A program made the translations under genes and the position numbers. The notes under the pieces were generated by a model. It was not told the origin of the DNA. It saw only the letters and a program-made list of their open reading frames with translations, and did no database searches. From contig JABGQU010000011.1 in NCBI GenBank assembly GCA_018648605.1, positions 1 through 36,244 of the forward strand: a stretch of DNA of 36,244 bases. The letters run 5' to 3'. Positions 1 through 36,244 of this stretch are shown in pieces. How positions within the stretch are numbered: the stretch's first letter is position 1; each line of letters begins with the position of its first letter. The stretch comes from Anaerolineae bacterium (GTDB lineage: Bacteria > Chloroflexota > Anaerolineae > Anaerolineales > Villigracilaceae).

Positions 1-1
1 C

Positions 2-154
2 TCAATTTGGGTTGGTCTTTTTCATCTACCCCAAATTATTGAGATGATACGAAATGAAGAACAAAGAAAGGTGGCTAGTATAAAACAAGATACCCCATGT
101 CTTTCAAAGCATTACAGCTTCATTGGTAACTGTTTTATGGAGGCAATGATCTAA
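2..154 (+). CDS. C-terminal fragment of an unidentified protein
   Basis: An open frame enters from the left edge and runs 50 codons to a TAA at 152-154. It reads like protein (for example GLFHLPQIIEMIRNEEQRK, then DTPCLSKHYSFIGNCF) and is followed about 60 bases later by a clean intrinsic terminator, as expected for a gene end. I do not recognise the family from this tail. A 50-codon open frame could arise by chance, so the call depends mainly on its placement before the terminator. Confidence 0.5.
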   Translation, partial: SIWVGLFHLPQIIEMIRNEEQRKVASIKQDTPCLSKHYSFIGNCFMEAMI

Positions 155-214
155 TAACTTGATTTGGTCGCTTTCCCATCAAAAATGGGTAGAGTTATTA
201 TTGAGCCAATAGCG

Positions 215-240
215 AAACCGGCCCTATGGTCGGTTTTTTC
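215..240 (+). terminator. Rho-independent terminator after the edge gene
   Basis: A nine-pair stem (215-223 with 228-236, one G-U pair) closes a CTAT loop and runs into TTTTTTCTTTT. Just upstream, two further pairings are visible: CCCAT/ATGGG at 175-179/185-189, enclosed by TAATAACT/AGTTATTA at 152-159/193-200. The 3' untranslated region is therefore structured. Confidence 0.75.
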
Positions 241-263
241 TTTTAAGTCCGCGGAGGGACAAA

Positions 264-2402
264 ATGAATAAAACAATAAAAATGAAATTTGCTAAAAGGA
301 TGACGGCTGTTATGATAGCCGTTTTTCTGGTGTTAGGATTTTTAGGTACAGCCTCAACACCTGTAGAAGCCAATGGCGCTGCGGAATGGAGCTTTGTTTC
401 TATTCCTGATTTACCTGATGGGGCAGTTGCGCGAAAGTTATGGGCAGATAGTCCTGAGAATGTTTATGTATGGATTGAAGATGGCGATCCGCGCGGGATA
501 TATCTCTATCATTGGGATGGAGCTGTCTGGGCGGAAGAATTGTCTTTGCCGGGGTATCGCTCTGGACTTATTCATGGAAACAGTGCAGATGATATTTTTG
601 TTTCTGCATCGTGTCCCAGTACAGATTGTATAGGTTTTGAGAAGCCGCGAATGTTCCGCTTTGATGGCATTACATGGGCAGAGTTGACGCTGCCTTCTGG
701 CGTTGGGAATATGGTCCGAGGATTATCTGGCGCACCCGGGGAGATGCAAATAGCTGTGAATGGAACCCCAAGTAACAATCCGAATTTTATCTTTGAGTAT
801 GATTACGGCAGCGATACTTGGCAGCAAATTTCAACGACATCCCTTCTTGCCTATGTGAAGGCGATGTATTTCTTGTCAGTTGATGAGGGGTATTACACGG
901 CTTGTTGGGGGCACGCTCGTTGGGATGGGGCTGATTGGGATGCCAAAAAAGAATTTGACTTCTGTGATATTAGCGACTTGTGGGGAACGCGTGATGACTC
1001 AGGGCAACTTCACTTATACACAGTGGGAAAAAACAATTTTGGAAATGGTGTCCGGGTATGGAAATACACTGAGAATCTTAATCCTGATTTGCTCGGGACC
1101 TTTGGCAGCAAATGTGGCTTTGTTTTTGGTGATCCGATTAATGGCAGTTTTATCTGTGGCGGGGTCTATCATATTGGCGGCGCCGCAGGAGTATGGGGCT
1201 CTGCTTGGGATGATGTATATGTCGTAGGGTATTTAGGCTCCGACTTTGACACACGGGGGCGTGTCTATCATTATGATGGCGTATCTTGGCAGCGATTGAC
1301 AGCATTTGGTGATATTCCATATGCGATGAGTGTCGGGGGAAGTGGACCAGATAACGTATGGATTAGTTTGCAAGATGGACGTTTGTTGCACTATGGTCTT
1401 GTTAATCAGGCACCTGTTGCTGGTGCTGGAGGAACCTATATCTCCGATGAGGGCGCTACTTTGACGTTGGATGGCTCAGCTTCTACAGATGCTGATGACA
1501 ATATCGCTCTCTACGAATGGGATTTAGATAATGATGGACTTTATGATGATGCTACGGGCATGACCGCTGACTTTAGCTTTGCTGATGATGGTGTGTATCC
1601 AGTAGGATTGAAAGTAACAGATGATTATGGTGCCTTCGATGTTGATACAGCTGAAGTTACCGTGCTAAATGTTGCGCCAACAATTGAGATGGTCACGATC
1701 CCTGTAGAGCCAGTTCAGACAAGTATAATGGTGGAGGTAAGTGCCCTTATTGCAGATGTAGGGGTGCTGGATACACATACCGCACTTTGGAGTTGGGGAG
1801 ATGGCTCTACAAGTGCAGGTGTGGTTTCCGGATATGACGTTACGGGTTCTCACACATACAATGTTCCTGGACTGTATTCGGTTATTCTCTATGTTGAAGA
1901 CGATGATGGTGGCTTTGCAGAAGAACTTGCCCAATATCTTGTGGTCTATGATCCCAAGGTAGGATTTGTAACCGGCGGCGGGTGGATCTGGTCACCGGAA
2001 GGGGCATTGGCATTGGAGCCGGCGTGGAGCGGAAAGGTTACCTTTGGCTTTGTAAGCAAATATGTCAAGGGCAATATTCCACCGGTGGGTAATACCGAGA
2101 TCCGCTTGCAGACCGAGACGATGCAATTTGCCAGCACCTCTTATGATTGGTTGGTAGTTAACGAGAACCAGGCAATTTTTACAGGAAGAGGTATGTTGGA
2201 TGAAGTGCCTGGTTATGGTTTTCTGATCGCAGTGACGGATGAATTGCCCAAAGGGAATAATGGTGCAGATAAAATCCGCATCAAGATTTGGGAACTTGTT
2301 ACAGGCGATCTGATTTATGATAGCCAATTTGGTGCCGCGATAGATTCGGCGCCGACGGTGCTTCTTGAAGGAGGTACGATCGTTATCCATAAAGCGAAGT
2401 AG
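264..2402 (+). CDS. Secreted PKD-domain protein with N-terminal beta-propeller-like region
   Basis: A 712-residue exported protein. Residues 1-36 form a signal peptide (basic start, hydrophobic core, TPVEA cleavage region). Residues about 37-380 carry spaced WDG/FDG...W motifs (HWDGAVW, RFDGITW, HYDGVSW) like beta-propeller blades. Two PKD-like domains follow (about 381-468 and 469-565), the second with WSWGDGSTSAG and a SHTYNVPGLY strand. The last 147 residues start GFVTGGGW and match the C-terminal domain often attached to bacterial PKD proteins (post-COAP-1 type). It is probably a surface or secreted adhesion protein, but substrate and anchoring are unknown. The start is set by GGAGGG at 253-258. 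The gene stands alone between two terminators. Confidence 0.85.
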   Translation: MNKTIKMKFAKRMTAVMIAVFLVLGFLGTASTPVEANGAAEWSFVSIPDLPDGAVARKLWADSPENVYVWIEDGDPRGIYLYHWDGAVWAEELSLPGYRSGLIHGNSADDIFVSASCPSTDCIGFEKPRMFRFDGITWAELTLPSGVGNMVRGLSGAPGEMQIAVNGTPSNNPNFIFEYDYGSDTWQQISTTSLLAYVKAMYFLSVDEGYYTACWGHARWDGADWDAKKEFDFCDISDLWGTRDDSGQLHLYTVGKNNFGNGVRVWKYTENLNPDLLGTFGSKCGFVFGDPINGSFICGGVYHIGGAAGVWGSAWDDVYVVGYLGSDFDTRGRVYHYDGVSWQRLTAFGDIPYAMSVGGSGPDNVWISLQDGRLLHYGLVNQAPVAGAGGTYISDEGATLTLDGSASTDADDNIALYEWDLDNDGLYDDATGMTADFSFADDGVYPVGLKVTDDYGAFDVDTAEVTVLNVAPTIEMVTIPVEPVQTSIMVEVSALIADVGVLDTHTALWSWGDGSTSAGVVSGYDVTGSHTYNVPGLYSVILYVEDDDGGFAEELAQYLVVYDPKVGFVTGGGWIWSPEGALALEPAWSGKVTFGFVSKYVKGNIPPVGNTEIRLQTETMQFASTSYDWLVVNENQAIFTGRGMLDEVPGYGFLIAVTDELPKGNNGADKIRIKIWELVTGDLIYDSQFGAAIDSAPTVLLEGGTIVIHKAK

Positions 2403-2419
2403 GAAAAATTGACGAAGTT

Positions 2420-2453
2420 AATAGTCCCTGTTTTAAAAAGAACAGGGACTATT
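2420..2453. terminator. Bidirectional terminator between convergent genes
   Basis: A perfect 13-bp inverted repeat (2420-2432 and 2441-2453) with an 8-base A/T loop lies between the stop codons of the PKD protein (+) and the SAM hydrolase (-). The flanks are A/T-rich on both sides, so it can serve both directions. Confidence 0.8.
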
Positions 2454-2456
2454 GAT

Positions 2457-3236
2457 TTAAATATATACTTCCACCACATCCCCAACCTTTGCTCCCACCT
2501 TCTTCGCCGCACTCCCATTCACAACAGCAACTTCCAAATACCCGCCGCTATCGCTCAACGCGACCAGTGTGCCGACTTCACGATGCCCGTAAGATTTTAC
2601 GAGTCCTTTGATCTCATGCCCCAAAATGCGAATTATTGGATCACCTTCGATTTGCTCGGTGCGTAAGTCTGTGCGGATATTGCCGAAGTGGTCGATCAGG
2701 GTGATATGCGCCAACCAGCCCGTATCCGTTTTTTCGGGCGTAGATAATCCTAGCAACGTGGGATTGCCAATCGGTGTGCCCAGCTCTTCGAGCGGGACTC
2801 CCGCTGCCAAATGCGCACCAACGGGCGCGAAAAGATCACGTCCATGAAAGGTGCCGGTGATGCTTTTTAGCCAGTAATCGGGATTATCCAGATCGACAAA
2901 GGTCATCGGTAGATGTTTCTCTTCGGCAGCCTGTATGAGCGGCGTGAGCAAGCCGTTATCAGGGGCGACGTACCGCTGCATCCCCAATTGGGCGGCGATC
3001 GCCCGTCTTTTTGTCCCCACGCCAGGGTCCACCACTGCCACATGTACCGTTCCCTCAGGAAAAAATGGGGCAACCCGCGAGAGCGTGATTGCGCCTTGCA
3101 GCACATTTTGGGGCTCTATCTGATGTGAGAGATCGGCGATTTTCACATCGGGACAAATGCCCCAAATAACGCCTTTCATCACGCCGATAAAACCGTCTTG
3201 TGTGCCAAAATCTGTTAGCAGTGTCAGTATGCCCAT
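2457..3236 (-). CDS. S-adenosyl-L-methionine hydrolase (adenosine-forming)
   Basis: A 259-residue member of the SAM hydroxide adenosyltransferase family (formerly DUF62), related to the SAM chlorinase and fluorinase enzymes. Members of the main branch hydrolyse S-adenosylmethionine to adenosine and methionine. Visible family motifs are LLTDFGTQDGFIGVMKG at the N terminus, VVDPGVGTKRR, PDNGLL, FHGRDLFAP (aspartate/histidine active-site region) and HFGNIRTDL in the C-terminal domain. Length is normal for the family. The start is supported by AAGGAG about 7 bases upstream of the ATG. It is transcribed alone, divergent from the membrane protein gene. I see nothing pointing to halogenase activity. 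Confidence 0.9.
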   Translation of the reverse strand: MGILTLLTDFGTQDGFIGVMKGVIWGICPDVKIADLSHQIEPQNVLQGAITLSRVAPFFPEGTVHVAVVDPGVGTKRRAIAAQLGMQRYVAPDNGLLTPLIQAAEEKHLPMTFVDLDNPDYWLKSITGTFHGRDLFAPVGAHLAAGVPLEELGTPIGNPTLLGLSTPEKTDTGWLAHITLIDHFGNIRTDLRTEQIEGDPIIRILGHEIKGLVKSYGHREVGTLVALSDSGGYLEVAVVNGSAAKKVGAKVGDVVEVYI

Positions 3237-3299
3237 ATTTGGCTACTCCTTTTTAATGGTAGGATAAAGTATTATTTTACTCGTTTTGCGAGGTGACTT

Positions 3300-5861
3300 A
3301 TGTCTGAAACAGAACGTACCCCCAAAGAAATTCTTACTGAAATTCACACAGGTTTGCGCGCGTCAAAAGCTGAAGAGCGTCAGGAGAGCCTTACTGCATT
3401 GAACACGCTCGCTTATAGCAGCGGTGCGATCTTGCGCGAACTTGAGAAGATGGCGCTTTCAGACCGCAGCAAAGCTGTGCGCGAGACCGCTTTAGAGACT
3501 TTGCAGACGCCGCTTTATCGTCAGCTTCAAACACGACAGGCGCGTTTGCCTCAACACTCACGCCGCATGATCGTGGATGAGATCGCCATCTGGGAGAAGG
3601 ATGGATTGCTCGATGAGTCGCGCTCGCAAATCTTGCGCCAACGATACGATTTTGACCTGAAACCTGCTCCCGTTGACCAAAAATCTGCCCTGTCCCAGCC
3701 GCAGCCCGCCAAGCCAAAAGCGACTCTGGCGCAGACTCTCTTCAGCGAGACGAGTATCAAAGTGGCGTTATATTTGGGGGCATTTTTCATCGTAGCAGCA
3801 GCAGCGATTTTTGCGGCTATTTTTGAAGCCTTGCGCCTGCCGATTTTACTCCTTTTCACATTGATCTTTGGCGGCGGCTCATTGGTCTTGAAAAAGAAAT
3901 TGCCACAGCCAAGTTTTACACTTTTTATCATCTTCTCGGTGCTTCTGCCGATTGATTTTAGCGTTATCGCAGATACTCTTATTCTAGATGGTCAGGGAAT
4001 TTCTATTTACTGGATGATCGTCTACCTCCTGATGACTGGTGTCTGGGCCTTCGCCACCTGGTTCTTCCGCTCGCGTTTCTTCAGCCTGATGGCACTTGTT
4101 TCTGTAGGTGTTTCATTATTTTATTTGGCGAATCTTTTCAACGATCCGCCAGTTGATCTTTATCTGCTGCTACTTTCACTTTCCGGGTTAGGGAGTTTAG
4201 GGGCGGTCAAATTGCTTAAAAAATGGCAGGATGAGCAATTTGCTCTCCCACTTTTCTGGCTGACACAGGCGCAAGAGATTGTGCTGCTTATGATCTCGTT
4301 TTTTGCCTTTCTCTTCCATTATGATGATCCGTCTTTTGAAAATGTCTGGTGGCTGGCGACAAGCGCAATCTGGTATCTGGGCGCAGCGTTTTATCTCTTG
4401 AGCAACTGGATAAAAAAGAATTTAGTTTTCCGTGCATTGGTGATTATGTGCATGATGCCGCTTGCCTGGCTTTTTATCAACACTTTCGATGCAAACGAGA
4501 ATGCTCAAGCGGTCAGCTTTCTCGTCTGGGGTGTTCTTTTTGCGTTGAGTGGAGAAGCTTTGGGCACGCGCAAGGAAGGTAAATTTCATGAATACGGGCA
4601 ATTGCTGATCTTAGGTGCTGCGCCTTTAGTGGGTTTGTCGGCTTTACTTGGTTTAGCCCAAAGCGAGAATATGGGATTTTTACTCTCATTAAGTGTGGCG
4701 ATTCTCTACACACTCTTGAACGTTTACCGCTCCCGCCTTTGGATGTGGGCTTATGCTTTGGTCGCAACACTTGCCGCGTATTTCCTTTTCTACGAATTGG
4801 ATTTCATGCGAAACCGCGAATTCTTCTATGGTTTCAAGTTGCTCATCCCCGCGCTGCTTTTGCTCTTGCCCGATATGATCTTTAAAAATGATTTCATGAT
4901 CAATCTTTCGTGGCGCTTGCCGCCACGCCTGCTTGGGGCAGGGTTGGTTTTGGTCAATACCATCGCCATACTGGATGTTTCCAACGAGAATCTCTGGAAA
5001 ACGGCCCTCATCTTTGGCATTTATGCTCTCTTGGGCATGGGCTACGCTCTGCGCTATTTCCCAGAGTATGCTTATATCGCAAGTGCCGCCTTTGTCCTGA
5101 TGCTGGTCTATATCTTGCGCAACCAAGCTGCTGAGCATTGGATCGTCCCGCTGATCTCATTGGCGGTGATTTTCTATTTCGTCGGGGTTGGGTTAGCACG
5201 TTTCGAGCGCGAAAAGTGGGCGCGGGTCTATATCATCAGTGGCTTGGTGCTTGGCACACTGGTCGCATTGAGCGTCCCCTTTGAAGATTTGGGCGTTAGC
5301 AAGAGCATTGTCGTTGTCATCGCGGCGGGGCTTTTCACTATCGAAGCTTTTCGCAAGCGCAATCTCTGGTTGGGTTTCCCCGCGAATGCCCTCTATTTGA
5401 TGGCATATTTCATGATCCTGCTCAATTTTGAGATCGACCAGCCGCAGTTTTATTCTGTCGCCGCAGCAGGCTTGGGGATGCTGATGCACTATCTCCTCGT
5501 GCGCGCAGGCAGTAAAACCAGCGCCTTCGTCACGGGGATGCTCTCGCAGTTGATTCTACTCTCCACGACCTATATCCAGATGCTCTCAGAAGGAGAGTTT
5601 GTCTATTTTGTGGTGCTTTTCTTTCAGGCGTTGGCAGTGCTGATCTATGGGATCGTTATCCGCTCTCGCAGCATGGTTGTCACGCCGATCATTTTCCTCG
5701 TCCTGGGTGTGCTGACGATCGCCCTCAATTTGCTCGGAGAATTGAGCATCTTCCTGATCGGCTGCACTGGTATCTTTTTGTTGTTATTCGGGATTGGCGC
5801 GCTGATCCTGCGCGAGAGATTTGCAGAACTCCGTGAACAATTGGATGATTGGAACGCGTAG
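3300..5861 (+). CDS. Large polytopic membrane protein of unknown function
   Basis: An 853-residue protein. Residues 1-80 are soluble and helical, reading like one or two HEAT-type repeats (RQESLTALNTLAYSSGAILRE, cut short here, then DRSKAVRETALETL). A Pro/Gln/Lys-rich linker follows to about residue 145, then roughly 20 hydrophobic segments to the C terminus with short polar connectors. This layout resembles other long DUF2157-like integral membrane proteins. There are no catalytic motifs that I recognise. The start is chosen by GAGGTGA at 3290-3296. It stands alone, divergent from the SAM hydrolase and ending before a strong hairpin. It could be a transporter or an envelope scaffold; neither is supported directly. 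Confidence 0.75.
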   Translation: MSETERTPKEILTEIHTGLRASKAEERQESLTALNTLAYSSGAILRELEKMALSDRSKAVRETALETLQTPLYRQLQTRQARLPQHSRRMIVDEIAIWEKDGLLDESRSQILRQRYDFDLKPAPVDQKSALSQPQPAKPKATLAQTLFSETSIKVALYLGAFFIVAAAAIFAAIFEALRLPILLLFTLIFGGGSLVLKKKLPQPSFTLFIIFSVLLPIDFSVIADTLILDGQGISIYWMIVYLLMTGVWAFATWFFRSRFFSLMALVSVGVSLFYLANLFNDPPVDLYLLLLSLSGLGSLGAVKLLKKWQDEQFALPLFWLTQAQEIVLLMISFFAFLFHYDDPSFENVWWLATSAIWYLGAAFYLLSNWIKKNLVFRALVIMCMMPLAWLFINTFDANENAQAVSFLVWGVLFALSGEALGTRKEGKFHEYGQLLILGAAPLVGLSALLGLAQSENMGFLLSLSVAILYTLLNVYRSRLWMWAYALVATLAAYFLFYELDFMRNREFFYGFKLLIPALLLLLPDMIFKNDFMINLSWRLPPRLLGAGLVLVNTIAILDVSNENLWKTALIFGIYALLGMGYALRYFPEYAYIASAAFVLMLVYILRNQAAEHWIVPLISLAVIFYFVGVGLARFEREKWARVYIISGLVLGTLVALSVPFEDLGVSKSIVVVIAAGLFTIEAFRKRNLWLGFPANALYLMAYFMILLNFEIDQPQFYSVAAAGLGMLMHYLLVRAGSKTSAFVTGMLSQLILLSTTYIQMLSEGEFVYFVVLFFQALAVLIYGIVIRSRSMVVTPIIFLVLGVLTIALNLLGELSIFLIGCTGIFLLLFGIGALILRERFAELREQLDDWNA

Positions 5862-5898
5862 CCGCTCTCCTTTCAAATTGCTTCCGCTATAAGAAGAC

Positions 5899-5923
5899 CT
5901 CCGAAGTTGCCAAAACTTCGGAG
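5899..5923. terminator. Terminator hairpin between membrane-protein gene and tRNA
   Basis: A perfect 10-bp stem (5899-5908 with 5914-5923) with a 5-base loop lies 38 bases after the stop codon of the membrane protein gene and 13 bases beyond the 3' end of the minus-strand tRNA. T-rich stretches follow on both strands, so it can end both transcripts. Confidence 0.7.
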
Positions 5924-5935
5924 ATCTTTACGTAG

Positions 5936-6008
5936 TGGGTCAGGTCGGACTCGAACCGACAGCCGACGACTTATGAGGCCGCTGTTCTAACCATTGAACT
6001 ACTGACCC
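5936..6008 (-). tRNA. tRNA with CAU anticodon (elongator Met or lysidine-modified Ile2)
   Basis: The 73-nt cloverleaf folds completely. The acceptor stem GGGTCAG/CTGACCC is perfect. The D-arm is GTTC/GAAC. The anticodon stem is GCGGC/GTCGT (two G-U pairs) with loop CTCATAA, so the anticodon is CAT. The variable loop has 5 nt, and the T-arm is GTCGG/CCGAC around TTCGAGT. The discriminator is A and CCA is not encoded. The G1-C72 pair and the lack of three G-C pairs in the anticodon stem exclude the initiator tRNA. Whether it is elongator Met or tRNA-Ile2 read by TilS cannot be settled from sequence alone. Confidence 0.95.
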
Positions 6009-6019
6009 ATGAAAACAAA

Positions 6020-6046
6020 AAAACGCTCCCACACGGGGAGCGTTTT
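6020..6046 (-). terminator. Strong intrinsic terminator on the minus strand
   Basis: An 11-bp stem (6020-6030 with 6036-6046) with loop ACACG. Read on the minus strand it ends in TTTTTTTGTTTT. It lies just upstream of the tRNA, so it closes an RNA that starts before it on the minus strand. Confidence 0.85.
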
Positions 6047-6144
6047 GAAGAAAAGAGAGTCTTCTCGTCTTAAAGCACCACAGCCCGGCGGGTTCGTCGG
6101 TTATGCAGGGATATGCTTATCAGAGAGAAGGTATGTTTCATGAT
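6020..6144 (-). ncRNA. Candidate small RNA of about 125 nt with own promoter and terminator
   Basis: On the minus strand a complete promoter (6151-6179) is followed about 125 nt later by a strong intrinsic terminator (6020-6046), with no credible gene between. The only frame there is 23 codons (start 6141), rich in arginine, with no ribosome site, so translation is unlikely. The body has GC-rich complementary segments (ACCCGCCGGGC around 6083-6093). It shows none of the conserved marks of SRP RNA, tmRNA or RNase P RNA that I know. The family is unknown; a 6S-like or regulatory RNA is possible. Confidence 0.5.
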
Positions 6145-6150
6145 GGGGAG

Positions 6151-6179
6151 ATTATACACGAAGATTGTCGAGACTACAA
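6151..6179 (-). promoter_or_regulatory. Promoter of the candidate small RNA
   Basis: Minus strand: TTGTAG (6174-6179), 17-base spacer, perfect TATAAT (6151-6156). Transcription would start near 6144. The -35 box lies in one arm of the 15-bp palindrome at 6171-6203. Confidence 0.7.
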
Positions 6180-6203
6180 AAATCTTTAAGATTTTTGTAG
6201 TCT
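6171..6203. promoter_or_regulatory. 15-bp perfect palindrome after the Sir2 gene
   Basis: Arms 6171-6185 and 6189-6203 are exact complements with a 3-base loop. The element starts 4 bases beyond the Sir2 stop codon. As RNA it is a stable hairpin that could end or protect the Sir2 mRNA, although no T-run follows. As DNA it overlaps the -35 box of the next promoter and could be an operator. Confidence 0.55.
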
Positions 6204-6207
6204 GTGT

Positions 6208-7020
6208 TTATCCCCAAACTTCATATACCAATTTCGGCAAAATCTCACCCGATTTGCCATGTAGGGCAAAGTCAACATAAGGCGTGAGTGGGGTTGGGTC
6301 AAGATTTACCTCGACGACTGCTGCGCCTTGTCGATGCGCTTCCCCGGCAAGTGACGCGGCGGGCTGCACCAAGCCCGATGTGCCGATCGAGAAGAAGATG
6401 TGGCAATTGGCAGCGGCTTCCAGCGCGGCGTCGAACGCACCCAGCGGCAGGGATTCGCCGAACCAGACTACGTCTGGGCGCAGGTAGGCGCCACATTTTT
6501 CGCAGCGGGGAACGCCAGTGTCATTGCGAGGAGCATGCTTTTGCGAGGCGGCAATCTCCTTGTGCATAGAGGGAGATTGCTTCGCTTCACTCGCAATGAC
6601 AGGCTCTTCCCACTCATCCACTACACCGCAACCATCATAGCATTTCACCTGTTGAATATTGCCATGTAACTCCAGCACATTTTGACTGCCAGCCTGGCGA
6701 TGATAGCCATCCACATTTTGGGTGATGAGGGTGAAGCTGGAGACGCGATGCTCCATCTCGACGAGGGCAAAATGACTGGGGTTGGGGGTGGCTTCAGCAA
6801 CTTTATTTCGCCGCATCGCGTACCAGTCCCAGACCAGCTTGGGGTCACGAGCGAAGGCTTCTGGCGTTGCCAGGTCTTCAGGGCGGTATTTTGACCAGTG
6901 TCCATCTTGAGCGTCACGGAAGGTTTTTAATCCGGATTCGGCAGAAATCCCTGCCCCTGTAAGCACTGCAATACGAGTCGCCTTTTTGAGAAATCGAATT
7001 AATTCTGCGGAAATTTCCAT
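6208..7020 (-). CDS. cobB: Sir2-family NAD-dependent protein deacylase with repeat insertion
   Basis: A 270-residue sirtuin that removes acyl groups from lysines using NAD. The NAD-binding motif GAGISAESGLKTFRD is at 22-36, TQNVDG at 100-105, and catalytic His119 lies in LELHGN. Zinc cysteines are Cys127, Cys131, Cys173 and Cys176, and GTSG starts at 213. Residues 141-168 (VIASEAKQS...APRNDT) are not part of the family: they are encoded by an 81-bp palindromic repeat inserted in frame between the two cysteine pairs, so the zinc loop is about 27 residues longer than normal. The remaining length is typical of bacterial sirtuins. It is transcribed alone, divergent from feoA. Activity is plausible because all catalytic residues survive. 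Confidence 0.92.
   Translation of the reverse strand: MEISAELIRFLKKATRIAVLTGAGISAESGLKTFRDAQDGHWSKYRPEDLATPEAFARDPKLVWDWYAMRRNKVAEATPNPSHFALVEMEHRVSSFTLITQNVDGYHRQAGSQNVLELHGNIQQVKCYDGCGVVDEWEEPVIASEAKQSPSMHKEIAASQKHAPRNDTGVPRCEKCGAYLRPDVVWFGESLPLGAFDAALEAAANCHIFFSIGTSGLVQPAASLAGEAHRQGAAVVEVNLDPTPLTPYVDFALHGKSGEILPKLVYEVWG
6519..6601. repeat. Palindromic repeat, copy 1, inserted in frame in the Sir2 gene
   Basis: Outer 12-bp inverted repeats TGTCATTGCGAG (6519-6530) and its complement (6590-6601) enclose an inner pair GCAATCTCC (6551-6559)/GGAGATTGC (6572-6580). The unit between the 11-bp arms (6520-6600) is 81 bases, a multiple of three with no stop in the host frame. Related copies lie at 16150-16238 and 21719-21807. 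This is a non-coding-type dispersed element translated as the peptide VIASEAKQS and following residues. Confidence 0.85.
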
Positions 7021-7085
7021 CTTTGTTTTCCTTTTTTCCTGTATACTTGCTGGGCTAATTTTACCGTAGAGATGATGATTGTCAC

Positions 7086-7114
7086 TTGGCTAAGTTTGTT
7101 ATTTAGGATATAAG
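7086..7114 (+). promoter_or_regulatory. feoAB promoter with operator-like dyad
   Basis: TTGGCT (7086-7091), 17-base spacer, TATAAG (7109-7114). An inverted repeat CTAAGT-TTGTT-ATTTAG (7090-7106) fills the spacer, a classical place for a metal-dependent repressor of the DtxR/MntR or Fur type. The half-sites are imperfect (5 of 6). Confidence 0.5.
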
Positions 7115-7144
7115 TTGTCGGAAATCTATAGTTGAGGTATTTGG

Positions 7145-7384
7145 ATGCTTTTATTGGATGTTGAAAAAGGGGATTGGGTGCGTATTGTGCGTTTGGATGG
7201 GGGGGCAGGCTTGCAAGATAAATTGACACAACACGGGCTATACCCGGGCGATTGTGTACGTGTTTTACGTACCGCGCCTATGGGTGGCCCTTTACTAGTA
7301 GATGTGCATGGGCGAGAAATTGCATTGGGGCGTGGCATTGCCGGAAAAATTCTTGTCGAGGAGTCTGAATGCGAGTCGCTTTAA
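7145..7384 (+). CDS. feoA: FeoA, ferrous iron transport protein A
   Basis: A 79-residue cytosolic SH3-like protein that partners FeoB in ferrous iron uptake. It shows the family pattern: GDWVRIVRLDGG, a central GLYPGDCVRVLRTAPMGGP, and REIALGRGIAGKILVE at the end. GAGGTAT about 7 bases upstream sets the start. It overlaps feoB by 16 bases, so the two are translationally coupled and co-transcribed. The dyad in the promoter suggests repression by iron, which is inferred. Confidence 0.92.
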   Translation: MLLLDVEKGDWVRIVRLDGGAGLQDKLTQHGLYPGDCVRVLRTAPMGGPLLVDVHGREIALGRGIAGKILVEESECESL

Positions 7385-9081
7385 TTGGTCAGCCAAATTG
7401 TGGCAAGAGTACTCTTTTTAATCAGGTAGCAGGCTATAAAGCCGAAACAGGGAATTTTACTGGAACAACAGTTACATTTACGGAGAGCAGTGTGCGCGTT
7501 GCGGGGGAAGTCTTGGAGTTGGTTGACCTGCCTGGTACTTATACGCTGGCGGGGACAAATCCTGCTGAGCGTGAAGCCAGCCGTTATTTGCTCTCAGAAG
7601 AAGTGGATGTGATCATCAACGTTTTGGATGCATCGCATATCTCGCAAGGACTTGAGCTAACCCTCGAGTTGCTGGCGATGAAGATGCCTGTGGTCGTTGC
7701 GCTGAATATGATGGATGAGGCTTCGCGTTTGGGGGTAACAGTGGATGGTCCCGCATTAGAGGAGAAATTAGGTGTGCCTGTGCTGCCTTTGATCGCTAGC
7801 CGTGGGCAAGGTGTGAGCAATCTCTTTTTGACTGCGCTTAATCTCGCAAAATTGGCGCACGTGGATACCAGCAATTACCTTCTTCTCGCTAAGGATAACC
7901 GAACGGCGCGCCATCTTCAGGCAAGAGCATTGGAGAAGGAGTTTGTAAAGCGTGGCGAACGTCGGTTGAATTTACGTGACCGGATCGATGATTTTTTGCT
8001 GCATTCTTTGTGGGGATATGTAGGTTTGGTTTTGATCTTATATACTTTCTTTCAGCTCGTTTATGGTATTGGAGTCTTGGTCGAAGCGCCGCTACTGGCG
8101 ATGCTGGATAATGCCACGCAGGCAGCAATTACTTATTTTGGGGCAGGAGAGTTTCTAACCGAAGTTATGGTTGGCGGCTTGCAGGGCGTTATTGCGGGGG
8201 TTGGTATTGTGCTGCCCTACTTGGTGCCATTTCTTTTAGGGTTGGGGTTGCTCGAGGATATTGGTTATATGTCTCGGGTTGCCTTTTTGATGGACGCGCT
8301 CATGCATCGCATCGGCTTGCATGGTAAGGCAATCGTTCCCTTTATTTTGGGCTATGGCTGCAATGTGCCGGCTGTTATGTCTACGCGTGTTCTGGATGAC
8401 CCGAAAGAGCGATTTGTAGCAGCCGCTTTAGCGACCCTCGTTCCTTGTGCGGCAATTCTTTCGGTAGTTTTCGGTCTGGTCGCATTTTATATGGGACCAA
8501 TGGTCGCACTTATTCTTTATCTTCTCAATATTTTTGTTATTGCACTGGTAGGGCGGATTCTTACTGCGATGATTCCCGAAGATACGCCCGGGCTTATTCT
8601 CGAAATCCCGCCTTATCGGATCCCGACCGCGCGTACAGTCGTGCAAAAGGCTTGGTTCCGTATCAAGGAGTTTTTGGTTGAAGCCTGGCCCCTGCTCATT
8701 GCAGGAAGCGTACTTTTGTCAATCGCCAATTACTTCAATTGGGCAGCGAGCATCAATATGCTCGCACGCCCCATCACCTGGATTTTGGATCTGCCTGCTG
8801 CAACGGGCGTTCCCTTGATCTTTGGCATCTTCCGCAAAGAACTTTCTCTCGTCATGTTGGGGCAAGCCCTCGGCTCGATGAATTTTAGTGTCTTGCTCAC
8901 CCCCGTGCAGATGATCAGTTTCACCGTTTTCGTGATGTTCTACATCCCCTGCTTGGCAACTCTCGGCGCGCTCCGGCGTGAACTTGGTACTCGTGATATG
9001 CTCATCATTTCTGCCCTAACGATAGTCATCGCAACGGTTACTGCGCTCTTTTCACGAGGTGTGGCGACGATCTTTTTTTAG
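7369..9081 (+). CDS. feoB: FeoB, ferrous iron transporter with GTPase domain
   Basis: A 570-residue inner-membrane Fe(II) transporter. The N-terminal G domain has G1 GQPNCGKST (7-15), VDLPGT (G3) and NMMD (G4). The membrane part holds two Gate-type modules with LGYGCNVPAVMSTR, PCAAILSVVFG and EIPPYRIPTART, the last being the conserved E-P-Y-P loop. It is shorter than the 770-residue enterobacterial protein because the linker between G domain and first helix is short and the C-terminal cytoplasmic part is missing, as in many Gram-positive-type FeoB. Coupled to feoA; no feoC is seen. Confidence 0.95.
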   Translation: MRVALIGQPNCGKSTLFNQVAGYKAETGNFTGTTVTFTESSVRVAGEVLELVDLPGTYTLAGTNPAEREASRYLLSEEVDVIINVLDASHISQGLELTLELLAMKMPVVVALNMMDEASRLGVTVDGPALEEKLGVPVLPLIASRGQGVSNLFLTALNLAKLAHVDTSNYLLLAKDNRTARHLQARALEKEFVKRGERRLNLRDRIDDFLLHSLWGYVGLVLILYTFFQLVYGIGVLVEAPLLAMLDNATQAAITYFGAGEFLTEVMVGGLQGVIAGVGIVLPYLVPFLLGLGLLEDIGYMSRVAFLMDALMHRIGLHGKAIVPFILGYGCNVPAVMSTRVLDDPKERFVAAALATLVPCAAILSVVFGLVAFYMGPMVALILYLLNIFVIALVGRILTAMIPEDTPGLILEIPPYRIPTARTVVQKAWFRIKEFLVEAWPLLIAGSVLLSIANYFNWAASINMLARPITWILDLPAATGVPLIFGIFRKELSLVMLGQALGSMNFSVLLTPVQMISFTVFVMFYIPCLATLGALRRELGTRDMLIISALTIVIATVTALFSRGVATIFF

Positions 9082-9120
9082 CACTAAAAGGTCTTAAAAA
9101 CCCTTAGCGCCAGCAAAGGC

Positions 9121-9149
9121 TTGTGACCGTTTTGTCCCTGTGCTAGAAT
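9121..9149 (+). promoter_or_regulatory. Promoter of the LVIVD lipoprotein gene
   Basis: TTGTGA (9121-9126), a 17-base spacer, and TAGAAT (9144-9149), 34 bases upstream of the start codon. Confidence 0.6.
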
Positions 9150-9182
9150 ATTTCCAAACCTAGACATTGGGAGGCGGTCCGT

Positions 9183-11042
9183 ATGTTCAGAAGAAAACTT
9201 TTCGTTCCTTTAGTCCTATTCGTCTTTTTACTCGTTAGTTGTAGAGAATCTGGCAACTCCAAAGCTCCTTCTGTGGTAGGTTCTACACCAACGCTGCCTC
9301 CTGCACCAATAGGGTCGCCTACGCCCATCCCCACCCCCACACTTATCCCCATTCAGGAAATTCAATTAGCCGGTCAACTTGGCGGGTCAGCATATGCGGT
9401 TGCCATCCAAGGCGATTATGCTTATCTTGGAATGGGGCCTCGCTTATTGGTTTTGAATATTACCAATCCAGATAAAATTTCTCTTGAGGGACAGACCGAA
9501 ATTTTGTCTGATACGGTGAAAAACCTGACGGTTCTTGACGACTATGTTTATTTGGTCACAGGCAAGGGTGGATTTCATATAATTGATGTCAGCCAGCCTA
9601 AAAATCCTGAAAATATTAGTTTCTATGATACATCAGGAGAAGCTCTGGGAGTTGCTATACAAGATTCATATGCCTATATAGCTGCCGGAGATGCAGGCTT
9701 ACTGATCTTGAGTGTACAGGACCCTGCAAACCCTGAAGAAGTTGGTTCATTTAACCAGCCACTGGCGTCCACGGTGAAAGGGATGGGGCTGAAAGGCGTC
9801 TGGATTTGGGATGTTTCTGTAGCCGGAAATTATGCCTATCTCGCAGCAGGAGAAGCCGGTTTGCGTATCCTGGATATTAGCCAGCCCGAAGAGCCAATTG
9901 AAGCTGCTTTGTTCAATCGTGATATTGCCTTGCGTGATGTTGTGGTCGCTGGAGATTACGCTTATGGCGTGGATGGTGAAACAGGTATTTATATCTTCAA
10001 TGTGACCAATCCTGAGCGCCCAACCAAGCTCGGTTTTGGGAAAGCTGAAGGCGATATGCAAAGCATCTCTCTGGCAGGCGATATGGCGTATCTGGTGGAT
10101 TTGGAAGGGCATCTTTATTTTTTCAATATTGAGCATCCTCATGCACCAATTCAGATTAGTATGTATGAGGCGGGCAGCGCAGGTTATGGCGTTGTCGTTG
10201 CTGAAAATTATGCCTACCTTGCCCAAGGTGGGGCGGGATTGCAGGCACTAAATATTGAAGATGTGGCGTTGCCAGTCGAAGCTTCCTCTTACAAAAGTGT
10301 TGGGTCGGCGGAGAATATAGCGGTTACGGAGGACACTGCTTATCTAGCAGTGGGCCAAGCAGGCTTGGGGATCGTGGATGTCAGTGATCCTTTCCATCCA
10401 TTAGCTAGTGGGAATTATGAAGCTGTTGGTGTTGTTCGGGACGTGGAAGCACAGGGCGAATATATTTATCTGGCGGTCGGCAAAGAAGGTTTGCGTGTCT
10501 TGCAAGCAAGCGACCCTACGCAGCCTGAAGAGATCGGTTCGTTTATGCCGAATGGCAGTGCGTGGGGTGTCAGCACGATAGGGAGTGCAATGGGCGATTT
10601 TGCCTTGCTCGCTAATGACCTTGGTGGGATCTATCTGATCAACGTGTCTGATCCAGCGAATCCCGTAAAGTTTGCCTTTCAAGATTTACCAGGGCGTTCT
10701 CATGATATTGCGCCTACAAATGATTATCTTTGCTTAGCAGATGGTACAAAACTCCGTCTCTTGGACATTAAAAACCCCCTTGATCCCGCAGAAGTATCTC
10801 TCTACGAACTCAAGCAACAGACCTATGGGATTGCAGCTGTGGGTCATCATGCTTACCTAACCTTGGGAGAATCGGGATTGGTTGTTGTTGATATCTCCGA
10901 TCCACACAGCCCAGAGGTTGTTAGTAATTTTGATATCGTAGGGCTGGCGCAGGGCATCGACATTGAAGGCGAATTTGCCTATATCGCCGCAGGAGATGCG
11001 GGCTTGGTGATTTTGCGCTTGCCCTTAGACTTATTGCAGTAA
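9183..11042 (+). CDS. LVIVD-repeat beta-propeller lipoprotein
   Basis: A 619-residue lipoprotein. The lipobox is LLVSC with Cys20 as the lipid anchor, followed by a Pro/Thr-rich linker (about 30-58). The rest is a run of about 12 repeats of roughly 42 residues with the pattern GDYAYLA.G..GL.ILDIS.P..P, the LVIVD repeat that builds beta-propellers. The count suggests two stacked propellers. It likely sits on the outer face of the membrane as a binding or scaffold protein; no catalytic motif is visible. GGGAGGCGG just upstream sets the start. Monocistronic with its own promoter and terminator. Confidence 0.85.
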   Translation: MFRRKLFVPLVLFVFLLVSCRESGNSKAPSVVGSTPTLPPAPIGSPTPIPTPTLIPIQEIQLAGQLGGSAYAVAIQGDYAYLGMGPRLLVLNITNPDKISLEGQTEILSDTVKNLTVLDDYVYLVTGKGGFHIIDVSQPKNPENISFYDTSGEALGVAIQDSYAYIAAGDAGLLILSVQDPANPEEVGSFNQPLASTVKGMGLKGVWIWDVSVAGNYAYLAAGEAGLRILDISQPEEPIEAALFNRDIALRDVVVAGDYAYGVDGETGIYIFNVTNPERPTKLGFGKAEGDMQSISLAGDMAYLVDLEGHLYFFNIEHPHAPIQISMYEAGSAGYGVVVAENYAYLAQGGAGLQALNIEDVALPVEASSYKSVGSAENIAVTEDTAYLAVGQAGLGIVDVSDPFHPLASGNYEAVGVVRDVEAQGEYIYLAVGKEGLRVLQASDPTQPEEIGSFMPNGSAWGVSTIGSAMGDFALLANDLGGIYLINVSDPANPVKFAFQDLPGRSHDIAPTNDYLCLADGTKLRLLDIKNPLDPAEVSLYELKQQTYGIAAVGHHAYLTLGESGLVVVDISDPHSPEVVSNFDIVGLAQGIDIEGEFAYIAAGDAGLVILRLPLDLLQ

Positions 11043-11052
11043 TGCAATTCAA

Positions 11053-11090
11053 AAGCCCCTAAAGTTTTATCCTTTAGGGGCTTCTTTCTA
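11053..11090. terminator. Terminator between convergent genes
   Basis: A perfect 12-bp stem (11053-11064 with 11072-11083), 7-base loop, then a T-rich tract on the plus strand. It ends the LVIVD gene. It overlaps the last codons of the convergent amidohydrolase gene by 3 bases and may serve both. Confidence 0.85.
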
Positions 11091-12281
11091 TTTCAAAATC
11101 TCAACCGCAGCTGCCGCCATCAACGCCGCGGCACGAGGCAATGCATCTTCATCAATATCAAACTTCGGGTGGTGATGATCGTAATCCAGGCCTTTCTCTG
11201 TATTTGCTGAACCAACAAAGAAATAACAGCCTGGCACCTTCTCAAGCATGAATGCCATATCTTCCGCGCCCATTGTCAGATAATTTCCTTCATCGATCAT
11301 TGTTTCAGGGAAGATATGCCCCGTTGCTATCCGTACCTTTTCGGCAATTTCGCTTGCGTTAATCACCGCGGGCGAAATCTGCTTTAAGTTGATTTCAGCA
11401 GTGCAGCCCATTGCCTTCGCCATATTCAATACAATCGTTTCAAAACGTTCCAGGACGATTTGACGGACTTCCGGCTCAAAGGTGCGGATCGTGCCCGTCA
11501 GCTCTACTTTGGGCGGGATGACATTGAACGCCTCGCCCCCCTTTATACTTGCCACCGTTAAAACAGCTGGTTTCAGAGGGTCGACATTTCTTGCCACCAC
11601 ACTTTGCAGCGCGCTAACGATCTCCGATGCCGCCAAAATTGGATCGACTGAAACCTGCGGCATCGCCCCATGCCCACCCTTCCCGTAGACAGTGATCTTG
11701 AAATATTCCGCGCCTGCCATCATCGGACCTGTGCCAATCCCCAGCCAGCCAAGGGGCTTGCTATTCCATAAATGCAAAGCGAGCGCCTGATTTACCTTCG
11801 GGTTTTCCAAGACTCCCTCATGAATCATTTGTCCTGCCCCGCTTCGGCCTTCTTGATTGACGACACCCTCTTCGGCAGGTTGAAAGACAAACTTCACACT
11901 CCCTGCCAAATCATCACGCATCTCGTTGAGCATTTTTGCAACCGTCAACCCAACTGCTACATGACCATCATGTCCGCAAGCGTGCATCTTGCCCGAGATC
12001 GTAGATGCGTATTCTGCGCCCGTCTCCTCCTCGATAGGGAGCGCGTCCGTATCGAAGCGTAGCAGCAGCACGGGGCCTGGCTTGGCACCTTCGAGTAACG
12101 CGACCACGCCTGTCTTGGCGATACCAGTAGCTGTTTCTAATCCCAGCTCACGCAATTCTTTAGCGACGATGCCTGCTGTGCGGATTTCTTCAAATCCTAG
12201 CTCGGGGTGCATATGAAAGTCACGGCGCAAAGTTTGAGTATAGTTGAAAAGTTCTTGTGCTTTTGCTAGAAAATCAGTCAT
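11088..12281 (-). CDS. M20-family metal-dependent amidohydrolase
   Basis: A 397-residue peptidase M20D enzyme (hippurate hydrolase / N-acyl-amino-acid amidohydrolase group) that cleaves N-acyl amino acids or related amides with two metal ions. Visible motifs are RRDFHMHPELGFEE, the metal site MHACGHDGH, QPAEEG with the catalytic glutamate pair, and a C-terminal YDHHHPKFDIDE histidine site. There is no signal peptide, so it is cytosolic. GGGAG upstream supports the ATG. It begins 3 bases after the stop of the lipoprotein gene, so the two form one transcript. The exact substrate cannot be named. Confidence 0.9.
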   Translation of the reverse strand: MTDFLAKAQELFNYTQTLRRDFHMHPELGFEEIRTAGIVAKELRELGLETATGIAKTGVVALLEGAKPGPVLLLRFDTDALPIEEETGAEYASTISGKMHACGHDGHVAVGLTVAKMLNEMRDDLAGSVKFVFQPAEEGVVNQEGRSGAGQMIHEGVLENPKVNQALALHLWNSKPLGWLGIGTGPMMAGAEYFKITVYGKGGHGAMPQVSVDPILAASEIVSALQSVVARNVDPLKPAVLTVASIKGGEAFNVIPPKVELTGTIRTFEPEVRQIVLERFETIVLNMAKAMGCTAEINLKQISPAVINASEIAEKVRIATGHIFPETMIDEGNYLTMGAEDMAFMLEKVPGCYFFVGSANTEKGLDYDHHHPKFDIDEDALPRAAALMAAAAVEILK

Positions 12282-12284
12282 CTT

Positions 12285-13220
12285 TTACTCCCAAGGGCAA
12301 GTTGTGGTTTCATAGATATTATTGCTATTGTAATTTTGGTCAGGGGAAATACATTGGAATTCTATTGCGACACGGATATTGACGCTATCGCTAGGGATTG
12401 GGTTTGATGTTGCGCTAAATTCATTTCTGTAGATTCCCATCTCGCCAGTGGCGTATAGATTGGTGCTGAGATCTTGATAATTTCCATTCATGGCATCTGC
12501 CCAAGCGTAAAGTAGGCGGCTGTGAGAAGCGCTACCGTTCATTGCTGGGCACACCAATTGCGCACCAGGGCAATTGTCCGGGCGGTTTTCAAATTCCCAG
12601 TAGTAAACTGGATTTGCTGAGAAGGAAAATGAGATTGCTCCGTTTTCATAATTACCATCGGTGTTGAACTCAAAGTTCTCACCTTGCACAAGTGTGGGAG
12701 AGCAGCAACGTTGATCGTCATCCCAAGTTTTGGCTTCTTGATAATAACCATTACCAGTGTTTTGGGGTTGAATGCCCCAAGTGCCGTTACTGTTTTCTGA
12801 GAGAATGAGCATCTGCGTCATAGCGACTTCGTAATATTCGCCCCACCAGTAACACGGAGGGAAACCTCCTTCTACAGCCCATGCATCGCTGCCACAGTTG
12901 CCCTCGATAGCTTCTTGATCATAAATCAGGTTGACGATGATGAAGCCCATGCTCCTGCCTGATGGGTTTTCGTTCAATTGGGGTTCAGAAGAGTTTTCAT
13001 CTTCTTGGTTTTCTTTCAGATCATCTTCAGGAGCATTTTGCGATATTCCTGAGCTTGAACAGTCTTCGGCACAATTGTTTATGTTTTCAGGGCCATCGCA
13101 GACGTCATCCCCGCAACGGTTTTCGCTTTGGTGGTCTGGTGTTTCGTTGTTGTCGTTGCTTGTAGAGCATGCGGTGCCTAAAAGCATGAATAAAGCTAAA
13201 ACCAGCAATACGCGTTTCAT
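12285..13220 (-). CDS. Lipoprotein with a small disulfide-rich repeat, unknown function
   Basis: A 311-residue protein. The lipobox LLGTAC places the lipid on Cys18. Residues 36-54 (NRCGDDVCDGPENINNCAE, ending DC) match the short cysteine-rich CGD.VC.GPE..NC..DC repeat seen in surface proteins of several phyla. An Asp/Glu/Asn-rich linker follows to about residue 87, then a C-terminal domain of about 220 residues that I do not recognise, rich in Trp, Tyr and Asn and with eight or so cysteines, consistent with an exported disulfide-bonded domain. Transcribed with the downstream amidohydrolase. Confidence 0.75.
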   Translation of the reverse strand: MKRVLLVLALFMLLGTACSTSNDNNETPDHQSENRCGDDVCDGPENINNCAEDCSSSGISQNAPEDDLKENQEDENSSEPQLNENPSGRSMGFIIVNLIYDQEAIEGNCGSDAWAVEGGFPPCYWWGEYYEVAMTQMLILSENSNGTWGIQPQNTGNGYYQEAKTWDDDQRCCSPTLVQGENFEFNTDGNYENGAISFSFSANPVYYWEFENRPDNCPGAQLVCPAMNGSASHSRLLYAWADAMNGNYQDLSTNLYATGEMGIYRNEFSATSNPIPSDSVNIRVAIEFQCISPDQNYNSNNIYETTTCPWE

Positions 13221-13249
13221 TTTCTTCTCCTAAATCGATGGTTACAAAG

Positions 13250-13282
13250 AAGCGCAACATACTTTTTTAGTATGTTGCGCTT
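13250..13282 (-). terminator. Hairpin after the PIG-L gene
   Basis: A perfect 13-bp stem (13250-13262 with 13270-13282) with a 7-base A/T loop lies 14 bases beyond the PIG-L stop codon on the minus strand. The T-run is poor (CTTTG), so it may act partly as an mRNA 3' end. Confidence 0.6.
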
Positions 13283-13295
13283 TGGGATTGAAGGT

Positions 13296-14030
13296 TTATT
13301 TCCTCCAGCGTAGGACGCGGAAGTGTTCTTCGTACCGCGGCGCGTCTTCGGGGCTAGTGCCCGTTTTTGCGCGTGTTTTCATGCGCTCTTTCATTGCTTC
13401 GGGGTCTCTCACTTGAGACTGATGCTCAAGTATGGCGTTGATTTTTGTTTGCCAAGTGTCAGTCACATCGATGGTTGTGTTTGGCTCGCGGGTTAGGCTG
13501 ATCCAGACTTCGCTGGGTTGGTGGGGAGCATAGCCCTCGGAGAGCAATTCGGGGAAGAAGAGATGACTGCCAGCGGCAGGGAAGACGGCATCTAGCACAA
13601 CTTGGCCGGCGGCACGATGGTCGGGGTGGTTGACGGGGTAGGTTTCGCTGGGGAAGAGATTCGTCGGGTCGCAGGTAACCAAGATATCGGGCACGAATTG
13701 ACGGATCGCTCTGGTTACCGCACGCCGTGTGTCCATATCGGGAACAAGATAACCGTCCGGGCGATCCAGAAAGTGGACTTCCTTTACGCCGATGATCTTG
13801 GCTGCATTTCCTTGTTCACGATGGCGGCGCTGACAAAGGTCATCCGTTGAAATATTTGGATCATCGCTGCCTTTATCTCCGCAAGTCAGCAGACAGTAGG
13901 TGATTTCGTGTCCTGCCTTGGCCCAGCGTGCGAGGGTTGCGCCGCAAAAGAATTCGGGGTCATCCGGGTGGGCAAGAATTACGAGGATTTGTTGCGGGCT
14001 TTCCCATGAATCAGGGTCAAGCTGGAGCAT
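13296..14030 (-). CDS. PIG-L/LmbE family zinc-dependent N-deacetylase
   Basis: About 244 residues from the start MLQLDPDSW. The family zinc motif is HPDDPEFFCGATLARW, with a second zinc site in PVNHPDHRAAGQ. Members remove acetyl groups from N-acetylglucosamine-type sugars (GPI precursor, mycothiol, bacillithiol or antibiotic precursors). The frame stays open upstream, but the residues encoded there are only an overlap with ricT; the likely ATG at 14030 lies inside the last codons of ricT, overlapping by 14 bases. Coupled expression with ricT is likely. The substrate is unknown. Confidence 0.88.
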   Translation of the reverse strand: MLQLDPDSWESPQQILVILAHPDDPEFFCGATLARWAKAGHEITYCLLTCGDKGSDDPNISTDDLCQRRHREQGNAAKIIGVKEVHFLDRPDGYLVPDMDTRRAVTRAIRQFVPDILVTCDPTNLFPSETYPVNHPDHRAAGQVVLDAVFPAAGSHLFFPELLSEGYAPHQPSEVWISLTREPNTTIDVTDTWQTKINAILEHQSQVRDPEAMKERMKTRAKTGTSPEDAPRYEEHFRVLRWRK

Positions 14031-14943
14031 CTTGCTTTTCTTCTTCGCTCGTGTGCTTTCCGCAGCTACAATTTTCGCCACAGGGTTCTGCTGCTTTTCG
14101 CCGCAGGGCTTCGCGCTCGTCCCAGGGTTCAATTTCGTCTCGATGGAAGGAGTGGCGTGCGCCGCGCACTTCGTCATCCAGTTGTACGACAACGGTTTCG
14201 GTGAGGGGCATTAGATCGACAACGCGACCTTCGCCTTTGGGCGTGACCACGCGTTTTTTACGTTTTGGCATGACCTTGCGTGCTGCAGCATAGGCTTCGT
14301 ATTCATAGATCAGACAGCAGCGCAAACGCCCGCACATGCCTGTAATTTCAGATGGGGCAAGCGAAATACCTTGAGCTTTCGCCATTTTGATCGAGATGGG
14401 GCTGAAGTCTGTCAGGAATTTAGTACAGCAGCGTGTTTCGAGACCACATGCGCCCAAACCGCCAAGTATTTTCGCAACGTCGCGCGGGCCAATTTGGCGC
14501 ATTTCTACTTTGGAGGCCTCGTAAATATCTTGCATTATTTTACGCAAATTATTTACGTTTACTTTTTCATCTTCTTCGCTGCTGTATAGATAGGTTAAGC
14601 GTGAGCCGTCGTAATTGAATTCGGCTTTGACGATCTTTACGCCACGGAGCTTTGTTTCACTCACTTTTTCACGACATGCGACCATTGCTTCAATTTCTTT
14701 TGCTTGCCAGGTTTGTGCCAATAAGAGGTCGCGGGGCGTGGCGAGGCGCAATACTTTTTTCCAGCCACCTTTAGGTGTTGCAGGTGTTTCTTCAAAGCGT
14801 TGAATGATCTCGCCGAGATGTTTTCCGCGTGCCGTGTCTACGATGACATGCTCGCCTACTTTAACATTAGGTACATCTTTTGAATCGAAATGATAGGTCT
14901 TGCCTATTTTTGTGAATCGGACACCGATGATATGTGATTGCAT
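14017..14943 (-). CDS. ricT: RicT/YaaT-like PSP1 domain protein
   Basis: A 308-residue protein of the PSP1 family. In Bacillus, RicT (YaaT) joins RicA and RicF in a complex that carries iron-sulfur clusters and promotes RNase Y maturation. The conserved cysteines are present: CGLETRCC, then ITGMCGRLRCCLIYE, around the conserved SIKMAKAQGISLAPSE segment. Extra cysteines occur in the tail (CGENCSCGK), followed by an acidic end. The -10 box TATAAT at 14951-14956 lies only 7 bases from the ATG and no ribosome site is present, so the message is probably leaderless. It overlaps the PIG-L gene downstream. Confidence 0.88.
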   Translation of the reverse strand: MQSHIIGVRFTKIGKTYHFDSKDVPNVKVGEHVIVDTARGKHLGEIIQRFEETPATPKGGWKKVLRLATPRDLLLAQTWQAKEIEAMVACREKVSETKLRGVKIVKAEFNYDGSRLTYLYSSEEDEKVNVNNLRKIMQDIYEASKVEMRQIGPRDVAKILGGLGACGLETRCCTKFLTDFSPISIKMAKAQGISLAPSEITGMCGRLRCCLIYEYEAYAAARKVMPKRKKRVVTPKGEGRVVDLMPLTETVVVQLDDEVRGARHSFHRDEIEPWDEREALRRKAAEPCGENCSCGKHTSEEEKQDAPA

Positions 14944-14950
14944 AGCCGCT

Positions 14951-14956
14951 ATTATA
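14951..14956 (-). promoter_or_regulatory. Leaderless-type promoter of ricT
   Basis: Perfect TATAAT on the minus strand with 7 bases (AGCGGCT) before the ATG, leaving no room for a 5' leader. The -35 region is poor. The same layout occurs before ubiE (24220-24225). Confidence 0.6.
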
Positions 14957-14966
14957 CCGTAAGCAG

Positions 14967-14999
14967 AAAAGGACGAGGGATAATACCCCGTCCTTTTTT
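14967..14999. terminator. Terminator downstream of mrp
   Basis: A stem of 12 pairs with one bulged A (14967-14979 with 14986-14997), flanked by T-rich sequence on both strands. It lies between the mrp stop and the ricT promoter. A second inverted repeat (15011-15020/15041-15050, 10 bp, 20-base loop) lies closer to the mrp stop. Confidence 0.7.
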
Positions 15000-15059
15000 A
15001 GCCCTGTTTGGTATGTCTTTTCGAGCCTCGATGTTCAGGCAAAGACATACGTGTGGGGT

Positions 15060-16118
15060 TTAGTCAGTGATATTGATCTTTAAATTCACTTTATCGCTGT
15101 TCTCTTCGAGAGCCGCTACGCTGATTGCTTGTGCGACAGTTTCGGCAATTTCTTGCATCGCTTTGGCAGCATCTGAATCGGGTTGGGCGATGACAGCAGG
15201 TTGACCCTGGTCGCCAGCCAAGCGCACAAATCCGTTCATGGGGATGGAGCCGAGGAAGGGGATCTCAGCAGCTTTGGCGAGGGATTCGCCGCCACCTTGA
15301 CCGAAGACATCGCCGACCATATTTTCGATGACGCCCAGCAAGGGGACTTCGAGCGTGCGGAACATACCCAGCCCGCGGCTTGCGTCTTCCAGCGATACAG
15401 CTTGGGGCAGCGTGACCAGAATTGCCCCACTCAGTGGGAAGGATTGGGCGAGCGTTAATGGGGCATCGCCGGTTCCGGGGGGAAGATCAACGATGAGATA
15501 GTCTAGCTCACCCCATTCCACGTCTGTCAGAAATTGGCGAATGGCAGAGTGCAACATCGCGCCACGCCAGATGAGCGGTTGCCCGGGTTTGACGAGGAAG
15601 CCCATCGACATTACTTTGACGCCATGCGCTTCAGCGGGGATTAGTTTTTCTTTGGTGGAAGGAGGAAGTTTATCGATTCCCATCATGGTGGGAATATTGG
15701 GGCCGTAAATATCTGCATCCATGAGACCAACGCGGGCACCACTTCTGGCGAGGGCAACGGCAAGGTTAACGGCAACTGTTGATTTGCCTACACCACCTTT
15801 ACCGGAACCAACTGCAATTGCGTTGCGGATCGGGGCATCCACTAGTCCACGCAAACGCCCGTCGTTGGGGACGTCCGCATCCATTTTGATATTGATGGTT
15901 TTTACACCGTCTACTTTTTCGACTGCCTGACGAGCATCGGCTTCGATCTTGCCCTTAAGCGGGCAGGCGGGGGTGGTCAGAAAAATGCTGAAGCTAACGG
16001 TGTCGCCTTCGATGACCATATCGCGGATCATGTTAAGGGAGACGAGGTCTTTATGCAGATCGGGGTCCATTACATTGCTGAGGGCGGCGAGAACTGCGTC
16101 TTTAGTGATTTGAGTCAT
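15060..16118 (-). CDS. mrp: Mrp/NBP35-family P-loop ATPase lacking the CxxC
   Basis: A 352-residue iron-sulfur carrier/assembly ATPase. Residues 1-90 are a MIP18/DUF59 domain (DPDLHKDLVSLNMIRD, TTPACPLK). The deviant Walker A GSGKGGVGKST is at 104-114, MDADIYGPN at 133-141, and DLPPGTGD at 211-218. Bacterial homologues usually carry CPxC after the IENM motif, which bridges a 4Fe-4S cluster across the dimer. Here IENMVGDVFGQGGGE runs straight through, about 10 residues shorter, and Cys52 is the only cysteine in the protein. Mitochondrial Ind1/NUBPL of this family is needed for complex I assembly, which fits the adjacent nuo genes. Confidence 0.92.
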   Translation of the reverse strand: MTQITKDAVLAALSNVMDPDLHKDLVSLNMIRDMVIEGDTVSFSIFLTTPACPLKGKIEADARQAVEKVDGVKTINIKMDADVPNDGRLRGLVDAPIRNAIAVGSGKGGVGKSTVAVNLAVALARSGARVGLMDADIYGPNIPTMMGIDKLPPSTKEKLIPAEAHGVKVMSMGFLVKPGQPLIWRGAMLHSAIRQFLTDVEWGELDYLIVDLPPGTGDAPLTLAQSFPLSGAILVTLPQAVSLEDASRGLGMFRTLEVPLLGVIENMVGDVFGQGGGESLAKAAEIPFLGSIPMNGFVRLAGDQGQPAVIAQPDSDAAKAMQEIAETVAQAISVAALEENSDKVNLKINITD

Positions 16119-16149
16119 TGATTACCTTCTTGAAATAGTATGGTGAAAA

Positions 16150-16238
16150 TGATTTTGCGAGGAGAGCGATAGCTCGACGAAGCAATCTTCTCGAATATGA
16201 GACTGCTTTGTCGCAAGAGCATGCTCCTCGCAGGGTCA
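16150..16238. repeat. Palindromic repeat, copy 2, upstream of mrp
   Basis: Outer arms TGATTTTGCGAGGAG (16150-16164) and the complement of TGACCCTGCGAGGAG (16224-16238) enclose GAAGCAATC and GACTGCTTTG segments. It is 89 bases, the same family as the element inside the Sir2 gene. Confidence 0.7.
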
Positions 16239-16294
16239 TATAATATGTAGATTTGATAAATGTTATTCTACCAACAAAGTCTTAACAGGAAGTT

Positions 16295-16335
16295 AGAAAA
16301 AAGCAGGTTGGAGAGAAATCGACTCTCCAACCTGC
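16295..16335 (-). terminator. Terminator of the iscX-nuo operon
   Basis: A perfect 13-bp stem (16303-16315 with 16323-16335), 7-base loop, followed on the minus strand by TTTTTTCTAACTT. It lies 28 bases after the nuoI stop. Confidence 0.92.
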
Positions 16336-16362
16336 TCGCATATACAAACCTTTACTTGTGAT

Positions 16363-16977
16363 CTATTGGGCTGCTTTTGCCGCACGTGCCGCAGCTTTGG
16401 CTGCTTTTGCTTCTTCTTTGGCTTTTCGCGCTGCTTCTTCGATACTGTTGTTGATCGGACGAATTTCAGCATAGTAGGATGCGGGTTTCATCAAATCTTC
16501 CAGCCCGTAAACGGTGCGTCCGTAAGAAGCGATCTCGTAGTCGTGATCCATCTTGATCGCGTCGAAGGGGCAGTATTCGGAGCAGAGACCGCAGTTCATG
16601 CAGATATCTGCGTCGATGGTGAAATCGGCGGGCGCGGGGACGGGACGACCCGTTTTGGGGTCGCTCGTGCGCACGATCCAGATGCATTGCGGCGGACAGA
16701 CTTTGGCGCAGATGCCGCAGGATGTACAGCGGATCTCGTTGCCTTCTTCAGTCTCATCATAAACGAGGAAGGGGATGAAGCGAAATTCTTCCGGCACGGG
16801 CAGTTTTTCTTCAGGATATTGAACGGTGAAGATACCACTTGCATCCTTGCTGGAGCGGTGGGCAAGCCCCTCGGCAGTATAATAACGTTTACCGAGCCAT
16901 TTTAGATCGTCCACATAGGTGTTGACAAAGCGTTTTAAGGTGACGCCTAAACCTTTAAGAATACCTTTTCCATACAT
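16363..16977 (-). CDS. nuoI: NADH-quinone oxidoreductase subunit I (NuoI)
   Basis: A 204-residue ferredoxin-like subunit of complex I carrying clusters N6a and N6b. Ligands are Cys84, 87, 90 and 94 (CTSCGICAKVCPP) and Cys126, 129, 132 and 136 (CMNCGLCSEYCPF). After residue 175 comes a low-complexity tail of Ala, Lys and Glu (EEAKAAKAAARAAKAAQ) that is not part of the fold and may be a charged extension on the cytoplasmic side. AGGAGAAGAG upstream sets the start. It is the last gene of the iscX-nuoB-nuoCD-nuoI unit. Confidence 0.95.
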   Translation of the reverse strand: MYGKGILKGLGVTLKRFVNTYVDDLKWLGKRYYTAEGLAHRSSKDASGIFTVQYPEEKLPVPEEFRFIPFLVYDETEEGNEIRCTSCGICAKVCPPQCIWIVRTSDPKTGRPVPAPADFTIDADICMNCGLCSEYCPFDAIKMDHDYEIASYGRTVYGLEDLMKPASYYAEIRPINNSIEEAARKAKEEAKAAKAAARAAKAAQ

Positions 16978-16988
16978 GGTCTCTTCTC

Positions 16989-18728
16989 CTATCGGTCTGT
17001 TTCGCCGAGCACGATGTCAATCGAGCCAAGCACTGCGACGACGTCGGCAATTTTCAGTCCTTGACACATCGGACCGAAGGCAGTCAGGTTGATGAATGAT
17101 GGGGCGCGAACGTGGTAGCGATAGGGATTTGCCTTCCCATCAGAAACAACATAAAAACCAAGCTCACCTTTCGGGCCTTCAACACGTCCATAAGATTCAC
17201 CAGCGGGGACGCGTACCTGATATTGCGGTTTGCCAGTTTGGATAGGACCTTCAGGGATTTGCTCAACAGCCTGCTGGATGATACGCAATGATTCGCGGAT
17301 CTCGTCGAGACGGATGATGTAGCGGTCGAAGATATCGCCATTTTGACGGACAGCCACATTGAAATCGAAACGGTCGTAGATGCTGTAGGGATCGGCGCGG
17401 CGGATATCGTAAGGGACGCCGGACGCACGCAGCATTGGGCCTGCTGCCGAGTAACGAATTGCATCTTCGGCTGAAAGGTAGCCCTGCCCAACCGTGCGCG
17501 AACGCAGGATCTCGTTATCGCTCAGGAAGCGATCCATCTCGTCCACTTTGCGCGGTAAACGTTCAAAAGCTAATCCCCTGATCATCGTAAGCGCACCCTC
17601 TGGAAGATCGCGGGCGAGTCCGCCAAAGCGGAAGTAATTGCACATCATGCGCGATCCACTAACCATCTCGAAGATATCCAGTACCAATTCGCGTTCTTCG
17701 ATCGCATAAAGCGAAGGGGTGAAGAAGGCACCGAGATCATTCAGGAACATACCGATGGCGAAGAGGTGATTTTGAACACGAGTTAGTTCTGCCATCAGCA
17801 CGCGGATATATTCGGCGCGTTCGGGCACTTCGATATTCATCAATTTTTCGACAGCTAGCGCATAACCAAAGTTGTTCGACATCGAAGAGAGATAGTCGAG
17901 ACGGTCGGTGAAGGGCATATTCTGAAGATAAGTGTTGCGTTCGCCGATCTTCTCGTGGTTGCGGTGCAGGTAGCCCATCACGGGTTTCATATTCATGATG
18001 GTTTCACCATCCAGCGTGGCTGCGATGCGGAAAACGCCATGTGTGGAGGGGTGTTGCGGGCCGAGATTGACGGTGATGTGGTCGGTTTTCAAACCGGAAG
18101 TATCGGTATCTTCGTATTTGGCGAGTGAGCCATAGAGGGCATCTTCGCCTTCGGGAACCCATTTTTCAGGGTCGAAATTTCCGGGATATTTGACGTTGGC
18201 TTTGTAGTCAACTTTTTCTTCAGAACGATAGAAGTTGCCTTCGGGCCAGCGTGATTTGAAAGGTTTTACATCGGCTTCGTAGTAGGCTTCCTGCCAATCT
18301 TTGCGCAGGGGATGACCATCAAAACCTTCCCAGAGTAGGATGCGGCGCAGATCGGGATGACCGGTGAATTTGATGCCCATCAAATCCCATGCTTCGCGTT
18401 CCTGGAAGTCAGCGCCGGGGAAAACGTCGTATAGTGAAGGTACTTCGGCTTTGTCTCGGGCGACTTGAACTTTATAAACCAAGCCTGCGCCGCCGATGGT
18501 TTTATAAGCATGGTAGACGACTTCGAGCATCTCTTCGGCAACGTAGTCAACGCCAGTAACGGAGGAAAGATAGTCGTAACCAAATTCGTCGCGCAGAGCA
18601 GTCGCAAATTCAATCAGCTTGTCAGCATCAACGATATAGCCTTCAAAACCTTTACGCTCGTCAGCGACAACGCCTTCGGGGAAACGGGATGAAAAATCGA
18701 GGGTGGGGGCTTCTATTGGAGTTGCCAT
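16989..18728 (-). CDS. nuoCD: Fused NADH-quinone oxidoreductase subunits C and D (NuoCD)
   Basis: A 579-residue fusion. Residues 1-190 are the 30-kDa subunit ([34 protein letters not shown]). Residues about 195-579 are the 49-kDa subunit, which helps form the quinone pocket near cluster N2: [43 protein letters not shown] and a C-terminal [11 protein letters not shown]. Full length for the family. AAGGAGG inside the nuoB end sets the start, 2 bases after the nuoB stop codon. The fusion occurs in several bacterial lineages. Confidence 0.96.
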
Positions 18729-18730
18729 GA

Positions 18731-19348
18731 TTAAGCCTCCTTGCCCGCATCATGAATGGCGGGAATATCGCGTTGGTAGATCAAGTCGGGTCCCAAAATG
18801 GGGATCGGCACTGCTGCCAATTCGCCTTTTTGATACCAGCGTACTTGTTTGATGGATTGTGTATCGATCAATTCTTGAAGTTTGATAAGACCATTGATTA
18901 ATGCTTGCGGGGTGGGCGGGCAGCCGGGAACATAAACATCCACGGGGATGAGCTTGTCCACACCAGAAACGACGTTATAGCCCTCTTTGAAAGGGCCGCC
19001 GCCAGAAGCGCAAGCGCCCATAGCCACAACGTATTTTGGCTCAGGCATTTGGTTGTACAAACGCACGATGGTCGGTGCCATTTTCTTCGTCACGGTGCCA
19101 GAAACCAGCATCATATCTGCCTGACGCGGGCTGGGGCGCATAACTTCCATCCCGAAGCGGGAGAAGTCGTAGCGGCTGGCAGCCGTGCAGATCATTTCAA
19201 TTGCGCAGCACGCCAAGCCAAACATCAGCGGCCAAACGGACGAGCGGCGTCCCCAGTTATATATGCGGTCCATCGTCGTGATGGAAACCACACCCTGCAT
19301 ATCATCAGGGATCTCATAGCCGGGGGAGTTCAAGTCTTTATTTTCCAT
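18731..19348 (-). CDS. nuoB: NADH-quinone oxidoreductase subunit B (NuoB)
   Basis: A 205-residue subunit that holds the terminal 4Fe-4S cluster N2 of complex I. Ligands are the tandem Cys47-Cys48 (LACCAIEM), Cys113 ([10 protein letters not shown]) and Cys143 ([10 protein letters not shown]). The conserved [20 protein letters not shown] segment is intact. AGGAG about 9 bases upstream supports the start. Only the quinone-module subunits B, C, D and I are encoded here; A, E-H and J-N must be elsewhere. Confidence 0.97.
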
Positions 19349-19367
19349 GAAAATACTCCTCTTGATG

Positions 19368-19400
19368 AGTTACCGCGTGTTTTCAAAACACTTGATAACT
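19368..19400 (-). promoter_or_regulatory. Hairpin between iscX and nuoB
   Basis: GTGTTTT-C-AAAACAC (19377-19391) is a near-perfect palindrome enclosed by AGTTA/TAACT (19368-19372/19396-19400). Lying inside the operon, it could be a processing site or partial attenuator that sets the IscX to NuoB ratio. Confidence 0.4.
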
Positions 19401-19405
19401 GTAGA

Positions 19406-19612
19406 TTACAAAACTTCTTCAAACCAATCTTGATAAATCGCAAAAAGGATCTCTTCGTTCACAAGCGCAGGGTCATCATCAAATTCCGGCAGGGCCAATG
19501 TCCACACTTCGATCATGCCGAGCGAGACCTTTTCCAAGTTCACAGCGGGGTGTGTCTCTTTTAGGGCAAGAGCGATTGCGTATGTTGATTCCCAAGTCAG
19601 TGGATTGGTCAT
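19406..19612 (-). CDS. iscX: IscX-like iron-sulfur assembly protein
   Basis: A 68-residue acidic protein that matches the IscX (YfhJ) pattern: LTWESTYAIALALKETHPAV, then a central VWTLALPEFDDDP and NEEILFAIYQDWFEE. In E. coli IscX binds the cysteine desulfurase IscS and iron, and modulates cluster assembly; it is normally the last gene of the isc operon. Here it leads the nuo operon and no other isc gene is nearby. GAAGGAAAAC upstream sets the start. It is the first gene behind a strong promoter (19639-19667). Confidence 0.85.
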   Translation of the reverse strand: MTNPLTWESTYAIALALKETHPAVNLEKVSLGMIEVWTLALPEFDDDPALVNEEILFAIYQDWFEEVL

Positions 19613-19638
19613 AGTTTTCCTTCTTTATAGCACAGGCG

Positions 19639-19667
19639 ATTATAGTAGTCTGTACCTCATTGGTCAA
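19639..19667 (-). promoter_or_regulatory. Promoter of the iscX-nuoB-nuoCD-nuoI operon
   Basis: Minus strand: TTGACC (19662-19667), 17-base spacer, perfect TATAAT (19639-19644), 27 bases upstream of the iscX ATG. The strongest sigma-70-type promoter in the window. Confidence 0.85.
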
Positions 19668-19675
19668 CGCAGTTA

Positions 19676-19693
19676 TGCAAATATATATTTTCA
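19676..19693. promoter_or_regulatory. Operator-like palindrome in the divergent control region
   Basis: TGCAAATAT/ATATTTTCA is an 18-bp dyad (8 of 9 positions symmetric, core AAATATATATTT). It overlaps the plus-strand -35 box and lies 9 bases upstream of the minus-strand -35 box, so one bound dimer could control both promoters. Confidence 0.4.
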
Positions 19694-19716
19694 AAACAAA
19701 AAAACATGAGTATAAT
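19688..19716 (+). promoter_or_regulatory. Promoter of the SufR-like regulator
   Basis: TTTTCA (19688-19693), 17-base spacer, perfect TATAAT (19711-19716). The first ATG (19729) is only 12 bases further, but it is out of frame with the regulator, whose start is about 130 bases downstream beyond a repeat insertion. Confidence 0.6.
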
Positions 19717-19745
19717 CACGTCATCACTATGACAACCAGAAGACA

Positions 19746-19855
19746 GCCCCTGAGCGGAGCGACCGACAGGGAGCAAAGTCGAAGGGCGCCTTTTGCAGAG
19801 ATCGCTCTTCGACTACATATTCTCGCTCTCGCTCGATATTTCGCCCAGAGACTGA
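19746..19855. repeat. Dispersed repeat at the 5' end of the regulator gene
   Basis: CCCCTGAGCGGAGCGACC and GTCGAAGGGCG mark a family with CCTGAGC...GTCGAAGG ends; a short relative lies at 32628-32647. AGTCGAAG (19777-19784) pairs with CTTCGACT (19807-19814). Short similar sequences flank it: ATGACAACCAGAAGACAG at 19729 and ATGACCACAGCCCGACAG at 19862 (12 of 18 identical, MTTRRQ and MTTARQ). Confidence 0.55.
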
Positions 19856-20473
19856 ATGCCTATGACCACAGCCCGACAGAAAATCTTCACTTACATCAGT
19901 AAAAGACGTGCCGTTTCAGCCGCTGAAATTGCCCGCGATCTGCGGATGACCCAGGCGAATGCTCGCCATCATCTTTCTTTATTGCTTAAAAATGGACAAA
20001 TTGAGATCGTCGGCAAGCGCAGCGCAGGGAAACGCGGGGGACGTCCTGTTAATATCTATAGCGTCAGCCGCAACCTGCTTGGGGATGGCTTGCCCGCGTT
20101 ATCTCATCATTTGCTCGGCGAATTGCTCGATTTCGCCAAACCCCACGAAAAACGGATGCACCTTACCAGTCTTGCCAAACGCTTTATGGATATTTCCCCA
20201 CCTGCAATGGGTTCATCTCTAATGCTTCGTCTTGCCGCGACTGTAAAGCGTTTGAATGAACTCGGTTACCGATCCCGTTGGGAAGCTCACGCCAGCGGAC
20301 CGCGCATCATCCTGGGGCATTGCCCCTATGCCGCCATCATTGAGAAACATCCCGAACTCTGCGAGATGGATGGAGCCTTGCTCAACGAATGTCTTGGCGA
20401 GCATGTTGAGCAAATATTCAAACTCGAAGGCGCCGAAAGCGGACGACCTTATTGTGTCTTTGCGATGGGATAA
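19856..20473 (+). CDS. Winged-helix regulator with four C-terminal cysteines, SufR-like
   Basis: About 205 residues. The N-terminal winged helix (residues 5-75) shows AAEIARDLRMTQANARHHLSL as recognition helices and a GGRPVNIYSV wing, as in the ArsR/DeoR-like SufR group. The C-terminal half carries Cys156, Cys169, Cys179 and Cys200 (HCPYAAIIEKHPELC, NEC, PYC) with Cx12C spacing like the cluster-binding region of SufR, which represses iron-sulfur genes when holding a 4Fe-4S cluster. Divergence from iscX-nuo supports that role. Starts at 19856 and 19862 are both possible, neither with a good ribosome site. Another cluster- or metal-sensing relative cannot be excluded. Confidence 0.75.
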   Translation: MPMTTARQKIFTYISKRRAVSAAEIARDLRMTQANARHHLSLLLKNGQIEIVGKRSAGKRGGRPVNIYSVSRNLLGDGLPALSHHLLGELLDFAKPHEKRMHLTSLAKRFMDISPPAMGSSLMLRLAATVKRLNELGYRSRWEAHASGPRIILGHCPYAAIIEKHPELCEMDGALLNECLGEHVEQIFKLEGAESGRPYCVFAMG

Positions 20474-20529
20474 GAAAAGGTATACTATTGCCACTATTTA
20501 ATTAGACCAATTGGGAAAGGGAATAAAAA

Positions 20530-21012
20530 ATGAAAAAATCAGGATTGATCATCGGCGGGATAGGCTTCGTCTTCTCTCTCGCAGTCACGTTGCTCAGCCC
20601 CATCTTGTTGCCCTGCATCACGCCCATTTTAGGCATTGCAGCGGGCTATATGGCAGATATTTTTGATCTCCCGCTTCTAAAATCAGATGCGATCAAAAAA
20701 GCCGCCAAAGCCGGCGCATTAGGCGGTGTCGGGATGCTTGTCGGGCAGGTTATCGGCGCTATCATCAACGGCGTGGCGGTTGGCCCCGAAGGCGTCGTTA
20801 TGGTCTTGTCAAGCTTCGGCATCCCTGCTGGCAGTCCCGCAGCACTTGCAAAATATTATTGGACAATGATGTTCGTTGGCACAGCTTGTATCTCACTCTT
20901 TAACATCGCCTTAATGGCTGGTTTAGGGGCATTGGGTGGCCTGATCTGGTGGGAAGCCAATGGTAAAGAAAAAGCCGCCAAAGCACAGATCACCGAGAGC
21001 GAAGAAGTATGA
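20530..21012 (+). CDS. Small membrane protein of unknown function
   Basis: 160 residues with three or four membrane helices (7-38, 62-85, 115-140), rich in Gly and Ala, and a charged C terminus (ANGKEKAAKAQITESEEV). The first two helices contain LLPCITPILGIAAGYMAD. I know no function for this type. GGGAAAGGG upstream fits the ATG. Its stop overlaps the start of the racemase gene (ATGA), so both are made from one transcript. A possible -10 box TATACT lies near 20480. Confidence 0.7.
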   Translation: MKKSGLIIGGIGFVFSLAVTLLSPILLPCITPILGIAAGYMADIFDLPLLKSDAIKKAAKAGALGGVGMLVGQVIGAIINGVAVGPEGVVMVLSSFGIPAGSPAALAKYYWTMMFVGTACISLFNIALMAGLGALGGLIWWEANGKEKAAKAQITESEEV

Positions 21013-21707
21013 AAACGATCGGTCTTCTCGGCGGGATGAGTTGGGAAAGCACTGCGCTCTACTATAGGCAGATCAACGAACTAGTCAAAGAAAAGCTTGG
21101 GGCGCTTCATTCTGCGAAAATCGCTATGGTCAGTGTCGATTTTCAGGAGATCGAAGAATTGCAACACAAAGGGCAGTGGGATGCCACGGGCGAGATATTG
21201 TCGAAGGCTGCCGAGCAAGTTCAGGCGGCGGGCGCCAACTTTCTCCTCATCTGCACCAACAGCATGCACAAAGTCGCCCCGCAGATCGAGACCGCCATCG
21301 ACATCCCCATCCTGCATATCGCCGATGCAACCGCTAATAAGATCAAAGCGGATGGTATCCGAACCATCGGATTACTGGGCACACGCTTCACAATGGAACA
21401 GGATTTTTACGCAGGACGGTTGCGAGACACACATGGCTTGAACGTGCTACTGCCCCTAAAAGCGGATCGTGACCTTGTCCATCGTGTGATCTATGAAGAA
21501 CTCGTCTTGGGCGTAGTGCGCAACGAATCCCGCCGAGAATATCTGCGCATTATGGACTCGTTACGCGCAGAAGGTGCAGAGGGCGTTATTGAAGGCTGTA
21601 CGGAGATCGTCATGCTCGTTCAACAAAAAGATACTGATATTCCCCTATACGATACAACGTCTATTCACGCTGAAGCCGCGGTTGAGATGGCACTGTCTAG
21701 TGACTGA
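21009..21707 (+). CDS. Aspartate/glutamate racemase family protein (YgeA-like)
   Basis: A 232-residue cofactor-free amino-acid racemase that uses two cysteines for proton transfer. The family start GLLGGMSWESTALYYRQIN is intact. The two catalytic cysteines are Cys82 (LLICTNSMHK) and Cys197 (IEGCTEI), in the expected symmetric places. In relatives the substrates vary (aspartate, glutamate or others), so the substrate is left open. It starts 4 bases inside the end of the membrane-protein gene. Confidence 0.9.
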   Translation: MKTIGLLGGMSWESTALYYRQINELVKEKLGALHSAKIAMVSVDFQEIEELQHKGQWDATGEILSKAAEQVQAAGANFLLICTNSMHKVAPQIETAIDIPILHIADATANKIKADGIRTIGLLGTRFTMEQDFYAGRLRDTHGLNVLLPLKADRDLVHRVIYEELVLGVVRNESRREYLRIMDSLRAEGAEGVIEGCTEIVMLVQQKDTDIPLYDTTSIHAEAAVEMALSSD

Positions 21708-21718
21708 AATTTATTCAA

Positions 21719-21807
21719 ATATGTCTTTGCGAGAAGGGTTTTCGTCTGAGGAAGCAAGAGGGGAGATTGCTCCGCCCCGACAGGCTTCGGATCTCGTATA
21801 GACATAT
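21719..21807. repeat. Palindromic repeat, copy 3, after the racemase gene
   Basis: Outer arms ATATGTCTTTGCGAG (21719-21733) and the complement of ATATGTCTATACGAG (21793-21807), with inner GGAAGCAAG and GGGGAGATTGCTCC. It is 89 bases, the same family as 6519-6601 and 16150-16238. It fills most of the gap between two plus-strand genes. Confidence 0.65.
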
Positions 21808-21843
21808 CATTGTTGGTTCTGAATAACACATTTCCTATTTATT

Positions 21844-22704
21844 ATGCAAAAAATTCAAGGCGCACTGCTAATCATTATTTCCTCCATCGCTTTCGGCACA
21901 ATGGCAGTTCTTGCGCCCTTGGCTTATAAGGCAGGTGCAACGCCGATCACACTGCTCTTTTTGCGCTTCCTGATCGCAGGCATCATCATGGTCGGCTGGA
22001 TGCTGGTAGCACGCATCCCTTTTCCGCGCGGCAAAACGCTGCTGGGGTTGATCTTGATCGGCGGAATTTGGTACGTCGCCCAAACGCTGGCATATTTCAC
22101 CGCGCTCTCCATGACAGCTGCCGGCCTGGTCGGATTGCTGCTTTATCTATACCCCGCCGTTGTTGCGTTGATCGGAGCGATTGCGTTTAAGGAGCACCTG
22201 ACTAAACCCAAACTTGCTGCGTTGGGATTAGCACTGCTTGGCACCGCTTTCACCCTCAAGCCCAATGGAGACGGTTTCTCGCTGGGCGTTCTTCTTGCCC
22301 TGACAGCGGCTGTTTTATATGCAGGCTATATCGTTGTCGGCAAAATACTGATGGAAGATGTCGACCCGCGTAGCGCAACGGCCATCATTATGCTCTCGAC
22401 GGGCGTATCCTTTGGCGGGATCGTCGCTTTGCGTGGCTTTCAGCCGCCGAGTGAGATATCCGGCTGGGTCGCCATTGCAGCAACGGTGCTTTGCTCTATC
22501 ATCGCGTTGGGAACATTTTTTACGGGGCTTGAGAAGGTCGGCTCAACCAATGCTGCCATTCTCTCGACCATAGAACCTTTTGTTACCGTCGGGTTGGCAG
22601 CCTGGTGGCTTGGCGAACGTCTGGATCAAATCCAATTATTGGGGGGAGTCTTGATCTTGCTGGCGGTCGTTTTTCTCACACAACAAGAATTAAAGAAAAC
22701 ATAA
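21844..22704 (+). CDS. EamA/DMT-family transporter
   Basis: A 286-residue inner-membrane protein with ten predicted helices in two EamA halves (about 3-138 and 147-282). Each half ends in the typical pattern: the first has LLLYLYPAVVALIGAIAFKE, the second has STIEPFVTVGLAAWWLGERL. The superfamily exports amino acids, nucleosides or other metabolites. The substrate cannot be read from sequence. No good ribosome site precedes the ATG. It is separated from the racemase gene by a repeat. Confidence 0.88.
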   Translation: MQKIQGALLIIISSIAFGTMAVLAPLAYKAGATPITLLFLRFLIAGIIMVGWMLVARIPFPRGKTLLGLILIGGIWYVAQTLAYFTALSMTAAGLVGLLLYLYPAVVALIGAIAFKEHLTKPKLAALGLALLGTAFTLKPNGDGFSLGVLLALTAAVLYAGYIVVGKILMEDVDPRSATAIIMLSTGVSFGGIVALRGFQPPSEISGWVAIAATVLCSIIALGTFFTGLEKVGSTNAAILSTIEPFVTVGLAAWWLGERLDQIQLLGGVLILLAVVFLTQQELKKT

Positions 22705-22747
22705 AATTCCGGAAATATTCTGAGGAAATTCTTGCCGTAGAAAAAGC

Positions 22748-22770
22748 AAGGCGAGCCATCGGCTCGCCTT
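22748..22770. terminator. Bidirectional terminator between convergent genes
   Basis: A perfect 10-bp GC-rich stem (22748-22757 with 22761-22770) with a 3-base loop, followed by CTAAAATTAATTTTTTT on the plus strand and by T-rich sequence (GCTTTTT) on the minus strand. Confidence 0.85.
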
Positions 22771-22776
22771 CTAAAA

Positions 22777-23511
22777 TTAATTTTTTTCTACCACCCAAAA
22801 ATGCGATAGTCCAAAAACCTTTAGCGGTGTCTTCTCGAGAAACTGCATGGCCCAGCGCAAAATTTTCCCCGCAAGACCTAGCCGCGCAATGATATTGTCA
22901 TACGCACCGAAGACAACTGTCCGCTCGATAAATTTGACCGACAGGCCTTCGAAGAGTTTTGCCATGTCGCGGCGAGTATAGACCTCAACATGTGGGGCGA
23001 GTTTGTCGCGCCATTTGCGCGGTAAATAATTCACCAGCGGGATATTGCCAAAGCGATATTTCCCACGCCAATAAATCCCATGTGTTTCAAAGGGATAGCC
23101 ACGATTCGGCACGAAGATCGTCGCTCGCCCGCCGGGCTTCAGCACGCGCACCATCTCACGGATCGCGGCGGCATCGTTTTGGACGTGTTCGATAACTTCA
23201 TGACTCAGGATCAAATCGAAGGAGTTGGATGGAAAAGGAAGTTGTTCTCCGGCAGCATTCATAATGCGCGGCGAACGTGACCCGGCATCTGCTGCCCGTT
23301 CAAAATCGTATTCCAGCCCCGTAATTATTCCATTAAAAGGCGCGAGATGTTCTACATACATCCCCACGCCGCAGCCGTTCTCGAGGATGATTCCGCGAAT
23401 GCGTTCTCCGGCAGCATCGACGATCATTTGCAGGCGACGTTCTTGCCCCGCACGCCAAACGTAAGAGGGTTCGCCGCGCAGGGCGGCTTTGTCAAGGTTT
23501 CGTTGACTCAT
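22777..23511 (-). CDS. Class I SAM-dependent methyltransferase
   Basis: A 244-residue Methyltransf_11-type enzyme. SAM-binding motif I is ILENGCGVGMYVEHL (42-56). The post-motif region is SFDLILSHEVIEHV, and VLKPGGRATIFVPNRG follows. The N terminus (SYVWRAGQERRLQMI) and the C-terminal hydrophobic end (FGLSHFWVVEKN) resemble methyltransferases acting on lipids or glycans. The start overlaps the ubiE stop by 4 bases (ATGA), so translation is coupled to ubiE; a role near quinone or envelope lipid synthesis is possible but unproven. Confidence 0.85.
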   Translation of the reverse strand: MSQRNLDKAALRGEPSYVWRAGQERRLQMIVDAAGERIRGIILENGCGVGMYVEHLAPFNGIITGLEYDFERAADAGSRSPRIMNAAGEQLPFPSNSFDLILSHEVIEHVQNDAAAIREMVRVLKPGGRATIFVPNRGYPFETHGIYWRGKYRFGNIPLVNYLPRKWRDKLAPHVEVYTRRDMAKLFEGLSVKFIERTVVFGAYDNIIARLGLAGKILRWAMQFLEKTPLKVFGLSHFWVVEKN

Positions 23512-24212
23512 TCTTTTTGCCCCCAGTGGATTGCGACCGTCCCGAACATCTTCACCGAGAAATTAATATTTTTGAATCCAGCCACTGCCATATGCGCAGC
23601 GAGTTCTTCTGCGCTGAGAAAGCCTTTGGTTGAATCGGGTAGGTAGGTGTAGGCATCACGTTCGCCAGTTAATAAACTGCCGAGAGCAGGGATGATGTAG
23701 TTCAAGTGAATATTAATGAAGGGAGTGAGTATATTCTTACGAGGGCGTGTGGTATCGAGAATAACGATCCGGCCGCCGGGTTTGAGCGCGCGGTATTGCT
23801 CATTGAGCGCGCGCGGCACGTCGGTTACGTTGCGCATCAGGAAGCCGGAGACGATCGCATCGAAGCGTTCGTTCGAGAAGGGCAGGTTGAGCGCATCGGC
23901 GGCAGACCAATCGAGTTGACCGTATTTCTTGCCAGCACGCATCATCTCGAGGGTGAAATCTGCTGCGAGGGGGTGTGAAGCGGGTTGTTGCCGAAGGGCT
24001 TCTCGCGCCAGATCACCGGTACCAGCCCCCAAATCCAGGAGTGTGTCATTCGCATCCAAATGCGTATGAGCGATGACTTCTTTTCGCCAGCGAATATCTT
24101 GCCCGACGGTCATTAGCCGGTTCATTAGATCATAGCGGCTCGCTATTTTCGTGAACATTTTTTGAACGCGTTCTGCGCGCTCTTTTCCTGAGTATTCGAG
24201 TGGGGTAGACAT
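23508..24212 (-). CDS. ubiE: Demethylmenaquinone/ubiquinone methyltransferase (UbiE/MenG)
   Basis: A 234-residue C-methyltransferase that makes menaquinone from demethylmenaquinone. Motif I is LLDLGAGTGDLAREAL. Family signatures are FTKIASRYDLMNRLMTVGQD near the start, SGFLMRNVTDVPRALNEQYR, and the late YTYLPDSTKGFL. The product quinone would be the substrate of the complex I encoded at 16.4-19.3 kb. The promoter is leaderless: TATAAT at 24220-24225 stands 7 bases before the ATG. It is divergent from nusA. Confidence 0.93.
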   Translation of the reverse strand: MSTPLEYSGKERAERVQKMFTKIASRYDLMNRLMTVGQDIRWRKEVIAHTHLDANDTLLDLGAGTGDLAREALRQQPASHPLAADFTLEMMRAGKKYGQLDWSAADALNLPFSNERFDAIVSGFLMRNVTDVPRALNEQYRALKPGGRIVILDTTRPRKNILTPFINIHLNYIIPALGSLLTGERDAYTYLPDSTKGFLSAEELAAHMAVAGFKNINFSVKMFGTVAIHWGQKE

Positions 24213-24219
24213 GGCGGCT

Positions 24220-24225
24220 ATTATA
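24220..24225 (-). promoter_or_regulatory. Leaderless-type promoter of ubiE
   Basis: Perfect TATAAT on the minus strand, then AGCCGCC and the ATG. A weak -35 (TAGTCA, 18-base spacer) is at 24244-24249. The layout matches the ricT promoter. Confidence 0.65.
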
Positions 24226-24231
24226 CTCGTC

Positions 24232-24260
24232 TTGCGGCTTTTTTGACTATGTGCTAGAAT
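24232..24260 (+). promoter_or_regulatory. Promoter of the nusA-infB operon
   Basis: TTGCGG (24232-24237), 17-base spacer, TAGAAT (24255-24260). It gives a leader of about 85 bases. It overlaps the divergent ubiE promoter. Confidence 0.65.
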
Positions 24261-24290
24261 TCCGAAACCGTATCAATATTGAAAGCACCG

Positions 24291-24315
24291 AGAAGTGGGC
24301 AACCCCCACTTTTCT
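24291..24315 (+). promoter_or_regulatory. Hairpin in the nusA leader
   Basis: AAGTGGG (24293-24299) pairs with CCCACTT (24305-24311), and outer AGA/TCT pairs extend it. A short GTGGG hairpin with a T-rich end before the operon resembles the rimP-leader type reported upstream of rimP-nusA operons. It may act as an attenuator controlled by NusA; that is inference. Confidence 0.45.
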
Positions 24316-24351
24316 GCTTGTATGGGAGATTTTTGGGGAGCGTGAGTAATT

Positions 24352-26220
24352 ATGACGAACGATTTTATAAAAGCCTTTAACGATGTATTAGAAGATAAAC
24401 AGCTTCCAAAAGAAGTCATTTTGGAGGCTATTGAGTCAGCGATGGCTTCGGCGTATCGGCGGGCAGTTAATGCCTCCAGTGCGCAAGAAGTGATCGCCAA
24501 AATTGATTCAGAGACCGGTGAAGTAACTATCTTTGCTGAAAAAGAGATCGTGGAAGATGTGCAGGATGAACGCACAGAAGCCACGCTCGCTGATGCTCTT
24601 GCAGTTGACCCCGAAGCTGAAATGGGAGGGATGGCACTTGTTGAATCCACTCCTGCTAACTTTGGGCGTGTTGCCGCACAAACTGCACGACAGGTGATCC
24701 AGCAACGGATCCGTGAAGCGGAACGTGCTGTGCAAGCGGAATACTTCGAGCGTCAGATCGGTGAGATCATTAGTGGTACTGTGCAGGCTGCTGGCGGACG
24801 TCATGGTGTGACGATCGGCTTGGATATGAAAGCCGAAGGCACGATGCCGAATAACCAGAAAATCCCTGGCGAACGTTTCCGTGTTCATGACCGTGTACGC
24901 GCAGTTGTGTTGGAAGTGAAAGATTCGCCGCGTGGTCCGCAGATTATTCTCTCGCGTGGACACGGCAGTTTCCTGCGCCGTTTGCTTGAGAACGAAGTGC
25001 CCGAAATTTATCATGGTGTGGTCGAAATTCGTGGCATCTCCCGCGAGCCGGGACGGCGTGCAAAGGTGGCGGTTTCCGCTACGCAAGAGGGGATCGATCC
25101 CGTTGGCGCATGTGTTGGTATTCGTGGTGTCCGTATCCAGAATATTGTGCGCGAACTCCATAACGAAAAAATTGACATTATTGAGTGGAACGCTGACCCG
25201 GTTGCTTATATCTCCAAGGCGATCAGCCCTGCGCGCGTAACCGGTGTTTATCTTTCTGATCGCCCCGATGCAACACGTACCGCAACTGTCGTCGTGACGG
25301 AAGATCAGCTTAGCCTGGCTATCGGGCGCGATGGGCAGAATGCTCGTCTCGCAGCGAAGTTGACCGGTTGGCGGATCGACATTAAGAGTCTGGTTGAAGC
25401 CTCAGCTGATTCGTTGAATAAATTACAAAACGATGCCGAATTGGCAGAGATCTTGCCAAAGGCAGTTGAAGAAGCGCCTGCAATAGAAGCTCTTTTGGCT
25501 AAAAAGACCGAAGGGCGTTCGCTTTCGCCAGAAGAATATCAACAAATGTCGAATTTCATGGATCATGTTGAAAAACGGACCATCGAAGTTCAAGCTGAAG
25601 CCGATCAAGCAGAGCAAGAGCGTTATGCAGAAGCTCGCGCAGATATTGCTCCGGTAGCTTTCGAGATGATGTTGGCTGATACTGAGATCAAAGAGCATAT
25701 TTTTAATATTCTCTTTGAAGCCGAATATGAAACCGTTGGTGATCTGATGCTGGCTTTGCGCCTTGATCCCGATCAGGTGTTTGGCTTGCCTGGCATTGGT
25801 CCGAAGGCAATTGAGAATATCACTGAAGTTTTGGCTGTGCTGACCTTCCCCGAAGCCGAACCAGAAGCGGTTGTTGAAGAAACTGCCGAAGAAACAGAAG
25901 AAGCTGAGGATGGGGTTGAAACGGAAGCTGTTGAGGCTGAAGAAACTGCTGAAGAGACAGAGCAAGTTGATGTTGAGTCCGAGACGAGTGAAGAAGATGA
26001 AGCAGCACCTTCTATGGATGAAGTTTTCGCAGTCCAACCGGATATGTTGCCTGCTTCCGATAAAGAAGAAGAAGTTGATCCTGAAGAGATCGCTAAAGAG
26101 AAAAAGAAACGCAAGAAGAAATTCGTCAAATATGAATTTGATCCCGAGCTTGGTGAAGTGGTTGCCAAGAAACGCCGCAAGCGCAGCGCCAATGATTGGG
26201 ATGCCGAAGAAGATTGGTAG
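24352..26220 (+). CDS. nusA: Transcription termination/antitermination factor NusA
   Basis: A 622-residue protein that binds RNA polymerase and nascent RNA. Domains in order: N-terminal polymerase-binding domain (1-125), S1 domain (about 135-200), KH1 and KH2 (about 205-345, with [15 protein letters not shown] and [16 protein letters not shown]). An acidic linker follows, then a helix-hairpin-helix (about 460-500, [15 protein letters not shown]). A long Glu-rich stretch (about 503-590) and a Lys/Arg-rich end ([18 protein letters not shown]) are extensions beyond the usual 350-500 residues. GGGGAG about 11 bases upstream supports the ATG. First gene of the operon; rimP is absent here. Confidence 0.96.
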
Positions 26221-26229
26221 GCTTTCTCG

Positions 26230-26532
26230 GTGAATAAGAAATCTCCCCGACGTGGGCGGCATATTCCCCAGCGAACTTGTGTGGGATGTCGTGAAATGCT
26301 TGAGAAGCGAGCTTTGGTCCGCGTAGTACGCAGCCCAGAGGGGGTGCAGATCGATCTATCGGGGAAAATGCCCGGGCGAGGTGCCTATTTACATGACCGT
26401 ATCTCATGTTGGGAAAGCGGTTTGAAAGGTGCCCTAAGCAATGCTCTTAAGGTAAGTTTTACAACAGAAGAACGAGAAGCGTTTCAGAAATTTATGCAAA
26501 CGCTCTCTGCTGAAGATGAAAATGAGAACTAA
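26230..26532 (+). CDS. ylxR: YlxR family RNA-binding protein
   Basis: A 100-residue DUF448 protein with the family start RTCVGCREMLEKRALVRVVRS and the core GRGAYLHDRISCW. YlxR is small, basic and binds nucleic acid; it has been linked to regulation of RNase P and of transcription in some bacteria. Start codon GTG at 26230, 9 bases after the nusA stop. It lies in its usual place between nusA and infB. The L7Ae-like ylxQ that often follows is missing. Confidence 0.9.
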   Translation: MNKKSPRRGRHIPQRTCVGCREMLEKRALVRVVRSPEGVQIDLSGKMPGRGAYLHDRISCWESGLKGALSNALKVSFTTEEREAFQKFMQTLSAEDENEN

Positions 26533-26535
26533 CGA

Positions 26536-26570
26536 TATGTGATCTGTCTTTTAAGAGACGGCATCACATA
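26536..26570 (+). promoter_or_regulatory. Hairpin between ylxR and infB
   Basis: TATGTGAT (26536-26543) pairs with ATCACATA (26563-26570), with a further GTCT/AGAC pairing inside. It sits directly before the infB ribosome site (GAGGTGG) and could influence infB translation or mark an mRNA processing site. It occupies the place where ylxQ is found in other operons. Confidence 0.45.
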
Positions 26571-26585
26571 GAGAAGAGGTGGTTT

Positions 26586-28373
26586 ATGAGTGATGACGGA
26601 CAAAAAATAATCGAGATACCTGCCGGGATCGGTGTTCGCGATCTGGCAGAACGGATGGACTCCAGCCCGATCGAGATCATCAAAATTTTGATGACCAACG
26701 GTGTGATGGCGAGCATTAACCAGCAGATCGATTTTGATTCAGCTGCTATTGTTGCGGCTGATATGGGTTTTGAAGCGGTTCTTGAGAAAGTAAAGGAAGA
26801 AGGCGCAGAAGCAGAAGCGGATGTGGCGCATTGGCGACAAGTGATCGCAAATGAAGATAATGCCGTGCTGGAAGATCGCCCTCCTGTTGTCACCATATTG
26901 GGTCATGTAGATCATGGCAAGACGACACTGCTGGATGCGATCCGTGATACAGAAGTGCAGGCTGGCGAAGCTGGCGGCATTACGCAGCATATTGGTGCTT
27001 ATCAAGTTGTGCAGGATGGGCAGACTATCACCTTTTTGGACACACCCGGTCATGCTGCTTTTACAGCGATGCGTGCGCGCGGGGCGCAAGGTGCTGATAT
27101 TGTTGTGTTGGTTGTTGCAGCCGATGATGGTGTGATGCCCCAAACTAAAGAAGCGATTGCGCATGCTAAAGCAGCGCGTGTTCCGATCATTGTTGCCTTG
27201 AATAAGATCGATAAGGGCAACGCAAACCCCGAACTGGTTAAAAAACAATTATCGGAGAACGAGTTGGTTCCCGACGAATGGGATGGCGATACTATGGTCA
27301 TCCCTGTTTCTGCATTAAATAAAAAGGGCATCGAAGATTTGCTAGAGGCTATTCTTTTGGTCGCTGATAGTATTGATATCCGTGCTAACCCTGCAGGCGA
27401 TGTTGTCGGCACGATCATCGAAGCGGAGTTGGATAAAACACGCGGTGTTATGGCAACATTACTTGTTCAGAACGGTACGCTAAAACAAAGCGATATTGTT
27501 GTTGCAGGCGGTGTTTATGGACGTTTGCGCGCGATGTTTGATTATCGCGGCAAGCGTGTCGAAGAAGCTCTCCCTTCTATGCCGGTCTCTGTGATGGGCT
27601 TGAATGAAGTCCCCAGTGCAGGACAGATCTTTGAGATCGTTAAGGCTGAGAAAATTGCACGTTATCGTGTGAAAGAGTATGTTGAAGAGCATAAAAAAGT
27701 AGCTCAAACAAAGAAAAGTCTCTCTCTTGAAGAGCTCTTCGCGGCATATCAAGCTGGTGAGGCAAAAGAACTACGTCTGATCATTAAAGCTGATGTACAA
27801 GGTTCCCTTGATCCTATTGTGGGTGAGATGAATAAGCTCGGCACCGGCGAGATTGGGATCAAAGTGCTCTATGCCGAAACGGGGAATATCGGCGAGAACG
27901 ATATTACTCTGGCAACTGCATCGAATGCGATCGTGATCGGGTTCAATGTGCAGGCGGATGTAACAGCCCGCCGACTTGCAGATCGTGAAGGTGTTTCCAT
28001 CCGTCTTTACAATATTATTTATCGTATTGTTGAAGATGTTGAAAAAGCACTCAAGGGTATGCTTGCCCCTGTCTTTGCTGAGAAAAATGTTGGCAAAGCC
28101 GAAGTTTTGGCTGTTTTCCCAATTTCGAAAGTTGGCAAGATCGCAGGTTGTCGTGTGCGTAGCGGTATTATTCGCCGTAATGCCCTAATGCGTTTGAAAC
28201 GTGGCGATGACCTTATCTTTGAGGGTGAAGTTTCCTCGCTGAAGCATGAAAAAGAGCGTGTTAACGAAGTGCGCGATGGCTTTGAATGTGGTGTTGGTTT
28301 GAAAAATTTCCACGATATCGAAGTTGGCGACATTCTCGAATGTTATGTGCTCGAAAAAGAGGCGATAGACTAA
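26586..28373 (+). CDS. infB: Translation initiation factor IF-2
   Basis: A 595-residue GTPase that brings initiator tRNA to the ribosome. The short N-terminal IF2_N domain (IEIPAGIGVRDLAERM, 8-60) leads straight to the G domain: GHVDHGKTT, DTPGHAAF and NKID (G1, G3, G4). Domains II, III and C2 follow, ending in LECYVLEKEAID. It lacks the long low-complexity N terminus of the 890-residue enterobacterial protein, as is common outside Proteobacteria. GAGGTGG precedes the ATG. Confidence 0.97.
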   Translation: MSDDGQKIIEIPAGIGVRDLAERMDSSPIEIIKILMTNGVMASINQQIDFDSAAIVAADMGFEAVLEKVKEEGAEAEADVAHWRQVIANEDNAVLEDRPPVVTILGHVDHGKTTLLDAIRDTEVQAGEAGGITQHIGAYQVVQDGQTITFLDTPGHAAFTAMRARGAQGADIVVLVVAADDGVMPQTKEAIAHAKAARVPIIVALNKIDKGNANPELVKKQLSENELVPDEWDGDTMVIPVSALNKKGIEDLLEAILLVADSIDIRANPAGDVVGTIIEAELDKTRGVMATLLVQNGTLKQSDIVVAGGVYGRLRAMFDYRGKRVEEALPSMPVSVMGLNEVPSAGQIFEIVKAEKIARYRVKEYVEEHKKVAQTKKSLSLEELFAAYQAGEAKELRLIIKADVQGSLDPIVGEMNKLGTGEIGIKVLYAETGNIGENDITLATASNAIVIGFNVQADVTARRLADREGVSIRLYNIIYRIVEDVEKALKGMLAPVFAEKNVGKAEVLAVFPISKVGKIAGCRVRSGIIRRNALMRLKRGDDLIFEGEVSSLKHEKERVNEVRDGFECGVGLKNFHDIEVGDILECYVLEKEAID

Positions 28374-28378
28374 AGATT

Positions 28379-28762
28379 ATGCCTTCTGAAATTCGTTTGC
28401 AGCGCATCGCAGATCGTGTAAAAAGAGAACTTTCTGAAATGCTTATTCATGAGATAAGCGATCCACGTGTGCAACAAATTTATATTACCGATGTAAATAT
28501 TGATCGAGAATTGGCGTACGCGAATATATACGTTTCTGCCATCGAGGGATCAGAGCGCGCTAAAGAGGTCTTATCTGGCCTCGAGAGCGCCAGTGGATTT
28601 ATACGCCGAGCTTTGTCGCAGCGCGTGAAATTACGCTCTTTTCCCCATTTACGTTTCCATTGGGATCCAACCCTTGAGCAGGCAGACCGGATCGAGGAGA
28701 TTTTTGCCTCTATCCGCGAAGATGACGAACGCCGCAAAACAAATAACGAAAAGACTGATTAG
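28379..28762 (+). CDS. rbfA: Ribosome-binding factor A
   Basis: About 127 residues. RbfA helps mature the 30S subunit by acting on the 5' end of 16S rRNA. Visible are RIADRVKRELSEMLIHEISDPRV at the start (quoted with a gap: RIADRVKRELSEML, then HEISDPRV), the KH-type core with ITDVNIDRELAYANIYVS, and LRFHWDPTLEQADRIEEI. An upstream in-frame start would add 31 residues of infB overlap, so the ATG 5 bases after the infB stop is preferred. Part of the nusA operon. Confidence 0.93.
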   Translation: MPSEIRLQRIADRVKRELSEMLIHEISDPRVQQIYITDVNIDRELAYANIYVSAIEGSERAKEVLSGLESASGFIRRALSQRVKLRSFPHLRFHWDPTLEQADRIEEIFASIREDDERRKTNNEKTD

Positions 28763-28768
28763 GTAGGA

Positions 28769-29719
28769 ATGACAGAAACCAACGACGCGTCTATTAAGCG
28801 GCGTTTGGGGGAAGCCGAAAAAATATTAATTACCGGACATATCCGCCCCGATGGGGATGCGATTGGCTCTATGCTTGGTTTAGGGCTGGCTCTTCTGGCG
28901 GCGGGTAAAGATGTCCAGATGGTTTTGCCAGAGGGATTGCCAAAGGCCTTTCGGCATCTTGACGGCAGTGATCTGGTAAAAAAAACAGTAGAAGGTTCTA
29001 TTGACACCTTCATTGTCGTGGACTGTGCAGATTTTGAGCGCGTTCATGAAGATTTGAAATACCTCGACATTCCCTCAATTAATATCGACCATCATATTAC
29101 CAATCAGAGCTATGCCGAGATAAACCTCGTTGAAGCGGATTCTGTTTCGACGACCTCGATCCTGACGGAGCATCTGCCTGCCTGGGGGCTGGAGATCACG
29201 TCTGCTGGCGCGGCTGCGCTCCTGACAGGCTTGATCACGGATACGCTTGGTTTTCGGACATTCAATATGAATCCCAAGGCTTTGCGTCAGGCTGCGGATC
29301 TGATGGAATTTGGGCTTGACCTGCCCAAACTTTATTATCAGGCACAAGTGAGCCGTTCTTTCAAAGCTGCGCTTTATTGGGGCGCCGGTCTCTCCACCCT
29401 GGAGAGGGATGGACAAATTGCCTGGGCTACGCTAAGTTTAGAAGACCGTAGAGCTGTTGGATATCATGGCAATGATGATGCAGACTTGATCAATATGCTT
29501 TCGGCGATCGAAGAAAGCCCAGTTGTGCTGGTTTTTGTTGAGCAGCCACATGATAGAGTTAAGGTCTCGTGGCGGGCACGCGGTGAAAGTTGGGATGTAG
29601 CTCAGGTGGCGGCTGGTTTTGGGGGCGGTGGTCATCGCGCAGCTGCCGGGGCGCTCATTGAAGGTTCTTTGGACGAGATCAAACAGAGGGTCTTGGGTGC
29701 GACACGCAGCATCCTGTAA
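28769..29719 (+). CDS. nrnA: DHH-family bifunctional nanoRNase / pAp phosphatase
   Basis: A 316-residue NrnA-type phosphoesterase that degrades 2-5-nt RNAs and, in relatives, converts pAp to AMP. DHH motifs in order: GHIRPDGDAIGSMLGLG (metal site), VVDCADFERV, and NIDHHITNQ (DHH). The C-terminal DHHA1 domain has GFGGGGHRAAAG, which binds the nucleotide phosphate. TAGGTAGG upstream sets the start, 6 bases after rbfA. The rbfA-nrnA-truB order is common in Gram-positive-type genomes. Confidence 0.93.
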   Translation: MTETNDASIKRRLGEAEKILITGHIRPDGDAIGSMLGLGLALLAAGKDVQMVLPEGLPKAFRHLDGSDLVKKTVEGSIDTFIVVDCADFERVHEDLKYLDIPSINIDHHITNQSYAEINLVEADSVSTTSILTEHLPAWGLEITSAGAAALLTGLITDTLGFRTFNMNPKALRQAADLMEFGLDLPKLYYQAQVSRSFKAALYWGAGLSTLERDGQIAWATLSLEDRRAVGYHGNDDADLINMLSAIEESPVVLVFVEQPHDRVKVSWRARGESWDVAQVAAGFGGGGHRAAAGALIEGSLDEIKQRVLGATRSIL

Positions 29720-29794
29720 GAATAAGTAATTTTAGATGAGATATTTATCTTATTCATTTAGAAGAAATAACAAAAAACGGAGGAAAATTCTATT

Positions 29795-30715
29795 ATGAGT
29801 GGTCAAGATAGAAAAAACGCAATTTCTGGTGTTCTGGTTATTGATAAACCGACCGGGATGACCTCGCATGATGTTGTCAATGTTGTCCGTCGTGGCACGG
29901 ATATTCGGCGTGCCGGGCATACGGGCACATTGGATCCGCGTGCTTCGGGCGTGCTGGTTGTGCTGGTTGGTCCGGCTGTGCGTTTGAGCGAATATATTTC
30001 GGCTTCTGATAAACGCTATCAGGCGATCATTCGCCTTGGCACGGCAACCGATACCTATGATGCAGAAGGCGTCTTCACACGTGATGAAGCTACAATTGAT
30101 GTGACCGAAGAGCAATTTGAAGAAGAATTAAAGAAGTTTGAAGGCGAGATCGCGCAAGTGCCGCCGCCTTATTCTGCTGTAAAAGTAAATGGGCGCAAAG
30201 CCTACGAGATGGCGCGTAAAGGTGAAGAAGTAGAACTCGAGCCTCGCATGATCCAGGTGCACCATCTTGAAGTTTTAGAATGGGCAAGCCCCGAAGTTGT
30301 GGTGGACGTGCATTGTTCTTCCGGTACATATATCCGCTCATTGGCAAATGACCTTGGTGAAGTTTTGGGTTGTGGTGCCTATTTGGTTGGTTTGCGCCGC
30401 ACAAAGAACGGGCGTTTCTCGCTGCGCGATGCTGTGCCGCTGCGCAAGCTCAAAGAAGCCTTTGAAGCTGGCGATTGGTACAAATATCTAATTCCTGCTG
30501 CCGAATCTCTGGCAGATTGGCCCTCGGTCGAGTTAGACCCCGATCAAGTTGAAACCATCCGCCACGGGCATCGCATTCCAGCCGAAGCAGATAGCGATCC
30601 CGAGAATATGGTGCGCGGTGTGAGCGAAGCGGGCGAACTGATCGCATTGCTAAAACTCGAAGAAGGCGAAGACGGCTCTCCCGAGTGGCAGCCGAAGAAA
30701 GTTTTCTTCTCCTAA
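29795..30715 (+). CDS. truB: tRNA pseudouridine-55 synthase TruB
   Basis: A 306-residue enzyme that makes pseudouridine 55 in the T loop of tRNAs. The start has GVLVIDKPTGMTSHDVVN; the catalytic aspartate is in GHTGTLDPRASGVLVV. The conserved RYQAIIRLGTATDTYDAEG and a PUA-like C-terminal region (HRIPAEADSDPENMVRGVS) follow. GGAGGAAAA upstream supports the start. A weak hairpin GAATAAG/CTTATTC (29720-29755) lies in the preceding gap. Confidence 0.95.
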   Translation: MSGQDRKNAISGVLVIDKPTGMTSHDVVNVVRRGTDIRRAGHTGTLDPRASGVLVVLVGPAVRLSEYISASDKRYQAIIRLGTATDTYDAEGVFTRDEATIDVTEEQFEEELKKFEGEIAQVPPPYSAVKVNGRKAYEMARKGEEVELEPRMIQVHHLEVLEWASPEVVVDVHCSSGTYIRSLANDLGEVLGCGAYLVGLRRTKNGRFSLRDAVPLRKLKEAFEAGDWYKYLIPAAESLADWPSVELDPDQVETIRHGHRIPAEADSDPENMVRGVSEAGELIALLKLEEGEDGSPEWQPKKVFFS

Positions 30716-30742
30716 ACTGAGAAAGATAGATCAAGTTTTCGT

Positions 30743-30851
30743 AGACCCGAAAGGTTTCAAAGGCGCTCTTATCAAAATTGCTCCTTATCTGCCGAGCATA
30801 TTACTCAAAATATATGCCGCAGAAAATCTTTCGGGTCTCATTATTTTTTTT
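30743..30851 (+). promoter_or_regulatory. Structured element with T-run between truB and ribF
   Basis: An 11-bp perfect long-range stem (30743-30753 with 30828-30838) encloses a second hairpin TCTGC..GCATAT/ATATGC..GCAGA (30788-30823), and the outer 3' arm is followed by CATTATTTTTTTT (T-run 30844-30851). It looks like a branched terminator or a ligand-gated attenuator. The conserved core of the FMN riboswitch is not present. Confidence 0.55.
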
Positions 30852-30869
30852 CTAACTTAATTTTCTACT

Positions 30870-31790
30870 ATGCAGCATCTTCGCTCCCTTCAAGGCATTT
30901 CGCTTGGAAAAACCTGGCTCACCATTGGCGTTTTTGATGGTGTTCATCGTGGGCATCAGGAAATATTAAAAGCACTCACGGCAGGCGCAAAAGCAGCAAA
31001 GGCGTCTGCCGTTGTGCTTAGTTTTTATCCGCACCCTGCCGCAGTGTTGGGAAAACGCGAAAACCTGAAATACCTTTCTCCCCCCGACGAAAAAGCAGCC
31101 TTGCTCGCTAAATTCGGCGTGGATGCCCTGATCACACACCCCTTTGACCTGCAAATTTCTTCACTCTCTCCTGATGATTTCATGGGGAATATTCAGCGCC
31201 ACCTAAGGCTTGAAAAACTGCTCGTCGGTTACGATTTTGCCTTGGGAAAAGGGCGCCAGGGCGATGCAGCCTATCTCAAAAAAATGGGATTAAGCGATGG
31301 TTATACTGTGCAGCGTTTCGACCCATTTCTGGACGCGGACGGGATCATCTCCTCCAGCCGTGTGCGGGATGCGCTCGCGGATGGGAACGTGCTTGCCGCC
31401 CAGCAGCTTTTGGGGCATCCCTATGCTTTGAGTGGCTCCGTCATCCACGGCGACGGGCGTGGGCGCAAGATCAACATCCCCACCGCAAATATCGACCTGC
31501 CGCGAGAAAAGGCTATTCCTGCAAATGGCGTCTACGCCTGCCGGGTTTATGTCGATGGCGTCAAATATCCCGCCGTCACAAATGTCGGTATCCGCCCAAC
31601 CTTTACGCCCGACAAAGCCGAAGCCAATATTGAAGCGCATCTACTCGATTTTGATCGTGATCTCTACGAGAAAGAATTACGCCTTGAATTCATCGACCAC
31701 CTGCGCCCGGAGAAAAAATTTAATGGCGTTGACGAGTTGCTTGCCCAAATTGGTGTAGATATAAAAAAAGCCAGAGAAATTCTGGCTTAG
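30870..31790 (+). CDS. ribF: Bifunctional riboflavin kinase / FAD synthetase
   Basis: A 306-residue enzyme that phosphorylates riboflavin to FMN and adenylates it to FAD. The N-terminal adenylyltransferase domain has TIGVFDGVHRGHQEIL and VGYDFALGKGRQGD, then SSSRVRDAL; the C-terminal kinase domain has GSVIHGDGRGRKINIPTANID and TNVGIRPTF. Full length. The ATG at 30870 has no ribosome site. It follows the structured element at 30743-30851, and in other genomes ribF also follows truB. FMN and FAD are needed for complex I. Confidence 0.95.
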   Translation: MQHLRSLQGISLGKTWLTIGVFDGVHRGHQEILKALTAGAKAAKASAVVLSFYPHPAAVLGKRENLKYLSPPDEKAALLAKFGVDALITHPFDLQISSLSPDDFMGNIQRHLRLEKLLVGYDFALGKGRQGDAAYLKKMGLSDGYTVQRFDPFLDADGIISSSRVRDALADGNVLAAQQLLGHPYALSGSVIHGDGRGRKINIPTANIDLPREKAIPANGVYACRVYVDGVKYPAVTNVGIRPTFTPDKAEANIEAHLLDFDRDLYEKELRLEFIDHLRPEKKFNGVDELLAQIGVDIKKAREILA

Positions 31791-31794
31791 TTGT

Positions 31795-31836
31795 GAGACG
31801 TGCGTTGCATCTGCTTTTTGATGCATTGCACGTCTC
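31795..31836. repeat. Palindromic element after ribF, with an alternative pairing
   Basis: GAGACGTGC (31795-31803)/GCACGTCTC (31828-31836) encloses TGCATC/GATGCA (31806-31811/31820-31825). The 3' arm (TGCATTGCAC, 31822-31831) is also complementary to GTGCAATGCA at 31873-31882, so two mutually exclusive stems are possible. Its sequence resembles dispersed GAGACG...CGTCTC repeats of other bacteria. It could act as a terminator for the convergent genes, though no T-run follows. Confidence 0.5.
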
Positions 31837-31908
31837 GTAATTGCATAACTCGACCTACAACGTACTGCAAAAGTGCAATGCAGGTCTTTTCACTTAGACT
31901 GGGGGCGC

Positions 31909-32286
31909 TTATTTTGTCGTGATTTTCTCCAAAAATATCTGCCAGTCTTCTTTGTTTACCATCCCTGCAGAAACAGGGATCTTCTTGCGAGTATCATCCT
32001 GCATGACAAACAATTTTTTACCATCCAGTTCAATATCTTTGAGAGAACTGAAATCGTAAACAGTTTTTGCTGGTCCAAGAATAGCGTGTAGGGTCAGGCT
32101 GTTTTCATCGTATTCAAAATATGTTCTCGTAAGCGTCAGTACCCCAAACAAAAGCATCACAAATCCAACCGTGAGCGGTGTGGATGTTTGGCCTCCCTCC
32201 AGGGCAATTACAAAATAAAGGCAAGCAAATAAAAGCCCCAATACGATAAAAATAACGCCGACCGATTTCTTATACTTTACTGTCAT
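31909..32286 (-). CDS. Small membrane protein with PH-like domain
   Basis: 125 residues. Two membrane helices (about 8-28 and 36-52) are followed by a cytoplasmic beta-rich domain (YFEYDENSLTLHAILGPAKT, then SSLKDIELDGKKLFVMQ and a C-terminal helix EDWQIFLEKI), as in bacterial PH-like membrane proteins. Function unknown. AAGGAGTAG upstream sets the start. First gene of the lower-GC region read from the right. Confidence 0.7.
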   Translation of the reverse strand: MTVKYKKSVGVIFIVLGLLFACLYFVIALEGGQTSTPLTVGFVMLLFGVLTLTRTYFEYDENSLTLHAILGPAKTVYDFSSLKDIELDGKKLFVMQDDTRKKIPVSAGMVNKEDWQIFLEKITTK

Positions 32287-32348
32287 ATTCTACTCCTTGT
32301 GATGATTTGAATTGCTTTTTATCCTGACAGAGGGTCAGGTAATTCACT

Positions 32349-32818
32349 TTATGTTTCTTTGATTGAAGTCTCTACTCGCAAAGGCGAACTAACCCTCCCC
32401 CAAACTCGACCCGCCATCAGCGCCCCCGCAAAACCAGCGCCCATCCCGGCGACGATACCCGCGATCATCCCCCAAGTCTGGCCAGATTCTATCCCCACCA
32501 CGTGCCCGGCATAGCCGCCAGCCCAGCGCCCTAACCAGATGGCTGCGCCCATTGTCAATGCGAGCCCGAGCAGGTCGAGGAAGGTGTTGCGGACAACTGC
32601 TTCCTTGCTGCGCCATTGCTTTTCTCCGGTTCCTGAGCTTGTCGAAGGATTTCCCAATTGCGGTGGATGGTAAAAAAGATTGCGGCTCCGATGCTGATGG
32701 TGAGAATCACAATAGAGAAGGCGCTTGAAGAATTTGGGTACAGAAACAACGTAACGAGAAGTGTGATGAGTAATAAAATTGATATAACGGGCATAAACCT
32801 TTGAAGAGTTTTGAGCAT
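32349..32818 (-). pseudogene. Membrane-protein gene split by a 20-bp repeat insertion
   Basis: The 5' half (32818 to about 32648) encodes two membrane helices and ends in TIHRNWEI. The 3' half, in another frame, encodes EAVVRNTFLDLLGLALTMGA, further helices (GMIAGIVAGMGAGFAGALMA) and a stop at 32349. Between them lies GGTTCCTGAGCTTGTCGAAG (32628-32647, plus strand), a dispersed repeat. Removing exactly these 20 bases joins the halves in one frame through ...WEI-GEKQWRSKE-AVV.... As it stands, the first frame ends at 32555. Other partial copies occur at 34197-34460 and 35342-35557. GGGAAACATCT precedes the ATG. Confidence 0.8.
32628..32647. repeat. 20-bp dispersed-repeat insertion
   Basis: The unit contains CCTGAGCTTGTCGAAG, a short repeat widespread in bacterial genomes, and breaks the reading frame of its host gene. 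A longer relative is at 19746-19790. Confidence 0.75.
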
Positions 32819-32860
32819 AGATGTTTCCCTGTCTATGAATGTTGCCTAAAACCTTGTTTG

Positions 32861-32891
32861 GCAATCAGCGCCCCCACAAACCTAACATCCC
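32861..32891 (-). pseudogene. Possible 3' fragment of the same membrane-protein gene
   Basis: The minus-strand sequence GGGATGTTAGGTTTGTGGGGG followed by CGCTGATTGC (positions 32891-32861) resembles the part of the neighbouring copy that encodes GMGAGFAGALMA, with about 18 of 20 identical over the best stretch. The piece is short, so chance similarity is possible. Confidence 0.3.
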
Positions 32892-32895
32892 TTCT

Positions 32896-34026
32896 TTACT
32901 CATCGCCTAAATCAATATCTATGCGGTGGAAAATTTGTTCAGATCCGGTCTCAATATGATCCCAATATCCAGCTTGAGTATCTCGCTGAATTTCAAAATC
33001 GCCTTTGATATGGGAAACATGGTCATGACCGTAGAGATCTGTAGAAATAACTATTTCTAACTCGCTGCCAGATGGCGCTCTTAGTGAATATGTCTGTAAA
33101 TCGAGAATACCGTCTTTGATAGTGCCAACATATTCCCTTGACCCCTCCCACTCTAACTCCGTCAAAGTGCTATGATGACATTCCTGATTAGTAAGCGTAA
33201 ACCAAATTTGATTACCTTCTACATAGTAACGTCCATAAGCCAAACGTCGTTGATATAAAGTGCCAGCAATGTAAAAATTGCCAACGCCTCCTCGATAAAT
33301 CCCATCTTCAATTGGCTTACCCAAAGCATTGTAACGGTTGAAAAAAATCAGGTCATTCACGAACTCAGACCTAAAGTAATCCGATTCTTTAATATCTTCA
33401 AAATCTAGATAGGTGCCTATGACCAAACCATCGTCATAGAATCTGAGGAGGGTATGGACATAATGCACAATACCAGTATTTGACTCAGTCCATTGAGAAG
33501 CTTCCGAACTGTGGAGATATAAACCGTTCAAGCCGCTTGACCCACCTGTAATTTGATGCGCAATCAACGGTGTTGGTGCTGGCTCTATTGGATACGCCAT
33601 GACTGTTTGTGTGGCAGATGGTCCGCTTGGTACGCCCACTTGTATATTTTTTTCAGGACCACAAATTGTTCCTTTTATTAAATGGGAATCCCAGATAAGA
33701 GTGCCGCATTCCTGTAACCAGAGGTAATAGGTCCCGTAGTCAAAATACATGTCTCGGATGTGTAGGCTCTCTTCTGGCTTTAGTTGTTTGAACAGCCCAA
33801 GTTGGTCTCGTGTAAAAATGTATGTCCTCAGACCAATCGAAGGATCGCCGAACCAAACTCTGCAATAGGAGGTGTCCGTGTTGTTATAAACAGTGATGTT
33901 TGTTGTCCCTTGCGCTGACGTATATCCAGATGGTCTCAAGACACTACTTACACAACATAATCCTGCAAATAGGAGAGCAGAAAGGGCAAATGTTATAGTC
34001 TTTTTGGCATTTAACTTTGTTTCCAT
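32896..34026 (-). CDS. Exported protein of unknown function
   Basis: 376 residues. A signal peptide or anchor at 10-32 (TITFALSALLFAGLCCVSSV) may include a lipobox-like LCC. The first domain (about 40-140) reads as beta-strands (TNITVYNNTDTSYCRVWFGD, HIRDMYFDYGTYYLWLQECG), similar in feel to small extracellular domains. A Pro-rich linker (TVMAYPIEPAPTP) leads to a second beta-rich domain (165-320) with LRFYDDGLVIGTYLDFED, reminiscent of lipocalin-like exported domains. No catalytic motif. GGAG upstream sets the start. It lies between fragments of the membrane-protein gene. Confidence 0.7.
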   Translation of the reverse strand: METKLNAKKTITFALSALLFAGLCCVSSVLRPSGYTSAQGTTNITVYNNTDTSYCRVWFGDPSIGLRTYIFTRDQLGLFKQLKPEESLHIRDMYFDYGTYYLWLQECGTLIWDSHLIKGTICGPEKNIQVGVPSGPSATQTVMAYPIEPAPTPLIAHQITGGSSGLNGLYLHSSEASQWTESNTGIVHYVHTLLRFYDDGLVIGTYLDFEDIKESDYFRSEFVNDLIFFNRYNALGKPIEDGIYRGGVGNFYIAGTLYQRRLAYGRYYVEGNQIWFTLTNQECHHSTLTELEWEGSREYVGTIKDGILDLQTYSLRAPSGSELEIVISTDLYGHDHVSHIKGDFEIQRDTQAGYWDHIETGSEQIFHRIDIDLGDE

Positions 34027-34196
34027 AATATTTATTCTCCGCTTGATGCAGATGTTAAATCAGTATAAAAATGATTTGAGTTTGTATGTGTCAGATGTTC
34101 GATTTTACAGAAAAGAAATCCTGCAGCCAATGAAGTTGAAAACACCTAATTAGTATCCAGCAAGGAGTTGGTCTCATACGTTCTTTCCGTTTCATC

Positions 34197-34460
34197 TATG
34201 CTACTCTTATAGGCTCGCTGACCTCATCCAAACCCGATCTGTAATCAAGACTCAGGCAAATCCGATCTCCATACCCAGCCGTCTGCCTGTCCAACGCCCC
34301 GACCTGATAGCGAGGCTCATCGTCAGCATAAGTATAAGACCGAGTAAGTTGGTTAAGGTGTTGTGTACGAATTGGGCGTTGGTTGACACATCGTTTTGTT
34401 GGTTTCCCAATTGCTTTTTTATAGTGAAAGCGATAGTTGTGCTTATGAGTAATATGCATG
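34197..34460 (-). pseudogene. Degraded copy of the membrane-protein gene
   Basis: On the minus strand, GCAATTGGGAAA (the NWE site) is shared exactly with the copy at 32349-32818. An extra base in the A-run just before it shifts the frame, and FVHNTLTNLLGLILMLTMS then aligns with VVRNTFLDLLGLALTMGA, GRWTGRRLGMEIG with GRWAGGYAGHVVGIESG, and a further frame ends EVSEPIRVA against RVSSPLRVE. The segment coding for the last helices is deleted. It cannot make the full protein. Confidence 0.65.
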
Positions 34461-34469
34461 AATTATGCG

Positions 34470-35318
34470 TTATGGACTCGACGCACACCTCACGCCAGAC
34501 CAGTAATCTGTATAATCCGATGTAACGGGTTCTCTTCTGTATGTTTTTATATTAATAGGACTATTGCCAGCAGATCCACCACGTTGAAGCCGACTGCATT
34601 TTTCATCCCCAATCCCTATTGGGTTTTCAATACTGTCGCCGAGTTGTGAGTAAAAATCCTCTATATAGCAATCTTGAACCCATTCACTAACATTTCCTGC
34701 CATATCATAAGCACCATAAGGGCTTACGCCTTTGGGATAATTCCCAATAGACAGAATGTGTCCTTCAAAACAGACTACCCCATTTTCTGAGCGTAGACCG
34801 TAATTCGCATAGGAACAATCGGTTTCTTCGCCCCAAGGATAGGTGCGTCCATCTGTTCCACGGGCAGCTTTTTCCCATTCAGCCTCGGTTGGTAAACGCG
34901 CTCCACGCCATTCGCAATAAGTCTTTGCATCATTCCAAGAGAGGTACATCACAGGGGATGTATCAAAAACATCCATGCTGATGTAAATATCATTCACTGC
35001 TTTTTCTTCTCTTGCGAGCGGAGAGCACGCTCCCGTATCTACACAGGCCTGATACTCGGCATTCGTTGCTTCGAAGCGATCAATATAAAAATCCCCAAGC
35101 ATCACGATATGTGGTGGAGCTGCATTTTCCCCGTTCACTGCAACCTGATCTTCATCTATGCCCATAAGAAATTTTCCTTCGGGAACGAAGATCATTTGAA
35201 TACCAAAGTCATCGACTCTTGTTTCGTAGGAAATGGAACTATCTTGGATTGAATCACAGCCTATTAAACCAATAAGGAATAAAATCACTACATAACTTTT
35301 ATAAATGGATTTGGTCAT
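34470..35318 (-). CDS. SUMF1/formylglycine-generating-enzyme-like lipoprotein
   Basis: About 282 residues from MTKSIYK. The signal peptide has lipobox LIGC (cysteine near residue 21). The rest is a complete FGE-sulfatase domain: QMIFVPEGKFLMGIDED, FYIDRFEATNAEYQACV, YLSWNDAKTYCEWRGARLPT followed by EAEWEKAARG, then YPWGEE, YDMAGNVSEWVQDCY, LQRGGSAGNS and GVRCASSP. The fold is used by formylglycine-generating enzymes and by many non-catalytic surface proteins; the anchored form suggests the latter. The start is chosen from GGAG 7 bases upstream of the ATG at 35318. Confidence 0.88.
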   Translation of the reverse strand: MTKSIYKSYVVILFLIGLIGCDSIQDSSISYETRVDDFGIQMIFVPEGKFLMGIDEDQVAVNGENAAPPHIVMLGDFYIDRFEATNAEYQACVDTGACSPLAREEKAVNDIYISMDVFDTSPVMYLSWNDAKTYCEWRGARLPTEAEWEKAARGTDGRTYPWGEETDCSYANYGLRSENGVVCFEGHILSIGNYPKGVSPYGAYDMAGNVSEWVQDCYIEDFYSQLGDSIENPIGIGDEKCSRLQRGGSAGNSPINIKTYRREPVTSDYTDYWSGVRCASSP

Positions 35319-35341
35319 TTGTAACTCCATTGTAAGGTGAA

Positions 35342-35557
35342 TTATTGGCAATCGGATAAGAGTTCTTTGATCTCAATAATCTTTTCGATTTCCCAGTTGC
35401 GGTGGATAGTGTAAATGATTGCAGTCCCAATGCTGATAGTGAGAATAATTGTTGAAGTAGATTGCGAAGAAGCAGAATAAAAAACTAGGGCAAAAAGTAG
35501 TATGGTAAGCAGTAAGATTGAGATGGCACTTGAAGCGTTATTTTGAATTTTGAACAT
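35342..35557 (-). CDS. Short membrane protein, N-terminal half of the repeated family
   Basis: 71 residues from MFKIQNN. Two membrane helices (SAISILLLTILLFALVFY and TSTIILTISIGTAIIYTI) and HRNWEI match the N-terminal half of the split copy at 32349-32818. After NWEI the sequence diverges (EKIIEIKELLSDCQ) and stops, so it lacks the second half. It may still be a functional two-helix protein. A GTG 5 codons upstream is an alternative start. It begins 17 bases after the stop of the 114-residue gene and is followed by the SUMF1 gene after 23 bases. Confidence 0.65.
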   Translation of the reverse strand: MFKIQNNASSAISILLLTILLFALVFYSASSQSTSTIILTISIGTAIIYTIHRNWEIEKIIEIKELLSDCQ

Positions 35558-35574
35558 TGTCGAGTATCCCACTA

Positions 35575-35919
35575 TTATCGTTTAATAATAAACCAGTCGC
35601 CAGGACCGCGCCACCGCACTTCCCTGAACTGGTGACTCAAACTTTTCTTTTTAAGTAGAAGAGCAAAAACATCGGCTGCTGGGTAGCCTGCAGGTCCTCC
35701 TGCAAAAAGGAAGCCCTGCAGATTTAGTTCTTGGAGTGTTTTTATTACTTCACCCTCATCGGTACATTTTATCTGCCAAATTAGTTCGCTTCCATACGCC
35801 ATTTGGAATGCCCCCAATTCCTTTATGACATTGATGACCTCACTAGATACATCATCCAGATATATCTTTTTACCGGCAATGTTTGCGACAATGTTTTTAG
35901 GATCGCTAGTTTGATTCAT
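35575..35919 (-). CDS. Small protein of unknown function
   Basis: 114 residues, soluble, no signal peptide. Sequence features are IAGKKIYLDDVSSEVINVIKE at the start and LNLQGFLFAGGPAGYPAADVF in the middle, then VRWRGPGDWFIIKR. I do not recognise the family. GAGGTAAT upstream supports the ATG, which overlaps the stop of a 13-codon frame (35957-35916) that has its own AGGAG site. Confidence 0.6.
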   Translation of the reverse strand: MNQTSDPKNIVANIAGKKIYLDDVSSEVINVIKELGAFQMAYGSELIWQIKCTDEGEVIKTLQELNLQGFLFAGGPAGYPAADVFALLLKKKSLSHQFREVRWRGPGDWFIIKR

Positions 35920-35957
35920 CGGATTACCTCAACAATAATTTGTTGTTTTTTAAACAT
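35916..35957 (-). CDS. 13-codon frame coupled to the next gene
   Basis: MFKKQQIIVEVIR, preceded by CAGGAGAAAACA, ends in TGA overlapping the ATG of the 114-residue gene (ATGA). It may be a leader peptide for coupled translation or the remnant of a longer gene. Weakly supported. Confidence 0.35.
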   Translation of the reverse strand: MFKKQQIIVEVIR

Positions 35958-36003
35958 TGTTTTCTCCTGTATAAATAGTTACTTGCAGGCAAGATAGACC
36001 AGG

Positions 36004-36207
36004 CTACTTCATGTTATCCGTTATCAAATCAACTAATTCATCATATTCAGACATTTTATTCGAGATAAAAATTTCATTTCCGCCGGTTATTTTAAATACT
36101 CGCTGTTGTGCCTTTCCTGTTGGTTTTATGGCAATAGACGTCCCATAACCGAAATAGGTACCATTAAGGGTTTTCTTATCCGATGTGCTTAAGAGAGTGT
36201 CTGAAAA
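36004..36207 (-). pseudogene. C-terminal gene fragment, N terminus lost
   Basis: The minus strand encodes LLSTSDKKTLNGTYFGYGTS, then IAIKPTGKAQQRVFKITGGN, then EIFISNKMSEYDELVDLI and a stop at 36004-36006. It reads like the C-terminal half of a PH-like domain. The frame has no start codon and meets an in-frame TAG at 36208-36210, close to the window edge. The gene seems cut, either by deletion or by an element that starts near 36195. Confidence 0.5.
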
Positions 36208-36244
36208 CTAGTCAAAATTCAGATAGTCGGGCAAACTTGCGGGA

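Follow-up and report, generated by a model that had tools for sequence, protein, structure and literature searches.

Can a mobile DNA palindrome become part of an enzyme without destroying it? The question is raised by a sirtuin gene of a metagenome-assembled Chloroflexota genome, in which an 81-bp palindrome lies between the codons for the two zinc-binding cysteine pairs. The whole stretch of DNA that we analysed (36,244 nucleotides, here called the window, on which all unprefixed positions are given) contains the following features:

6208-7020, minus strand: SIRT5-like Sir2-family deacylase of 270 aa, reading frame intact (Pfam SIR2, E=2.3e-50; YxxR motif at Y67/R70)
6628-6642, minus strand: first zinc cysteine pair, C127 and C131, N-terminal to the insert (from sequence and alignment)
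6520-6600: 81-bp palindrome consisting of a head-to-head pair of units; it supplies sirtuin codons 141-167 in frame; sequence GTCATTGCGAG...CTCGCAATGAC
6519-6559, plus strand: first repeat unit, TGTC-ATTGC...GCAAT-CTCC (51.8 bits)
6572-6601, minus strand: second repeat unit, inverted and shorter (30 nt; 37.2 bits)
6493-6504, minus strand: second zinc cysteine pair, C173 and C176, C-terminal to the insert (from sequence and alignment)
16154-16233: second copy of the palindrome, outside any long reading frame (16154-16190, plus strand, 32.1 bits; 16203-16233, minus strand, 23.3 bits)
21722-21757, plus strand: degenerate half-copy of the palindrome, a weak match (16.7 bits, E=0.0013)

The protein is a SIRT5-like member of the Sir2 family: it has the Sir2 fold, with Sir2 homologues and SIRT5 as its closest structures, the four zinc cysteines, the YxxR motif and all of the invariant NAD and catalytic residues (GAGIS, TQNVDG and H119). 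A preliminary description of the locus had placed the palindrome between the two cysteine pairs at 6519-6601, as exactly 27 codons free of stops in the host frame, with the added residues VIASEAKQS...APRNDT and with the catalytic and zinc residues surviving. These claims held except for the last added residue. The palindrome proper occupies 6520-6600 and ends exactly at codon boundaries, the T and A at 6519 and 6601 lengthening it by one pair; codons 141-167 read VIASEAKQSPSMHKEIAASQKHAPRND, and the T that follows is a host residue. Folding of this DNA yielded an energy of -31.7, compared with -16.8 +/- 2.5 for shuffled sequences (z -6.05). Both related copies that had been reported, at 16150 and 21719, are real, the second being a weakly related half-copy whose right half (to about 21805) has diverged too far to be scored. 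At the start of the window, positions 130-232 (plus strand) match the c-di-GMP-II-GAG riboswitch with a score of 40.7, just above the gathering score of 40.

About 30 sirtuins from the order, six of them from the same genus, align along the whole protein and have 0-1 residues in place of the 27-residue insert; the same-genus proteins are 243-245 aa long, compared with 270 aa here. Between a conserved WxE-like triplet and a (V/I/P)P(R/H)C motif the same-genus sirtuins always have three residues, and deletion of GTC...GAC from the present gene leaves the same three residues; the alignment therefore has only one possible position, with a net insertion of 81 bp. Judged by these alignments, the 27-residue segment is an exact insertion relative to the orthologues, and relatives lack precisely this segment, as had been anticipated; the sirtuin insertion was seen in a single MAG. 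The AlphaFold model of the sirtuin has a mean pLDDT of 87.9, with most of the protein outside the insert above 90, and residues 143-165, within the insert, form its only long low-confidence stretch (pLDDT <50). As for the surface loop that the preliminary description proposed to check for, the insert is thus predicted to be an unstructured one. Human SIRT5 aligns through the insert region as a single stretch, which fits a zinc-ribbon loop of naturally variable length.

The palindrome belongs to a repeat family that is abundant elsewhere in the genome, where a BLAST search gave 47 matches and a 13-mer of the repeat gave 57 (compared with 2 for a reversed control); with a covariance model of the half-unit the number rose to at least 149, merging into about 124 places; the census is based on the model matches and on individual stretches of the genome. 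A full element consists of two inverted units of the form YGTC-ATTGC-GAG...GCAAT-CTCC and measures 77-111 bp in total. In each unit a 5-bp outer stem encloses about 12 to more than 40 nt, and the tail is CTCC; 58 of 61 extracted units start with TGTC (43) or CGTC (15), the extraction pattern itself having demanded GTC. The outer stem shows compensatory changes from T-A to C-G at two pairs, in 9 and 4 sequences (13 cells), and the covariation score of the unit stem was above those of all 500 shuffles. Among genomes of the genus the number of units ranges from 0 (G002) through 6, 28, 35 and 119 to at least 147 and up to at least 150 (G004), and strong matches occurred in 46 of the 301 genomes of a phylum sample. 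No Rfam family matched the repeat, a plasmid search with the insert peptide gave no match, and literature searches returned nothing on the peptide and, for the DNA motif, only unrelated papers among those listed.

Copies of the repeat also lie in frame inside other genes of the genome, as the preliminary description had foreseen. In-frame copies or remnants were identified in ten further genes; with the sirtuin this makes 11 genes and 12 sites. These hosts were picked by a long reading frame running through the element and then compared with same-genus orthologues; their names derive from Pfam and from recognition of the sequence:

Mevalonate kinase: in-frame insert; insert-free orthologue in one species (G001)
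apgM-type phosphoglycerate mutase: in-frame insert; loop varies among species, a weaker case
Aminoglycoside-phosphotransferase-like kinase: in-frame insert; clean insert-free orthologue in one species
MenE-like ligase: in-frame insert; clean insert-free orthologues in two species
FAD reductase: in-frame insert; loop varies among species, a weaker case
O-antigen ligase: short in-frame remnant; clean insert-free orthologues in eight species
PMT-type glycosyltransferase (gt39): in-frame insert; clean insert-free orthologues in six species
FemX-like protein (femX): in-frame insert; clean insert-free orthologues in three species
GT4 glycosyltransferase: in-frame insert; loop varies among species, a weaker case
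YqeC-MobA: two in-frame sites; at site 1, clean insert-free orthologues in seven species

Copies near gene starts (C20:37518, C21:45383, C205:4735 and C60:3413) were excluded from this count because translation may begin after them. No gene split out of frame by an element was found among the candidates, which were judged by eye: those with a long frame on both sides of an element, lacking read-through, resembled gene junctions or antisense frames. All 11 of 11 cases are thus in frame, compared with an expected third (p 6e-6), a value that assumes equal visibility of broken genes, which is only partly true. A repeat specially built for coding was considered and rejected, since full elements have 2.84 of six frames open, compared with 2.62 +/- 0.17 after shuffling. 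Because stops are not unusually rare and the length is a multiple of three in only 9 of 37 intergenic copies, the excess of in-frame cases indicates selection after insertion; the repeat is not adapted to coding, and the in-frame copies are survivors.

We conclude that the sirtuin segment is very probably a mobile palindrome of the REP/RPE type, small and non-autonomous, that inserted in frame and is tolerated as an unstructured surface loop. The palindrome would have entered the gene most simply as GTC...GAC, without target-site duplication. By chance the entry site would have preserved the frame and lain in the length-variable zinc-ribbon loop, where the enzyme would tolerate the 27 added residues as an unstructured surface loop. 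Like events would have affected ten or more further genes here, as well as genes of sister species; out-of-frame insertions would be removed by selection, leaving harmless loop insertions that may later shrink or diverge. The insert is presumably translated, and the enzyme probably retains its activity.

Insertions recur at the same sites across species. G000, G004 and G006 share the codon position of the mevalonate kinase insert; gt39 carries its insert in G000 and G004; and femX has a diverged insert in G006 and G007, with an apparent remnant in G008. That such same-site inserts are independent insertions at hot spots and not inherited, an alternative that concerns these other genes and not the sirtuin segment, is a serious possibility, though we lean towards inheritance. 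For mevalonate kinase, the insert of G000 and that of G004 each resemble one intergenic copy more closely than they resemble each other, the same loop in G002 is occupied by a different palindrome, and species-shared inserts show less synonymous change than the genes carrying them (mevalonate kinase, p 0.003; gt39, p 0.05; YqeC, p 0.0007). Against hot spots, the gt39 inserts of the two species are mutual best matches among all copies compared and have identical flanking codons. The low synonymous change could itself be produced by any one of independent insertion at hot spots, conversion between copies and hairpin constraint. We offer only tentatively, and with some doubt, the broader idea that palindromes continually supply new protein loops in this lineage while the DNA of the coding inserts is held by a cause other than the protein, such as hairpin constraint, repeat homogenisation or hot-spot reinsertion.

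Two observations on these loci are added here. The palindrome in the G002 mevalonate kinase loop (L239, G002:C99:5478-5497) is TCTCCCCC...GGGGGAGA, which has 27 copies in G002 and 3-7 in three sister genomes. In YqeC-MobA, a half-unit encoding NLRGSFTAEAVSS differs by about one synonymous change between G000:C210 (L236) and G007:C171 (L292), the host proteins being only about 72% alike.

The genes with recurring inserts (mevalonate kinase, gt39 and femX) have omega values of 0.06-0.14 (0.12-0.14 for mevalonate kinase and 0.11 for gt39), compared with 0.4-1.0 for the inserts, so that strong purifying selection acts on the proteins and the inserts are left to drift. These values bear on the reading that the insertion damaged the sirtuin gene, leaving a young pseudogene of intact appearance. 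Twenty-seven residues near the zinc site could indeed destabilise the fold; however, the frame and the catalytic and zinc residues are intact, and the dN of the sirtuin to three outgroups (0.29-0.30) is within or near the range of insert-free sister species, showing no acceleration. Moreover, inserts that persist in constrained hosts indicate that such insertions are compatible with function in general, and we regard a pseudogene as unlikely. The recurring inserts and the unaccelerated sirtuin favour loops that are tolerated over genes in decay.

The same measurements argue against co-option, in which the loop would alter the sirtuin (for example, its substrate choice or partner binding) or an mRNA hairpin would tune expression. 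The sirtuin zinc domain contributes to partner choice, and both the location of the insert in this domain and the low synonymous change of species-shared inserts would suit such a role. Yet the inserts sit in unrelated proteins with differing reading frames and peptides, their omega in the two best cases is 0.4-0.8 compared with 0.11-0.12 for the hosts, the sirtuin segment is modelled as disordered, and other species manage without it; co-option therefore seems very unlikely. An assembly artefact or chimeric join at the repeat is hardly credible: although the genome is a MAG of 211 contigs and repeats can cause misjoins, the sequence on each side of the insert matches that of the orthologues and continues a single gene in one frame, and comparable inserts occupy identical sites in separately assembled genomes.

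Tolerance as a surface loop, the preferred reading, places the sirtuin among coding palindromes, which are known mainly from Rickettsia, whose intracellular life and small populations might account for the tolerance of such inserts. The in-frame insertions in at least ten other genes extend this pattern to a distant environmental lineage; the host here is a Chloroflexota member, from another phylum than Rickettsia, and is no known intracellular parasite. The Rickettsia palindromic elements (RPEs) of R. japonica lie in pre-existing frames and recur at the same loci, and an ATGAC motif is typical of RPE-4, -6 and -7 (PMC3767692). The Chloroflexota palindromes resemble RPEs in lying in frame in unrelated genes and coding for surface loops, a position at the protein surface that the model indicates here for the sirtuin only, in occupying matching sites in sister species, in the presence of different kinds of repeat at a single site or close to it, and in having an O-antigen ligase among their hosts. 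The ends of the repeat (GTCAT...ATGAC) also contain the RPE motif, and it is by this motif alone that its unit sequence, ATTGCGAG...GCAATCTCC, was set beside the RPE families. The earlier proposal of a DNA repeat turned into protein sequence as in Rickettsia is thus supported, the likeness being one of mechanism and not of membership in a named RPE family. Of the two findings named beforehand as refuting it, a conserved insert in orthologues and a repeat missing from the rest of the genome, neither was made. A 2024 review considered a similar process conceivable in other prokaryotes (PMC10969869).

The repeat has a second set of relatives in the CGTC-tagged REPs, which are mostly head-to-head dimers, are in some cases intragenic, have no transposase and were reported from five phyla, Chloroflexi not among them (Di Nocera et al. 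2013, PMC3733652). It shares with them the CGTC/TGTC tag, a stem beginning with A and T, the head-to-head dimers, the intragenic copies and, from our search for Y1 transposases, the absence of an associated transposase. Unlike the Chloroflexota repeat, with its 5-bp stem, long variable interior and CTCC tail, they have a stem of 8-9 bp, a loop of 4-5 nt and a CCA tail. Because neither its stem-loop nor its tail fits the definition of the CGTC families, we describe the repeat as a new family of the same REP/RPE kind, not as one of CGTC-1 to -4. Short palindromes in frequent inverted pairs are also typical of the RAYT-mobilised GTAG REPs and REPINs, but the repeat has no GTAG end, and none of the four Y1_Tnp matches in the genome had a unit in the flanking DNA read, which extended to at most about 1.5 kb; mobilisation by a RAYT was accordingly rejected and no dedicated transposase is claimed. 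Like MITEs, the elements are short, non-autonomous and numerous, with inverted terminal repeats; unlike MITEs, they have no autonomous partner that we found and no visible target-site duplication at the two clear sites among the few resolvable, the sirtuin (net 81 bp) and the mevalonate kinase compared with G001 (net 90 bp). The repeat was probably moved by a transposase acting in trans.

Novelty lies in the lineage, in the repeat family and in the sirtuin as host; the mechanism has already been described for Rickettsia RPEs and intragenic REPs. A genus whose repeat load runs from none to at least 150 units offers a natural comparison for the entry of repeats into genes, the lifetime of inserts and any gain of function, and annotated proteins with VIASEAKQS- or NLRGSF-like stretches should be read as containing repeat-derived sequence.

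Two of the host proteins have a further insertion each. The MenE-like ligase (G000:C89, L203) carries another in-frame insert in its C-terminal domain; this contains ACGATGGTGCAACGCACCATCGT, apparently a palindrome of another kind. A second loop of the mevalonate kinase (G000:C30, L006) contains a proline-rich insertion, SPPVGGSKFPPLEGTPP, that varies between species and is possibly another repeat.
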